DNA from: Clostridia bacterium
Lineage (GTDB): Bacteria; Bacillota; Clostridia; Oscillospirales; Acutalibacteraceae
DNA: 55,589 nucleotides
Direction: 5' to 3'
Assembly (NCBI GenBank): GCA_017396515.1
Contig: JAFQLV010000031.1
Location: forward strand, 1-55,589
Part shown: piece by piece, positions 1 through 55,589 of the stretch
How positions within the stretch are numbered: the stretch's first letter is position 1
Layout of the letters: each line of letters starts with the position of its first letter
Program-made: the position numbers and the translations under genes
The notes under the pieces: model-generated
What the model saw: only the letters and a program-made list of their open reading frames with translations
What the model was told of the DNA's origin: nothing
Databases searched by the model: none

Positions 1-18
1 GAAGTTGCTGCTGAATAA
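1..18 (+). CDS. rpsB: C-terminal end of ribosomal protein S2 (partial)
   Basis: Only the last five codons (E-V-A-A-E) and a TAA stop are in the window. An alanine- and glutamate-rich tail just before tsf fits the C-terminus of ribosomal protein S2, since rpsB-tsf is the near-universal bacterial order. The call rests on position and tail composition alone; five residues cannot prove the family. Confidence 0.55.
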   Translation, partial: EVAAE

Positions 19-59
19 TTTGAATTTAACTTTATACTATAATATAGGAGGAATTTATT

Positions 60-1166
60 ATGGCATCATTTACAGCTAAAGACGTACAGGCACTTCGTGA
101 GAAGACAGGCGTTGGCATGATGGACTGCAAGAAGGCTCTTGTAGAGGCTGACGGCGATATTGATAAGGCTATGGACATCCTCAGAGAAAAGGGTCTTGCT
201 TCCGCAACTAAGAAGGCAATCCGTGTTGCTGCTGAAGGTATTGTTGCTGCTTACAATGACGGTAAAGCAGGTGCTCTTGTTGAAATTAACTGTGAAACAG
301 ACTTCGTTGCTAAGGGCGAACCCTTCGTTAACCTTGCAGCTAAGGTTGTTAAGACTGTTGTTGCTGAAAAGCCTGCTGATCTTGAAGCTCTCCTTGCCAC
401 AAAGGCAGTTGACTCAAACTTCACAGTTGAAGAAGAAGTACAGGAGGTTTTCCTTGCACTTCGTGAAAATATGAAGGTCCGCAGATTTGCTCTTGTTGAG
501 GGTCATGTTGCAACATATATCCATGCCGGCGGTTCAGTTGGTGTTCTCGTTGCATTTGATGTTGACGACGAAACAGCTGCTAAGGCTGAATTTGAAGCAA
601 TGGGCAAGAATGTAGCTATGCAGATTGCAGCTATGAGCCCCGAATATTTAAGCAAGGCTGACATCTCAGATGAAGAGCTTGCTAAGATGAAGTCAATCAC
701 AGTTGACAGTGCTCTCAATAAGCCTGATTCACTTCCCGTTCCTGTTCTCAACAGCCTTATTTCAGAAGCTGTTTCAGAAAAGAAGTGGAGCGATGAGGAT
801 ATCGCAATTTACAACGGTCTTGATCAGAAGCAGAGAAAGAATTTCGTAAACTTCATTTCAGACGCTGCTTATGCTACACTTGTTGAAATTGCTATTTCAC
901 ACAAGGCTGAAATCGCAGAAAACAAGATCTTCGTTGGTCTTGTTCAGGGTCGTCTTGCAAAGCAGATCAAGGAAGTTTGTCTCCTTGAGCAGACCTTTGT
1001 TCGTTCAGACCTCTTCGACGGCGATGTTAACGGCTATGTAAACTCAGTTGCTAAGGAACTCGGCGCTGACATCAAGGTTAAGAGCTTCGTTCGTTTTGCA
1101 AAGGGCGAAGGCATTGAAAAGAAAGTTGACGATTTCGCAGCTGAAATCGCTTCAATGGTTAAATAA
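60..1166 (+). CDS. tsf: Elongation factor Ts, with an extra internal segment
   Basis: EF-Ts is the nucleotide exchange factor that recycles EF-Tu-GDP in the cytoplasm. The N-terminal UBA-like domain (LREKTGVGMMDCKKAL, residues 12-27) and the EF-Tu contact TDFVAK (80-85) are clear. The C-terminal core QGRLAKQIKEVCLLEQ (296-311) is also recognisable. At 368 residues the protein is much longer than E. coli EF-Ts (about 283). The surplus lies mainly at about 216-285, between the MSPEYL region and the VQGRL core. The start has an AGGAGG site at 46-51. It follows the rpsB tail and ends at a hairpin terminator, as expected for the rpsB-tsf operon. The family is certain; the role of the extra segment is unknown. 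Confidence 0.97.
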   Translation: MASFTAKDVQALREKTGVGMMDCKKALVEADGDIDKAMDILREKGLASATKKAIRVAAEGIVAAYNDGKAGALVEINCETDFVAKGEPFVNLAAKVVKTVVAEKPADLEALLATKAVDSNFTVEEEVQEVFLALRENMKVRRFALVEGHVATYIHAGGSVGVLVAFDVDDETAAKAEFEAMGKNVAMQIAAMSPEYLSKADISDEELAKMKSITVDSALNKPDSLPVPVLNSLISEAVSEKKWSDEDIAIYNGLDQKQRKNFVNFISDAAYATLVEIAISHKAEIAENKIFVGLVQGRLAKQIKEVCLLEQTFVRSDLFDGDVNGYVNSVAKELGADIKVKSFVRFAKGEGIEKKVDDFAAEIASMVK

Positions 1167-1180
1167 GCTTGTACCCATTA

Positions 1181-1212
1181 AATCCTCCTCAATTATTGGG
1201 GAGGATTTTTTT
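1181..1212 (+). terminator. Rho-independent terminator after tsf
   Basis: AATCCTCC (1181-1188) pairs perfectly with GGAGGATT (1200-1207), and a T-run follows. It lies 14 bases past the tsf stop codon. Confidence 0.85.
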
Positions 1213-1250
1213 GAGGTAAAAAGTAAGAGGGAATAGTGAAGAGGTGCGGT

Positions 1251-1772
1251 ATGAAAAAAAGAAGAAATCCCATTTTGATTATTATACCTATATTAATAGT
1301 GCTTACACTTGCGGCTGCTTTTACATATGATGTGGTGTTGAAGCCATATATTGACGGTGAAAAAAAGTGGTGGTACCTTAATACATACGGTGCCGAAGAT
1401 GAGGCAGAAGCAGATATTGCCGAAACGGATTTAGTTGTTTCAGATACAGCACTCAGAAAAATTGACGAAAATTTATATGAAGTAACTTTCAAGCTTAAAA
1501 ACAATTCCGATTACAATATCAAGGTTTGCGGAGTATGTTATGAGGTTTACAAATACTCCGGCTTGCAGTATTGCGGTGACTTTCAGTACACAAAACGCAT
1601 TAAATCAGGTGAAGAAGTCGAAGTAAAAGGTGAAATAGAGAAAGAAAATATACTGAGTGTGGAAATGTGTATATACGGATTTTTTGCTGATGTAGATGGT
1701 GACCGGAAAACATGGATGTATCTTTTAGATGACGATATGAAGGAAAATCAGAAAGTTAATTTTCCTGAATAA
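1251..1772 (+). CDS. Hypothetical membrane-anchored extracytoplasmic protein
   Basis: I do not recognise this 173-residue protein. It starts with a basic stretch (MKKRRN), followed by a hydrophobic helix at about residues 6-24, so it is probably a single-pass anchor or an uncleaved signal. The rest is soluble and acidic. It looks like a beta-rich domain carrying a phrase of the type FKLKNNSDYNIK, as in small extracellular beta-sandwich domains. The ATG at 1251 is preferred because AGAGG at 1240-1244 lies 6 bases upstream; an in-frame GTG at 1236 would add five residues. It sits alone between the tsf terminator and the arg promoter. Confidence 0.7.
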   Translation: MKKRRNPILIIIPILIVLTLAAAFTYDVVLKPYIDGEKKWWYLNTYGAEDEAEADIAETDLVVSDTALRKIDENLYEVTFKLKNNSDYNIKVCGVCYEVYKYSGLQYCGDFQYTKRIKSGEEVEVKGEIEKENILSVEMCIYGFFADVDGDRKTWMYLLDDDMKENQKVNFPE

Positions 1773-1795
1773 TTACATAAATATTCAAATAATTC

Positions 1796-1823
1796 TTGAC
1801 AAATATACATTTTAGTGTATAAT
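1796..1823 (+). promoter_or_regulatory. sigmaA-type promoter of the arg operon
   Basis: TTGACA (1796-1801) and TATAAT (1818-1823) are both perfect consensus hexamers with a 16-base spacer. The argC start codon follows at 1878, leaving a leader of about 45 bases. Confidence 0.88.
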
Positions 1824-1834
1824 AATTCCATCGA

Positions 1835-1853
1835 TATGCATAATTTATGCATA
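1835..1853. promoter_or_regulatory. Palindromic operator candidate (ArgR-like) upstream of argC
   Basis: TATGCATAATTTATGCATA is an inverted repeat with a single asymmetric centre, lying about 12 bases downstream of the -10 hexamer. ArgR boxes are AT-rich inverted repeats of TGNAT half sites, and TGCAT/ATGCA matches these. The centre here is 5 bases rather than the usual 4, so ArgR binding is an inference. Its position just past the likely transcription start suits a repressor. Confidence 0.5.
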
Positions 1854-1877
1854 AATATCCCTTAAAGAAGGTTTATC

Positions 1878-2810
1878 ATGAATAAAATCAAGGTTTTTAT
1901 TGACGGTCAGGCAGGCACAACAGGTCTGCAATTAAAAAGTAAATTAGTAAATCACCCCGGTGTGACTATACTTGAAATAGACGAAGACAAGCGAAAGGAT
2001 GCTGCCGAAAGACAGCGGCTTATGAATGAAAGCGATGTTGTTTTTCTTTGCCTGCCCGATGCGGCGGCAATTGAAGCGGTGAAGCTTGTAACAAACCCCG
2101 AAACGGTTATAATTGATGCCAGCACGGCTCACCGCACTGCCGAGGGCTGGACCTACGGCTTTCCCGAGCTGTCCCGGGCTCACTTTGATGCAATAAAAAA
2201 TGCAAAGAGAATAGCTAACCCGGGCTGTCACGCAACAGGCTTCATTTCTATTGTGTACCCCTTAGTCAGTGCAGGAATTATGCCTTCATCCTATCCTGTA
2301 ACTGCTCACAGCATAACAGGCTACAGCGGCGGCGGCAACAAAATGATAGCCGACTATGAAAGTCCCGAAAGAGATGAAGAAATAGGCACGCCGAGGCAGT
2401 ACGGTCTTTCACAGACACATAAGCATCTGCCTGAAATGAAAAAGGTAACAGGTCTTGATTCTGAGCCTGTTTTTAATCCCATAGTCAGCGATTATTATTG
2501 CGGCATGGCTGTGAGTGTACCTGTTTACACCAAGCTTCTTAATAAGCAGATGAGTGCTGATGAGCTTTATACATTCTTCAGCAATTATTATAAAGACAGT
2601 GAGTTTATTACTGTGCACAAGGCACCGGAGGGCGGATTTTTGTCGCCTATAGGCTTAGAAGGCACAAACAAAATGAAAATTCATATCTGCGGCAATGCTG
2701 AAAGAGTGACAATAACATCTGTCTTTGATAATCTGGGCAAGGGCGCATCCTCTGCCGCAATTGAAAATATGAATATTGCTATGGGCTTTCCTATAGCTAC
2801 GGCATTGTAA
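1878..2810 (+). CDS. argC: N-acetyl-gamma-glutamyl-phosphate reductase (short type)
   Basis: ArgC reduces N-acetylglutamyl phosphate to the semialdehyde with NADPH, the third step of ornithine synthesis. The Rossmann motif GQAGTTG lies at residues 10-16. The catalytic cysteine is C117 in NPGCHATG, and the PEL and HSITGYSGGG motifs are present. At 310 residues, with the DGQAGTTG start, it belongs to the shorter ArgC class rather than the 340-residue class. AAGAAGG at 1865-1871 is the ribosome binding site. It is the first gene of a tight argC-J-B-D operon; argJ begins 16 bases later. Confidence 0.96.
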   Translation: MNKIKVFIDGQAGTTGLQLKSKLVNHPGVTILEIDEDKRKDAAERQRLMNESDVVFLCLPDAAAIEAVKLVTNPETVIIDASTAHRTAEGWTYGFPELSRAHFDAIKNAKRIANPGCHATGFISIVYPLVSAGIMPSSYPVTAHSITGYSGGGNKMIADYESPERDEEIGTPRQYGLSQTHKHLPEMKKVTGLDSEPVFNPIVSDYYCGMAVSVPVYTKLLNKQMSADELYTFFSNYYKDSEFITVHKAPEGGFLSPIGLEGTNKMKIHICGNAERVTITSVFDNLGKGASSAAIENMNIAMGFPIATAL

Positions 2811-2826
2811 GAAAGAAGGTTTACTT

Positions 2827-4041
2827 ATGAAATATATAAATGGCGGTGTTACTGCTGCAAAAGGCTTCAAGGCCTCGGGTATTCACTGCGGAATAAGAAA
2901 AAATCAGACTAAAAAAGACCTTGCTATGATTGTAAGTGACATCAGATGCACCGCTGCGGCAGTGTACACACAGAATAAGGTCTACGGTGCACCTATAACC
3001 GTGACAAGAAACAATATTGCTGACGGCTGTGCCCAGGCTGTTATTGTTAACAGCGGCAATGCCAACACCTGTAACGCAGACGGTGTTGAAAAGGCTGAAA
3101 TGATGTGCGACATCGCCGCAAAGGCACTCGGCGTTGACAGTAAGGATGTTATTGTTGCTTCAACAGGTGTTATCGGTATGACTCTAGATGTTGCTCCCAT
3201 TGCCGAAGGTGCCCCCGCACTTGCTGCTGAGATGAGCGAAAGCGGCGGTCATGACTGTGCCGAGGCAATTATGACAACGGATACATTGCCTAAGGAAGTT
3301 GCAGTTGAAATGGAAATAGGCGGCAAAAAGGTGACTCTGGGTGCCTGCTGCAAAGGCTCGGGTATGATTCACCCCAATATGGCAACTATGCTCTGCTTTA
3401 TGACAACGGACTGCAATATTGCTTCTGCATATCTGCAGAAGGCTCTGAGTGCTGTTGTGAAAGACACATTCAATATGATAAGCGTTGACGGTGACACCTC
3501 AACAAACGATATGGTCTGCATTATGGCAAACGGCAAGGCGGAAAATGCTCTTATTGACAGCGACGGAGAAGACTTTGAAACCTTCAGGCAGGCTCTTATG
3601 GCTGTTTCCGTAAAGCTTGCACGCCTTATTGCAGGCGACGGTGAGGGAGCTCAGCGACTTCTGGAGTGCACCGTTAAAAATGCTCCCGATGAAGCTACTG
3701 CTAAAAAGATTGCAAAGAGCATAATCTGCTCATCACTTGTTAAAACAGCAATGTTCGGTGCAGATGCCAACTGGGGCAGAATTCTCTGTGCAATAGGCTA
3801 TACCGAAGGCGACTTCGAGGTTGACACTATTGAGGTTTCTCTTTCCTCCTGCAAGGGTACTGTTAAAGTCTGCGAAAACGGTGCAGGCATTCCTTTCAGT
3901 GAAGAAAAGGCAAAGGAAATACTCCTTGAAAGCGAAATTACTTTGGATGTCAATATGAATCAGGGCGACTTTAATGCAACTGCCTGGGGCTGCGACCTGA
4001 CTTATGACTATGTTAAAATTAACGGCGATTACAGAACTTAA
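2827..4041 (+). CDS. argJ: Bifunctional ornithine acetyltransferase / N-acetylglutamate synthase
   Basis: ArgJ moves the acetyl group from N-acetylornithine to glutamate and so closes the cyclic pathway; bifunctional members can also acetylate glutamate from acetyl-CoA. The self-cleavage motif KGSGMIHPNMATML is clear, with the Ala186-Thr187 bond as scissile site and Thr187 as nucleophile. The C-terminal active-site region GADANWGR is also present. The length of 404 residues is normal. The operon has argJ but no argA or argE, so acetyl recycling is probably the main route. The start follows an AAGAAGG site. Whether it is mono- or bifunctional cannot be told from sequence alone. Confidence 0.96.
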   Translation: MKYINGGVTAAKGFKASGIHCGIRKNQTKKDLAMIVSDIRCTAAAVYTQNKVYGAPITVTRNNIADGCAQAVIVNSGNANTCNADGVEKAEMMCDIAAKALGVDSKDVIVASTGVIGMTLDVAPIAEGAPALAAEMSESGGHDCAEAIMTTDTLPKEVAVEMEIGGKKVTLGACCKGSGMIHPNMATMLCFMTTDCNIASAYLQKALSAVVKDTFNMISVDGDTSTNDMVCIMANGKAENALIDSDGEDFETFRQALMAVSVKLARLIAGDGEGAQRLLECTVKNAPDEATAKKIAKSIICSSLVKTAMFGADANWGRILCAIGYTEGDFEVDTIEVSLSSCKGTVKVCENGAGIPFSEEKAKEILLESEITLDVNMNQGDFNATAWGCDLTYDYVKINGDYRT

Positions 4042-4051
4042 GGTGATTGAA

Positions 4052-4918
4052 ATGAAAATGATAGACGATGCAATGAAGGCTCAGGTGCTCACGGATGCCC
4101 TGCCTTACATTCAGAAATATTACGGTAAAACCGTTGTTGTTAAATACGGCGGCAATGCTATGATTAATCCCGAGCTTAAATATGCCGTTATGAGCGATAT
4201 TATCCTGCTTTCCCTTGTTGGCATTAAGGTGGTGCTCGTCCACGGCGGTGGCCCTGAAATAAGCGCCATGCTTAAAAATCTCGGCATAGAATCAAAGTTT
4301 GTCAACGGCCTTCGCTACACTGATAAGGACACTGCCGAGGTGGTGCAGATGGTGCTTTCGGGCAAAACTAACAAGGACCTTGTTTCTCTTATTGAAACCG
4401 AGGGCGGCAAGGCTGTTGGCCTTTGCGGCATAGACGGTGCAATGATTAAATGCGTTAAAAAGACTGACGACGATTTTGATTACGGCTATGTGGGTGAAAT
4501 AACTGAGATTGACCCTTCACCTATTGAAAAGGTGCTTGAAGAAAATTATATCCCCGTAATTGCAACTGTGGGTATAGATAAGCAGGGTCAGGTTTATAAC
4601 ATCAATGCCGACACTGCGGCAGCTGAAATTGCAGCAGCTCTCGGTGCGGAAAATATCATTACTCTCACTGATATACCCGGACTGCTTCGTGATGTCAATG
4701 ACCCCTCAACTCTTATAAGTGAAATTCATGTTGATGAGGTTTCTTCTCTTATTGACAGCGGCATTATCTCAGGGGGCATGATTCCTAAAATGCTTTCTTG
4801 CGAAAGTGCAGTACGCTCAGGAGTTAAAAAAGCAGTTATGATAGACGGCAGAGTACCCCACTCAATTTTAATTGAGATGTTCTCTAAAGAGGGTATCGGC
4901 ACTCTTATGAAAATGTGA
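4052..4918 (+). CDS. argB: Acetylglutamate kinase
   Basis: ArgB phosphorylates N-acetylglutamate, the second step of the pathway and usually the feedback-controlled one in ArgJ organisms. The amino-acid-kinase fold is shown by KYGGNAM (from K31), HGGGPEI (64-70) and the NINADTAA region that binds acetylglutamate. The ATG at 4052 is chosen because AAGGTGA at 4040-4046 overlaps the argJ stop and is well spaced. Earlier in-frame starts would run into argJ. The product has 288 residues, the normal length. An N-terminal helix of the type found in arginine-sensitive hexameric kinases is present (about 3-20), so arginine feedback is plausible. Confidence 0.95.
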   Translation: MKMIDDAMKAQVLTDALPYIQKYYGKTVVVKYGGNAMINPELKYAVMSDIILLSLVGIKVVLVHGGGPEISAMLKNLGIESKFVNGLRYTDKDTAEVVQMVLSGKTNKDLVSLIETEGGKAVGLCGIDGAMIKCVKKTDDDFDYGYVGEITEIDPSPIEKVLEENYIPVIATVGIDKQGQVYNINADTAAAEIAAALGAENIITLTDIPGLLRDVNDPSTLISEIHVDEVSSLIDSGIISGGMIPKMLSCESAVRSGVKKAVMIDGRVPHSILIEMFSKEGIGTLMKM

Positions 4919-4927
4919 GGCGAAATT

Positions 4928-6109
4928 ATGAGCAATTTTGATTTGATAAAAGAAAAGGATGAGAGCTATGTGGCTCACACCTACGGCAGATTTCCTGTTG
5001 CAATAAAAGAGGGTAAGGGTGCGCTCTGCAAGGATTTTGACGGCAAAGAATATGTTGATTTTTCCAGCGGCATCGGCGTAAATTCTCTGGGCTTCTGCAA
5101 CGAAGGCTGGGTGAATGCCGTTACAAAGCAGCTCACCACACTTCAGCATATTTCTAACCTTTATTACACTGAGCCCTGCACCAATGCGGCAAAGCTTCTT
5201 TGCGAAAAAACCGGTATGAAAAAGGTCTTTTTCTCAAACAGCGGTGCAGAGAGCAATGAAGGTGCTATCAAATGTGCAAGAAAGTATTCATTTGAAAAGT
5301 ACGGCGAGGGCAGAAATAAGGTTATAACTCTTGTCAATTCCTTCCACGGCAGAACTGTCACAACTCTTGCCGCAACGGGTCAGGATGTTTTCCATAAATA
5401 TTTCTATCCCTTTACAGAGGGCTTCGCTTACGCCGAGGCAAATAACCTTGATGCGCTCAAAAAGGCTCTTGACGGCAGTGTGTGTGCCGTTATGATGGAG
5501 CTCATTCAGGGTGAGGGCGGTGTTATGCCTCTTGATAAGGCTTTTGTCAAAGAGGTTGAAGCACTCTGCAAGGAAAAGGATATTATTCTTATTATTGACG
5601 AGGTACAGACAGGTGTGGGCAGAACCGGAAAGCTTTTCTGCTTCCAGAATTATGATATCACCCCCGATATTGTTACTACTGCCAAGGGCATCGGCGGCGG
5701 ACTGCCTCTGGGCTGTGTGATGTTCGGTGAAAAGACTGAAAATGTTTTCGGGCCGAGTGATCACGCAACAACCTTCGGCGGCAACCCTGTTGCAACTGCA
5801 GGTGCAGAGTATATTCTCACCACAATGGATGACAAATTCCTCAGCGAAGTTACAGCAAAAGGGGAGTATATGAGAGAAAACATTCTCACAATGCCCCATG
5901 TTGAAGGTATCGACGGCTTAGGTCTTATGATGGGTATTCGTCTTAGTGACGGCATTAAGAGTGCCGATGTAGTGAAAAAAGCCATTGAATACGGTGCACT
6001 TCTTCTCACGGCAAAAGCAAAGGTTAGACTTCTTCCGCCCCTTAATATAACCTATGATGAAATTGACAGAGGCCTTGAGGCACTGGAAAAGGCTCTTAGC
6101 AGTATGTAA
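4928..6109 (+). CDS. argD: Acetylornithine aminotransferase
   Basis: ArgD is a class III PLP aminotransferase that converts N-acetylglutamate semialdehyde to N-acetylornithine with glutamate as amino donor. Visible motifs are FSNSGAESNE (102-111), the PLP-binding DEVQTGVGRTG (224-234), and TAKGIGGGLP with the Schiff-base lysine K253. The length of 393 residues is typical. The ribosome binding site GAGGCG overlaps the argB stop. This is the last gene of the operon. No argF, argG, argH or carAB follows, so the steps from ornithine to arginine must be encoded elsewhere. Confidence 0.95.
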   Translation: MSNFDLIKEKDESYVAHTYGRFPVAIKEGKGALCKDFDGKEYVDFSSGIGVNSLGFCNEGWVNAVTKQLTTLQHISNLYYTEPCTNAAKLLCEKTGMKKVFFSNSGAESNEGAIKCARKYSFEKYGEGRNKVITLVNSFHGRTVTTLAATGQDVFHKYFYPFTEGFAYAEANNLDALKKALDGSVCAVMMELIQGEGGVMPLDKAFVKEVEALCKEKDIILIIDEVQTGVGRTGKLFCFQNYDITPDIVTTAKGIGGGLPLGCVMFGEKTENVFGPSDHATTFGGNPVATAGAEYILTTMDDKFLSEVTAKGEYMRENILTMPHVEGIDGLGLMMGIRLSDGIKSADVVKKAIEYGALLLTAKAKVRLLPPLNITYDEIDRGLEALEKALSSM

Positions 6110-6130
6110 TAAGAGACAAATCGCGTTTTG

Positions 6131-6158
6131 ATTACTTTTGCGCGACAGCAAAAGTAAT
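6131..6158. repeat. Perfect 11-bp palindromic hairpin element
   Basis: ATTACTTTTGC (6131-6141) and GCAAAAGTAAT (6148-6158) are perfect inverted copies separated by GCGACA. The stretch around it (about 6118-6175), including GCCGTCAGGCGAGGC, is non-coding and has no T-run, so it is not a simple terminator. It looks like a dispersed palindromic repeat unit, but only one copy is in the window. Confidence 0.6.
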
Positions 6159-6177
6159 GCCGTCAGGCGAGGCAAAT

Positions 6178-6220
6178 AAAAAATAAGACCTGCAGGGAAC
6201 TCCCTTGCAGGTCTTACTTT
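6178..6220. terminator. Bidirectional terminator between argD and the thioredoxin operon
   Basis: AAGACCTGCA (6185-6194) pairs with TGCAGGTCTT (6206-6215), extended by a GGG/CCC pair across a one-base bulge. Read on the minus strand it is followed by ATTTTTTATTT, a good T-run. On the plus strand the tail is weaker (ACTTTAT). It serves the two convergent operons. Confidence 0.85.
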
Positions 6221-6232
6221 ATAACATCACAA

Positions 6233-6727
6233 TCATTCAAGATGATATACATATCCAAAGCATTTTTTATCTTCCACCGAAATCAGATGAAATGTCTGTT
6301 TGCTGTTGCCGACGGAAAAAGTGTATTTTTCAATACTTCCGTCAACAGTGGTTTTGTCATTTGTTACAGCATATTTAATAAGCAAGTCTGAATCACCTGC
6401 TTTAAGATTGCTTATACTGGCTTTAGGTACATCTGTATAGAAAGGCGGATATTCAACTGCAGTGCCGAATTTATATTTATCAGTGCCCACGCAGTTGAGA
6501 TAAGCCACGGCAAGTTTGCCGTCTGTTTCAAAAATGCACAGAGCATCGCCTTCATCATTAACTTCAATAATCTTGAGCACTTCCTTAAAACTTTCATAAT
6601 CAGGACCGATGTTAGCCTTTAAAACCTCTTCAGGCGTACCGGGTTTGTTTTCTTCTGATGTTACAGAAAACAGAATGGAGAAAGCAATAAAGGTTATAAG
6701 AATAATTAGTATTTTAGACTTCTTCAT
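6233..6727 (-). CDS. Hypothetical exported or membrane-anchored protein
   Basis: I do not recognise this 164-residue product. It begins MKKSKILIILITF, a basic N-terminus with a hydrophobic helix to about residue 21, so it is exported or anchored. No lipobox cysteine is visible. The rest is a soluble domain with alternating beta-type stretches. It follows trxA on the same strand. The ATG at 6727 has a weak AAGAGA site. A GTG at 6745 would overlap the trxA stop (GTGA) and add six residues, so translational coupling is possible. Cotranscription with thioredoxin is likely, but no functional link is shown. Confidence 0.65.
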   Translation of the reverse strand: MKKSKILIILITFIAFSILFSVTSEENKPGTPEEVLKANIGPDYESFKEVLKIIEVNDEGDALCIFETDGKLAVAYLNCVGTDKYKFGTAVEYPPFYTDVPKASISNLKAGDSDLLIKYAVTNDKTTVDGSIEKYTFSVGNSKQTFHLISVEDKKCFGYVYHLE

Positions 6728-6741
6728 TTTAAATCTCTTGT

Positions 6742-7065
6742 TCACTTATTTGAGTTAATAAACTCTATAATCTCATCCTTTGTCTGCAATCCCACAAGTC
6801 TGCCTTTTTCTTCGCCACCGACAAAAAGGATAAGACAGGGAATTGTCATAACACCCATAAGCATTGCATAGTCTGCTGCTTCATCGCAGTTGAGCTTGCA
6901 GACTTTAACCTCACCGTCAAGCTCATCGGCAAGCTCCTCAATAACGGGGCCGAGCATCTGACAGGGACCGCACCAGGGTGCCCAGAAATCAACGAGCACG
7001 GGAACACTTTTTTCTTCGTTAACTTCGCTGTGGAAGCTTTCACTTGTAAGTTCAATATATGACAT
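6742..7065 (-). CDS. trxA: Thioredoxin
   Basis: This is a small cytoplasmic disulfide reductant (107 residues, normal length). The active site is WCGPC with C32 and C35. The FWAPWCGPC context and the later cis-proline in TIPCL are typical. That loop reads IPCL rather than IPTL, giving an extra cysteine near the active site. The start has a strong AGGAGG site (cctcct at 7075-7080 on the + strand) and a promoter at 7122-7150. Confidence 0.96.
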   Translation of the reverse strand: MSYIELTSESFHSEVNEEKSVPVLVDFWAPWCGPCQMLGPVIEELADELDGEVKVCKLNCDEAADYAMLMGVMTIPCLILFVGGEEKGRLVGLQTKDEIIEFINSNK

Positions 7066-7121
7066 AGTATTTGTCCTCCTGTTAATAAATTTAATTTTCA
7101 GAAATATCTTCTGTTAATGCT

Positions 7122-7150
7122 ATAATAACACATATTTTGTGTTTTTTCAA
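7122..7150 (-). promoter_or_regulatory. sigmaA-type promoter for trxA
   Basis: On the minus strand TTGAAA (7150-7145) and TATTAT (7127-7122) are separated by 17 bases. This lies about 57 bases upstream of the trxA start. Confidence 0.65.
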
Positions 7151-7203
7151 GTCAAACTAAACAATAAAGTCCCATATTTTGTTCTCTGACTTTGATTTTA
7201 CAC

Positions 7204-7232
7204 TTGATTTTTTCCACAAAATGGTGTAAATT
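7204..7232 (+). promoter_or_regulatory. Probable promoter of the topoisomerase operon
   Basis: TTGATT (7204-7209) and TAAATT (7227-7232) are separated by 17 bases, each matching 4 of 6 consensus bases. The promoter lies within the inverted DnaA-like boxes at 7210-7249, so any protein bound there would meet RNA polymerase. Confidence 0.5.
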
Positions 7233-7249
7233 ATAAGTATTGTGGAAAA
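7210..7249. promoter_or_regulatory. Inverted pair of DnaA-box-like sequences
   Basis: TTTTCCACAA (7210-7219) and TTGTGGAAAA (7240-7249) are perfect inverted copies, 20 bases apart. TTTTCCACA differs at one of nine positions from the DnaA box TTATCCACA. Both copies flank the probable -10 of the topoisomerase operon. The inverted repeat is certain; DnaA binding is an inference. Confidence 0.55.
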
Positions 7250-7326
7250 CTCTGCATAGTTCTACTATATTTAGTGTAACCAATTCAATATGATATATAA
7301 CAAATTTGAAAGGATTCGTATTTATT

Positions 7327-9306
7327 ATGGCGAAGAAACCCGGATATTCAAATGAAGATATCGAAATGCTTGAAGGTGCCGACAGGGTAAGAAAAAGACC
7401 TGCGGTTATATTCGGCTCAAACGGTATAGAGGGCTGTGAACACTCGGTCTTTGAAATTCTCTCCAACTCTATTGACGAAGCGAGAGAGTGTCACGGCGAT
7501 AAAATAGTTGTAACAAGATATTCAGACGGCAGTGTTGAGGTTCAGGACTTCGGACGCGGTATTCCCGTCGGTTATAATGAGAAATATGACCGCTATAACT
7601 GGGAGCTTATCTTCTGTGAGATGTATGCAGGCGGTAAGTATAAAACCAACGCAGGCGGCAGCTACGAATATTCTCTCGGTCTCAACGGTCTTGGCCTTTG
7701 TGCCACACAGTTTGCAAGTGAATATATGGATGCCGAAATTAAAACCGGTGGTGAAAGACATACTCTTCACTTTGAAAAGGGCGTCAATATAGGCGGTCTG
7801 CAAAGCGAGCCTTACGGCAAAAAAGATACGGGTACCCGCATAAAATGGAAGCCTGATATTGAGGTTTTCACCGATATAGACATCAGCCTCGAATACTATC
7901 AGAACATTATGATGCGTCAGGCTATTGTTAACCCTAAGGTTCGTTTTGAGCTGAAGAATCAGGTCAAGGGCGGCTTTGAAACCTTCGTTTACTACTATGA
8001 AAACGGCATCAGCGACTATGTCAGAGAAATAGCAGGGGAGGATGCCCTCACCTCTGTTCAGTATTGGCAGACAGAGCGCAGCGGTAAGGACAGACCTGAC
8101 CTGCCCGAATATAAGGTCAAACTCAATATTGCGCTTACCTTCTCAAATAAAAGTCAGCTTATTGAGTACTATCACAACTCCAGCTTTCTTGAGTTTGGCG
8201 GTTCCCCGGATAATGCTGTCAAAAATGCTATGGTAGCTCAGATTGATGCCTACCTTAAGCAGTCAGGCAAATACACAAAGAGCGACACAAAGATTAAATT
8301 TCAGGATATTGCCGACTGTCTTATTCTGGTTTCATCCTCTTTCTCAACAGAGACTTCATATCTCAATCAGACCAAGAAGGCTATCACAAACAAATTCATT
8401 CAGGAGGCTATGACAGAGTTTATCCGTCATCAGCTTGAGATATACTTTATCGAAAACAAGCTTGAAGCAGATAAAATTGCCGATCAGGTGCTTATTAATA
8501 TGAGAAGCCGTGTCAAGGCTGAGGCTGCAAGAGTCAACATCAAAAAGAATCTTACCTCATCAAACGATATGGCAAACAGAGTGCAGAAGTTTGTTGACTG
8601 CAGAAGCAAGGATATTGACCGCAGAGAGCTTTTCATCGTGGAGGGTGACTCAGCTCTCGGTGCCTGCAAGCAGGCACGAGACTCGGAATTTCAGGCTGTT
8701 ATACCCGTACGAGGTAAGATTCTCAACTGCCTTAAATCTGAATATGAAAAGATATTCAAAAGTGAAATTATCACAGATCTGCTCAAGGTGCTCGGCTGCG
8801 GTGTTGAGGTCCATGCCAAGGGTATGAAAAATCTTTCTACCTTCTCAATGGATAATCTTCGTTGGAACAAGATAATTATCTGTACCGATGCCGATGTTGA
8901 CGGCTATCAGATCAGAACCCTTATTCTCACAATGATTTACCGTCTTGTGCCCACGCTTATAAGAGAGGGCAAGGTTTTTATTGCAGAATCACCTCTTTAT
9001 GAAATTACCTGCGGTAATGAAACATGGTTTGCATACACAGAAAAAGAAAAGGCAGATGCTCTTGAAGCTATCGGCAACAGAAAGTATTCCATTCAGCGCT
9101 CGAAGGGTCTTGGTGAAAACGAGGCTGAAATGATGAATCTTACAACGATGAATCCCGCCACAAGACGCCTTATTAAAATTGACCCTGCCGAGGCATCGCT
9201 TATGGCAGAAAAATTTGATCTTTTTGAAGGTAATAATCTTACCGGCAGAAAAGAGTTCATTGAAAATTACGGTCATCTGTATATTGATATGACAGATGTA
9301 AGCTAA
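7327..9306 (+). CDS. parE: Topoisomerase IV-like ATPase/TOPRIM subunit (divergent ParE/GyrB)
   Basis: This is the B subunit of a type IIA topoisomerase, which uses ATP to pass one duplex through another. The GHKL ATPase signature is present: E43, N47 in SNSIDEA, and QDFGRGIPV with D74. GLNGLGL replaces the usual GLHGVG. The TOPRIM domain has EGDSALG (E439) and the metal-binding DADVD (D521, D523, D525). At 659 residues it is of the short ParE type. The sequence is divergent throughout (EGDSALGACKQ instead of EGDSAGGSAKQ), so gyrase is less likely. The ATG at 7327 begins the conserved MAKK start; an upstream TTG at 7306 is possible but less likely. The A subunit follows 18 bases later. Confidence 0.88.
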   Translation: MAKKPGYSNEDIEMLEGADRVRKRPAVIFGSNGIEGCEHSVFEILSNSIDEARECHGDKIVVTRYSDGSVEVQDFGRGIPVGYNEKYDRYNWELIFCEMYAGGKYKTNAGGSYEYSLGLNGLGLCATQFASEYMDAEIKTGGERHTLHFEKGVNIGGLQSEPYGKKDTGTRIKWKPDIEVFTDIDISLEYYQNIMMRQAIVNPKVRFELKNQVKGGFETFVYYYENGISDYVREIAGEDALTSVQYWQTERSGKDRPDLPEYKVKLNIALTFSNKSQLIEYYHNSSFLEFGGSPDNAVKNAMVAQIDAYLKQSGKYTKSDTKIKFQDIADCLILVSSSFSTETSYLNQTKKAITNKFIQEAMTEFIRHQLEIYFIENKLEADKIADQVLINMRSRVKAEAARVNIKKNLTSSNDMANRVQKFVDCRSKDIDRRELFIVEGDSALGACKQARDSEFQAVIPVRGKILNCLKSEYEKIFKSEIITDLLKVLGCGVEVHAKGMKNLSTFSMDNLRWNKIIICTDADVDGYQIRTLILTMIYRLVPTLIREGKVFIAESPLYEITCGNETWFAYTEKEKADALEAIGNRKYSIQRSKGLGENEAEMMNLTTMNPATRRLIKIDPAEASLMAEKFDLFEGNNLTGRKEFIENYGHLYIDMTDVS

Positions 9307-9324
9307 GGAAAGGAGAAGCGGTTT

Positions 9325-11589
9325 ATGGCAAAAAAGAAGACAAATGATAAAGCTAAAAAAGCAACCGATAAAGATTTGCTGGCAAACACACATATAGCCA
9401 ATGCCGGTGAAATTATCGAGCAGCAGATTACCGACACGCTGGAAATTAATTTTATGCCCTATGCTATGAGTGTTATCCTTTCCAGAGCTATTCCCGAAAT
9501 AGACGGCTTCAAGCCTTCACACAGAAAGCTCCTTTATACTATGTATAAGATGGGACTTCTCACCGGCGGCAGAACGAAGTCTGCAAATATCGTCGGTCAG
9601 ACAATGCGTCTTAACCCTCACGGTGACGCGGCTATATATGAGACTATGGTGCGTCTGTCAAGAGGCAACGAGGCACTTCTCAACCCTTATGTTGACTCTA
9701 AGGGTAACTTCGGTAAGGCTTATTCAAGAGATATGCACTATGCTGCAGCAAGATACACAGAGGCAAAGCTTGAAGGCATATGCAATGAGCTTTTCAGAGA
9801 TATTGATAAAAACACAACAGATTTTGTTGATAACTATGATAACACAATGAAGGAGCCGACCCTTCTGCCTGTTACCTTCCCATCCATTCTTGCAAACACC
9901 AACCTTGGTATTGCTGTAGGTATGGCAAGCAGCATATGCTCTTTTAACCTCAGAGAGCTTTGTGAAACAACCATTGAGCTTATTAAAAATCAGGAGCATG
10001 ACTGCCTTACCACCATGCCTGCCCCCGACTTTATCGGCGGCGGTCAGATTCTCTATGACAGAGAGGCTATGGCTGAGGTGTACCGCACAGGCCGCGGCAA
10101 TATAAGAGTCAGAGCAAAATACACCTACGATAAGCAGTTTAACTGCATTGATATCAAGGAAATTCCGCCCACAACCACTGCCGAAGCCATTATTGATAAA
10201 ATTATCGAGCGTGTAAAGGCGGGCACAATAAAAGAAATTACAGACATCCGTGATGAAACTGATAAGTCAGGTCTTAAAATAACAATTGACCTGAAACGAG
10301 GCATTGACCCGGATAAGCTTATGACAAAGCTCTTTAAGCTCACACCTCTTGAGGACTCCTTCTCCTGCAATTTCAATGTGCTTATAGACGGTTATCCCAG
10401 GGTGCTCGGTGTCAGAGACCTCCTCATTGAGTGGATACGTTTCAGGGGCAAGTGCGTTTTCAGGCGTGTTTCCTTTGAGCTTAAAAAGGCTCAGGATAAG
10501 CTTCATCTTCTCAAGGGCCTTGAAAAAATTCTTCTCGATATTGATAAGGCAATCAAAATAGTACGCGAGACCGAAGAGGAAAGCGAAGTAGTACCCAACC
10601 TTATGATAGGCTTCGGTATAGATGAAATTCAGGCTGAATATGTGGCTGAAATCAAGCTTCGTCACCTTAACAGAGAGTATATTCTCAAGCGTCTTAAGGA
10701 TATTGAAAACCTTGAGGCAACCATTGCCGATATGCAGGATATTCTCAAGTCAAAGACAAGGGTACGCAAAATTATTATAGGTGAGCTTCAGGATGTAATC
10801 AAAAAGTATGGCAAGGACAGAAGCAGTGAAATTGTTATGCTCAGTGATACGGACTCTGCCGATGAGGCCGAGGAGATACCTGATTACGCGGTAAATCTTT
10901 TCTTTACCAAGGAAGGCTACTTTAAGAAAATCACCCCTCTTTCACTTCGCATGGGCGGTGACCACAAGCTTAAAGACGGTGACGAAATAGTTCAGAGCTT
11001 TGAAACAACCAACAATAATGATCTGCTGTTTTTCACCGATAAGTGCCAGGTCTATAAGGCCAAGGTCAATGATTTTGCCGATTCCAAGGCAAGCGTGCTT
11101 GGTGAGTACATCCCCTCAAAGCTTGAAATGGAAGAAGGGGAGAACGCTATCTTTATGGTTGTGACCAACGACTATAAGGGATATATGCTTTTCCTGTTTG
11201 ATAACGGTAAGGCGGCAAAGGTAAATCTTAATTCCTATGCTACTAAGACAAACCGTAAAAAGCTGATCAAGGCTTACTGCGATAAGTCGCCTCTTGCAGG
11301 CATTGAGTATCTCAGGGAGGACTCTCAGCTTGTTATTGAAACAACAGGCGGCAGATGTCTGCTGCTTGATACTGCCATGGTGTCACCTAAGGCTATGAAG
11401 GACACTCAGGGCGTAGCCTGCATTACCCTTAAGAAAAACCAGAAAATAGCCTCACTTCGTTTTTACACTGAAGGTGAGTTTGTAAAAGCCTCACGCTATA
11501 AGGCTAAAAATCTGCCCTCAGCCGGTATGGCACTGAGCAATGAGGACATTATGAAAAAGAACAATATAACCTTTGACGGCTTCGTTTAA
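9325..11589 (+). CDS. parC: Topoisomerase IV-like cleavage subunit (divergent ParC/GyrA)
   Basis: This is the A subunit that cuts and rejoins DNA, partner of the preceding gene. The catalytic tyrosine is Y144 in AAARYTEAKL, with R143 before it. GFKPSHRKLLY stands for the usual GLKPVHRR. The quinolone-determining loop reads NPHGDAAIYE (97-106), with Ala102 where GyrA usually has Ser83 and Glu106 at the Asp87 position. The 754-residue protein has a long tower/coiled-coil region and a C-terminal beta-pinwheel-like part. I see no GyrA box (QRGGKG type), which favours a decatenase over a gyrase. AAGGAAAGGAG precedes the start. Confidence 0.88.
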   Translation: MAKKKTNDKAKKATDKDLLANTHIANAGEIIEQQITDTLEINFMPYAMSVILSRAIPEIDGFKPSHRKLLYTMYKMGLLTGGRTKSANIVGQTMRLNPHGDAAIYETMVRLSRGNEALLNPYVDSKGNFGKAYSRDMHYAAARYTEAKLEGICNELFRDIDKNTTDFVDNYDNTMKEPTLLPVTFPSILANTNLGIAVGMASSICSFNLRELCETTIELIKNQEHDCLTTMPAPDFIGGGQILYDREAMAEVYRTGRGNIRVRAKYTYDKQFNCIDIKEIPPTTTAEAIIDKIIERVKAGTIKEITDIRDETDKSGLKITIDLKRGIDPDKLMTKLFKLTPLEDSFSCNFNVLIDGYPRVLGVRDLLIEWIRFRGKCVFRRVSFELKKAQDKLHLLKGLEKILLDIDKAIKIVRETEEESEVVPNLMIGFGIDEIQAEYVAEIKLRHLNREYILKRLKDIENLEATIADMQDILKSKTRVRKIIIGELQDVIKKYGKDRSSEIVMLSDTDSADEAEEIPDYAVNLFFTKEGYFKKITPLSLRMGGDHKLKDGDEIVQSFETTNNNDLLFFTDKCQVYKAKVNDFADSKASVLGEYIPSKLEMEEGENAIFMVVTNDYKGYMLFLFDNGKAAKVNLNSYATKTNRKKLIKAYCDKSPLAGIEYLREDSQLVIETTGGRCLLLDTAMVSPKAMKDTQGVACITLKKNQKIASLRFYTEGEFVKASRYKAKNLPSAGMALSNEDIMKKNNITFDGFV

Positions 11590-11604
11590 TAATTCTTAAT
11601 CAGC

Positions 11605-11642
11605 ACAACTCCCTGCTCTTTTTGAGTATGGGAGTTGTTTTT
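11605..11642 (+). terminator. Terminator after the topoisomerase operon
   Basis: ACAACTCCC (11605-11613) pairs with GGGAGTTGT (11630-11638), followed by TTTTT. A smaller CTC/GAG pair can form inside the loop. Confidence 0.85.
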
Positions 11643-11670
11643 GCATATAAAAGTTAGTTTTGCACATCAG

Positions 11671-11686
11671 TGTTGCAATTGTAACA
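11671..11686. promoter_or_regulatory. Palindromic operator candidate upstream of the acyl-ligase cassette
   Basis: TGTTGCAATTGTAACA is a palindrome matching at 14 of 16 positions. Its right half AATTGTAAC (11677-11685) recurs at 11731-11739, overlapping the end of the -10 hexamer. The two copies are 54 bases apart, about five helical turns. This looks like a site for a dimeric regulator, with a second half site at the promoter. The regulator is unknown. Confidence 0.45.
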
Positions 11687-11723
11687 AAATATTCACAAAT
11701 TCATAAACTTCTAATTATATTAC

Positions 11724-11733
11724 AGTGTATAAT
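11724..11733 (+). promoter_or_regulatory. Probable -10 region of the acyl-ligase cassette promoter
   Basis: AGTGTATAAT contains a perfect TATAAT (11728-11733), but no good -35 lies 16-18 bases upstream (AAACTT-like at 11705-11710). A leader of about 100 bases follows before the TTG start at 11844. The weak -35 and nearby repeats suggest a regulated promoter. Confidence 0.5.
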
Positions 11734-11843
11734 TGTAACTTAGATGTGCGAAATCCGGCTTTATTTAATCATAACCTTGCAGATTTTAACAGTAAGCTGA
11801 TATCATATAACCGGAGCACCTGAAAAAAAGGAAGTGAATTTAC

Positions 11844-13397
11844 TTGGATAAGTCACAAATTCTCACTGTGAGAAGCTTATCGGAATATGCCGTTGAAAAG
11901 TACGGCGAGAAGGATTTCTGCCGATTTATAAGAGACGGTGAAATCTGCGTAAAAAGCTACAGCAGATTTCACGAGGATGCCCTGAGCATCTGCCGATACA
12001 TACGCTCTAAGAGCAAGGAAAAAATGAATATCGGCTTTATCGGCAAAACAAGCTATGAATATATCGCCTGCCTTACAGGTATGATTTTCAGCGGTAACAC
12101 AGTAGTGCCCTTTGCACCGGATATCACTGTTGAGGAAGCAATAGAGCTTTTTGACAATGCTGATATCGAGATGCTTTTCTGCGAAGAGGAATTTACCGAA
12201 AAGGCACATATGATAAAAAGACACTTCGGCGGTCTGAGAGATATTATATCTCTTGGCGATTGGCAGTGGTTTGAGAATAAGTATAAGGAGTTTTCAGGTG
12301 AATCTGCCTATGCTTCACTTTCAGATATAGAGGTTGAGCCTGACAGATGTGCATTGATTATTTATACCTCAGGCACAACAGGTAAGAGAAAGGGTGTAAT
12401 GCTTTCGCAGAATAACCTTGCATCCAACTCAACCTATGATGCTTATGCTCTTGAAAGTGACGATGTTAGCTTTTCAATTCTTCCCATGCACCATGTTTTC
12501 TGCTATGCATGTGACGTGCTCAAAACTCTTTATGACGGCGGTACCCTCTGCCTTAACGGCGAGCTGCAGTATCTTTATAAGCATATGCTTATGTTCCGGC
12601 CCACAATTATGCGAATAGTGCCTGCAATCTGCAAGTCTATTCTCACAAAGATAAAGGTTACCGAAAGACAGAATCCTTCTCTTTCAAAAAGAGAAGCTGC
12701 CGAAAAGGTTGTCGGTAAGAATTTCAGACGAATGATTGCCGGAAGTGCTTTCCTCAGCGGTGCAATAATTGACGAATTTGAGCAGTACGGCATCACAGCA
12801 AGACAGGGCTACGGCATGAGCGAATGCAGCCCCAGAATCACAACCTCAGACTTTTCAGATAAACTCAAATACTCCAACGGCAGACTCACCGGTGTTGATG
12901 AAGTGAGAAGTGTTGACGGAGAAATTCAGGTCAAGGGCCCCAGTGTTATGCTCGGCTACTATAAAATGCCTGAAGAAACAAAAGCTGCTTTCACCGAAGA
13001 CGGTTGGCTTCATACAGGTGACTTAGGTTATGTTGAAGATGACCACATCTTCCTTGTGGGCAGAAAGAAAAATTTGATTATTCTCTCTAACGGCGAAAAC
13101 ATTTCACCTGAAGAAATTGAAAACCGCTTCGCCGATGAGGGTATAATAAAGGAAATCGTCGTTTTAGCAGAAAACGACAAGCTTGTTGCTGAGATTTTCC
13201 CTGATGAAGTGCTTGCTGACAACCTCGGCATCACAGATATTGAAGGTGTAATTTCCGCTGTTATTGACAAAGTTAATATTGACTCGGCGTCTGACAGACA
13301 GATTTTCTCCTTCAGACTTCGTGAAAAGCCCTTCCCGAGAACCTCAACAGGCAAGATAAAGAGAACCGAATTTTATTTTAAGGGTAACGAAAACTAA
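11844..13397 (+). CDS. AMP-forming acyl-CoA/acyl-ACP ligase
   Basis: This member of the ANL adenylating family activates a carboxylic acid as acyl-AMP and passes it to a thiol. Seen motifs are the P-loop YTSGTTGKRKGV (174-185), YGMSECSPR, HTGDLGY with the ribose-binding Asp, the hinge GRKKNLII, and the C-terminal catalytic lysine K504 in TSTGKIKR. The length of 517 residues fits a free-standing ligase. The start is TTG, supported by AAGGAAGTG 7-8 bases upstream. A condensation-domain gene and a carrier protein gene follow, so the natural acceptor is probably that carrier rather than CoA. The substrate cannot be read from sequence; a fatty or other carboxylic acid is as likely as an amino acid. 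Confidence 0.88.
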   Translation: MDKSQILTVRSLSEYAVEKYGEKDFCRFIRDGEICVKSYSRFHEDALSICRYIRSKSKEKMNIGFIGKTSYEYIACLTGMIFSGNTVVPFAPDITVEEAIELFDNADIEMLFCEEEFTEKAHMIKRHFGGLRDIISLGDWQWFENKYKEFSGESAYASLSDIEVEPDRCALIIYTSGTTGKRKGVMLSQNNLASNSTYDAYALESDDVSFSILPMHHVFCYACDVLKTLYDGGTLCLNGELQYLYKHMLMFRPTIMRIVPAICKSILTKIKVTERQNPSLSKREAAEKVVGKNFRRMIAGSAFLSGAIIDEFEQYGITARQGYGMSECSPRITTSDFSDKLKYSNGRLTGVDEVRSVDGEIQVKGPSVMLGYYKMPEETKAAFTEDGWLHTGDLGYVEDDHIFLVGRKKNLIILSNGENISPEEIENRFADEGIIKEIVVLAENDKLVAEIFPDEVLADNLGITDIEGVISAVIDKVNIDSASDRQIFSFRLREKPFPRTSTGKIKRTEFYFKGNEN

Positions 13398-13424
13398 ACG
13401 TTACCGACAGGAGGACCGAAAACT

Positions 13425-14969
13425 ATGGTAGAAAAATTTTTACCCAGCGGTGAAAAAGTTAAGGCTTATCCCATTACAAGCTCACAGAAGATGATGTATC
13501 TTATGTCGCTTAAATACGGATCAGGCTACCCTGTTAACAATATCGGCTACGGCTTTTATTGGAAGGGTGAATTGGACAAGGCAGTGATGAAACAGGCTAT
13601 TCAGGAAGCTATTGAACGCTGTGACACCATGAGGCTTCGCTTTATTATGGGCAAGAAGCTTCAGCTTCTTCAGTATGTATACTACAAGAGTGAGCTTGAG
13701 GTTGAGGAATGGGATTACAGCGATATGACAATCGACGAGGCTGAAGAAAAAATTCTCGCTTTTTCAAGAGAGAGCATTCCTATGTTTAACTGTGAGCTTC
13801 ACAGAATCGCTATTGTTGATTTTGCAGATGGCTATCACGGCCTTTTTATGAGAATTCAGCACCTTGCTATGGACGCTTATTCTCTTAAGGTTTTCGTCAA
13901 CGACATTATTGACATTTATATGCACAGAACAAGGGGAACAGCTTATCCAAAGCCCATGCGCGCTTACATACCTGTGCTTGAAGATGAACTGGCTTACGAA
14001 ACATCTAAGCAGCATTCAGACGACCAGCTTTATTGGTACAATTCACTTGCGCTTTCAACTGAGCCTATTTTCACAGACTTTATGCTTGATAACAGACTCA
14101 AGCAGCAGCAGGTCAAGTACCCCGACAGACGCTTTGCCGACATTCACTCAGGCTTGCCTGATGCTTCAGGTGTCAAATTCAGCATCAGCGCTGAAGACAG
14201 CAAGAAAATCATTGATATGTGCGAAAAGAACAATATTTCCGTTTTTGCATATCTCTCAATGGGTGTGCGTACTGCTCTTTCCTGCTTCAACGATAACCAG
14301 GAGGATGTTTCCTTCAAGATGATTATCAACAGACGCGGTACCATTGCTGAAAAGAAATCGGGCGGTATCCGCATTAACTTCCTTCCAATGAGAAGTATCG
14401 TAAAGCCCACAGAAACCTTTATCCATGCGGTCAGAGGCATTTCTGAGGTTCAGAACGAAATGTATCAGCATTCAAGACTTGCTTTCCTTGAAACTCTTCA
14501 CGAAAGACACAAGTCAATGTCAAAGGATGCTAAGTTTGACTCTACATATGACAGCTTCGGTCTTTCATATCAGCCCTTGATGAAGATGAAGGCAATTGAT
14601 GAGGAAATGGAAAAGACAGCACGCACTATCTGGTACAACAACGGTGCTATCATGATCCCTCTTTATGTTACTGTTGTTCACAGACAGAATGACGGCGGCT
14701 TTGATTTCATCTGCGAATACAGAACAGAGCAGCAGGCTGAATATGACCTTAAGGTGCTTTGCTCTAAAATTGAAAAAGCTATGGTTCTCGGTGCTGAGAA
14801 CCCTGAAATAACAGTACAGGAAGTACTTGATAAAATTGCATTAACTGACGAAGAAAGGAACGGTAAACCCCAATGCAAACACTCGAAAAGCTTATTGACA
14901 TCCTTGGAAACTACGTGGAAGCTGACGAAATCAAGAATGAAGACAATTTTAAGTCTGATCTCGGCCTGA
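13425..14969 (+). CDS. Stand-alone condensation-domain acyltransferase-like protein
   Basis: This protein (514 residues) resembles the chloramphenicol-acetyltransferase-like fold of NRPS condensation domains and related acyltransferases. The first core motif is like YPITSSQKMMYL (15-26). The catalytic HHxxxDG motif reads QHLAMDA (145-151), keeping the catalytic second His (H146) and the structural Asp (D150) but changing the first His to Gln and Gly to Ala. It sits between an acyl-AMP ligase and a carrier protein, so it probably transfers the carrier-bound acyl group to an unknown acceptor. The last 97 bases overlap the carrier gene in another frame, so its final 32 residues may not be ancestral. 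No A domain, thioesterase or transporter is adjacent. Confidence 0.8.
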   Translation: MVEKFLPSGEKVKAYPITSSQKMMYLMSLKYGSGYPVNNIGYGFYWKGELDKAVMKQAIQEAIERCDTMRLRFIMGKKLQLLQYVYYKSELEVEEWDYSDMTIDEAEEKILAFSRESIPMFNCELHRIAIVDFADGYHGLFMRIQHLAMDAYSLKVFVNDIIDIYMHRTRGTAYPKPMRAYIPVLEDELAYETSKQHSDDQLYWYNSLALSTEPIFTDFMLDNRLKQQQVKYPDRRFADIHSGLPDASGVKFSISAEDSKKIIDMCEKNNISVFAYLSMGVRTALSCFNDNQEDVSFKMIINRRGTIAEKKSGGIRINFLPMRSIVKPTETFIHAVRGISEVQNEMYQHSRLAFLETLHERHKSMSKDAKFDSTYDSFGLSYQPLMKMKAIDEEMEKTARTIWYNNGAIMIPLYVTVVHRQNDGGFDFICEYRTEQQAEYDLKVLCSKIEKAMVLGAENPEITVQEVLDKIALTDEERNGKPQCKHSKSLLTSLETTWKLTKSRMKTILSLISA

Positions 14970-15100
14970 GTTCATTTGACACGGTGTGTATGATCAGCGA
15001 TATCAAATCTACCCTCGGTGTTGAGCTTGTTGCAGCAGATTTTGTTAAGCACAAGACAGTCGGTGCCATGGCAGATTATATTGCATCACTTACAGCATAA
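14873..15100 (+). CDS. Acyl carrier protein
   Basis: This 75-residue, mostly acidic protein has the carrier signature SDLGLSSFDTV, where S34 is the expected 4'-phosphopantetheine site. Predicted helices flank it as in the ACP four-helix fold. It is not next to fatty acid synthase genes but ends the ligase/condensation cassette, so it is probably a dedicated carrier. The ATG lies inside the preceding gene. AAAGGA at 14854-14859 is 13 bases upstream, a long spacing. A TAA in this frame at 14864-14866 sets the upstream limit. A terminator follows at once. Confidence 0.9.
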   Translation: MQTLEKLIDILGNYVEADEIKNEDNFKSDLGLSSFDTVCMISDIKSTLGVELVAADFVKHKTVGAMADYIASLTA

Positions 15101-15113
15101 CAGGATTAAATTT

Positions 15114-15155
15114 AAAAGGACAGTTGCCTCAATTGGCAGCTGTCCCTTTTATTTT
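15114..15155. terminator. Bidirectional terminator between the carrier gene and murC
   Basis: AAAAGGACAGTTGCC (15114-15128) pairs with GGCAGCTGTCCCTTTT (15135-15150) across one bulge and one wobble. A-runs and T-runs lie on the two sides, so it can stop both the plus-strand cassette and minus-strand murC. Confidence 0.82.
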
Positions 15156-15169
15156 GTCAATTGTGCAGG

Positions 15170-15204
15170 ACTTCTCCGCAATCAATTAACCTTTGCGGAA
15201 AAGT
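15170..15204. repeat. Inverted repeat in the gap downstream of murC
   Basis: ACTTCTCCGCAA (15170-15181) and TTGCGGAAAAGT (15193-15204) are inverted copies with one mismatch. On the minus strand the mismatch becomes a G-T wobble. No T-run follows. A perfect 12-base palindrome CTGATTAATCAG lies nearby at 15223-15234. The region lies between convergent operons, with no gene start close by, so a role in mRNA 3' ends is possible but unproven. Confidence 0.45.
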
Positions 15205-15297
15205 CACAAACGCACATAAGCTCTGATTAATCAGCACTCATTAACCTTGCCGCTGAATATATTTTGGCTTATTTGCTGTTTAATACACAAGGAAAGA

Positions 15298-16668
15298 TTA
15301 TCCTTTTAATTTTTCTACCATCATTTTTGCCGCCTTATAAATATCTCCGCAGCCAAGAGTAATGATGATGTCGCCTTTTTTAGCGTTGGCAAGCACATGC
15401 TCACAGACCTCGCCGAAGGTGTTGAACCACACACTGCCGGGAATTTTATCCGCTAAATCCTTTGTGTAAATACCGTAGGTGTTGACCTCTCTTGAGCCCA
15501 TAATCTCTGTCATAACACACTTGTCAGGGATTTTAAGCACTCTGACAAAATCGTCAAAGAGTATCGATGTTCTCGAGTAAGTAAAAGGCTGGAAAACTGC
15601 CCAGACGGTGCCGTAGCCCATTTTCATAACCGCCTGCAGAGTCACTTCAAGCTCACCTGGGTGATGTGCGTAGTCATCGGCAATTGTTATTCCGTCAATT
15701 TCGCCTAAAATTTCAAAGCGTCTTCCGGCACCCTTGAACGCGCCTATGCCTTTTTCGCATTGCTCAAAGCTGCAGCCCGCCTTCACAGCTGCCGCAAAGG
15801 CGGCAAGTGAGTTGAGGATATTATGCTCGCCGGGTATGCCGAGAACGAGATGAGCTAATTTATTACCGCCGCTCATAACATCAAACTCGGCAAAGGCGCC
15901 TCTGTTATAGGTTATGTTTTCGGGGTAATATGTACAGCTCTTATTTTTGCCGAAGCTGATTTTTTCCTTATCGAGATTTTCGGTGGCACGAAGGGTGTTT
16001 TCATCATCACCGTTGAAAATAACGGTGCGAGATGTCATATTGCAGAATTTATTGAAGGATGCAATGATGTTATCGAGATTTTTAAAATATTCGAGATGGT
16101 CCTCATCCACATTGAGAAGAATGGTTGTATCCGGTGAGAGCTTATGATAGTGGTCTTTATATTCACAGGCCTCACAGACAAAAATATCACTTTTGCCTGC
16201 TCTGCCGTGGCTTTCAATCAGAGGGAGTCTGCCTCCGATAAGACAGGTGGGGTCTTTTTGTGCCTGAATTAGAATCTGTGACAGCATTGCAGTTACGGTT
16301 GTTTTTCCGTGAGTTCCGCACACAGCTATGCAGTCAGAATACATTCTTGTGATAGCACCGAAAATTTCAGCTCTTTCCACGCAGGGTACACTGCCGTTTT
16401 TTGCCGCCACGAGCTCAGGGTTATCCTTGAGTATTGCGTCGGTATAGACAATCAACTCAGCACCTTCAAGGTTTTCAGGCTTCTGACCTAAGATAACCTT
16501 CATACCAAGCTCACGCAGCTTAGTGATGTTATCGCCGTCATTGTTATCTGAGCCGCTTATATCATAACCCCAGGAGTGCAGAATCTCCGCTATGGGACAC
16601 ATACCTGAGCCGCCTATTCCTATAAAATGAATTTTTTTAACCTGCTTTAAAAGCATATCTATATCCAT
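15298..16668 (-). CDS. murC: UDP-N-acetylmuramate--L-alanine ligase
   Basis: MurC adds the first amino acid, L-alanine, to UDP-MurNAc in cytoplasmic peptidoglycan precursor synthesis. The N-terminal nucleotide fold starts HFIGIGGSGM (14-23). The ATP loop is GTHGKTT (118-124), and ADDYAHHPGE is the central-domain signature. The length of 456 residues is normal. The start has AAGGAG upstream (ctcctt at 16677-16682 on the + strand). It stands alone on the minus strand, divergent from the sporulation genes dpaA-dpaB. Confidence 0.96.
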   Translation of the reverse strand: MDIDMLLKQVKKIHFIGIGGSGMCPIAEILHSWGYDISGSDNNDGDNITKLRELGMKVILGQKPENLEGAELIVYTDAILKDNPELVAAKNGSVPCVERAEIFGAITRMYSDCIAVCGTHGKTTVTAMLSQILIQAQKDPTCLIGGRLPLIESHGRAGKSDIFVCEACEYKDHYHKLSPDTTILLNVDEDHLEYFKNLDNIIASFNKFCNMTSRTVIFNGDDENTLRATENLDKEKISFGKNKSCTYYPENITYNRGAFAEFDVMSGGNKLAHLVLGIPGEHNILNSLAAFAAAVKAGCSFEQCEKGIGAFKGAGRRFEILGEIDGITIADDYAHHPGELEVTLQAVMKMGYGTVWAVFQPFTYSRTSILFDDFVRVLKIPDKCVMTEIMGSREVNTYGIYTKDLADKIPGSVWFNTFGEVCEHVLANAKKGDIIITLGCGDIYKAAKMMVEKLKG

Positions 16669-16700
16669 AATCGAAACTCCTTATAAATATTCTACCCTTT

Positions 16701-16729
16701 ATTATATTGCAATAAGCAAAAATAGTAAA
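16701..16729 (-). promoter_or_regulatory. sigmaA-type promoter for murC
   Basis: On the minus strand TTTACT (16729-16724) and TATAAT (16706-16701) are 17 bases apart. The murC start lies about 33 bases beyond the -10. Confidence 0.65.
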
Positions 16730-16746
16730 CACTTTAAGACAAATTA

Positions 16747-16773
16747 ACATCAAAAAATTTTCAGCATATTATA
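16747..16773 (+). promoter_or_regulatory. sigmaK-like sporulation promoter of dpaA-dpaB
   Basis: An AC dinucleotide (16747-16748) is followed after 16 bases by CATATTATA (16765-16773). This fits the mother-cell sigmaK pattern AC-N16/17-CATANNNTA. The dpaA start lies 27 bases downstream. In Bacillus subtilis the same operon is known to be transcribed by sigmaK. The -35 element is short, so a chance match cannot be excluded. Confidence 0.55.
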
Positions 16774-16799
16774 TAGTATCAAATCAGTGGGGGAGCAAT

Positions 16800-17639
16800 A
16801 TGAATAATTTTCTTTTAATAGGCGGAGATAAGCGTATGGAGGTTCTGTATAAGACTTTACTCTCAAAGGGTATAGAAGCCCGCCATATCGGCAATATGAA
16901 GGATTTGACAGCTTTCAGCGATTATGGCTGCTATAGCAATGTTATCTTACCCTTGCCTGTCAGCAAGGATGGCAGACGAATTTTTTCCGAAGACGGCGAT
17001 TTTGACCTGTCCTTTGAAAAGCTTGCGGAGAATCTTTTGAGTATTCAGAGAGTTTTTGCAGGCAATTTACACGGCAGACTCAGGGCTCTTCTTGACAGTA
17101 AAAAAATCGAATACTCCGATATGATGCTGGATGAAGGCTTTCTCGAAGCCAACGCTTATCTTACGGCACAGGGAGCTTTAAGGCTGCTGCTTGAAAATAC
17201 CGAAGAGTATATTGTCGGTAAAAAGGTGCTCATTATAGGCTTCGGCAGAGTCGCCGCAGCATTGGCTGCTCTGCTTAAGGCAGTGGGTTTGGATATTTAC
17301 ATAGCCGCACGAAGCAGCTCTCAGCTCAGACGGGCATCGTGTCTCGGTTATAAAACAGTGAAACTCAGTAATATAGGAGCTTATATATGCTTCTTTGACT
17401 ATATTTTTGCAACAGTACCCTCAAAGGTATTATCGGCTGATGATATTGCTCTGATAAGAGACGACTGTGTTTATTTTGAGCTTGCCTCCGCACCCTTTTC
17501 AGCCGAGGAGGCTGACTTTAAGCTGAAATCCAAAAAATATGTCACAGGTGCAGCCTTGCCCGGGAAATATCTCAGCACCGCTGCAGGCAGACTTATGGCT
17601 GATTATATTATGCAGTTTATCAGTGCTGAAAAGGAGTGA
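16800..17639 (+). CDS. dpaA: Dipicolinate synthase subunit A
   Basis: DpaA (SpoVFA) acts with DpaB to oxidise dihydrodipicolinate to dipicolinic acid, the calcium chelator of the spore core. The reaction takes place in the mother cell. The NAD(P)-binding fold shows as VLIIGFGRVA (143-152). The N-terminal half carries the family pattern LIGGDKR near the start and ILPLPVSKDG (49-58). The length of 279 residues is close to the usual 290-300. GGGGGAG precedes the start. The next gene is the B subunit, with the start sites nearly touching. The pair shows that the organism is a spore former, or descends from one. Confidence 0.93.
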   Translation: MNNFLLIGGDKRMEVLYKTLLSKGIEARHIGNMKDLTAFSDYGCYSNVILPLPVSKDGRRIFSEDGDFDLSFEKLAENLLSIQRVFAGNLHGRLRALLDSKKIEYSDMMLDEGFLEANAYLTAQGALRLLLENTEEYIVGKKVLIIGFGRVAAALAALLKAVGLDIYIAARSSSQLRRASCLGYKTVKLSNIGAYICFFDYIFATVPSKVLSADDIALIRDDCVYFELASAPFSAEEADFKLKSKKYVTGAALPGKYLSTAAGRLMADYIMQFISAEKE

Positions 17640-17644
17640 AACCA

Positions 17645-18217
17645 TTGAAGGCAATAACAGCAGGCTTTGCTCTTACAGGCTCATTCTGTACCTTTGAGCG
17701 AGCCATAAAACAGATTGAATTTCTTATTTCAAAAGATATAAATATATTACCCATAATGTCGTTCAATGCTTCGGATATAGACACACGCTTCGGTAAAGCC
17801 GAGGATTTCAGAAAAAGGCTCGAGACCATAACAGGTAACAAGGTTATAAAAACAATTGAAGATGCGGAGCCTATCGGGCCAAAAAATCTTATTGACATTC
17901 TCATTATTCTGCCCTGCACGGGAAACACTCTTGCAAAGCTTGCGGCAGGCATATATGATACGCCGGTTACTCTTGCGGCAAAATCACATCTTCGCAATCA
18001 GAAAAGCGTTGTTGTGGGGGTTTCTTCAAACGATTCTCTCAGCTCTTCAGCAAAGAATATAGGGGCGCTCCTTAATTATAAGCACTATTATTTTGTGCCT
18101 ATGACTCAGGATGCACCGGATAAAAAGCCTTTTTCAATTGTCTGCGATTTTGAGAGAGTTTATGACACGATGCTGCTTGCTCTTGAGGAAAAGCAGCTTG
18201 AGCCTATAATATTCTGA
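17645..18217 (+). CDS. dpaB: Dipicolinate synthase subunit B
   Basis: DpaB (SpoVFB) is a flavoprotein-fold subunit of dipicolinate synthase. The N-terminus AGFALTGSFCTF is typical of the family, as are the PCTGNTLAKLAAGIYDTPV stretch in the middle and the SxNDSLSSSAKNIG region. The TTG at 17645 is chosen because AAGGAG (17631-17636) is 8 bases upstream and the conserved sequence begins there; a GTG at 17636 would overlap the dpaA stop but has no spaced site. The product has 190 residues, the normal length. It is transcribed with dpaA from the sigmaK-like promoter. Confidence 0.92.
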   Translation: MKAITAGFALTGSFCTFERAIKQIEFLISKDINILPIMSFNASDIDTRFGKAEDFRKRLETITGNKVIKTIEDAEPIGPKNLIDILIILPCTGNTLAKLAAGIYDTPVTLAAKSHLRNQKSVVVGVSSNDSLSSSAKNIGALLNYKHYYFVPMTQDAPDKKPFSIVCDFERVYDTMLLALEEKQLEPIIF

Positions 18218-18224
18218 AACAACT

Positions 18225-18254
18225 AAGCCCACCGACGGAAAAATCGGTGGGCTT
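18225..18254. terminator. Hairpin between dpaB and thyX
   Basis: AAGCCCACCGA (18225-18235) and TCGGTGGGCTT (18244-18254) form a perfect 11-base stem with an 8-base loop between convergent genes. Neither side has a proper T-run, so it may be a weak bidirectional terminator or an mRNA 3'-end stabiliser. Confidence 0.6.
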
Positions 18255-18272
18255 ATCGCTATTGAAAAAAGA

Positions 18273-19637
18273 TTACATATTACTGAAAATTTCTTTTATT
18301 TCCGCAGCTCTGCCGCAGGTCATTTTGCCCTCGGGACAAGCACCGTGAACATAGCAGCTGGGGCCGTAAAGCGAGAAAAGATCGGGTGAAATCTTGCGAA
18401 GCTTTTTAAGAAAATCATTTGCAAATGCCTGAATTTCCCACTGTGCTCTTGTGCAGCAGCGCAGACGGAAGAAAAGAAGCATTTCTCTTGCATTCATTGT
18501 TGTCACTATATCAAGGGTGTTGCCGCTGAGCACGCAGTAAATAAGAACATTATCCTCATAGCCCTTTGACTTGAGCTCGCTATAAAGAGAGAGCATGTCA
18601 CTGAAGGCTTCCTTATAAATTGCAAGGGCTTCGCTGTCTGCTTTAACTGTGTCAGGGATAACATAGGAAGCTCTGTCGGCTCTGATGAGGTTGGGTATGC
18701 ATATGCTCTGCATTCTGTGTCTTGCAAAGTGAGTAAGACATGCAAGTGAAACCTTGTTGAATTTTGCAGTGCAGGTATAGCTTTCCAAGGCTCTCGGTCT
18801 TGATGAAGCAGTGAGCTTTTTAAGTATAGTCTTTACATTTTCCTTATTTTCGATAATTCGGTTTGCGGCAGCAGGGGAGTAGCCTGCCTCGAAAAGTGCA
18901 CTCAAAGCTACATTGCTTTCACCGTCGGGAGTATAGGCTAAAATTTCACAAAGCTCCTGAGAAGATTTTTCTTCGTCATAGCTGAATCCGTAGTCAGGCT
19001 CGTCGTTATATTTCTGACCCTTAAGCTCAAAATCAATGAAAAGACCGGGAGCGATTTCCCTGCACTGCTCAAGAAGCGACAGGCCGATTTCATAGATTTC
19101 CTTAATTTTGCTGCCTCTGCCGTAAATCATTGCATTGAGCACATTAATAAGCTCTCTGCCGCCCAGGGAGCAGAAAAAGTTTGAATAGAAGCAGTAGGGA
19201 AGCACAAAGCGTGCATCCTCCTTGGGTATTCCCATTTCGGTAAGTGATGAATATGCTGCGAAAAGCCTGTCAGCCACGGCAGTGTACCTTGCTTTGTCTT
19301 CGTCACACTTAAATTCGGGCACAAGATATCCGCAGTCTGAAAAGTCAACATATCGTCTTGACTTAACGGTGAAGGAAGCGAGTCTGAATTCAATCATAAA
19401 CTGCTCAACAACAACGCTGACATTTTCAAAGGCAAGGTTAAAGAAAATGTGCTCAATTGTTGAAGTGTGGCCTGATTTAGTCACCTTGCCGATAAGCTTG
19501 GTGTTTTTCTCTTCGTCGTGGCTTCTTTCAAAAATTTCGAGTGCGGTTCCGCTTTGGGTTGAAATTCTGCCTGAAGCGGCACAAACCTCCTGACCGACAT
19601 TTGAACAGCCTATAACAAAAGCTCCATATTTATTCAT
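18273..19637 (-). CDS. thyX: Tandem-domain FAD-dependent thymidylate synthase (ThyX)
   Basis: ThyX makes dTMP from dUMP using methylene-THF, FAD and NADPH. At 454 residues this is about twice the usual length (about 220-250) and reads as two ThyX-like halves. The first half has TSTIEH (58-63) and the motif EFR-x7-SRRY (83-96), where RHR has become EFR. The second half has RHR-x7-N (306-316), where the Ser has become Asn, and keeps NARE (382-385), RLR and RAQWEI (397-402). The tail CPEGKMTCG is typical of clostridial ThyX. The ATG at 19637 has GGGAGAG upstream and starts the conserved part. It lies divergent from the cupin-tmk operon, so the next enzyme in dTTP synthesis is adjacent. Confidence 0.9.
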   Translation of the reverse strand: MNKYGAFVIGCSNVGQEVCAASGRISTQSGTALEIFERSHDEEKNTKLIGKVTKSGHTSTIEHIFFNLAFENVSVVVEQFMIEFRLASFTVKSRRYVDFSDCGYLVPEFKCDEDKARYTAVADRLFAAYSSLTEMGIPKEDARFVLPYCFYSNFFCSLGGRELINVLNAMIYGRGSKIKEIYEIGLSLLEQCREIAPGLFIDFELKGQKYNDEPDYGFSYDEEKSSQELCEILAYTPDGESNVALSALFEAGYSPAAANRIIENKENVKTILKKLTASSRPRALESYTCTAKFNKVSLACLTHFARHRMQSICIPNLIRADRASYVIPDTVKADSEALAIYKEAFSDMLSLYSELKSKGYEDNVLIYCVLSGNTLDIVTTMNAREMLLFFRLRCCTRAQWEIQAFANDFLKKLRKISPDLFSLYGPSCYVHGACPEGKMTCGRAAEIKEIFSNM

Positions 19638-19670
19638 AATAGTATCTCTCCCTATAATTTCTTCTGCTAT

Positions 19671-19700
19671 ATTGTAATATAAATCACTGTCATTTGTCAA
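19671..19700 (-). promoter_or_regulatory. sigmaA-type promoter for thyX
   Basis: On the minus strand TTGACA (19700-19695) and TACAAT (19676-19671) are separated by 18 bases. The ThyX start follows about 34 bases downstream. Confidence 0.75.
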
Positions 19701-19768
19701 ATAAAACTTTTTCGCGCGGCAAACTTCCAAATATTACTAAAATGTAAGAACTTTTTAAGAAAAAAACA

Positions 19769-19797
19769 TTGATAAATCTTTCTTTTGTTGCTATAAT
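19769..19797 (+). promoter_or_regulatory. sigmaA-type promoter for the cupin-tmk operon
   Basis: TTGATA (19769-19774) and TATAAT (19792-19797) are separated by 17 bases. The start codon at 19825 leaves a short leader. Confidence 0.8.
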
Positions 19798-19824
19798 TAC
19801 AAAGAATATGATAATAGGGGTAAT

Positions 19825-20178
19825 ATGGCAATGATTAAAAGAAACAGCGAAATGAAGGTAAGTCTCAGAGAAAATATGCGCGGCGGTGACGGTACTGTTA
19901 AAATCACCGATATACTTGACGCAGGCGAATATAAAGGCAAAAGCCGCCTTTTAGGTGTCATAACTCTTGAAAGCGGCTGCTCAATAGGTGCCCATGTTCA
20001 TGAAAATGAAGAAGAGGTTTTTTATATCATCGAGGGTACCGCCACATATAATGACAACGGCAAGCAAGAAACTCTCTATGCAGGCGACAGCTGTGTGTGT
20101 CTCGGCGGTCAGGAGCATTCAATTGCAAATAAAACAGACGAGACGCTCAGGCTCTTTGCTGTTATTATGACTTATTGA
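19825..20178 (+). CDS. Small single-domain cupin protein
   Basis: This 117-residue protein has the cupin_2 fold. Metal-ligand candidates are H57, H59 and E63 in AHVHENEEE, followed by a FYIIEGTA strand, and H98 in the second cupin motif GQEHSI. Such proteins bind a metal and may be isomerases, dioxygenases or sensors; no specific substrate can be inferred. The ATG at 19825 is close to AGGGG (4 bases); an in-frame ATG at 19831 has better spacing (10 bases), so the first two residues are uncertain. It leads an operon that runs into tmk 8 bases later. Confidence 0.85.
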   Translation: MAMIKRNSEMKVSLRENMRGGDGTVKITDILDAGEYKGKSRLLGVITLESGCSIGAHVHENEEEVFYIIEGTATYNDNGKQETLYAGDSCVCLGGQEHSIANKTDETLRLFAVIMTY

Positions 20179-20186
20179 GGTGCTTT

Positions 20187-20861
20187 ATGGGCAGAATGAT
20201 AGTTATTGACGGCCTTGACGGAAGCGGCAAGGCAACTCAGGCAGAGCTGCTGAAAAACTACCTCAGCTCAAGAGGCTGCAGCACATATACTCTTGACCTG
20301 CCTTTTTATTCAGATGAGTCAAGCACTCTCGTAAAAATGTATCTCAGCGGTGAGCTTGGTGAAAATCCCTCAGATGTCAATGCCTATGCTGCTTCAACCT
20401 TTTATGCGGCAGACAGATATGCAAGCTATAAAAAACATTGGCAAAGGGAATATGAAAGCGACAAAATTGTTGTTGCCAACAGATATACAACCTCAAACGC
20501 CTGTCATCAGATGACAAAGCTCCCGCAGGAGCAATGGGACGAATATCTCTCATGGCTTTTTGAGTTTGAATACGGCAGGTTAGGAATACCTGAGCCTGAC
20601 TGTGTGATTTTTCTTGATATGCCTGTTGAAATTTCACAGAAGCTGCTGTTAAAACGCTATCAGGGTGACGAAAATAAAAAAGATGTGCATGAAAGAGATG
20701 TCCGATATCTGCTTTCTTGTCACAAGGCTGCAGTGTACGCTGCCGAAAAATTAGGCTGGCACAGAGTTGTCTGTGGCAGAGACGGTGAACCTCTGAGCGT
20801 CGATGAGATTTCCGCTGAGGTTTGCCGCATAGCAGAAAGGGAAATTTTAGGCAATGACTGA
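20187..20861 (+). CDS. tmk: Thymidylate kinase
   Basis: Tmk phosphorylates dTMP to dTDP, directly after the ThyX step. The P-loop GLDGSGKAT lies at residues 9-17 and the DRY motif at 76-78 (ADRYAS). A further ANRYTTSNA segment binds the nucleotide, and the LID region (around KRYQGDENKK) is basic. The length of 224 residues is slightly above the usual 205-215. The ATG at 20187 is chosen for the GAGGTG site at 20177-20182 that overlaps the cupin stop. Its last 8 bases overlap the next gene. Confidence 0.92.
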   Translation: MGRMIVIDGLDGSGKATQAELLKNYLSSRGCSTYTLDLPFYSDESSTLVKMYLSGELGENPSDVNAYAASTFYAADRYASYKKHWQREYESDKIVVANRYTTSNACHQMTKLPQEQWDEYLSWLFEFEYGRLGIPEPDCVIFLDMPVEISQKLLLKRYQGDENKKDVHERDVRYLLSCHKAAVYAAEKLGWHRVVCGRDGEPLSVDEISAEVCRIAEREILGND

Positions 20862-21750
20862 ACTACACAAGGTTAGACTCGAAGACAAAGAATGGATAGA
20901 TAAAATTCTCGCTGATGTGCCTTTTTTCACATGCGAATATCCCTTCGGTAACATTTTTTCTTATAGTGCCAAAATGCTCATTGAGGTTGCTGAGGTTGAG
21001 GGCTGTCTCATAACCAAATGCACTCAGGGTGACAGTATTATGTATTGCTGTCCTCTCGGCAAGGGAAATATGAAAAAGGCAGTTGAGTTCATATTAAGCG
21101 ATGCTGAAAAAGACGGCAGAGAGTTTGAAATGTTCGGCATTTCACCTGACTCGGCTGAGTTTTTAACCGAAGAATTCGCCGGTGTGTTTGATATCTCTCT
21201 CAGCCGAGACACCTTTGACTATATATATCTCGGTGAAGATTTAATAAATCTCAGCGGAAAGAAGTATCAGCCCAAAAGAAATCATATATCCTTCTTTATG
21301 AGAAATAACAATTGGAGCTATGAGAGAATAAGGGCAGAGAATATACCGGAGTGCCTTGAAATGAGCAAGGTGTGGCTCGAAGGTGCTCTTGAGGAATATA
21401 AGGCGGACCTTGAGGCTGAGCTTAAAATAATTGAGAGAGTCTTTGACAATTATGAGCAGCTCGGTTATGTCGGCGGCCTTCTCAGGGCTGACGGCAAGGT
21501 TATTGCATACACAATGGGCGAAAAAATGACGGATGAAATGTTCTGCGTTCACATTGAAAAGGCTTTTTCCCACATAAGGGGAGCCTATCCTATGATAAAT
21601 CAGCAGTTTGTTAAAAACGAGCTGTCACAGTATAAATATATCAACCGCGAGGATGATACGGGTGCTGAGAACCTGAGAAAAGCCAAGCTCAGCTATTACC
21701 CTGCTATTCTTGCAGAAAAATATGAGGCGAAGCTTAAAAATGCTCATTAA
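20854..21750 (+). CDS. DUF2156 (GNAT-fold) domain protein
   Basis: This 298-residue soluble protein resembles the DUF2156 family, the acetyltransferase-like fold also found at the C-terminus of phosphatidylglycerol lysyltransferases. Recognisable parts are an N-terminal FFTCEYPFGNIF-like region, the KRNHISFF stretch (about 142-149) and a C-terminal INREDDTGAENLRKAK stretch (about 267-282). No membrane helices are present, unlike MprF. It probably moves an acyl or aminoacyl group, but the substrate is unknown. It overlaps tmk by 8 bases and is overlapped by the next GNAT gene, so translation is coupled. Confidence 0.82.
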   Translation: MTELHKVRLEDKEWIDKILADVPFFTCEYPFGNIFSYSAKMLIEVAEVEGCLITKCTQGDSIMYCCPLGKGNMKKAVEFILSDAEKDGREFEMFGISPDSAEFLTEEFAGVFDISLSRDTFDYIYLGEDLINLSGKKYQPKRNHISFFMRNNNWSYERIRAENIPECLEMSKVWLEGALEEYKADLEAELKIIERVFDNYEQLGYVGGLLRADGKVIAYTMGEKMTDEMFCVHIEKAFSHIRGAYPMINQQFVKNELSQYKYINREDDTGAENLRKAKLSYYPAILAEKYEAKLKNAH

Positions 21751-22522
21751 ACCGGATGAAAAATACATTCCGTCACTCATAAAGCTCTGGCGTGAGGTTT
21801 TTGGTGACAGTGAGGAATATATAGAGCTCTTTTTTAAAAAAGCATATTTTGACGGCGAATGCTTCGGCGAAATTGTCGGCGATGAGGTTGTCAGTGCGTT
21901 TTATCTGCTTAAATGCTCTGTCAGGTACGCGGGTAAGGTCTATGAGGGCAGATATCTTTATGCCGCCGCCACACTGGGTGAGTACCGCCGTAAGGGTCTT
22001 ATGTCGGCTCTTATTGCAGAAGCGACAGCTTATTGCAAAGATGCAGGTCTTGATTTTATTGCTCTTGTGCCTGCAAGTGACAGCTTATATGATTACTATT
22101 CAGGCTTCGGCTTTAAAGAGGCAATGTATAAATACAGGTTTGTGCTCAGCAATGATTTTGTAACACTGCCCTTATACCGCGAGGCAGAAAACTACGCTGA
22201 GTTTTATAAAATCAGAAGCTCTGCCGAAAATGCCCTTGTTTATGGCGAGGTCGGTTGTGAATATGCCTTTGATTGCCTTGACTTTCTGGGTAAAAAGGTT
22301 GTTATATTCGGTGAAAACAGCTATTACATTGACGGTGAAGAGCTGTTCACGGCAGACACAGAAGAAACAGCGGCAAGCTTTTTAAGCTCACTTTCGGGCG
22401 AAAGGGTTATGTATTCCAATAAGCCCTTGCGCAGTGCCGAAAAGGTCAGAAACGGAATGATGTATTGTTTTGCCGGTGAGCTCAGAAATAAAGAAATATA
22501 TATGAATATAGCATTGGATTAG
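21740..22522 (+). CDS. GNAT family N-acetyltransferase
   Basis: This 260-residue protein has the acetyl-CoA-binding GNAT core (YAAATLGEYRRKGLMSALI), with the RxxGL pyrophosphate loop, followed by LVPASDSLYDYYSGFGF. A C-terminal domain of about 110 residues with a sterol-carrier-like flavour follows, which recalls Eis-type proteins. The substrate is not known. The ATG at 21740 overlaps the end of the preceding gene by 11 bases, with GAGGCGAAG upstream. It lies in a run of overlapping genes leading to mltG. Confidence 0.85.
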   Translation: MLIKPDEKYIPSLIKLWREVFGDSEEYIELFFKKAYFDGECFGEIVGDEVVSAFYLLKCSVRYAGKVYEGRYLYAAATLGEYRRKGLMSALIAEATAYCKDAGLDFIALVPASDSLYDYYSGFGFKEAMYKYRFVLSNDFVTLPLYREAENYAEFYKIRSSAENALVYGEVGCEYAFDCLDFLGKKVVIFGENSYYIDGEELFTADTEETAASFLSSLSGERVMYSNKPLRSAEKVRNGMMYCFAGELRNKEIYMNIALD

Positions 22523-22533
22523 GAGAAATAATT

Positions 22534-23076
22534 ATGGTTTACTGTTTTCTCGCTGACGGCTTTGAGGAGCTTGAAGCAATAGCACCTATAGACATTTTAA
22601 GAAGAGCTGATGTTGATGTTATCACTGTCGGTGTCACAGGTGAGGTTATCAACGGAAGACACGGCATTAAAGTTACTGCCGATTGCACAATTGACAGCAT
22701 TGAGCTGACAGATGGGCTTGAAGGTATCATTCTTCCCGGAGGTCTGCCCGGTGCAACAAACCTTGAAGAAAGCACTGCAGTGCAAAAGGCAATAGATTTC
22801 ACTGCAGAAAACGGAAAGCTTGTCTGCGCAATATGTGCCGCGCCGCAGATTTTAGGTCACAAGGGACTTCTCAGGGGCAGAGAGGCAATTGCTTATCCCG
22901 GTTTTGAAAAAGAGCTTGAGGGAGCACATATCAGCAGCAGCTATGTTGCTGTTGACGGCAATTTCATCACCGCAAAGGGTGCAGGTGTTGCGGCTGAGTT
23001 CGGTCTTGAAATTGTTGCCGCACTTAAGAGCAGAGAAGCTTCAGATAAAATCAGGTCGGCAATTCAGTGCATATGA
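22534..23076 (+). CDS. DJ-1/PfpI family protein
   Basis: This 180-residue protein belongs to the DJ-1/YajL branch of the class I glutamine amidotransferase-like superfamily. The reactive cysteine is C101 in the nucleophile elbow AICAAPQ, and the acidic partner near the start is in FEELEA (10-15). The family includes small glyoxalase III enzymes, chaperones and oxidative-stress sensors, so the exact role is not assigned. AGGAGAAATAATTATG precedes the gene. The stop overlaps the next start (ATGA). Confidence 0.9.
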   Translation: MVYCFLADGFEELEAIAPIDILRRADVDVITVGVTGEVINGRHGIKVTADCTIDSIELTDGLEGIILPGGLPGATNLEESTAVQKAIDFTAENGKLVCAICAAPQILGHKGLLRGREAIAYPGFEKELEGAHISSSYVAVDGNFITAKGAGVAAEFGLEIVAALKSREASDKIRSAIQCI

Positions 23077-23633
23077 TTCAGAAAAAAGATATTTTAAGAA
23101 ACCTCTTTAAGATTAACAGGGATGCAGTTGACAATAAAACTGAGCTCAGTGAAAAAATCTGTCAATCACTTTTTAAAAGCGATGAATACAGAAATTGTGA
23201 AAGCATATTTCTTTACGCTTCCTGTGGCAGTGAGGTTTGCACCGACAGTATAATGCACAGGGCTTTTGCTGACGGTAAGAGAGTTGCTTTTCCGCGGTGC
23301 ATTGATAAAAACGGCAATATGAAGTTTTATTATATTAATTCATCAAGTGAGCTGATATTAGGCTATTACGGTATAAAAGCTCCGCCAACACATACTGAGG
23401 CTTATTTCGGAAATGAAAACACCCTTTGCATAGTGCCGGGGCTTGCTTTCAGCATTGACGGATACCGTCTCGGGTACGGAAAAGGCTATTATGACAGATT
23501 TTTAAGCGAATTTAAGGGCGTGAGCATAGGCTTGTGCTATGATATGTGTCTTTGCAAAACGCTTCCCACAGACGAATACGACAAAAAAGTCAATTACCTT
23601 ATCACCGATAAGAGAATATACAATTTTACATAA
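23073..23633 (+). CDS. 5-formyltetrahydrofolate cyclo-ligase
   Basis: This enzyme converts 5-formyl-THF to methenyl-THF with ATP, returning a stored folate to the one-carbon pool that ThyX also uses. The family signature GYGKGYYDR lies at 134-142, and the PGLAFSIDGYRLG lead-in is also typical. The 186-residue length is normal. The ATG at 23073 overlaps the preceding stop (ATGA). An earlier GTG at 23067 would add two residues. The mltG gene follows after 12 bases. Confidence 0.93.
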   Translation: MIQKKDILRNLFKINRDAVDNKTELSEKICQSLFKSDEYRNCESIFLYASCGSEVCTDSIMHRAFADGKRVAFPRCIDKNGNMKFYYINSSSELILGYYGIKAPPTHTEAYFGNENTLCIVPGLAFSIDGYRLGYGKGYYDRFLSEFKGVSIGLCYDMCLCKTLPTDEYDKKVNYLITDKRIYNFT

Positions 23634-23645
23634 AGGAGGAATAAT

Positions 23646-25328
23646 ATGGCTGACCGTTTCTATTCAGAGGGTTCAAAAAATAACGGCAGTGCCGGCAGCA
23701 GCTTCCCTACAGGAGGCTCAAGACCGTCAGGCGTTAACCCTTACACCGCCAAGGCTAATAAGAGTCTGGGTGATTTCAGCGAAAATATTGATTCCAACAG
23801 CGTCAGACCCGGTCAGGGCTCTGTCGGTTCACAAAAAAAGTTTGAGGTTCACATCAACGATTTTGACGATTTCCTCGGAATTCCCGAGCCTCCCTCAACA
23901 CCTGCAACACCTAAGCATATTGAGCAGAGAAAGCCTGCTGCTTCATCGGTGCAGAGAAAACCCGTTGAATCGGTAAAGAGGACAGGTGCACAGGGCTCTG
24001 CAAAGCCGGCTCAGGCAAAAACAGTGCCTTCGGCTAAAAAGGTGCCCGTCAATGCTGCAAAATCTGCTCAGGTCAAAAAGCTGTCAGGTCTTACCTCTAT
24101 GATGAAAAAGCCTGCCGCGGCTCCGAAGGCTCCCACGCAGAAGACTCCGCCTGAGTCTGCAAAGAGCTTTAAGACTGCACCGCAGAAAAAAAGAACTGCA
24201 GAAAAGGCAGAGAAAGCAAAAAAGCAGCTTACACCCGAACAGGCAGCTCGTCTTAAGGAAAAGAGAAGATATAATTTTATCAAGGGTCTTTTAGCTGCTT
24301 GTGTCTGCACTTTCTTCATTGCAATAATGACCATTACCGCTTCCACAATTGCTATGGAAACAATTAATGACATTCTTGTTATCGATAAAAGCGATAATCT
24401 GACAGGTAATGTAACAGTTGAGCAGGGCGATGAGTTTATTGATGTTTTCAATAAGCTTGAGGAAGCCGGCTTCATCAAGCAGAAAACCCTTTGCTATATC
24501 TTCCTTATGTACCGAGAGTATCAGACTGTTGATTATCAGCCCGGTGTATATTATCTTGAAAGTAATGACGGTCTTGAATATAACATTGAAACAATGATGG
24601 TCAAGCGTTCAGGATCAAAGGATACGGTCCGTCTTACATTCCCCGAGGGATGGACTATTGCACAGATTTTTGAAAAGATAGAAAAGTATAATGTCTGCAG
24701 TGCCGATAAGCTTTACGCCAACTTGGATGTGGTTGCCGATGAATATGATTTTATCAAAAAAATCGATATGAAGTCGGGCAGATATCTGAAGGCAGAGGGA
24801 TATCTTTTCCCCGATACCTATGATTTCTTCATTGAGGAAAGTCCCTCATCAGTGCTTAAAAAGCTTTTTGACAACTTCCGTAACAGATGGACGGAGGATT
24901 ATACTGCACGCCTTAACGAGCTTGGTATGACAATGGACGAAATTATCAATATTGCCGCTATGATTCAGCGTGAAGCAAAAAACACATCTCAGATGAGTGT
25001 AATTTCAAGTGTTGTTCACAACAGACTTAAAAAGTCCTCCACCTTCCCCACCCTTGATATGAACTCAACAAAGGACTATATCACATCACTTAAGCCTTAC
25101 AATCTTTTCAGTGATTTCTATTATGAGCTTTATCTCGGCACATATAACACCTACAGTGCTCAGGGGCTTCCTCCCGGACCGATATGTAACCCGGGTGCTG
25201 CTGCCATAAAAGCTGCACTTTATCCTGCACAGACAGACTACTACTTCTTTATGCACAGTCCGTCAGGTGAAATATATCTTGCCAGAACAGCTGATGAGCA
25301 TCAGGTAAACACTGAGCTGTATTTATAA
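23646..25328 (+). CDS. mltG: Endolytic murein transglycosylase with a long cytoplasmic extension
   Basis: MltG cuts nascent glycan strands at the outer face of the membrane and so sets their length. The first 208 residues or so are a Lys/Ala/Pro/Ser-rich, probably disordered cytoplasmic region. A single membrane helix follows at about 212-236, then the YceG domain. The catalytic glutamate is E443 in IQREAKN, followed by the conserved VVHNRLKK. The C-terminal PPGPICNPG stretch is typical. At 560 residues it is much longer than E. coli MltG (340), because of the N-terminal part. AAGGAGG precedes the start, and the U32 gene follows as in other Firmicutes. Confidence 0.94.
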   Translation: MADRFYSEGSKNNGSAGSSFPTGGSRPSGVNPYTAKANKSLGDFSENIDSNSVRPGQGSVGSQKKFEVHINDFDDFLGIPEPPSTPATPKHIEQRKPAASSVQRKPVESVKRTGAQGSAKPAQAKTVPSAKKVPVNAAKSAQVKKLSGLTSMMKKPAAAPKAPTQKTPPESAKSFKTAPQKKRTAEKAEKAKKQLTPEQAARLKEKRRYNFIKGLLAACVCTFFIAIMTITASTIAMETINDILVIDKSDNLTGNVTVEQGDEFIDVFNKLEEAGFIKQKTLCYIFLMYREYQTVDYQPGVYYLESNDGLEYNIETMMVKRSGSKDTVRLTFPEGWTIAQIFEKIEKYNVCSADKLYANLDVVADEYDFIKKIDMKSGRYLKAEGYLFPDTYDFFIEESPSSVLKKLFDNFRNRWTEDYTARLNELGMTMDEIINIAAMIQREAKNTSQMSVISSVVHNRLKKSSTFPTLDMNSTKDYITSLKPYNLFSDFYYELYLGTYNTYSAQGLPPGPICNPGAAAIKAALYPAQTDYYFFMHSPSGEIYLARTADEHQVNTELYL

Positions 25329-25343
25329 AAATGAGGTTATCAA

Positions 25344-26600
25344 ATGTCAAATATGATAAAAAAGCCTGAGCTTCTTGCACCTGCAGGTGATATGGAAAGG
25401 CTTCAGTCGGCTGTAAAATACGGTGCCGATGCGGTTTATCTCGGCGGCAAGACCTTCGGTATGAGAGCCGCACCGTCAAATTTCAGCAAGGAGGAGCTGC
25501 CGCAGGCAGTTTCTTTTTGCCACAAGCACGGCGTAAAGGTTTATCTGACCTGTAATGTACTGCCGAGAAACGATGAGCTGGATGAGCTTCCCGATTTTCT
25601 TATAAATGCCGAGAAAGCAGGTGTTGATGCACTCATTATCTCTGACATCGGTGTTTTAGAGTACGCGAAAAAATATGTGCCGGAAATGGAAATTCATATT
25701 TCCACCCAATCGGGCATTGTTAATTATGCCACGGCAAATGCATTTTATAAAATGGGTGCAAAGCGAATTGTTACTGCCCGTGAGCTTAAAATGACCGAAT
25801 TGGCTGAAATCAGGAAGAATATTCCCGACGATATGGATATCGAGTGCTTTGTTCACGGTGCAATGTGCGTGTCATTTTCGGGCAGATGCCTTATATCAAA
25901 CTATCTTGTGGGCAGAGATGCCAACAGAGGCGAGTGTGCGCAGCCCTGCCGCTGGAAATATGCTCTTATGGAGGAAAAGCGTCCCGGTCAGTATTTCCCT
26001 GTTTATGAGGGCGACGGCGGCACATATATAATGAACTCAAAGGATATGTGTATGATTGAGCACATTCCGGAGCTGATAAAAGCAGGCATAACCTCATTTA
26101 AAATTGAGGGCAGAGCCAAATCGGCCTATTATGTTTCGGCTGTTGTCAATGCTTACAGAAAGGCTATTGACGGATATTTTGAAAATCCGTCGGATGATTA
26201 CAGACCCGAGCAGTGGATAATTGACGAAATGCGTAAAATAAGCTACCGTGACTATTGCACAGGCTTTTTCTACGGGGACCCTGCCGATGATGCCAATGTC
26301 AGCTACAAGGGCGGATATAACCGTGAATGGGATGTAATGGCAATAGTGAAGCACTGGGAAAATGGCATTGCCTATTGCTCACAGAGAAACCGCTTTTTTG
26401 AGGGTGACGAGCTGGAAGCTCTTGAGGTTGGAAAAGCACCCTTTAAAATAATAGCAAAGGGACTTCGTAATGCTGAGGGCGAAGCCATTGAAGCCACACA
26501 GCATCCTATGATGGATTTCACCTTCGAGTGCGAAACACCCCTCGAGGATGAAACTATTCTGAGAAAAGAGCGAGCTGAAAAAGAGCGAGTTATAATTTAA
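25344..26600 (+). CDS. U32 family protein, probably a tRNA uridine hydroxylation enzyme (TrhP-like)
   Basis: The protein begins with the U32 signature ELLAPAGD (9-16). Four cysteines in the pattern C175-x6-C182-x15-C198-x3-C202 probably hold an iron-sulfur cluster. Family members studied in E. coli and Bacillus subtilis (TrhP, YrrN/YrrO) are needed for 5-hydroxyuridine in tRNA, and RlhA acts on 23S rRNA. Placement after mltG matches the yrrL-yrrM-yrrN-yrrO order, although no yrrM homologue lies between. At 418 residues it resembles the YrrO type. Only one U32 gene is present here. Protease activity, suggested by the old family name, is less likely. Confidence 0.85.
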   Translation: MSNMIKKPELLAPAGDMERLQSAVKYGADAVYLGGKTFGMRAAPSNFSKEELPQAVSFCHKHGVKVYLTCNVLPRNDELDELPDFLINAEKAGVDALIISDIGVLEYAKKYVPEMEIHISTQSGIVNYATANAFYKMGAKRIVTARELKMTELAEIRKNIPDDMDIECFVHGAMCVSFSGRCLISNYLVGRDANRGECAQPCRWKYALMEEKRPGQYFPVYEGDGGTYIMNSKDMCMIEHIPELIKAGITSFKIEGRAKSAYYVSAVVNAYRKAIDGYFENPSDDYRPEQWIIDEMRKISYRDYCTGFFYGDPADDANVSYKGGYNREWDVMAIVKHWENGIAYCSQRNRFFEGDELEALEVGKAPFKIIAKGLRNAEGEAIEATQHPMMDFTFECETPLEDETILRKERAEKERVII

Positions 26601-26606
26601 AATTTG

Positions 26607-26640
26607 CAGGCGGTAAATTTTTCCGCCTGTTTATTTTTTT
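26607..26640 (+). terminator. Terminator after the U32 gene
   Basis: CAGGCGG (26607-26613) pairs with CCGCCTG (26623-26629), followed by TTTATTTTTTT. Confidence 0.88.
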
Positions 26641-26671
26641 CTTCTGCATATAATAAAAACGGTGATGAAAT

Positions 26672-28921
26672 ATGGAAAAACCTTTTGAAGAAAAACTCAA
26701 AGTAATGTCCCGTGAAAAATTCGGCAAAGGCATTGAAATCCTCAGCTGTGACGAATTATATGCATTGATAGGTGCTTATGTAAATGAAAAATGTGATAAT
26801 CATAAAAAGAATGACCCGAAAAGAAAGAGAGCTGCTTATTTTTCAATTGAATATCTTATAGGCAGACTTCTTGAGTCAAATCTTTATAATATGGGAAATC
26901 TTATTCTGACACAAAAGAGCCTTACGGATGTTGGGCGTTCACTCTCTGAGCTTAATGAAATTGAAGATTATGCCTTCGGAAACGGCGGCCTGGGCAGACT
27001 GGCAGCCTGCTTTCTTGACTCTGCCGCATCAAATGAGATTCCGCTTGACGGCTTCGGTATAAGATATAAATACGGCCTTTTTAAGCAGAGCTTTGCCTCT
27101 GACGGCTCGCAGCAGGAGCACCCGGATGATTGGCAGACACAAGGTGACCCTTTTGGTATAAAGAAAGAAGGGGAGTGTGTGCAGGTAAACTTCGCGGACT
27201 ACTCAGTTAAGGCAGTTCCCTATGACTATCATGTAATCGGTTATAATTTCAAATGCATAAACACACTGCGTCTTTATGAATGTGCGGCAGTTAACTGTCA
27301 CGAAAGCGATGCCGCAAGGATATATGAGTATCTTTATCCTGATGACAGCTCCTGGGAGGGCAAGCGCTTAAGACTTCGGCAGCAGTACTTTTTAGTAAGT
27401 GCCGCTTTGCAGAATATAGTGGCAAGGTACGGACTTGAGGATATTGAAAACAAGATTAAAATTCAGCTCAATGACACACACCCTGTTATTGCAATTCCTG
27501 AGCTTATAAATCTGTGTGTCAAGCAGAATATGGATTTTGAGGATGCATTGAGCCTGTCCGGAAAAATCTTCGCATATACAAATCACACGGTTATGCCTGA
27601 GGCACTTGAGGAGTGGGACTGCGAGCTTTTGCGGCAGACTATACCTCAGGTTTACGGAATAATTCAGAAGATAAACGATATGGCAATTTTTCAGCTTCGC
27701 GGGCAAAGCGATGTTGATTTTAATAAATGTGCCATTATCTCTGACGGAAAGGTTAAAATGGCAAATCTTGCCTGCTTCGTCTGCAGCGATATAAACGGTG
27801 TGGCTTCGCTTCACACTGAAATATTAAAAGAGCGTGTGCTCTCTCATTGGTATAATATCTATCCCGAAAAATTCAGCAACAAGACAAACGGCATTACCCA
27901 GAGACGGTGGCTTGGTCTTTCAAATGCAGCTCTTACCGATTTTCTGTGCAGACTGTGCGGCTGTGATATAATTGAAGAAACAGAGAAAATTGAAGAGCTT
28001 CTTAAGTTCAAGGATGATGAAGAGGTAATAAAACAGCTTTGTGAAATCAAAAAAATCAACAAAAAGGCTTTGTGTCAGCATATTAAAGAAAAAGAAGGTA
28101 TTGAGCTTGACCCTGAGAGTGTTTTCTTTGTTCAGGTCAAGAGAATACACGAATATAAAAGACAGCTTCTAGGAATTTTTCTTGCTGTTTACTTTTATCT
28201 GTGCTTTAAGGAAGGCAGAAACAAAGAGCTTCCAAAGATGACCTTTATTTTCGGCGGCAAGGCTGCGTCCTCATATAAGACAGCCAAATCTGTAATACGC
28301 TTTATCAATAATGCCGCTGAAGTTATAAACAGTGATGAAAGCGTAAAAGGTAAAATCAAGATTGTTTTTTGCGAAAACTATAATGTAAGCTACGCACAGA
28401 AAATTATTCCTGCGGCGGATATTTCAATGCAGCTGTCACTTGTAGGCACCGAGGCAAGCGGTACGGGTAATATGAAGTTCATGATGAACGGAGCGGTAAC
28501 ACTTGGTACCTATGACGGAGCAAACATTGAAATCTGCGAAAAAGCAGGGCAGCAGAACAACTATATTTTCGGTATGAGGGCGGATGAGGTGATAAGCAGA
28601 AAAGAAAGCTACCGCCCGAAAGAGCTTTATGAGAGCAATGCCGTAATCAAAAGGCTTGTTGATACACTCATTGACGGCACCTTCGGCAAGGAAAATGATT
28701 TTGCCCATATTTATGATAGTCTTCTCAACACACACGATGCAGACAGATTTATGGTTCTTGCCGATTTATGCGATTTTATTACAGTAGCAACGAAAGCGGC
28801 AGCAGACTATAAAAATAAGCTTGATTTTGGCAGAAAGTGCCTTATGAATATAGGCTCATCGGCATATTTTTCTTCAGACAGAACCGTAAGAGAATATGCT
28901 GAGGAAATCTGGTTTAAATGA
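26672..28921 (+). CDS. glgP: Glycogen phosphorylase
   Basis: GlgP releases glucose 1-phosphate from glycogen or other alpha-1,4-glucans. The PLP-binding lysine is K602 in GTGNMKFMMNG. Other conserved parts are GNGGLGRLAAC, the NDTHP stretch, NHTVMPEALE and TNGITQRRWL. At 749 residues it is somewhat shorter than E. coli GlgP (815), mostly at the N-terminus, as in many Clostridia. The ribosome binding site is weak (GGTGAT). It is monocistronic, with terminators on both sides. Specificity for glycogen rather than maltodextrin is assumed. Confidence 0.95.
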   Translation: MEKPFEEKLKVMSREKFGKGIEILSCDELYALIGAYVNEKCDNHKKNDPKRKRAAYFSIEYLIGRLLESNLYNMGNLILTQKSLTDVGRSLSELNEIEDYAFGNGGLGRLAACFLDSAASNEIPLDGFGIRYKYGLFKQSFASDGSQQEHPDDWQTQGDPFGIKKEGECVQVNFADYSVKAVPYDYHVIGYNFKCINTLRLYECAAVNCHESDAARIYEYLYPDDSSWEGKRLRLRQQYFLVSAALQNIVARYGLEDIENKIKIQLNDTHPVIAIPELINLCVKQNMDFEDALSLSGKIFAYTNHTVMPEALEEWDCELLRQTIPQVYGIIQKINDMAIFQLRGQSDVDFNKCAIISDGKVKMANLACFVCSDINGVASLHTEILKERVLSHWYNIYPEKFSNKTNGITQRRWLGLSNAALTDFLCRLCGCDIIEETEKIEELLKFKDDEEVIKQLCEIKKINKKALCQHIKEKEGIELDPESVFFVQVKRIHEYKRQLLGIFLAVYFYLCFKEGRNKELPKMTFIFGGKAASSYKTAKSVIRFINNAAEVINSDESVKGKIKIVFCENYNVSYAQKIIPAADISMQLSLVGTEASGTGNMKFMMNGAVTLGTYDGANIEICEKAGQQNNYIFGMRADEVISRKESYRPKELYESNAVIKRLVDTLIDGTFGKENDFAHIYDSLLNTHDADRFMVLADLCDFITVATKAAADYKNKLDFGRKCLMNIGSSAYFSSDRTVREYAEEIWFK

Positions 28922-28932
28922 TTTACTCCTAC

Positions 28933-28969
28933 GCTTCAAAGGTTTAAAAAGCTTTGAAGCTGTTTTTTT
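28933..28969 (+). terminator. Terminator after glgP
   Basis: GCTTCAAAG (28933-28941) pairs perfectly with CTTTGAAGC (28952-28960), followed by TGTTTTTTT. Confidence 0.9.
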
Positions 28970-29002
28970 AACAAAAAAGTTAAAAAAATTCATCAAAAAC
29001 AG

Positions 29003-29031
29003 TTGGCAACCTTTAAATTTTATTATATAAT
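29003..29031 (+). promoter_or_regulatory. sigmaA-type promoter for the hprK operon
   Basis: TTGGCA (29003-29008) and TATAAT (29026-29031) are separated by 17 bases. The hprK ATG lies at 29075. Confidence 0.82.
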
Positions 29032-29074
29032 GTATCAGTATAATTATGTGCTACTATGCGCGTGGAGGTGCCTT

Positions 29075-30043
29075 ATGCCCGGAAAGTATTCAGTATCACT
29101 TGCTAAAATATTAAAAGATCATCAGTTTGAAACACTGTATCTTCCGAAGGATCCGTCAGATATTTTTATTTCGTCTCCCGATGTCAACAGACCCGGTCTT
29201 ATACTCTCGGGCTTTGAGAATTTCTTTGACAGCGGCAGAATAAACTATCTCGGCAAAACTGAGGTTGAATATATCAATTCTTTCCCTGAAACCGAAAGAA
29301 GGGATAGGGTAGAAGCCTTTATGTCAAAGGTGCCTGCCTGCGTTATTGTTACAAGAAGCCTTCCCTGTCCCAAGGAGATTATTGAGTTTGCTCCCAAGTA
29401 CGGGGTGCCCATACTCAAGACAATGGACACAACCTCCCGTTCCATGGCCTCAATTATTGCTTATCTCAATATAGAGCTTGCCGAAAGAATTACCCGTCAC
29501 GGTGTTTTTGTTGAGGTTTACGGTGAAGGTGTGCTTATCTTAGGCGACAGCGGTGTAGGTAAGAGTGAAACTGCCGTTGAGCTTATCAAGAGAGGTCACA
29601 GACTTATTGCTGACGATGCTGTTGAAATAAAAAAAACGGGACAGAAAACCATAGTCGGCTCAGCACCCGATAATATCAGACACTTTATTGAGCTTCGCGG
29701 TATCGGCATTATCAACGCCCGCCGTATTTTCGGTATGGGTGCCGTTAAGCTGGCAGAAAAAATAGATATGGTTATTCAGCTTGAGCCGTGGGACAGTGAA
29801 AAGGTATATGACAGAATGGGTATGGAAAATGAATACACCGAAATTTTAGGTGTTCAGGTGCCACACACTGTTGTGCCGGTTAAGCCGGGCCGAAACCTTG
29901 CGGTTATTATAGAGGTTGCCGCAATGAATAACAGACAAAAGAAAATGGGTTATAATGCTGCAAGAGAGCTTATGCATAATCTTGGCATGACCGACGATAT
30001 AATTCCACAGGAAGATGAAATCAAGATGTGGGGAAATTTTTAA
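29075..30043 (+). CDS. hprK: HPr kinase/phosphorylase
   Basis: HPrK phosphorylates or dephosphorylates Ser46 of the PTS protein HPr and so controls catabolite repression in Firmicutes. The Walker A motif is GDSGVGKS (157-164), preceded by the catalytic His in RHGVFVEVYGEG (H142). The family signature ELRGIGIINARRIFG is present. The length of 322 residues is near the usual 310. The ATG at 29075 has GGAGGTG upstream; longer readings would start inside the promoter. It leads an operon with a ROK kinase, murB and whiA, and stands just downstream of glgP. Confidence 0.96.
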   Translation: MPGKYSVSLAKILKDHQFETLYLPKDPSDIFISSPDVNRPGLILSGFENFFDSGRINYLGKTEVEYINSFPETERRDRVEAFMSKVPACVIVTRSLPCPKEIIEFAPKYGVPILKTMDTTSRSMASIIAYLNIELAERITRHGVFVEVYGEGVLILGDSGVGKSETAVELIKRGHRLIADDAVEIKKTGQKTIVGSAPDNIRHFIELRGIGIINARRIFGMGAVKLAEKIDMVIQLEPWDSEKVYDRMGMENEYTEILGVQVPHTVVPVKPGRNLAVIIEVAAMNNRQKKMGYNAARELMHNLGMTDDIIPQEDEIKMWGNF

Positions 30044-30055
30044 GAGGTGAATGAT

Positions 30056-31006
30056 ATGTACAGAATAGGTGTAGATTTAGGCGGTACCAACATTGCAGTT
30101 GGTGTTATCAACGAAAACTATGAAATCAAAGCAAAGGCTACGGCTAAAACCAATATGCCCCGTCCTGCAAGAGAGATTTTTTCCGATATTGTCAAGTGTG
30201 TGAAGGACGCATGTAAAAAAGCCGGAATTGACCTGAGTCAGGTCAAGAGCATCGGCATAGGCACGCCCGGCTCATGCGATAAGAAAAACGGTATAATTCT
30301 TTATGCAAACAATCTCGATTTTAATAATGTTCCTGCGGTACAGCTTATAAATGCTGAGCTTCCGGATATTCCCGTTTATATTGAGAATGACGCAAACTGT
30401 GCCGCACTCGGTGAGGCACTTGCAGGCTCAGGTATGGGCAAAAAAAGCTTTGTGGCTATTACTCTGGGCACAGGTGTCGGCGGCGGCGTAATTATGGACG
30501 GCAAGGTTCTTTCAGGCTGTAATGATGCAGGCGGCGAGCTTGGTCATATTTCCATTAAGTTTGACGGCGAGCCCTGCAATTGCGGCAGAACAGGCTGTTG
30601 GGAAAGATATGCCAGCGCAACGGCACTTGTAAGTCAGACCAAAAAAGCTATGCTTGAGCACAAGGACAGTGCAATGTGGGAGCTTTGCGGCGGTAACATT
30701 GACAATGCAGGCGGCAGAACTGCCTTTGATGCTATGCGTGAGGGCGACAAGTGGGGCAAGGAGGTTGTTGACAATTACATCAGATATGTTGCTATCGGTA
30801 CTACTGATATTGTAAATATATTCCAGCCTGAGATGCTCTGCTTCGGCGGCGGCATCTGCAATGAGGGCGAAACACTTTTAGCTCCGATAAGAGAATTTGT
30901 TGCAAGAGAGCGTTACAGTAAGCATCAGGCTGTGCAGACAGAAATCTGCCGTGCAAAGCTCGGTAACGATGCCGGTATAATCGGTGCGGCTCTCGTTGAA
31001 TATTAA
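30056..31006 (+). CDS. ROK family sugar kinase, probable glucokinase
   Basis: This 316-residue protein starts with the ATP-binding motif DLGGTN (7-12). It has the ROK zinc motif C174-x-CGxxGC (C174, C176, C181) and the ENDANCAALGEA and GTGVGGG stretches. Such proteins phosphorylate glucose or related sugars. Glucokinase is the best guess from the match and from the neighbouring hprK, but N-acetylglucosamine or mannose kinase is possible. The ATG at 30056 is chosen for AGAGGTGA at 30044-30050; a GTG at 30047 would add three residues. Confidence 0.88.
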   Translation: MYRIGVDLGGTNIAVGVINENYEIKAKATAKTNMPRPAREIFSDIVKCVKDACKKAGIDLSQVKSIGIGTPGSCDKKNGIILYANNLDFNNVPAVQLINAELPDIPVYIENDANCAALGEALAGSGMGKKSFVAITLGTGVGGGVIMDGKVLSGCNDAGGELGHISIKFDGEPCNCGRTGCWERYASATALVSQTKKAMLEHKDSAMWELCGGNIDNAGGRTAFDAMREGDKWGKEVVDNYIRYVAIGTTDIVNIFQPEMLCFGGGICNEGETLLAPIREFVARERYSKHQAVQTEICRAKLGNDAGIIGAALVEY

Positions 31007-31022
31007 TACGGAGGGTCATATC

Positions 31023-31925
31023 TTGACTAATCTTATTAAAAAGATAGATTTACTCGGTGTGCATTATAAGACCGATGAACCTATGAAAAACCATACAAGC
31101 TTTAAAACAGGCGGCAATGCGGTGCTGTTTATAGAGCCTTCAGATGAAGCAGAGCTTACAGAGGTACTGAAGGTCTGCGATGAAAATGAAGCCGATATAT
31201 TTATCCTCGGCAAGGGCTCAAACCTGCTTGTCAGTGATGATGGCATAAAAGACAGAGCCGTTATTCATATTGCAGGCGGACTCGATGAAATTAAGCTTAT
31301 TGACGATACAACCATCGTTGCCGGTGCAGGTGCATCTCTTGCTTCACTTTGCAAATTCGCCCTTGCCAATGAGCTGACAGGTCTTGAATTTGCCTACGGT
31401 ATACCCGGCTCGTGCGGCGGTGCAGCCTTTATGAATGCTGGTGCTTACGGCGGAGAAATGAAGGATGTGCTCGTTTCCTGCACACATCTTGATAAAAAAG
31501 GCAACAAAGGCACCTTCACAGGTGACGAGCTTGATTTATCTTACCGTCACAGTGTTTACAGCGAAAAAGATCTTATTATAACATCTCTGACGCTCAAGCT
31601 TAAAAAGGGCAATAAAGACGAAATTGAAAGCAGAATGAATGAGCTTATGGGTCGCCGAAAGGATAAGCAGCCTCTCGAATATCCGAGTGCAGGCAGTGTT
31701 TTCAAGCGCCCTGAAGGATATTTTGCAGGTGCTCTCATTGAGCAGTCAGGCCTTAAGGGCAAGAGAATCGGCGGTGCTATGGTCAGCGAAAAGCATGCAG
31801 GCTTTATTATAAATTACAGTGAGGCCACAACAGCGCATGTCATCAGTCTTATAAAGCACTGTCAGGCTACGGTGAAGGATAAATTCGATGTTGATTTAGA
31901 AACAGAAATCAGATTTGTATTATAA
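31023..31925 (+). CDS. murB: UDP-N-acetylenolpyruvoylglucosamine reductase
   Basis: MurB is the FAD enzyme that reduces UDP-GlcNAc-enolpyruvate to UDP-MurNAc, just upstream of the MurC step. The FAD motif ILGKGSNLLV lies at 61-70. The catalytic serine is S225 in PSAGSVFKRP, which marks the shorter, type II MurB class found in Firmicutes. The product has 300 residues. The start is TTG at 31023, supported by GGAGGG 7 bases upstream; any longer reading would overlap the preceding gene. It lies between the ROK kinase and whiA. Confidence 0.95.
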   Translation: MTNLIKKIDLLGVHYKTDEPMKNHTSFKTGGNAVLFIEPSDEAELTEVLKVCDENEADIFILGKGSNLLVSDDGIKDRAVIHIAGGLDEIKLIDDTTIVAGAGASLASLCKFALANELTGLEFAYGIPGSCGGAAFMNAGAYGGEMKDVLVSCTHLDKKGNKGTFTGDELDLSYRHSVYSEKDLIITSLTLKLKKGNKDEIESRMNELMGRRKDKQPLEYPSAGSVFKRPEGYFAGALIEQSGLKGKRIGGAMVSEKHAGFIINYSEATTAHVISLIKHCQATVKDKFDVDLETEIRFVL

Positions 31926-31943
31926 AAGAAGAGGAGGGTGTAT

Positions 31944-32876
31944 ATGTCATTTTCTTCACAGATAAAAGATGAGCTTATTAAAATTGATAATATGCCCTCT
32001 CGCTGCAGACATGCAATGGCATACGGAATGCTTCTTTTCGGCAGAAGCTTCAATGAAGGCGACATATCTATTATGACGGATAATGCCGCCACTGCAGATA
32101 AGTATATTGAGCTTTGCCGTGAGGTTACGGGTGTTGAGGCAAACAGAAGTGTTTCGGATGCAGGAAAAACAACTGTCAGCTTTAACTCTGCCTCTGACAG
32201 AAAAAAGGTGCTGTCCTGTTTTTCAAATTCGGGCAACGAGAAGTTTATGCGAATTGACAGAGGCAATCTTCTGAACGAGAGTGAAAGTGACGATATGGAC
32301 TATGACTCGATGAATTGCTGTGATGCGGCTTTTCTCAGGGGAGCATTTTTATCCTGCGGCACTTGCTCTGACCCTAATAAGAGCTATCATATTGAGTTTG
32401 TGGCACCTTACAGAACTCTCAGTCTTGATCTGCTCAAGATACTGACGGATTTCGGGCTTAACGCCAAGCATATGCTTCGCCGGGGTATCAATGTCATATA
32501 CATAAAAGACAGCAGCAGCATTGAGGATCTGCTCACTCTTATGGGTGCACAGCTGGCTGCTATGGAAATTATGAATATAAAAATATACAAGAATGTCCGT
32601 AATGTAACAAACAGACGGAATAATTTTGAAAGTGCAAACCTTGACAGAACGGTGCTTGCATCCTTTGACCAGGTTGAGTCTATTAAAAAGCTCAAAGCAA
32701 GCGGAGTTTATGTGACGCTTTCTGACGATTTAAAGCTTATTGCCAATCTGAGAACCGAAAATCCTGATATGAGCCTTCGGGAAATCGGCGGGCTTTGCTC
32801 GCCGCCACTGAGTCGCTCAGCTGTCAATTACAGGCTTAAGCGGCTTATGGAAATAGCTCAGAAAAAAGACGATTAA
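31944..32876 (+). CDS. whiA: Sporulation/cell-division regulator WhiA
   Basis: WhiA is a DNA-binding protein of Gram-positive bacteria that affects division and chromosome segregation. The N-terminal half has the degenerate LAGLIDADG endonuclease fold (FLRGAFLSCGTCSDP). The C-terminus has a helix-turn-helix with PDMSLREIGGLCSPPLSRSA. The length of 310 residues is usual. The ATG at 31944 follows GAGGAGGG. It is usually preceded by rapZ and a YvcK/mgfK-type gene, but here it directly follows murB. Confidence 0.94.
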   Translation: MSFSSQIKDELIKIDNMPSRCRHAMAYGMLLFGRSFNEGDISIMTDNAATADKYIELCREVTGVEANRSVSDAGKTTVSFNSASDRKKVLSCFSNSGNEKFMRIDRGNLLNESESDDMDYDSMNCCDAAFLRGAFLSCGTCSDPNKSYHIEFVAPYRTLSLDLLKILTDFGLNAKHMLRRGINVIYIKDSSSIEDLLTLMGAQLAAMEIMNIKIYKNVRNVTNRRNNFESANLDRTVLASFDQVESIKKLKASGVYVTLSDDLKLIANLRTENPDMSLREIGGLCSPPLSRSAVNYRLKRLMEIAQKKDD

Positions 32877-32889
32877 AGAGGAAATTAAT

Positions 32890-34311
32890 TTGAATAACGA
32901 TAGATTTATAGTACCCGGTGAGGAGCTTGAAAAACAAAAGAAATATTCTGCTTTGGCTGCAGAGCTTCTTTCCTGCCTGTACCCTGACCATAAGCCTAAA
33001 GCATATGTGCATACCTACGGCTGTCAGGGCAATGTTTCAGACGGTGAAAGGCTTCAGGGCCTTCTTCGCCATATGGGCTTTGAATTCACAGAAAAGCTTG
33101 AAGAAGCGGATCTGGTGCTTTATAACACCTGTGCCATCAGAGAGCATGCCGAGGACAGAGTTTTCGGTAATGTGGGTGCACTCAAGCCGATAAAAAAGAT
33201 AAAACCTAATATGCTTATAGCTCTTTGCGGCTGTATGATGCAGCAGCAGGCTGTTGCTGAAAAAATCAAAAACAGCTATAGCTTTGTTGATCTTGTTTTT
33301 GGTACTCATGTGCTTCATAAACTGCCTGAGTTTATATATAAGAGACTTTCTACAGGCAAAAGAGTGATAGACATAACCGAAAGCGACGGGGTTATTGCCG
33401 AGGGCCTTCCCGTTAAGCGTGACGGCACCTTCAAGGCGTGGATTCCCGTTATGTACGGCTGTAACAACTTCTGCTCATACTGCATAGTACCTTATGTCAG
33501 AGGCAGGGAGCGAAGCCGTGATTTTGAGGATGTTATGGCTGAAGTCAGGGAGGTTATTTCTCAGGGCTATAAAGAAATTACTCTGCTCGGTCAGAATGTA
33601 AACTCATATAATAAAGATCTCGAAAAGGACAGGCAGTTCCCTGCACTTCTTAAAGCAATAAGTGAAATAGAGGGCGACTTTATCATACGCTTTATGACCT
33701 CGCACCCGAGAGACTGCACAAAAGAGCTGCTTGATGTTATGGCTTCAAGCGATAAGATAGCCAAGCACCTGCATCTTCCCTTCCAATCGGGTAACGACAG
33801 AGTTCTCAGAGAGATGAACAGACACTATGACCGTGAAAAATATCTGAGTCTCATTGATTATGCTTATTCGGTTATGCCGTCTCTTTCCATAACAAGTGAT
33901 GTTATTGTTGGCTTCCCCGGTGAAACCTATGAGGAGTTCAAAGACACCTTATCACTTATTGAAAGAGTTAAATATACATCGCTTTTCACCTTCATTTTTT
34001 CACCGAGACCGGGCACAAAGGCATATTCAATGCCTGACCCTGTTTCCCGTGAAGAAAAGGGCAAATGGTTCAAGGAGCTCACTGACCTGCAGGAAAGCAT
34101 AGCCGGGCGGCGAACAGCCACAATGAAGGGGCAGACCTACCGCGTACTTGTGGAAGAAAAAGCCAAGGGTGAGGGTATGCTCTCAGGCAGAACCGAGGGA
34201 AATGTTATTATAGAGTTCCCGGGCGACGAAAGCCTTATCGGCACGTTTCAATATGTTACCGTAACAAATCCTAGAACATGGATAGTTTACGGCGAATTAT
34301 CAGAAAAATAA
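32890..34311 (+). CDS. miaB: tRNA methylthiotransferase MiaB
   Basis: MiaB is a radical-SAM enzyme that adds a methylthio group to i6A37 in tRNA. The N-terminal UPF0004 domain supplies three cysteines (YGCQGN, NTCAIREHAEDR, CGCMMQQ). The radical-SAM cluster is C191-x3-C195-x2-C198, followed by PYVRGRERSR. A TRAM domain with MKGQTYRVLVEE ends the 473-residue protein. The start is TTG, supported by AGAGG at 32877-32881. The i6A-forming enzyme MiaA is encoded four genes downstream. Confidence 0.95.
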   Translation: MNNDRFIVPGEELEKQKKYSALAAELLSCLYPDHKPKAYVHTYGCQGNVSDGERLQGLLRHMGFEFTEKLEEADLVLYNTCAIREHAEDRVFGNVGALKPIKKIKPNMLIALCGCMMQQQAVAEKIKNSYSFVDLVFGTHVLHKLPEFIYKRLSTGKRVIDITESDGVIAEGLPVKRDGTFKAWIPVMYGCNNFCSYCIVPYVRGRERSRDFEDVMAEVREVISQGYKEITLLGQNVNSYNKDLEKDRQFPALLKAISEIEGDFIIRFMTSHPRDCTKELLDVMASSDKIAKHLHLPFQSGNDRVLREMNRHYDREKYLSLIDYAYSVMPSLSITSDVIVGFPGETYEEFKDTLSLIERVKYTSLFTFIFSPRPGTKAYSMPDPVSREEKGKWFKELTDLQESIAGRRTATMKGQTYRVLVEEKAKGEGMLSGRTEGNVIIEFPGDESLIGTFQYVTVTNPRTWIVYGELSEK

Positions 34312-34334
34312 CTACTCGAAAACGGGTAATTATT
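34307..34334. repeat. AT-rich hairpin spanning the miaB stop codon
   Basis: AATAACTACTCG (34307-34318) and CGGGTAATTATT (34323-34334) form a 12-base stem with two G-T-type mismatches and an AAAA loop. The stem includes the miaB stop codon. It lacks a proper T-run, so it is a weak terminator or a 3' stability element at best. Confidence 0.4.
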
Positions 34335-34366
34335 AATAAATAATTTTATATAAAGGAGTGTCACAG

Positions 34367-34783
34367 ATGGACATTATCAAACTCACAAGAGAACTCGGTG
34401 CTGCTATTCAGCAGGACGAGCGTTACCTTGCTTTTAACAAAGCTAAGGAAGCAAACGAAAAGGACGAGGCTCTCAACGCTCTTATGGGCGAAATTCAGAT
34501 GATTCAGATGAACTATCAGATGGAAGCATCAAAGGAAGAGCCCGACTCAGCTAAAATGCAGGAATTTGAAGCTGCATTCAACGAGAAGTACGAGCAGTTT
34601 ATGGCAAACGAAAACATGCAGGCTTATGATGAAGCAAGAGCTCAGGTTGACTCAATGATGAACTACATTATGCAGATTCTCGGTCTTTGTGTTAACGGTG
34701 CCGATCCCATGACTTGCGAACCCGAGCAGGCTCACGAACACTCATGTGACGGCTCATGCAGCAGCTGCAGCGGTTGCCACTAA
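34367..34783 (+). CDS. Com_YlbF family protein with a Cys/His-rich tail (YmcA/RicA-like)
   Basis: This 138-residue, mostly helical protein belongs to the YlbF/YmcA family. In Bacillus subtilis these proteins form the RicA-RicF-RicT complex, which carries [4Fe-4S] clusters and affects sporulation, competence and mRNA processing. The gene lies between miaB and mutS, the position of ymcA (ricA) in Bacillus. The tail HEHSCDGSCSSCSGCH holds four cysteines and three histidines in 16 residues, a likely metal or cluster site. The ATG at 34367 has AGGAG at 34354-34358. The match to RicA rather than RicF is positional. Confidence 0.85.
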   Translation: MDIIKLTRELGAAIQQDERYLAFNKAKEANEKDEALNALMGEIQMIQMNYQMEASKEEPDSAKMQEFEAAFNEKYEQFMANENMQAYDEARAQVDSMMNYIMQILGLCVNGADPMTCEPEQAHEHSCDGSCSSCSGCH

Positions 34784-34824
34784 TCTTTAGTTTTTGACGT
34801 AAAAATCACAGGAGGAAAAACAAA

Positions 34825-37455
34825 ATGTCTGAAATGACGCCTATGATGGCTCAATACTTGGAAATTAAAAAGGATTACCCGGATACTATTCTGTTTTTCC
34901 GCCTGGGTGATTTTTATGAGATGTTTTTTGACGATGCCCACACTGCCTCAAGTGTGCTTGAGCTGACTCTGACAGCCAGAAGCTATTCGAAGGGTGAAAA
35001 GGCACCTATGTGCGGCGTACCCTTCCACTCGGCAGAAAATTATATAGCCCGCCTTGTAAATAAGGGCTATAAGGTTGCAATATGTGAGCAGGTTGAAGAC
35101 CCTGCAACAGCCAAAGGCATTGTTAAAAGAGATGTCATAAGAATCATAACCAAGGGCAGTATTATCGAAAACAATCTGCTTGACGAGTCAAAAAACAATT
35201 ATCTTGCAGTTATTTATATAAATGAGGGTGGTGCAGGTCTTTGCTTCACCGATGTTTCAACGGGCATAGTGAATCTCACTCACTTTGAAGATGAAAACAC
35301 CCTTGAAAACAACATTATGAATGAGCTCGGCACATTCACGCCAAGTGAAATTGTGCTCAACCCCGCCTGTGCTGAAAATAAAACAATAGCTTCCTTTATT
35401 TCAAAGCGTATTGAAGCCTCCTGCGAAATGCCATCTGAGGCTTATTTTGACTATGAAGATTGCTATAACGCCTGCAAAGAGCATTTCGGTGAAGAAAAAA
35501 TAAGAGAATACGGCTTTGTTTCTGACAGCAAGGCTGTTGTTGCCTTGGGTACTGCACTGAAATATCTCAAAAATGTGCAGAAAAATGACCTGCAGAATAT
35601 AAGAGAGGTAAATTTCTATTCAGACAATCAGTTTATGAAGCTTGATTACAGCACCCTTCGCAACCTTGAAATAACACAGAGCATGCGTACAGGTGAAAAA
35701 AGAGGCTCGCTTTTATGGGTGCTGGATAAAACCAACACTGCTATGGGTAAACGACTTCTCAGAAGCTGGCTTGAAAAGCCTCTTGTGAGCATTGCTCAGA
35801 TTTCAAGAAGGCACAATGCTGTCGGCGAGCTTGTCAGTGACAGCACAAGGCTTGCGGAGCTTTGTGAAAAATTCGGCAGTGTCTTTGATATCGAGCGACT
35901 TATAACCAGAGTTATGTTCGAGTCCGCCAACGCCAAAGATTTGAATTCACTTAAGCAGACTCTTGAATGTATTCCTGAAATCAAGCTGCTTCTTCACTCC
36001 TTCAGCAGTGCATATCTTAAGCAGCAGTTCCTTAATCTTGATGTGCTTGAGGATGTTCGTGAGCTTATTCATGCTGCCATTGATGAAGATGCTCCTTTCT
36101 CAATAAGAGAGGGCGGTCTTATAAAGTCAGGCTTCAACTCAGAGCTTGACGAGCTTCGTCATATTCAGCAGGGTGGCAAGGAGTTCATTCTTGATATTGA
36201 GCAGCGTGAAAAAGAAAGAACAGGTATTCCTAAGCTGAAAATCGGTTACAACAGAGTTTTCGGCTACTATATAGAAATAACCAATTCATATAAAGAGCTT
36301 GTGCCTGAGGATTATATCAGAAAGCAGACTCTTGCAAACTGTGAAAGATATATTACTCAGGAGCTGAAAGACCTTGAAAGCAAGGTTCTCGGTGCCCAGG
36401 AAAGAATAGTTAAGCTTGAATATGAAATTTTCTGCCAGATAAGAGGTCAGGTTGCAAAGCAATACAGCAGAATCAAAGCAACTGCATCGGCTCTTGCAAT
36501 AACCGATGTGCTGTGTTCTCTTGCAAGTGTGGCAATAAGCAATAATTATGTGTGTCCCACAATTCTTGACGGTACCGCAATAAAAATCAGTGACGGCAGA
36601 CATCCTGTTGTTGAGGCGGTGCTTGAAGACAGTCCCTTCGTGCCAAATGACACCTATATGGATTGTGACAAGGAACGCTGTGCAATTATAACGGGCCCCA
36701 ATATGGCGGGTAAGTCCACCTATATGCGTCAGGTGGCTATAATCTGTCTCATGGCTCAGGCAGGCTCTTTTGTGCCTGCATCAAGTGCAGAGCTTTCAAT
36801 TGTGGATAGTATTTTCACCCGTGTCGGTGCTTCAGATGACCTTGCAACAGGTCAGTCAACCTTTATGGTTGAAATGAACGAGGTATCAAATATACTTAAA
36901 AATGCAAACAAAAACAGCCTCATCATACTTGACGAGGTCGGCAGAGGTACCTCAACCTTTGACGGTATGAGTATAGCAAGAGCTGTTCTTGAATATATAG
37001 CTGACAAAAAGAAAATCGGCGCCAAAACGCTTTTCTCCACTCATTATCATGAGCTTACTGAGCTTGAGGGTCAGCTTGACGGTGTTAATAATTATAATAT
37101 ATGCGTCAAAAAGAGGGGAGACACCATAACCTTCCTGCGCAGAATTGTCAGGGGCAGAGCGGACGGAAGCTACGGTATTGAGGTTGCAAAGCTTGCTGGT
37201 ATTCCCAACAGCGTTGTTTCCCGTGCCAGAGTTATACTTCGTGAGCTTGAAAGTGCTAACCCTGAAAGCAGGAGCATTATGTCTGAAATTGAGTTTAAGG
37301 ATGAGGAAGAAAGTCTTCAGCTTTCCATAACCTCAACCCTTGACGATGAAATTATAGATAATCTGAGAAATATAGATATAAACACACTCACACCTCTTGA
37401 GGCTCTGACTACCCTTCATGAGCTTGTGGGCAAGGCAAGAAGAAGTAACATTTAA
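34825..37455 (+). CDS. mutS: DNA mismatch repair protein MutS
   Basis: MutS detects base mismatches and small loops. The mismatch-probing motif is FYE at 30-32. The Walker A loop is GPNMAGKST (624-632), followed by the Walker B-type DEVGRGTST and the signature STHYHELTEL. The length of 876 residues is normal for MutS1. AGGAGG precedes the start, and MutL follows 21 bases downstream. In Bacillus the cotE gene lies between ymcA and mutS; it is absent here. Confidence 0.97.
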   Translation: MSEMTPMMAQYLEIKKDYPDTILFFRLGDFYEMFFDDAHTASSVLELTLTARSYSKGEKAPMCGVPFHSAENYIARLVNKGYKVAICEQVEDPATAKGIVKRDVIRIITKGSIIENNLLDESKNNYLAVIYINEGGAGLCFTDVSTGIVNLTHFEDENTLENNIMNELGTFTPSEIVLNPACAENKTIASFISKRIEASCEMPSEAYFDYEDCYNACKEHFGEEKIREYGFVSDSKAVVALGTALKYLKNVQKNDLQNIREVNFYSDNQFMKLDYSTLRNLEITQSMRTGEKRGSLLWVLDKTNTAMGKRLLRSWLEKPLVSIAQISRRHNAVGELVSDSTRLAELCEKFGSVFDIERLITRVMFESANAKDLNSLKQTLECIPEIKLLLHSFSSAYLKQQFLNLDVLEDVRELIHAAIDEDAPFSIREGGLIKSGFNSELDELRHIQQGGKEFILDIEQREKERTGIPKLKIGYNRVFGYYIEITNSYKELVPEDYIRKQTLANCERYITQELKDLESKVLGAQERIVKLEYEIFCQIRGQVAKQYSRIKATASALAITDVLCSLASVAISNNYVCPTILDGTAIKISDGRHPVVEAVLEDSPFVPNDTYMDCDKERCAIITGPNMAGKSTYMRQVAIICLMAQAGSFVPASSAELSIVDSIFTRVGASDDLATGQSTFMVEMNEVSNILKNANKNSLIILDEVGRGTSTFDGMSIARAVLEYIADKKKIGAKTLFSTHYHELTELEGQLDGVNNYNICVKKRGDTITFLRRIVRGRADGSYGIEVAKLAGIPNSVVSRARVILRELESANPESRSIMSEIEFKDEEESLQLSITSTLDDEIIDNLRNIDINTLTPLEALTTLHELVGKARRSNI

Positions 37456-37476
37456 AAGAAAGGTTGTGACAGCTTT

Positions 37477-39540
37477 ATGGCTAAAATAAATGTCTTACCA
37501 AAACATATTGCTGAGCTTATTGCCGCCGGTGAAGTTGTCGAAAGACCTGCCAGCGTTGTTAAAGAGCTTATGGAAAACTCTATTGATGCAGGCGCAACAA
37601 CAATTACTCTAGAAATAAGAAACGGCGGTGTGCGCTATATACGCATAACCGACAACGGCTGCGGAATTGACCATGACGATGTACCTAAGGCGTTTCTCAG
37701 CCACGCAACAAGCAAAATCAAGGATGAAAACGATCTTAATTCAATTTTCACCCTCGGCTTCAGAGGTGAGGCTCTCGCTTCAATTGCTGCTGTTTCAAAA
37801 ACGGAAATCCTCACTAAAACTGCTGAAGCTGCTCTCGGAACTTCCTATGCCGTTGAGGGCGGTGTGCAGACCCGATATGATGAGGCAGGCTGTCCCAACG
37901 GTACCACTATAGTGGTGCGTGATCTTTTCTATAACACTCCCGCAAGAATGAAGTTTCTTAAAAAGGATGTTTCAGAGGCCAATGCGGTTGCGGATATAGT
38001 TGATAAAATAGCACTTTCCCATCCTGAGGTCAGTGTCAGATTTATCCGTGAAGGCAAGCAGGCGCTTATTACTCCCGGTGACGGCAAGCTTTTGTCAACC
38101 ATATATTCTGTTTTCGGCAGAACCTTTGCTGAAAGTCTTCTTGAGGTGGACTATAAGCTTGACGGTGTTGAGGTCAAGGGCTTTGTTTGCAAGCCTATGT
38201 CATCCCGCCCCTCAAGAGCTATGCAATATTTCTTCCTCGGCGGAAGATTTATAAAGAGCAGAGCCTGTGTGGGCGCTATGGAAAATGCCTATAAAAACTC
38301 AATTATGGTGGGTAAGTTTCCCAGCTGTGTGCTCAATATAAATGTCAGACCCGACACTGTTGATGTCAATGTGCACCCGGCAAAAACAGAGGTTCGATTC
38401 AGTGATGAACGACGGGTTTCCTCGGCTGTTTACTTTGCTGTTAAATCTGCCCTTGAAAGCTTTGACACTATGCCTGAGGTTGACCTGTCTGCACGAAATA
38501 AAGTAATGCAAAGAGCTGTGCCTGAGGCAGTTCAGCTCAATATGCTTGATGATACTCCTGCAGTAAAGGCTGATTTTTCCTCAAGTCCCTTTGCAAAAAA
38601 AGAGCAAAAGCCTGTTTCGCAGCCTGCAGAGCCTAAAAAGGATTTCTGGCAGAGTATGCCTGCAAAGGATTTCAGCAAAGCTGCTCAGGAAAAGCCCGAA
38701 AGATTGCCCAAAAAGGCTGATGAAGACGAGCCTGACCTTATATCCGGCTTTGTAAAGGCTCAGAAGCAGAAAAGCCAGGAAATATCTGAGCGAAACAGGG
38801 AGCTTGTCAGCACGGCAAAGCAGCCTGTAAAGGCTGACAGAAAGTCCTTTGTGAAAGAGGATGAAGAGCCTTCACTGCACTCTGCGGCGAATGAGCCTTC
38901 GGCCATTTCAGAAGAAAAAGAAGCCTTGCAGGATAAACCGATCAGCGAACAGAAAAAGCTTCCTCCTAAGCCGCTAAGGCTTTTAGGTGAGGCCTTTAAG
39001 ACTTATATAATCTGTGAGTATGACAATAAGGTGGTGCTCATTGATAAGCATGCAGCCCACGAGAGAATAATTTATAACAAGATGAAGCAGAACGCTGAGA
39101 ATAATATTTCATCCCAGGTTCTTCTCACCCCCGTTAAGGTTACTCTCAGCAAGGCTGAGTATAATATAATCACACAAAATCTTGAGGTTTTCTCCAAGGC
39201 GGGTTATCTTATTGAGGACTTTGAGGGTGGGGTAGTTATAGTGCGCGAGTGCCCCATGCTTATAAGCGGCGACGATATTGAAGACACGGTAATTGAAATT
39301 GCATCATACCTTGCTGAAAACAGAATTAATGTTGAAAGTGAAAAGATCGACAGAATACACCACACTGCAGCGTGCAAGGCCGCAATAAAGGCGGGATATA
39401 AAAATTCCACCGCCGAAATGAAGGTGCTTGCAGAGCAGGTGCTTTATAATGATGAGGTGAGATACTGTCCTCACGGCAGACCCGTTCTCATTGAGCTTTC
39501 AAAATATGAGCTTGAAAAGCAGTTCGGCAGAATACAGTAA
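37477..39540 (+). CDS. mutL: DNA mismatch repair protein MutL
   Basis: MutL couples mismatch recognition to strand cutting. The GHKL ATPase domain shows ENSIDAGAT (33-41), DNGCGI and GFRGEALASI. A charged, low-complexity linker runs from about 340 to 500. The C-terminal domain has DKHAAHERIIYN (523-534), where the endonuclease motif DQHAx2Ex4E usually has Gln at 524 and a final Glu at 534. The later ACK and CPHGRP motifs are intact. The first Asp and Glu of the metal site are kept, so nicking is likely but the changes are notable. The length of 687 residues is normal. Confidence 0.96.
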   Translation: MAKINVLPKHIAELIAAGEVVERPASVVKELMENSIDAGATTITLEIRNGGVRYIRITDNGCGIDHDDVPKAFLSHATSKIKDENDLNSIFTLGFRGEALASIAAVSKTEILTKTAEAALGTSYAVEGGVQTRYDEAGCPNGTTIVVRDLFYNTPARMKFLKKDVSEANAVADIVDKIALSHPEVSVRFIREGKQALITPGDGKLLSTIYSVFGRTFAESLLEVDYKLDGVEVKGFVCKPMSSRPSRAMQYFFLGGRFIKSRACVGAMENAYKNSIMVGKFPSCVLNINVRPDTVDVNVHPAKTEVRFSDERRVSSAVYFAVKSALESFDTMPEVDLSARNKVMQRAVPEAVQLNMLDDTPAVKADFSSSPFAKKEQKPVSQPAEPKKDFWQSMPAKDFSKAAQEKPERLPKKADEDEPDLISGFVKAQKQKSQEISERNRELVSTAKQPVKADRKSFVKEDEEPSLHSAANEPSAISEEKEALQDKPISEQKKLPPKPLRLLGEAFKTYIICEYDNKVVLIDKHAAHERIIYNKMKQNAENNISSQVLLTPVKVTLSKAEYNIITQNLEVFSKAGYLIEDFEGGVVIVRECPMLISGDDIEDTVIEIASYLAENRINVESEKIDRIHHTAACKAAIKAGYKNSTAEMKVLAEQVLYNDEVRYCPHGRPVLIELSKYELEKQFGRIQ

Positions 39541-39556
39541 ACTTTGGAGAAATATA

Positions 39557-40486
39557 ATGGATAAACCTTTGGTTGCCGTTGTTGCGGGCCCTACAGCCTC
39601 GGGAAAAACCGCACTGGGTATTGAAATTGCAAAAAGGCTCGGCGGTGAAATAGTCAGTGCCGACTCTATGCAGATTTATAAAAATATGGATATTGCTACG
39701 GCAATGCCTACAAGTGTTGAGCAGGCACAGGCAGTTCATCATCTTATAGGCTTTCTCAGCCCTGGTGAGGATTTCAGTGTTGCGAAATATAAGGAGCTTG
39801 CCTTTGAGGCGATTGACGATATCCTTTCAAGAGGAAAGCTGCCCGTTGTTGTGGGCGGTACGGGTCTTTATATAGACACACTTATAAATAACACTGAGTT
39901 TCTTGACTATGAGAAAAACGATATAAGACAAAGCCTTGAGCAGCGTGCGGAAAAAGAGGGTCTAGAGTCACTTTTCTGTGAGCTGCAGAGGGTTGACCCA
40001 AAAACGGCAGAACGCCTTCATATCAATGACAGCAAAAGAATTATCAGAGCCCTTGAGGTTTATATGTCAACGGGCAAAACCATATCACAGCAGTGTGAGC
40101 TTTCTCATCTCAACGAAAGCAGATACCGCTTTTGCGTGATAGGTCTCACTGCCGAAAACAGACAGTATCTTTATGACAGAATTAATCTTCGTGTGGATAA
40201 GATGCTTGAGGCAGGTCTTATAGATGAGGCAAAAGAATTTTTTGAAATGAACCCGGGTAATACGGCTAAGCAGGCTATCGGATATAAAGAGCTGAAGCCT
40301 TATCTTGACGGCTTTGTCAGCCTTGAAGAAGCTGCTGAAAAGCTGAAAATGGAAACAAGAAGATATGCAAAAAGACAGCTGACCTGGTTCAGGAGAAACG
40401 ATAAAATCCACTGGCTGTCAGTTGATACCACAGACAAAGACAGCTTGTTTGACAGAGCCTGTGAAATAATTAACAGTGAAAGGTGA
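39557..40486 (+). CDS. miaA: tRNA dimethylallyltransferase
   Basis: MiaA adds a dimethylallyl group to A37 of tRNAs that read codons starting with U, making the substrate of MiaB. The P-loop GPTASGKT lies at 11-18, and the substrate regions SADSMQIYK and GGTGLYIDTL are clear. The length of 309 residues is normal. The ATG at 39557 has TTGGAGA upstream; a longer in-frame reading from 39491 would overlap mutL and lacks the usual start. It ends the miaB-mutS-mutL-miaA group. Confidence 0.95.
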   Translation: MDKPLVAVVAGPTASGKTALGIEIAKRLGGEIVSADSMQIYKNMDIATAMPTSVEQAQAVHHLIGFLSPGEDFSVAKYKELAFEAIDDILSRGKLPVVVGGTGLYIDTLINNTEFLDYEKNDIRQSLEQRAEKEGLESLFCELQRVDPKTAERLHINDSKRIIRALEVYMSTGKTISQQCELSHLNESRYRFCVIGLTAENRQYLYDRINLRVDKMLEAGLIDEAKEFFEMNPGNTAKQAIGYKELKPYLDGFVSLEEAAEKLKMETRRYAKRQLTWFRRNDKIHWLSVDTTDKDSLFDRACEIINSER

Positions 40487-40491
40487 TTTAA

Positions 40492-41793
40492 ATGAAAAAG
40501 CATAAAAAGCTCAATAAAGATGCTAAAATTGCGGCCTTATTGCTGAGTGCTTTTTTTGTTGTGCTGCTTATGTATGCAGTCAATGCCTTTTATCTCAGCA
40601 GTAACGGCACCCTGGAAACTGAATTTCTTATAAGCTATAACGAAAATAACAGGCTTGCCGTCAATGGCTTTGCAGTGCGTGATGAAAGCAAGCTTGTTGA
40701 CGGAAAAAACACATGCCTTCTGAGTAAAAATGACAGCTACATCTATGTTCCTGTTATTTCAGACAGTGAAAATGTTTCTAAAAAAGGTGTGATTGCACTT
40801 GCCTTTGCAAGCGAGAGTGAGGCTGATGCTTATATGCAGGAGCAGGAGCTGAAGGAAAAGCTCGCTTCAATCAAGGAGCTTGAAAGAAGTGAGGATCTCA
40901 GCTACAGCAACATTCTGTTTCTTAATTCACAGCTGAATATGAATGTTTCCGGGTACCTCTCGTGCCTTGAAAATTCAAGTGTTTCAGAGCTTGACGGTTA
41001 TGTTGAATCCATAACAAATAATCTCACCTCAAAGCAGATTGCAACAGGCAAGGATCTGGACTACAAAACCATAATAAATGACTACAATAAACAGATTAAA
41101 GAACTTAAAAGCTCCTACAGAATTGTTGACAGAATAACTTCACCTTACGCAGGCTACTTTGTCAGCGGTACTGACGGCTATGAGAACACCTTTGATTTTA
41201 AGCTTGCCCAGAAAAAGCAGGTGGAAAAGGGTCAGGGAGAAAAGCTCATATCTGCCGCAGCTGAAGTAGCCGGAAACATTTACGGCAAGATTATTCTTCA
41301 GCATACATGGTACTATATTTTTGATGCCGAACTTAATGATGTCTCCACCCTGAAAAACGGATATTGGGTCAGTGTCAGCTTCGACGATTTGGGTATAAGG
41401 GACCTTGATATGCAGGTGTACGATATAACAGAAATTCATGACGGCAAAGTCACGGTTACACTGAGATGTACCTCTATGAATGAAGAGCTTGCAAAAATCA
41501 GAAAAGAGACTGCAAAAATAACAATCAACCAATATGACGGGTTTAAAATCAGCAATGAAGCCCTCACCGAAAATGAAGACGGTGTGCCCGGTGTGTACGC
41601 GGTAGTGGGCAATATTATGAAGTTTTCGCCTGTCGAGGTTGAGTTTTACGGTGACGGATATGTTGTTGCAACAGGAAAAAGGGTGCTTCGTGATGAAAAT
41701 GACGAAGGCTCCGGCTACTATCATGTTCTCAGGCAGTATGATAAAATTATCGTGAAAGGAATGAATCTTGAAGATGGCAGTATTGTCAAGTGA
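40492..41793 (+). CDS. HlyD-like membrane-anchored protein of the division cluster
   Basis: This 433-residue protein has a basic start (MKKHKKLNK), one membrane helix at about residues 12-35 and a large outer part. It looks like an HlyD/periplasmic-adaptor-like protein: a beta-barrel region (about 40-120), a helical segment and a return to beta structure. No transporter partner is adjacent. Similar proteins occur just before yggS-sepF in other Clostridia, so a role at the septum or wall is more likely than efflux, but this is inference. Its last 26 bases overlap the next gene. Confidence 0.75.
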   Translation: MKKHKKLNKDAKIAALLLSAFFVVLLMYAVNAFYLSSNGTLETEFLISYNENNRLAVNGFAVRDESKLVDGKNTCLLSKNDSYIYVPVISDSENVSKKGVIALAFASESEADAYMQEQELKEKLASIKELERSEDLSYSNILFLNSQLNMNVSGYLSCLENSSVSELDGYVESITNNLTSKQIATGKDLDYKTIINDYNKQIKELKSSYRIVDRITSPYAGYFVSGTDGYENTFDFKLAQKKQVEKGQGEKLISAAAEVAGNIYGKIILQHTWYYIFDAELNDVSTLKNGYWVSVSFDDLGIRDLDMQVYDITEIHDGKVTVTLRCTSMNEELAKIRKETAKITINQYDGFKISNEALTENEDGVPGVYAVVGNIMKFSPVEVEFYGDGYVVATGKRVLRDENDEGSGYYHVLRQYDKIIVKGMNLEDGSIVK

Positions 41794-42496
41794 AGAACGA
41801 TTTAAAAATATTGAATATAATCTTGCAGTAATAAGACAAAAAATTGCTGATGCAGCCAAAGAAAGCGGCCGAAAGCCTGAAGATGTAAAGCTGATGGCTG
41901 TTACAAAAACCGTTGAGCCTATTTTTATAAACCATGCAATTGATTGCGGCATTGACTTAATCGGTGAAAACAAGGTTCAGGAATTTTTATCAAAAAAGCC
42001 CTATCTGAAGCTTGGCGGCTGTGAAGCTCATCTTATAGGTCATCTTCAGACCAATAAGGTCAGACAGATTGTTTCAGAGGTGTCTATGATTCAGTCAGTT
42101 GACAGTGTAAAGCTGGCAAGGGAGATTTCAAAAAGAAGTGAGGCTGCCGGAAAAACAACCGAATGTCTTATTGAGGTGAATATAGGCGATGAGGAAAGCA
42201 AAACAGGCCTTGACCTTTCTCTGCTTATGCAAACCCTTGAAGAAATATCGCTTTTGCCGTCAATAAAGGTTAAGGGTCTTATGACCATTCCGCCGATTTG
42301 TGACGATGACGGTCAGCTTCGCAAATATTTTTCTCAAATGAATGAAATATTTGTTGACATCAAGGCTAAAAAGATAGATAATATAGATATGTCTATACTT
42401 TCAATGGGAATGTCAGGGGATTATGAAGAAGCAGTAAGATGCGGCTCAAATCTTGTCAGAGTCGGCTCTGCAATTTTTGGCCCCAGATTATATTAA
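41768..42496 (+). CDS. PLP homeostasis protein (YggS/YlmE/PLPBP family)
   Basis: This PLP-binding protein buffers the cofactor and affects amino-acid and vitamin B6 balance. The lysine that holds PLP is K47 in MAVTKTVE, followed by FGENKVQE-like IGENKVQEF, the conserved HLIGHLQTNK and the C-terminal SMGMSGDYEEAV and GSAIFGPR. The TTG at 41768 is well placed (7 bases) after AAAGGA at 41755-41760; an ATG at 41774 would shorten it by two residues. In Gram-positive bacteria the family gene usually lies next to sepF, as here. Confidence 0.93.
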   Translation: MKMAVLSSEERFKNIEYNLAVIRQKIADAAKESGRKPEDVKLMAVTKTVEPIFINHAIDCGIDLIGENKVQEFLSKKPYLKLGGCEAHLIGHLQTNKVRQIVSEVSMIQSVDSVKLAREISKRSEAAGKTTECLIEVNIGDEESKTGLDLSLLMQTLEEISLLPSIKVKGLMTIPPICDDDGQLRKYFSQMNEIFVDIKAKKIDNIDMSILSMGMSGDYEEAVRCGSNLVRVGSAIFGPRLY

Positions 42497-42509
42497 AAGG
42501 AGATAAAAA

Positions 42510-43118
42510 ATGGATATTAAAAATATTTTCGGAAAAGTTCAGAATTTAAGGAATTTAATTGATGCGGATAATGATGAAGATATACTTGATGATGCTGTAA
42601 GCGGCGACGACTACGAAGACAGCAAGAAGCCGAGACGCACTGCAAAGGGAATATTTGACGATGACGAGGATGAAGCTACCAATGTAGCTGATTTCACTTC
42701 ACCCTACAGCTATTCACCTACTGCAGCACTGCCTAAATATGACAGTGATTTCTCAGACGAGTTTCCGCCTATAAAGGGCATTGATGATGCTCCCGTGAGC
42801 GAAAAGAGTGCTCCTAATCTCTTTGATATCAAGTCAGCACCCAAGCGTTCAGGTTCAAAGTTCAAGCTCACATTCATTTCACTGCATGATATTTACGATG
42901 CAAGGAATGTAGCAAACCTCATGATGGATAAAAGCTCTATTGTTGTTGTTAATCTTTCACTTCTCAGTGAGGAACAGAGCAAGCGTGCAATGGATTTCCT
43001 CGATGGTGCAAAGTATGTTACACAGAGTGTTTTCGCAAGATTTACCGAGAGCATCTGTGCATTCATCCCGTCAGATATAGAGCTTCACGGCGATTTCTAT
43101 AATCAGGTTGAATTATAA
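42510..43118 (+). CDS. sepF: Cell division protein SepF
   Basis: SepF anchors FtsZ to the membrane and aligns septal filaments. The first residues MDIKNIFGKVQNLRNLI can form the membrane-binding amphipathic helix. A disordered acidic linker runs from about 18 to 115. The SepF domain follows, with the DARNVANLMM and DFLDGAKYV stretches. The length of 202 residues is slightly above Bacillus SepF (150) because of the linker. AAGGAGA precedes the start, and divIVA is next. Confidence 0.92.
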   Translation: MDIKNIFGKVQNLRNLIDADNDEDILDDAVSGDDYEDSKKPRRTAKGIFDDDEDEATNVADFTSPYSYSPTAALPKYDSDFSDEFPPIKGIDDAPVSEKSAPNLFDIKSAPKRSGSKFKLTFISLHDIYDARNVANLMMDKSSIVVVNLSLLSEEQSKRAMDFLDGAKYVTQSVFARFTESICAFIPSDIELHGDFYNQVEL

Positions 43119-43153
43119 TTTTTGAATCGAAATAATATAAAGGAGAGAGTAAA

Positions 43154-44164
43154 ATGTCTGACAATAAAATACTGAATTATTCATTTGCTTTTGCAGGCAA
43201 AAATAAATATTACGCTTCAGAGGTTGATGAATTTTTAAGAAGCATCAGTGAAAGCTATGACACTATGTATAAAACCTATAAAGCTCTCGACAAAAAAATG
43301 AAGGCACTTGCTCCTGCAATAGAGGAGTATAAAAACAATAAAAATGTAATTGTTTCATCAATTGTCAGGGCAGAAAAGTATTATGAGGATGTTACCGCTG
43401 AGGCTAATGAGCATTCTGCAGAGATAATTAAAAAGGCAAGTGAAGAAGCGGAAAATCTGTTGCTCACAAAAAAGGCTGAGGCTGAGGCGTACCACTATAA
43501 TCTTACACACGATGCAGATGAAAAGCTCAGAAGCCTTGAATCAGAAATCGAATCACTTGAAAGCCACGCTGCTTCACTTCAGGAAAAATATCTTGCCGAA
43601 ACCAAAGAAAAGGCAGCTGAGATAATTGATAATGCAAAAAACAAGGCAGCTGAAATAGTTGCTGCGGCATATCAGGATGCAAAAACTGCAAGACAGCAGA
43701 GCGAAGAAATTATTGCAGCAACCAATGCGGAGCTTCAGAGACTTAAGGCGGAAATTGCAAAGTATAAAAATGAGATTTTCAATGTTGTTGCAACTATAAA
43801 GCCTGCTGTTGACTCCATAACAGCAGATGCAGAGTTCAGCTTTGCACCCACCGAGGTTGAGGTTGATACAGATAAGCTTGCTGAGGATATGCCGGAATTC
43901 AGCCTTGATATGGAGTATGAAGAACCGGTACAAGAGCCCGAGCAGGATCTTTATGAGGATATAAGTTCATTCTCTGACCCACAGCTCATAAACAATCAGA
44001 ATGCGGGTATTCCCTTTGACACAGAGGTCTACGCAGAGGAAAAGACAACTGTTCTGCCCGATTTGAGCAGCGGCATTTTTGGTGACGATGAAGGTGACGA
44101 TGCACCTGTTGACTTCTCTTATCACAGCGATTTTGACTCTTTGTTTGAAGGTGCCGAAGACTGA
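43154..44164 (+). CDS. divIVA: DivIVA family protein
   Basis: DivIVA proteins mark curved membranes at the septum and poles. The N-terminal lipid-binding part reads FAFAGKNKYYASEVDEFL (about 9-26). A long coiled coil from about 30 to 215 is rich in Ala, Glu and Lys. The C-terminal third is acidic and probably disordered. At 336 residues it is longer than Bacillus DivIVA (164). The place directly after sepF supports the call. Confidence 0.88.
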   Translation: MSDNKILNYSFAFAGKNKYYASEVDEFLRSISESYDTMYKTYKALDKKMKALAPAIEEYKNNKNVIVSSIVRAEKYYEDVTAEANEHSAEIIKKASEEAENLLLTKKAEAEAYHYNLTHDADEKLRSLESEIESLESHAASLQEKYLAETKEKAAEIIDNAKNKAAEIVAAAYQDAKTARQQSEEIIAATNAELQRLKAEIAKYKNEIFNVVATIKPAVDSITADAEFSFAPTEVEVDTDKLAEDMPEFSLDMEYEEPVQEPEQDLYEDISSFSDPQLINNQNAGIPFDTEVYAEEKTTVLPDLSSGIFGDDEGDDAPVDFSYHSDFDSLFEGAED

Positions 44165-44191
44165 TAACCACCCCACGGAAGAAGTGATTTT

Positions 44192-44713
44192 TTGAAAAAT
44201 AAAAAGCTTACTCCCTTTAAAATAAAAGCACTTTCCTTAATTTCAATTGTGCTTTTAGTCGGAGCAGATCAGCTTATTAAATATTTTATAGATTTATTTC
44301 TCAAGCCAGTAGGAAGCGTTACCGTAATTCCGAAAATTCTGCAGCTGAGTTATTATGAAAATGACGGTGCCATGATGGGGATGATGAGCGGAAAAACTAC
44401 CGTAATGACAGTTTTTGCCGTCTTGTGTCTGCTGCTTGTGTGCTATATACTTTATTCAGGCAAGCTTGGCTACGGAATTGATTTCTGGTGTGTTGTTTTT
44501 GTTGCTGCAGGTGGTATAGGCAACCTGATTGACAGAGTTTTCAGAGGATATGTAATTGATTATATTGAAGTTCTGTTTGTGGATTTTTATATTTTCAATT
44601 TTGCCGATTGTCTTGTGACCTGTGCAGCTGTAGCTATAATAATAAGTCAGATTTATCAGTTCACAAAAGAATCAAAGAAAAATAAAAGGAAAGAGAAAAA
44701 CACAGATGATTAA
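44192..44713 (+). CDS. lspA: Lipoprotein signal peptidase
   Basis: LspA removes the signal peptide from prolipoproteins at the membrane. The two catalytic aspartates are D114 in GNLIDR and D139 in FNFADC. About four membrane helices are visible (13-33, 68-88, 95-112 and 135-155). The YENDGAMMGM stretch stands for the usual NxGAAFG. The length of 173 residues is normal. The start is TTG, with GGAAGAAGTG upstream. It overlaps rluD by 8 bases, the usual lspA-rluD pairing in Firmicutes. Confidence 0.95.
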   Translation: MKNKKLTPFKIKALSLISIVLLVGADQLIKYFIDLFLKPVGSVTVIPKILQLSYYENDGAMMGMMSGKTTVMTVFAVLCLLLVCYILYSGKLGYGIDFWCVVFVAAGGIGNLIDRVFRGYVIDYIEVLFVDFYIFNFADCLVTCAAVAIIISQIYQFTKESKKNKRKEKNTDD

Positions 44714-45629
44714 TGCACATATTATTAGTGTTGCACCTGAAAAGGCAGGGGAGCGCATCGATAAAATAATCTGCGGTGCCATTGACAGTCTCAGCCGCAG
44801 TGCCGTGCAGAAAATCATAGACGAGGGCGGTGTCAGCGTCGGCGGTGTGATAATAAGCAAAAACTATAAGGTGCGCGCCAACGATATGATAAAGCTTATA
44901 GTGCCTGAGGCAAAGGAGCTTGAGGTGACACCCGAAAATATCCCTCTTGACATACGCTATGAAGACAGGGATCTTTTAGTTGTCAACAAGCCGAAGGGAA
45001 TGGTCGTTCATCCGGCGGCAGGGAACTATGACGGTACCCTTGTCAATGCACTTTTATATCACTGTAAAGACAGTCTTTCAGGAATTAACGGTGTTATAAG
45101 ACCGGGAATAGTTCACCGTATAGATAAGGATACCAGCGGACTTCTTATTGTTGCCAAAAACGATATGGCACATATTTCTCTTGCTGAGCAGATAAAGGCT
45201 CACTCTTTCACCCGTGAATATCAGAGTGTGGTTTATGGCAGAATGAAAAATGAAAGCGGTACTGTAGATGCACCTATAGGCAGACATCCCGTTGACCGCA
45301 AAAAGATGGCTGTAACTCCGAAAAATTCAAAAAATGCTGTTACCCATTTCAGTGTTATTAATGAATATAAAGATTTTACGCACCTTAAGCTTCGCCTCGA
45401 GACGGGCAGAACTCATCAGATTAGAGTGCATATGTCATATATCGGTCATCCCGTAGCAGGTGATGCGGTTTACGGCCCCAAAAAAGTAATTGAGTATCTT
45501 TCGGGTCAGTGCTTACATGCAGGTTTAATCGGCTTTAAGCACCCGAGAACTAACGAATATATAGAGATTGAAAGTGAATTACCTGAGTATTTCACAGATT
45601 TTCTCAGGAGGATTGGTAACAATGGTTAA
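44706..45629 (+). CDS. RluD-family pseudouridine synthase
   Basis: This enzyme makes pseudouridine in RNA, probably 23S rRNA. It starts with an S4 RNA-binding domain (about 11-60). The catalytic Asp is D140 in HRIDKDTSG (137-145), and the RTHQIRVHMSYIGHP motif is conserved. The length of 307 residues fits the RluD/YlyB branch, and the coupling to lspA matches ylyA-lspA-ylyB in Bacillus. The exact uridine targets are not known. Confidence 0.94.
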   Translation: MINAHIISVAPEKAGERIDKIICGAIDSLSRSAVQKIIDEGGVSVGGVIISKNYKVRANDMIKLIVPEAKELEVTPENIPLDIRYEDRDLLVVNKPKGMVVHPAAGNYDGTLVNALLYHCKDSLSGINGVIRPGIVHRIDKDTSGLLIVAKNDMAHISLAEQIKAHSFTREYQSVVYGRMKNESGTVDAPIGRHPVDRKKMAVTPKNSKNAVTHFSVINEYKDFTHLKLRLETGRTHQIRVHMSYIGHPVAGDAVYGPKKVIEYLSGQCLHAGLIGFKHPRTNEYIEIESELPEYFTDFLRRIGNNG

Positions 45630-46461
45630 AGAAAAAATCGACTTATCGTCATGGCTTGTTGCAAGCGATATTGACGGTACCATTAATAATAAAGCAAGAA
45701 GACTTGTTCAGAAAAATTATGATATGGTTCATAAATTTGTTGACGAGCACGGCGGTCACTTCACATTGGCCTCAGGCAGAAGCCCTGAGTCAATGAGAAA
45801 GCATTTCAAGCGCCTGGATATTCCTGACGGAAAGGCTGTTGTTTTAAACGGAGCAGGCATTTATGATTTTGCATCTGAGCAGATGGTGTGGAAAAGTCCT
45901 CTTAACGAGCACTGCATTGATATGGTGAGAAAAAGTGTGCAGAAATTTCCTTTTCTCGCTTTTCAGGTCGTTTCCGATAAAGCCGTTTATCTCTTCAGAC
46001 CCACCCCGGCTTCGAGAATTCTTGCAATAAATGCAAAAAAAGAAATCAAGTATTTCTATGATTTTGAAAAAATTCCCAAAGAGAATTGGTATAAAGTCAT
46101 TTATTCGGGCTTGCCCGCACAAATGAAGCTGCTGGAAAAATATATCGTCAGCATGTCAAACACCACCGATAATCTTATGTACTCCTCAGTTTGCAGCTAT
46201 GAGATGGTTAACGAAGACACAAACAAAGGTGTTGCCGTTCTTAAGCTTGCAGAAATGCTTGGTGTTGATAAGAGTAAAACAGCCGCTATCGGGGACTATT
46301 TCAACGATTATCAGATGCTCAGGCGTGTTGCTCTGCCTGCCTGCTGCGGTCAGGCCCCCGAGGGCATGAAAAAGATAGCTAAGTTTGTTGCCTGCCACTG
46401 TAATGACGGTGCAGTAGCAGACTTAATTGAATACATTATAAAAAACCATAGTAATTTTTAA
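45622..46461 (+). CDS. HAD superfamily (Cof-type) phosphatase
   Basis: This is a 279-residue Cof-type HAD hydrolase. Motif I is DIDGT (16-20), with D16 as nucleophile and D18 as general acid. Motif II is LASGR. The C-terminal part holds NKGVAVLKLAEML and the metal-binding GDYFNDYQML. Such enzymes dephosphorylate sugar phosphates, FMN or PLP; the substrate is unknown. The ATG at 45622 has AGGAGG at 45606-45611; an upstream start would overlap rluD further. The transketolase pair follows. Confidence 0.88.
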   Translation: MVKEKIDLSSWLVASDIDGTINNKARRLVQKNYDMVHKFVDEHGGHFTLASGRSPESMRKHFKRLDIPDGKAVVLNGAGIYDFASEQMVWKSPLNEHCIDMVRKSVQKFPFLAFQVVSDKAVYLFRPTPASRILAINAKKEIKYFYDFEKIPKENWYKVIYSGLPAQMKLLEKYIVSMSNTTDNLMYSSVCSYEMVNEDTNKGVAVLKLAEMLGVDKSKTAAIGDYFNDYQMLRRVALPACCGQAPEGMKKIAKFVACHCNDGAVADLIEYIIKNHSNF

Positions 46462-46472
46462 GGAGGATTAAT

Positions 46473-47315
46473 ATGGAAGAAAGTAAAAAACTCTCACTCA
46501 AGAAGATTGCCGTAGATGTGCGTAAAGGCATTATTGAAGGCACCTTCAACGCAAAGTCGGGACATCCCGGCGGCTCACTCTCAATAGCTGATATTATGAC
46601 CTATCTCTATTTCAGCGAAATGAATGTTGACCCCAAAAATCCCGATGACGAAAACAGAGACAGACTTGTTCTCTCAAAGGGTCACACAGCACCTGCACTT
46701 TATGCCGCACTTGCACACAAGGGCTTCTTTGATGTTGAGCTTCTCAAAACTCTGCGTAAGCCCGATTCAATGCTCCAGGGTCATCCCAGCATGAGATATA
46801 CTCCCGGTGTTGATATGAGCACAGGCTCACTCGGTCAGGGTATTTCAGTTGCTTGCGGCATGGCACTTGCAGGCAAGCTTAAGGGCAAGGATTACAGAGT
46901 ATATGTACCCCTCGGTGACGGTGAAATTGAAGAAGGTCAGGTTTGGGAGGCTGCTATGTTTGCAGGCAACCGCAAGCTTGATAACCTTTGTGCAATTGTT
47001 GACTACAACAATCTTCAGATTGACGGCACACTTGAAGAGGTTAACTCACCCTATCCCATTAAGGAAAAGTTTGAATCCTTTGGTTGGAATGTAGTTGAAA
47101 TCTGCGGTCATTGTTTCACACAGATTGAGGAAGCCTTTGAGGCTGCTAAGGCTTGCAAGGGTAAGCCCACATGCATTGTTGCCAAAACGGTTAAGGGCAA
47201 GGGCGTTTCCTTTATGGAAGATAAGTGCGACTGGCACGGCAGTGCCCCCAACGCAGAGCAGTATGCAATTGCTATGGCTGAGCTTGACGAAGCCGCAAAG
47301 AGTCTGGAGGTGTAA
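46473..47315 (+). CDS. tktN: Transketolase, N-terminal subunit
   Basis: This is the thiamin-diphosphate-binding half of a split transketolase, which exchanges C2 units in the non-oxidative pentose phosphate pathway. The N-terminal SGHPGGSLSIADI and the ThDP motif GDGEIEEG (148-155) up to YNNLQIDG are clear. The length of 280 residues matches split N-subunits. AAGGAGG precedes the start. The C-terminal subunit starts 3 bases after the stop, so translation is probably coupled. Confidence 0.95.
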   Translation: MEESKKLSLKKIAVDVRKGIIEGTFNAKSGHPGGSLSIADIMTYLYFSEMNVDPKNPDDENRDRLVLSKGHTAPALYAALAHKGFFDVELLKTLRKPDSMLQGHPSMRYTPGVDMSTGSLGQGISVACGMALAGKLKGKDYRVYVPLGDGEIEEGQVWEAAMFAGNRKLDNLCAIVDYNNLQIDGTLEEVNSPYPIKEKFESFGWNVVEICGHCFTQIEEAFEAAKACKGKPTCIVAKTVKGKGVSFMEDKCDWHGSAPNAEQYAIAMAELDEAAKSLEV

Positions 47316-47317
47316 TT

Positions 47318-48262
47318 ATGGCTGATGTAATTAAATGTGCAACCCGTGATGCTTACGGTGCCGCTTTGAAGGAGCTGGGTGTAAGAGATGATATTCTTGT
47401 GCTTGACGCTGACCTTGCAAAGGCAACCAAGACAATAACCTTTAAGAAGGAATTTCCCGAAAAGTTTATCGATTGCGGTATTGCTGAAAGCAATATGATG
47501 GGTATTGCTGCAGGCCTTGCAACTGCAGGCTATACAGTTTTTGCCTCAAGCTTTGCTATGTTTGCGGCAGGCAGAGCCTTTGAGCAGGTCAGAAACTCAA
47601 TTGCGTACCCGAAGCTCAATGTTAAAATCGGTGCAACTCACGCCGGCATCTCAGTAGGTGAGGACGGTGCAAGCCATCAGTGCTGTGAGGATATTGCTCT
47701 TATGCGTTCAATTCCCGGTATGGTTATCATTAACCCTGCTGACGATGTTGAAGCTAAGGCTGCCGTTCACGCTGCTGCTGCTCACGAGGGCCCGGTTTAT
47801 ATGCGCTTCGGCAGACTTGCAGTGCCCCGTGTAAATTCTGAGGATTATAAGTTTGAGCTTGGCAAGGGCGTTGAGCTTAAGGACGGTAAGGATGTAACTA
47901 TTGTTGCCACAGGTCTTATGGTGGGTGAGGCTCTTATTGCTGCCGAAACTCTTAAAGAGGAAGGCATTGATGCCAGAGTTATCAATATTCATACCATCAA
48001 GCCTATTGATAAGGATATCCTTGTTAAGGCAGCAAAGGAAACAGGTGCAATTGTTACTGCTGAAGAGCACAGCATTATCGGTGGTCTCGGCAGTGCGGTA
48101 ACCGAGGTTCTCGCTGAGGAATATCCCGTGCCCGTTGTTAGACTCGGTGTCAACGACACCTTCGGTAAGTCAGGCCCTGCTCTTGAGCTACTCAAGATTT
48201 TCGGCCTTGATGCTGCTAACATTGTTGAAAAAGCCAAGAAGGCTGTTTCATTAAAGAAATAA
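47318..48262 (+). CDS. tktC: Transketolase, C-terminal subunit
   Basis: The pyrimidine-binding half of the split transketolase, 314 residues long. FIDCGIAESNMMGIAAGLA contains the glutamate that activates thiamin diphosphate. The substrate-binding stretch GEDGASHQCCEDIALMR replaces the usual GEDGPTHQP. A ribulose/transketolase C-terminal domain ends with the TAEEHSIIGGLG region. A deoxyxylulose-type or dihydroxyacetone-type activity cannot be ruled out from sequence. Confidence 0.94.
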   Translation: MADVIKCATRDAYGAALKELGVRDDILVLDADLAKATKTITFKKEFPEKFIDCGIAESNMMGIAAGLATAGYTVFASSFAMFAAGRAFEQVRNSIAYPKLNVKIGATHAGISVGEDGASHQCCEDIALMRSIPGMVIINPADDVEAKAAVHAAAAHEGPVYMRFGRLAVPRVNSEDYKFELGKGVELKDGKDVTIVATGLMVGEALIAAETLKEEGIDARVINIHTIKPIDKDILVKAAKETGAIVTAEEHSIIGGLGSAVTEVLAEEYPVPVVRLGVNDTFGKSGPALELLKIFGLDAANIVEKAKKAVSLKK

Positions 48263-48285
48263 TTTATCCCGAAAGGAATCGCATT

Positions 48286-48489
48286 ATGAAAGAAATCACA
48301 AAAGATATGGTTATCGGCGACATTCTTGATGCTGACGGCGGTACTGCAGTATTCTTCTTTGAAATGGGTATGCACTGTCTCGGCTGTCCCGCCTCAAGAG
48401 GCGAAACCGTTGAAGAGGCATGTGCTGTTCACGGCGTTGATGTTGATGCTCTCGTTGCGAGAATTAACGAATATCTCGCTTCAAAATAA
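48286..48489 (+). CDS. DUF1858 small CxxC protein
   Basis: This 67-residue protein has the DUF1858 fold seen at the N-terminus of ScdA/RIC-type iron-sulfur repair proteins. It carries the motif HCLGCPAS with C31 and C34, which suggests redox or metal binding. Its stand-alone form is common in Clostridia, but its role is unknown. AAAGGA precedes the ATG. It follows the transketolase genes and ends at a hairpin. Confidence 0.85.
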   Translation: MKEITKDMVIGDILDADGGTAVFFFEMGMHCLGCPASRGETVEEACAVHGVDVDALVARINEYLASK

Positions 48490-48499
48490 GTGTCATATC

Positions 48500-48525
48500 G
48501 GAGCCACCTTTTTTGGGGTGGCTCC
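48500..48525 (+). terminator. Hairpin after the DUF1858 gene
   Basis: GGAGCCACC (48500-48508) pairs perfectly with GGTGGCTCC (48517-48525). The following bases are ATTTGTTG, only a poor T-run, so some read-through into trmK is likely. Confidence 0.7.
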
Positions 48526-48543
48526 ATTTGTTGAGGTAGATTT

Positions 48544-49236
48544 ATGATTAAACTTGATGAGCGTCTTAAGACGGTGGCTTCCATGGTACGCGAGGGGAGC
48601 CGTGTTGCGGATATAGGTACGGACCACGCCTATCTTATTGCCTATCTGATTGAAAAAGGCATTTGTCCCCGGGGCATTGCTGCAGATTTAAGAAAAGGAC
48701 CTCTTGAAAATGCAAGACAGACTGTTATTGAGGCGGGTCTTACTGACAAGGTTGAGCTTATCCTTTCAGACGGACTTCAAAAGATAAAAGAAAACTCCTG
48801 TGATGATATCGTGCTTGCAGGAATGGGCGGTAATTTAATTGCCGAAATACTTTCAAAAGCTCAGTGGATTAAAAATGAAAATATAAATATCGTTGCACAG
48901 CCTATGACTCACGCTGAGGTGCTCAGGCAGTTTTTTCTCGATAACGGCTTTGAAATATTGAAAGAAAAGACCGCAACCGACGGTAGACGTTGTTACTGCA
49001 CTATGTCAGCTCGTTATACGGGTCAAGCTCAGAAGCACGGTATTTCTTACATATATACGGGTCAGCTGTTTGAAAATAATGATGAAATTACCTTCAGATA
49101 TATTGATAAAATGCTGACAACTCTCAAAAAAAAGCACTCAGCTCTTATGAGTGCAGGAAGGACCGATGACGAAAATCTCGGTGCTGTTATTGATGAAATT
49201 GAAGAAAAAATGGAGAAAACAAAATGGTTACTGTAA
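48544..49236 (+). CDS. trmK: tRNA (adenine22-N1)-methyltransferase
   Basis: TrmK (YqfN) methylates A22 of tRNA with SAM. The SAM motif is VADIGTDHA (21-29), and the family pattern LAGMGGNLI follows, then IVAQPMTH. The length of 230 residues is normal. It overlaps the Nif3-like gene by 13 bases, as in the conserved yqfN-yqfO pair. A helical C-terminus is typical of the family. Confidence 0.92.
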   Translation: MIKLDERLKTVASMVREGSRVADIGTDHAYLIAYLIEKGICPRGIAADLRKGPLENARQTVIEAGLTDKVELILSDGLQKIKENSCDDIVLAGMGGNLIAEILSKAQWIKNENINIVAQPMTHAEVLRQFFLDNGFEILKEKTATDGRRCYCTMSARYTGQAQKHGISYIYTGQLFENNDEITFRYIDKMLTTLKKKHSALMSAGRTDDENLGAVIDEIEEKMEKTKWLL

Positions 49237-49994
49237 AAGCTATTTCCGATTATATAGATTCTCTTGCACCCTACAGCACAAAATGTCAGTGGGATAACTG
49301 CGGTATACTTGTGGGTGACGAAAATAAACAGGTTCATAAAATAGGCTTTTCTCTCGACCTGACAGATGAAAGCCTTAGTGATGCAATTGCAAAGGGAGTC
49401 GATATGATAGTTACTCATCATCCCATAATTTTCAAAGCGCAAAAGAACTTTTTAAAGGGCAATATGGCTTATGAGCTTGCTTCTCACGGAATTAGTGCAG
49501 TGAGTGCACACACCTGCTTTGATTGTGCTGACGGCGGTGTCAATGATGCTCTGTGCGAAATTTTCGGACTCACCGATGTTGAAAAGGTACCCTCAGAGGA
49601 ATGTATTGTTCCGATGGTGAGAATAGGAAATCTTTGTTATGAAAATAAGCTCACATCAGCTCAGTTTGCGGAAATTGTCAGCGAAAAGCTCGGCACAACC
49701 GTAAGGCTCATTGAGTCTGACAGGGAAATAGGCAGAGTCGCTGTTTGCGGCGGTGCCGGTATGGATTTTTTCGGTGCTGCGGTCAGTATGGGGGCGGATG
49801 CCTATGTTACGGGTGATATAAGCCACCACGAAATGCTCGAGGCAAAGGAAATGGGTGTAACAGTGATTGCGGCAGGGCACTTTGAAACAGAAAAACCTGC
49901 TATGGCATATCTGAAAAAGTATATTGAAGAAAAATTCAGTGATATTGAAACGGTGCTTTTAAAGCAAAGTAATCCCGTTAGATTTATTGGTTAA
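49224..49994 (+). CDS. Nif3-like dinuclear metal protein (YqfO family)
   Basis: This family binds two metal ions and is also described as GTP cyclohydrolase I type 2, although the true role is disputed. The metal-binding stretch VTHHPIIF carries H65 and H66, and the later TGDISHHEM and GHFETE motifs complete the site. The 256-residue length corresponds to the short form, without the central PII/CutA-like insert that makes Bacillus YqfO longer. It is coupled to trmK by overlap. Confidence 0.9.
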   Translation: MVTVKAISDYIDSLAPYSTKCQWDNCGILVGDENKQVHKIGFSLDLTDESLSDAIAKGVDMIVTHHPIIFKAQKNFLKGNMAYELASHGISAVSAHTCFDCADGGVNDALCEIFGLTDVEKVPSEECIVPMVRIGNLCYENKLTSAQFAEIVSEKLGTTVRLIESDREIGRVAVCGGAGMDFFGAAVSMGADAYVTGDISHHEMLEAKEMGVTVIAAGHFETEKPAMAYLKKYIEEKFSDIETVLLKQSNPVRFIG

Positions 49995-50002
49995 GGTGAA
50001 TT

Positions 50003-51748
50003 ATGGCTCTCGACGGTTTATTTCTAAGCAAAATTAAAGATGAACTTCTCTCAAAGGCAGTGGGACTTCGTGTAGACAAGGTCAATCAGCCTACCCGAGA
50101 TGAAATAATATTGAATCTCAGAGGTAAAGGCTGTAATTATAAGCTGCTTTTATGTGTGCGTGCAGACAGCCCAAGAGTCCACTTCACATCGCATAACATT
50201 GACAATCCACCCGTACCGCCTATGTTTTGTATGCTTCTTCGCAAGCATCTGACAAGTGCAATGGTGAAAAACATCCGTCAGCACGAAAGTGACAGAATAC
50301 TGTTTATTGATTTTGATGCAACGAATGAAATCGGTGATAGGGTAGAGCTTACCCTTTGCATTGAAATAATGGGTAAATATTCAAATCTCATCCTCATTTC
50401 CGGGGAAAAGATAATAGACTCGGCAAAAAGAGTCGATTACACAACCTCAAGTGTCAGACAGATTTTACCCGGACTTTCCTATGAGCTTCCCCCTTCTCAG
50501 GATAAGCTCAGTATTGAAAATGAAGAAGTAAGTTCATTAATCGACAGAATACAGCAATATAAAGACAAGTATCTTTCATCTGCAGTTATAAACTCAATTC
50601 AAGGTGTGTCACCTGTTGTCAGCCGCGAAATTGCCTCAAGAGTGACGGGAGACGATGTGATGGTCTGCTCACTTACAAATGAGCAGATAAGTCAGCTCAC
50701 CTGTCTGTTAAGCGATATTAAAGATAAGCTTCACAAAAGCAGTGAGGTTTATATGCTGTGTGAGAAAAACGGCAAACCAAAGGATATTTCACATATTGAT
50801 GTCACACAGTACGGTAATGTGCTTGATGTCAAAAAATATGACAGCTGCTCGGAGCTGCTTGACGATTTCTATTATGAGCGTGACAGGCTAAACAGAATTA
50901 ACCACCGAGCTCACGAGCTTATTAAGCTTCTCAATAACCTTATTGAAAGAACGGTGAGAAAGCTTGCTTTGCAGCGTGAAGAGCTGAAAAAATGTGAAGA
51001 TAAAGAACAGCTCAGACTTTACGGTGAGCTGATTTTAGCTAATATTTACAGACTGGAAAAGGGTGTCAGCTTCTATGAGGTTGAGAATTATTATGATAAC
51101 TGCAGCATAATTAAAATACCCTGCAATCCTGCACTTTCTCCTACGGAAAACCAGAAGAAGTATTATAAAGAGTACCGCAAGGCGCAAACAGCAGAAAAAA
51201 TGCTTGCCGAGCTTATAGCTCAGGGGGAACAGGAAATTATCTATCTTGAGAGCGTTCTTGATGAGCTGTCGAGAGCTGACACAGACAGTGAAATATCTGC
51301 TATCCGTCTTGAACTGCAAAGCGGCGGATATATTAAAAATCTGAAGGGCAAAAAACAAAAGCCGCCTAAGGAGCTGCCTCCCGTTGAGTTCAAATCAAGC
51401 GACGGCTTTAAAATTCTTGTGGGCAGAAACAATGCACAGAATGAGAAGCTTTCACTTAAAACAGCGGCAAAAAATGATATGTGGCTTCACACTCAGAAAA
51501 TTCCCGGCTCTCATGTTGTTATCTTCGGAGAGGGCAGAGAAATTTCAGATGAAGCTATTGAAGAAGCTGCAGTAATTGCGGCGTACCACAGCAAGGCAAG
51601 GGAGTCATCTCTTGTGCCTGTTGATTACACAAGAGCCAAGGCACTTAAAAAGCCATCGGGCGGCAAGACCGGTATGGTTATTTACCACGAATATTGGACT
51701 ATTATTGTTAACCCTGACAAGGAACTTGTTGAGAGATTAAAAGTATAA
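50003..51748 (+). CDS. rqcH: Rqc2 homologue RqcH (NFACT protein)
   Basis: RqcH binds stalled 50S-peptidyl-tRNA complexes and adds alanine tails that mark the chain for degradation. The NFACT-N domain (about 1-200) is followed by helix-hairpin-helix and coiled-coil regions (about 200-440). The NFACT-R domain at the end has NDMWLHTQKIPGSHV and the VDYTRAKALKKPSG stretch. At 581 residues it matches Bacillus RqcH/FbpA (about 570). Older names are fibronectin-binding protein. AAGGTG precedes the ATG, and dnaE follows 17 bases later. Confidence 0.94.
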   Translation: MALDGLFLSKIKDELLSKAVGLRVDKVNQPTRDEIILNLRGKGCNYKLLLCVRADSPRVHFTSHNIDNPPVPPMFCMLLRKHLTSAMVKNIRQHESDRILFIDFDATNEIGDRVELTLCIEIMGKYSNLILISGEKIIDSAKRVDYTTSSVRQILPGLSYELPPSQDKLSIENEEVSSLIDRIQQYKDKYLSSAVINSIQGVSPVVSREIASRVTGDDVMVCSLTNEQISQLTCLLSDIKDKLHKSSEVYMLCEKNGKPKDISHIDVTQYGNVLDVKKYDSCSELLDDFYYERDRLNRINHRAHELIKLLNNLIERTVRKLALQREELKKCEDKEQLRLYGELILANIYRLEKGVSFYEVENYYDNCSIIKIPCNPALSPTENQKKYYKEYRKAQTAEKMLAELIAQGEQEIIYLESVLDELSRADTDSEISAIRLELQSGGYIKNLKGKKQKPPKELPPVEFKSSDGFKILVGRNNAQNEKLSLKTAAKNDMWLHTQKIPGSHVVIFGEGREISDEAIEEAAVIAAYHSKARESSLVPVDYTRAKALKKPSGGKTGMVIYHEYWTIIVNPDKELVERLKV

Positions 51749-51765
51749 TATAAAGGAGGGATAAG

Positions 51766-54700
51766 ATGTCTTTCACACATTTGCATCTTCATACGGAATA
51801 CAGTCTGCTTGACGGTGCCTGCAGAATAAATAAGCTGATGGACAGAGTGCTTGAGCTCGGTCAGAAAAGTGTTGCAATAACCGATCACGGTGTAATGTAC
51901 GGTGTTATCGATTTTTATAAGGCGGCAAAGGAAAAGGGCATTAAGCCCATTATAGGCTGTGAGTGCTATGTTGCTCCCCGTTCAAGGCACAACAAGGTTC
52001 ACGGTCTTGATAACCAGAGATATCATCTTGTCCTTCTTTGCAAAGACAATGTGGGGTATCAGAATCTTATTGCAATGGTCAGTAAGGCATGGACTGAAGG
52101 CTTTTACACAAAGCCGAGAATTGACCGTGAGCTTCTTGAAAAGCACAGTGAGGGACTCATTGCCCTTTCAGCCTGTCTTGCAGGTGAGATTCCCCAGCTT
52201 CTTTTAAGAGGTGACTATGAGCAGGCAAGGCAGGCCGCCTTGTGGTACCGCGACCTTTTCGGTGAGGGTAACTATTATATCGAAATCCAGAATCACGGAC
52301 TTCGTGAGCAGATGGATATATTGCCTGACTTAGTCAGACTTTCCCGTGAAACGGGTGTTCCCCTTGTTGCAACAAACGACGCTCACTATATAACTAAAGA
52401 GGATTCCTCGGTTCAGCAGGTGCTTATTTGCATACAGACCAACCATATTTTAGGTGAAGAAACGGGCCTTGAATTTACAACTGACGAATTTTATGTAAAA
52501 AGTGAAGAAGAAATGCGTGCCGCCTTTCCCGAGCTGCCTGAGGCTATTGAAAACACCTCGCTAATAGCTGAAAGGTGCAATGTTGAGTTTGAATTCGGCA
52601 ACACAAAGCTTCCTCACTTTGAGGTGCCTAATAATCTCGACCATTTTGAATATTTCAAAAATCAGTGTTTCTTCGGTCTGGCAAAGCATAAGGGCGAAAA
52701 TCCGCCTCAGGAGTATGTTGACAGACTCAATTATGAGCTCGAAGTAATTAATAAAATGGGCTATGTCGATTACTTTCTTATTGTACACGATTTCATTCGC
52801 TACGCTAAGAGTAAGAATATTCCCGTCGGCCCGGGCAGAGGCTCAGGTGCAGGCTCTCTTGCGGCATACTGCATCGGCATAACAGGTATTGACCCGCTGA
52901 AATATAACCTGCTCTTTGAGCGTTTCCTCAACCCTGAAAGAGTGAGTATGCCCGACTTTGATATTGACTTCTGCTATGTCAGACGACAAGAGGTAATTGA
53001 CTATGTTATCAGAAAATACGGTGCTGACCATGTGGCTCAGATAGTTACCTTCGGTACCATGGCGGCAAGAGGCGCAGTGCGTGATGTGGGCAGAGTGCTT
53101 GGAATGCCCTACAATGTGGTTGATGAGGTTGCCAAGGCTATTCCGAATGAGCTTAAAATCACAATTGATAAGGCCCTGAAATATTCCGAAGATCTCAGAA
53201 CACTTTACAGCACAAATGACGATGTTAAGAAGCTTCTTGATATTGCAAGGCAGGTTGAGGGCATGCCGCGACACGCTTCAACTCATGCGGCAGGTGTGGT
53301 TATAACCCGTGATCCCGTTTCATCCTATGTGCCGCTTGCAGTCAATGATGAAAGTGTTGTCACACAGTTTACCATGGTTACACTCGAAAACCTCGGACTT
53401 CTCAAAATGGATTTTCTCGGACTTCGCACTCTTACGGTAATTGACGATGCGGTAAAGCTCATAAAAAGAACCAACCCTGATTTCAGTCTGGATGATATTG
53501 ACCTGAATGACGGGGAAACCTTTGAAATGCTGTCACAAGGCAGAACTGATGCTGTTTTTCAATATGAATCAGCAGGTATGAGAAGTGTGCTTTCACGCCT
53601 TAAGCCACAGAGCCTTGAGGACCTTATTGCAGTTATTTCCCTGTATCGCCCGGGTCCTGCGGACTCAATTGACACATACATTCATAACCGTCATAATCCT
53701 CAGGATACAAAATATAAATCCGAGCTTCTTCGTGATATTCTCGATGTAACCTACGGGTGTATGGTATATCAGGAGCAGGTAATGGAAATCTGCCGCAAGC
53801 TTGCAGGCTACTCCTACGGCAGGGCTGACCTTGTGCGCCGTGCAATGTCTAAGAAAAAGCTTGATGTAATGGAAAAGGAAAGGCACAATTTCATTTACGG
53901 CCTTAAGAATGACAGCGGTGAAACTGAGTGCTGCGGCTGCCTTGCCAACGGTGTTTCAAAGGCGGTTGCAAATGACATTTTTGACGAAATGTCCAATTTT
54001 GCAAAGTATGCCTTCAATAAGTCTCACGCTGCCGCCTACGCATATGTGTCGTATCAGACAGCGTGGCTGAAGTGTCATTATCCATGTGAGCTTCTTGCTG
54101 CAACACTTACAAGCGTTCTTGATTCTGCAACTAAGGTATCAACCTATATTTCTGAGGCAACAAGACTCGGAATCAAGGTTCTTGCACCAAATGTTAACAG
54201 TAGCTTTGAGGGCTTCACCGTTAAAAACGGAGCAATCCGTTTCGGCTTGCTTGCCATAAAAAACTTAGGCAGAGGCTTTATTAAAACAATAATTGACAAC
54301 CGTGAGCAAGGCGGCAAATATACTGATTTCTACTCCTTCTGCAAACGGGTTTACTCTAAGGAATTTAACAGAAGGGCAGTGGAGAGCCTTATTAAATGCG
54401 GTGCTCTTGACGGTCTGGGTCTTAACCGAAACCAGATGATCCATATGTTGCCGTCTATAATTGCAGACCTTGACGCAGACAAAAATAAAAATGTGGTTGG
54501 GCAGATAGGCTTCTTCGATGAAGACTCAGGCTTTTCATATTCAAATGAGTTTGCCGCACCTGATATTGAGGAGCTGCCCTATAATGAACTGCTTTCACTG
54601 GAAAAGCAGATAACGGGTCTTTATATTTCGGGTCACCCTATGGATGAATATAAGGACATAGCCGCAAAGGTAAAGGCAGATGTGATTGCGGATGTTCTTG

Positions 54701-55242
54701 AGGCAGATTCTTCCTTCGGTTCAAAATATAAAGATAACTCACGCGTTAAGCTTTACGGAATTATTTCAAAGGTTGAAAAGAAAAGCACAAAGAATAACTC
54801 AACAATGTGCTTTGTAATTTTAGAGGATCTTAGTGCATCGATTGAGTGTATCGTTTTTTCAAGGCAGTACGCCGAGAGAGTGCATCTTTTGCAGGCAGGC
54901 AATATCGTTCTCATAAACGGCAGACTCAGCCTTCGTGAAGACAGAGAACCAAGTGTTGTCTGTGAGACTATTGAGCCCAATCCCAAAAACATCCTTAAAA
55001 ATGATGTTAAGCCTGAGAAAAAACAGCGTAAGGGAATTTTCCTGCGCGTTGAAGGTGCAGCTTGCCCCTGTATGGGCAAAATCAGGACTCTTACAGATAT
55101 ATTTGAAGGTGACTTTCCTGTGTATATTTTCTATAAAGATACGGGGAAATATGAACGTATAGGCTTTGTCAGAATGAATACACCTATGTGTAATGAGTTT
55201 AAAGAAATAATCGGTGACGAAAATGTTGTCGTAAGAGTGTAA
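51766..55242 (+). CDS. dnaE: DNA polymerase III alpha subunit DnaE
   Basis: This is a replicative or lagging-strand C-family polymerase. The PHP domain begins HLHLHTEYSLLDG. The palm domain has GPGRGSGAGS and the catalytic aspartates D397, D399 and D401 in PDFDIDF. The finger region and helix-hairpin-helix follow. The C-terminal OB-fold region (about 1000-1100) has the KLYGIISKVEKKSTKN stretch. The length of 1158 residues fits DnaE rather than PolC. AAAGGAGGG precedes the start. It is followed by pfkA, a common neighbour in Firmicutes. Confidence 0.96.
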   Translation: MSFTHLHLHTEYSLLDGACRINKLMDRVLELGQKSVAITDHGVMYGVIDFYKAAKEKGIKPIIGCECYVAPRSRHNKVHGLDNQRYHLVLLCKDNVGYQNLIAMVSKAWTEGFYTKPRIDRELLEKHSEGLIALSACLAGEIPQLLLRGDYEQARQAALWYRDLFGEGNYYIEIQNHGLREQMDILPDLVRLSRETGVPLVATNDAHYITKEDSSVQQVLICIQTNHILGEETGLEFTTDEFYVKSEEEMRAAFPELPEAIENTSLIAERCNVEFEFGNTKLPHFEVPNNLDHFEYFKNQCFFGLAKHKGENPPQEYVDRLNYELEVINKMGYVDYFLIVHDFIRYAKSKNIPVGPGRGSGAGSLAAYCIGITGIDPLKYNLLFERFLNPERVSMPDFDIDFCYVRRQEVIDYVIRKYGADHVAQIVTFGTMAARGAVRDVGRVLGMPYNVVDEVAKAIPNELKITIDKALKYSEDLRTLYSTNDDVKKLLDIARQVEGMPRHASTHAAGVVITRDPVSSYVPLAVNDESVVTQFTMVTLENLGLLKMDFLGLRTLTVIDDAVKLIKRTNPDFSLDDIDLNDGETFEMLSQGRTDAVFQYESAGMRSVLSRLKPQSLEDLIAVISLYRPGPADSIDTYIHNRHNPQDTKYKSELLRDILDVTYGCMVYQEQVMEICRKLAGYSYGRADLVRRAMSKKKLDVMEKERHNFIYGLKNDSGETECCGCLANGVSKAVANDIFDEMSNFAKYAFNKSHAAAYAYVSYQTAWLKCHYPCELLAATLTSVLDSATKVSTYISEATRLGIKVLAPNVNSSFEGFTVKNGAIRFGLLAIKNLGRGFIKTIIDNREQGGKYTDFYSFCKRVYSKEFNRRAVESLIKCGALDGLGLNRNQMIHMLPSIIADLDADKNKNVVGQIGFFDEDSGFSYSNEFAAPDIEELPYNELLSLEKQITGLYISGHPMDEYKDIAAKVKADVIADVLEADSSFGSKYKDNSRVKLYGIISKVEKKSTKNNSTMCFVILEDLSASIECIVFSRQYAERVHLLQAGNIVLINGRLSLREDREPSVVCETIEPNPKNILKNDVKPEKKQRKGIFLRVEGAACPCMGKIRTLTDIFEGDFPVYIFYKDTGKYERIGFVRMNTPMCNEFKEIIGDENVVVRV

Positions 55243-55267
55243 ATCCTGTTGATTTTATGGATAAATC

Positions 55268-55295
55268 TTGACTTTTACACTTTATAGTGTATAAT
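55268..55295 (+). promoter_or_regulatory. sigmaA-type promoter for pfkA
   Basis: TTGACT (55268-55273) and TATAAT (55290-55295) are separated by 16 bases. The pfkA ATG at 55389 leaves a leader of about 85 bases. Confidence 0.82.
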
Positions 55296-55333
55296 ATTCG
55301 TAATAATTTAAAAACATATTTAACAAACTCTGT

Positions 55334-55349
55334 GTGAATATTGATTCAC
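55334..55349. promoter_or_regulatory. Palindromic operator candidate in the pfkA leader
   Basis: GTGAAT (55334-55339) and ATTCAC (55344-55349) are perfect inverted arms around ATTG, about 40 bases past the -10. The core TGAAT-N4-ATTCA resembles an ArgR box, but the regulator is unknown. A small RNA hairpin is an alternative. Confidence 0.4.
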
Positions 55350-55388
55350 GGTGCCTTTGCACTATAGAGAGTATAGGAGGACGTACTA

Positions 55389-55589
55389 ATGGTTAAAACA
55401 ATTGGTGTATTGACAAGCGGCGGCGACGCACCGGGTATGAATGCAGCTATCCGTGCCGTTGTTCGTGCAGCATGTGAGCTCGGAATGAAGGTTTACGGTG
55501 TTAACAGAGGCTATAACGGCCTTATGGAAAACGATATGTTTGAAATGAATCTTCGTTCAGTTTCAGATATAATCAACAGAGGCGGCACA
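55389..55589 (+). CDS. pfkA: 6-phosphofructokinase (5' part only)
   Basis: PfkA phosphorylates fructose 6-phosphate with ATP, the committed step of glycolysis. The 67 visible residues start [18 protein letters not shown], where GGDAPGMN (11-18) lies in the ATP-binding region, and continue with the typical [16 protein letters not shown] at 55375-55380 precedes the ATG. The gene runs off the end of the window, so the substrate-binding and allosteric residues are not seen. The ATP- versus PPi-dependent form cannot be decided here, although the start favours the ATP type. Confidence 0.93.

Follow-up and report, generated by a model that had tools for sequence, protein, structure and literature searches.

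The window, by which we mean the whole 55,589-nucleotide stretch of a Clostridia bacterium analysed here, carries on its forward strand three separate genes encoded together in the order ligase, condensation protein, carrier (A-C-T). The first (11844..13397), assigned from Pfam and from its ligase homologues, starts with TTG and encodes an AMP-forming acyl ligase of 517 amino acids. The second (13425..14969), assigned from Pfam, a match to the enzyme OaaC, a tree and a structural model, encodes a free-standing condensation protein of 514 amino acids with the motif QHLAMDA. The third (14873..15100), assigned from its Pfam PP-binding match and an alignment of Ser34, encodes an acyl carrier protein of 75 amino acids. 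Its first 97 nucleotides also belong to the condensation gene (14873..14969, same strand), as seen in the two reading frames and in same-codon fractions.

Terminator-like hairpins lie on both sides of the cassette on the same strand, one detected by RNA folding at about 11603..11644, between the upstream gene and the ligase gene, the other by a hairpin scan and RNA folding at 15118..15145, after the carrier gene. Both are strong and have a T-rich tail: the fold of 11600-11648 reaches -22 kcal/mol (z -5.66) and that of 15112-15158 reaches -23.3 kcal/mol (z -6.84), with none of 200 shuffled sequences equally stable in either case. The sequence-only reading, which had described a three-gene ligase/condensation/carrier cassette bounded by terminators, thus agrees with the genes, their Pfam matches and these folds. 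The gene upstream of the first hairpin is of gyrase/topoisomerase type, as named by eye. Neither Rfam nor a tRNA scan gave any match in the window, nor did a PADLOC run on the ligase and the condensation protein; a promoter scan of the window returned 12 sigma-70-like sites for 8.3 expected and is uninformative.

The ligase matches Pfam AMP-binding (163.9 bits) and AMP-binding_C_3 (31.7 bits), aligns at 361 and 363 bits with the ligases of two related loci, L062 and L064, and scores 106 bits with its best solved structure; its predicted role is fatty acid activation followed by loading of the carrier. The carrier matches PP-binding at 39.9 bits, and its Ser34, which aligns with the Ser of the DSL motif in known ACPs and is invariant among the 10 ACPs aligned, is the predicted phosphopantetheine site.

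The condensation protein matches Pfam Condensation over residues 13-466 (140.9 bits) and comprises a catalytic domain extending to about residue 475, a linker and a C-terminal tail (484-514). QHLAMDA occupies residues 145-151, with His146 and Asp150 retained, as the sequence-only reading had noted for the catalytic His. The AlphaFold model (pLDDT 88.6, pTM 0.86) predicts a helix at 490-513. In a fold search, the best 50 of 234 PDB matches (E 0.001) were all condensation-type or contained such a domain, two of these 50 being the related X-domain, which together with the model bears out the CAT-like fold expected for this protein; OaaC was absent among these best 50 of 234 (library up to 8 April 2026).

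By sequence, the best solved relative is OaaC from Coprococcus eutactus (237 bits, E 2.9e-69, residues 13-469), followed by PvdL at 55.5 bits; identity with the cluster of OaaC (P0121) is only 31% (141/459 aligned). In vitro, OaaC, whose structure is PDB 12KH, couples ACP-bound fatty acids with a free amine (PMC13142362). A 76-row tree, midpoint-rooted and carrying warnings of long branches and of unlike composition in the modular rows, separates 68 free-standing proteins, including the window protein and OaaC, from 8 modular NRPS-type domains with 100/100 support. These modular controls were hand-chosen, namely EntF and picks from 25 listed plasmid rows of 44 records; six are annotated (EntF and five plasmid proteins) and two are unannotated plasmid stretches (L086 and L090), and where a match was short the domain was trimmed to a fixed length for the tree. 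At 33 signature positions, defined as conserved in 90% or more of the 68 free-standing proteins and in no more than 25% of the 8 modular domains, the window protein has the common residue in every case.

The motif His and Asp are retained in all 68 free-standing proteins. The residue after the motif Asp is Ala in the window protein; in the published set, Ser or Ala is commonest at this place, with Ala second at 36%, the first motif residue is stated as Asp or His, and the published tree contains 127 FAA sequences (PMC13142362). Among 120 close homologues listed (of 279), the first motif residue is His in 71 and Gln, as in the window protein, in 49. Judged by sequence, the condensation protein falls within the FAA clade and outside the modular NRPS domains. 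The cassette had been put forward as a candidate undescribed system, a claim that does not hold: the outcome named in the sequence-only reading as refuting it, a cassette of this kind with a known product, exists in the fatty acid amide cassettes of gut Clostridia, of which OaaC is the solved and reconstituted example (PMC13142362).

Relatives come mostly from MAGs titled Clostridia or Oscillospiraceae. The ligase gene lies directly upstream of the condensation gene in 41 of the 49 related loci; for the four loci lacking any ligase gene, three genomes were searched, and each has a ligase elsewhere that is 65-73% identical. Within the window's genus, 19 of 34 genomes encode a window-type protein (at least 41% identity) and 32 of 34 some relative at E 1e-30. 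The window's own genome carries, on contig 70 (L092), a second free-standing set in the order condensation-ligase-carrier, whose condensation protein sits on a long branch of the 76-row tree. An ABC-transporter-like gene pair was seen directly upstream in 7 of the 49 related loci (one gene, from L018, was domain-scanned).

The overlap between the condensation and carrier genes is the unusual part of the locus and was missing from the sequence-only reading. It begins with carrier codon 1, ends at the first base of codon 33 and comprises, in the condensation frame, the last 31 codons and a TGA stop that spans carrier Leu32-Ser33. The condensation protein thereby gains 31 residues, mostly predicted as helix. 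Such a tail was found in all 120 homologues listed (of 279), 114 fitting the tail motif and six being variants, as judged by eye, and in several more distant relatives the condensation gene stops at or near the carrier start codon.

Selection on the overlap was examined in 22 related sequences, nearly all from MAGs, using the same-codon fraction, i.e. the identical share among shared degenerate codons compared across sequences. This main set excludes L023, which has the same condensation domain as L021; two sequences with a 100-nt overlap and an indel (L034, L045); two with an 88-nt overlap (L046, L047); L039, for which no carrier was matched; and L040-L044, whose tails are altered. The fraction was 0.902 in the overlap (4827 comparisons) versus 0.498 downstream in the carrier gene (5060 comparisons), and 0.922 over carrier codons 3-30, while the highest of 64 condensation-gene windows reached 0.572; across tests, it ranged from 0.902 to 0.922 in the overlap versus 0.49 to 0.51 outside. 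Third-position entropy was likewise 0.366 in the overlap versus 1.386 downstream. This very low synonymous change suggests that the extra tail is used, and the overlap is probably dual-coding.

Conservation of this kind could also arise if the overlap were kept for a signal at the nucleotide level (an RNA structure, a translation start region or an internal control site) with the tail a passive by-product, an explanation that we consider unlikely. It is favoured by an RBS-like stretch for the carrier gene, seen by eye inside the condensation gene, and by low entropy at each of the three codon positions in the overlap (0.45, 0.41 and 0.37). The lowest of these values nevertheless belongs to the third carrier position, which is the second base of the condensation codons, and nine relatives lacking the long overlap do not conserve the same codons, with no codon excess (0.466 versus 0.477 downstream). 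Compared with random changes, the 65 distinct ones seen within the overlap are more conservative when read in the condensation frame, at a modest P of 0.026 whose codon-position sub-tests gave 0.021, 0.17 and 0.42, only one of them below 0.05, whereas in a mock frame downstream of the overlap they are not (P 0.56). An RNA structure in particular is countered by a weak consensus fold of -4.92 kcal/mol over 161 columns, in which 2 of 20 pairs changed on both sides.

Turning back to a tail maintained as protein, its properties were compared with those of random synonymous read-outs of the carrier gene. Selection for a membrane-binding amphipathic helix was not supported, the hydrophobic moment being 0.41-0.58 in the 22 tails versus a mean of 0.53 (sd 0.10) in the read-outs, and the net charge was 4 to 7 versus a mean of 6.2. 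Since neither amphipathicity nor positive charge exceeds the level expected by chance from the carrier's other frame, these properties do not support a role at the membrane or in docking. Some relatives manage with less of the tail, that of L041 being shortened to about half and those of L040-L044 being altered, with a weak codon excess (0.826 in the overlap versus 0.716 further downstream and 0.712 across the condensation gene), so it cannot be essential in every case. We put forward only tentatively that the tail may be a docking or gating helix, overprinted on the helix-I region of the carrier gene and so coupling the enzyme genetically to the carrier that it receives.

What the compared sequences establish is the presence and order of three genes, the overlap between two of them, the kinship with OaaC and a very low rate of synonymous change within that overlap. 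With good confidence, we place the cassette among relatives of the fatty acid amide systems known from gut Clostridia and regard the final 31 codons of its condensation gene as probably encoding a selected tail. The product is likely a fatty acid amide, because the condensation protein matches OaaC best and groups with it in the tree. As a minimal unit, the three proteins would load an acid on the carrier and pass it to one acceptor, in keeping with what had been proposed. Phosphopantetheine would be attached to Ser34, probably by an Sfp-type enzyme encoded elsewhere; the ligase would form an acyl-AMP and then the acyl-carrier, which would dock onto the condensation protein; and, with His146 promoting the step, a small free amine would attack the thioester, releasing an N-acyl amide. 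In the proposed history, a stop codon formerly adjoining the carrier start would have disappeared in one sub-clade, so that a new C-terminal helix came to be read from the carrier gene, and selection would now maintain this helix.

The sequence-only reading had favoured an undescribed biosynthetic or envelope-modifying system recalling D-alanylation, in which the cassette would acylate an envelope acceptor such as a lipid head group or a wall polymer. We consider this improbable. The ligase and the carrier are indeed free-standing, with no release domain, and the ABC-transporter-like pair upstream of some related loci would fit; the same pair limits the claimed absence of an exporter to this window, where it stands. 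The transferase, however, groups with OaaC, a user of free amines, the carrier scores 20 and 17.7 bits with two DltC models whose cut-offs are 68 and 52.35, and by eye no membrane acyltransferase or DltB/DltD-like partner was seen near the cassette in the window's ORF list. That the proteins supply a starter unit in trans to a modular NRPS elsewhere in the genome is highly improbable: condensation domains usually serve NRPSs, and in some genomes of the genus the open frames with condensation matches reach 4246 codons, but no modular NRPS was found in the window's own genome (72% complete), where both of the two condensation matches are free-standing. The claim that no other NRPS parts are near agrees with the window, where none was seen by eye among ORFs of at least 110 amino acids. 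Away from this window, the genome encodes a 212-residue protein matching PF01648 at 46.6 bits that we take, from its length and motif, to be an Sfp-type phosphopantetheinyl transferase.

The fatty acid amide reading thus concerns a known kind of cassette whose departures from the published form are its gene order and the 97-nt overlap. The host bacterium has relatives in animal guts, and GPR119 is among the host receptors on which fatty acid amides from gut Clostridia act (PMC13142362; PMC13060934). The separate branch with A-C-T order is common in the window's genus, whereas the published set is all from Lachnospiraceae. The overlap seems to be a clean natural example of long same-strand dual coding in bacteria, in which the state before (a stop touching the start codon) and the state after (a 31-residue tail) both survive in relatives and the constraint can be measured. 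A literature search at the level of listings found no paper on this overlap, which does not prove that none exists.

Among the closest known systems is the Oaa system, composed of OaaA, OaaACP and OaaC, whose product is oleoyl aminovaleric acid and whose OaaC is reported to form a homodimer that holo- or acyl-ACP opens (PMC13142362). The window cassette likewise encodes its ligase, carrier and condensation protein as three free-standing proteins, and it shares a homologous catalytic domain with signature residues common to both. It differs in its motif, QHLAMDA versus DHRLMDS in OaaC, in the low identity given above, and in length, OaaC having 465 residues and the window protein 514, the last 31 of which are read from the carrier gene. 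Reportedly, an earlier account of a second relative, the CTA operon, was given by Chang et al. 2021. This operon occurs in Lachnospiraceae (Blautia wexlerae and others), with homologues in 36 species, all of that family, at a cut-off of 70% identity to catalogued condensation and ligase proteins, and in every isolate with homologues its carrier gene is flanked by the other two (PMC13060934). Condensation, carrier and ligase genes form one operon in both cases, and L062 and L064 have the C-T-A order itself; the window has its carrier gene last. The contig-70 set consists of the same three kinds of free-standing protein but has the order C-A-T, no gene overlap and a condensation protein only 26% identical.

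Starter condensation domains of lipopeptide NRPSs use an acyl donor, and those of RzmA and CDA (C1) have the same fold as the window protein. They lie within modular proteins and act on a carrier-bound acceptor (PMC13142362), whereas the window protein is free-standing. Unlike in a modular NRPS, the condensation, adenylation and carrier functions are not joined in one multi-domain protein, and unlike in a dlt system, the carrier falls below both DltC cut-offs and no DltB/DltD partners accompany it in the ORF list inspected by eye. The cassette sits beside the Oaa and CTA systems, set apart from the CTA operon by the order of its genes and from OaaC by a condensation protein whose end is read from the carrier gene.

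The cassette comprises three genes running in the same direction on the forward strand, namely an AMP-forming ligase of 517 amino acids with a TTG start (11844-13397), a free-standing condensation protein of 514 amino acids (13425-14969) and an acyl carrier protein of 75 amino acids (14873-15100). The coordinates given in the sequence-only reading were correct, the family of each protein was confirmed with Pfam, and the proposed bounding of the unit by terminators held, with a hairpin and T-run on both sides. The 5' neighbor is a gyrase/topoisomerase-type gene pair and the 3' neighbor a MurC-like gene on the opposite strand, both named by eye. The draft genome, of which the window forms contig 2, has 1.88 Mb and is 72% complete. 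Also by eye only, a 485-aa protein encoded elsewhere in the window on the minus strand (18273-19730) resembles a double-length ThyX-type thymidylate synthase, and a thymidylate-kinase-like gene (20175-20861) lies nearby.

A sequence search against solved structures matched residues 13-469 of the condensation protein to OaaC (PDB 12KH) with 237 bits, followed by PvdL with 55.5 bits. According to the available text of PMC13142362, OaaC serves as condensation protein in a Coprococcus eutactus cassette leading to oleoyl aminovaleric acid and joins a free amine with ACP-bound fatty acids; with oleoyl-CoA, the authors report there that no product was detected. In a 76-row tree, midpoint-rooted and carrying long-branch and composition warnings, a 100/100 branch separates 68 free-standing proteins, including the window's protein, OaaC and its relatives and a second condensation protein from the same genome, from eight modular NRPS-type domains. 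These two sets are distinguished by 33 positions, and the window has the common residue at all 33, a comparison that is a sketch rather than a census with eight rows on the modular side. The condensation motif, QHLAMDA, keeps its His, as noted earlier, and also its Asp; the Ala that follows is the second commonest residue there in the published set, as far as the available text of PMC13142362 describes it. The AlphaFold model (pLDDT 88.6, pTM 0.86) agrees with the condensation-type assignment, resembling PDB condensation domains such as 5dua (TM 0.71/0.81) among the matches listed. Together, the OaaC match, the tree, the separating positions, the motif and the model fold make a fatty acid amide system the most likely reading of the cassette. 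The suggestion of an undescribed envelope-modifying system was not borne out, the condensation protein's best match among solved structures being OaaC of a known fatty amide cassette.

The condensation gene extends 97 nt into the carrier gene in another reading frame (14873-14969). The resulting 31-residue tail (residues 484-514, CKHSKSLL...LISA) is encoded over carrier codons 1-32, and the TGA stop spans Leu32-Ser33, adjacent to the predicted phosphopantetheine serine, Ser34. Among related loci (L numbers), the condensation gene stops at TAATG, sharing one base with the carrier start, in L048, L051 and L053, and at most 17 nt from that start on either side in L052 and L054-L058 (measured from a downstream Met for L052 and L057). 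Since these relatives stop at or near the carrier start, the tail was most simply gained through stop-codon loss. It was present in 120 of 120 homologs among the matches listed (of 279 found), 114 with the motif and six as variants recognized by eye; L028 and L038 have a tail that lacks two residues, and it is altered in L040-L044, with about half the length in L041.

For 22 sequences with the long overlap, we computed how often pairs sharing a degenerate carrier amino acid also used the same codon. The fraction was 90% in the overlap (4827 comparisons) versus 50% downstream in the carrier gene (5060), with 51% in the upstream condensation gene and a maximum of 57% across 64 windows of that gene; nine relatives without the long overlap gave 47% versus 48% in the two corresponding regions. 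Carrier third-position entropy was 0.37 in the overlap versus 1.39 downstream, and the third position had the lowest entropy of the three within the overlap, as expected if those bases are the second bases of condensation codons. The 65 distinct overlap changes had milder effects on the condensation frame than position- and type-matched random changes (P 0.026; 0.42, 0.021 and 0.17 when split by carrier codon position), whereas 147 changes in a mock frame downstream were not milder than random (P 0.56). RNA folding is weak. Conservation of the overlap through a nucleotide-level cause, instead of selection on the tail, appears unlikely. The sequence comparisons provide good but not final evidence that the overlap is dual-coding.

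In the AlphaFold model, a linker (pLDDT about 62) precedes a helix at 490-513 (pLDDT 73-77). We do not claim a membrane anchor, because the positive charge and amphipathic pattern of the tail are what the carrier's other frame yields anyway. The available text of PMC13142362 describes an OaaC homodimer destabilized by holo- or acyl-carrier to give an enzyme-carrier complex; our guess, by analogy, is that the tail might aid carrier or ligase binding, which would fit this behavior.

At E 1e-30, matches to the condensation protein occurred in 32 of the 34 genus genomes and in 28 of 200 genomes from the family; of 295 genomes drawn from the order, 3 had one at E 1e-20. Some condensation match occurred in all 34 of the genus. 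At an identity of at least 39%, our counts were 19/34 (all at least 41%), 8/200 and 1/295, the last being the window's own genome. The cassette looks accessory because its flanking genes differ from locus to locus; the upstream topoisomerase-type pair is common to the window, L025, L028, L034, L036 and L038. By our count, the titles of 31 of the 49 related records mention a site in the gut of a ruminant (goat, sheep, roe deer, water deer, cattle, yak or buffalo). Contig 70 of the window's genome (locus L092, 652-4160) carries a second free-standing set in the order condensation-ligase-carrier, with the motif SHLNMDA; by eye, it lies beside apparent amino-acid ABC transporter genes. The genome's one PF01648 match is a 212-aa protein, which we take from its length and motif to be of the Sfp type. 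ABC-transporter-like gene pairs lie directly upstream of the cassette in L018, L019, L021, L023, L035, L037 and L050, and downstream in L032; such a pair, of which one gene (of L018) was scanned, is a possible candidate exporter.

The ligase gene lies directly 5' of the condensation gene in 41 of 49 related loci (our count) and 3' of it in three (L062, L064 and L065); four, belonging to one sub-branch, lack it (L027, L030, L032 and L039), and L066 is truncated. All three ligase-less loci whose genomes were searched have a 65-73% identical ligase encoded elsewhere, which suggests that ligase, condensation protein and carrier act jointly even when their genes are split. An extra AMP-binding ligase-like gene adjoins the cassette directly upstream in five loci (L051, L053, L054, L055 and L058) and downstream in two (L061 and L063), those of L051 and L061 being confirmed with Pfam; a possible role of their products is to activate the acceptor or another acid. 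In the surveyed CTA (condensation-carrier-ligase) operons, as the available text of PMC13060934 presents them, the carrier gene lies between the condensation and ligase genes, an order also found in the two Clostridium-titled loci L062 and L064, whereas the window's branch places the ligase gene first. The cassette is a variant of an already known kind of system, in which the overprinted tail is what deserves closer attention.
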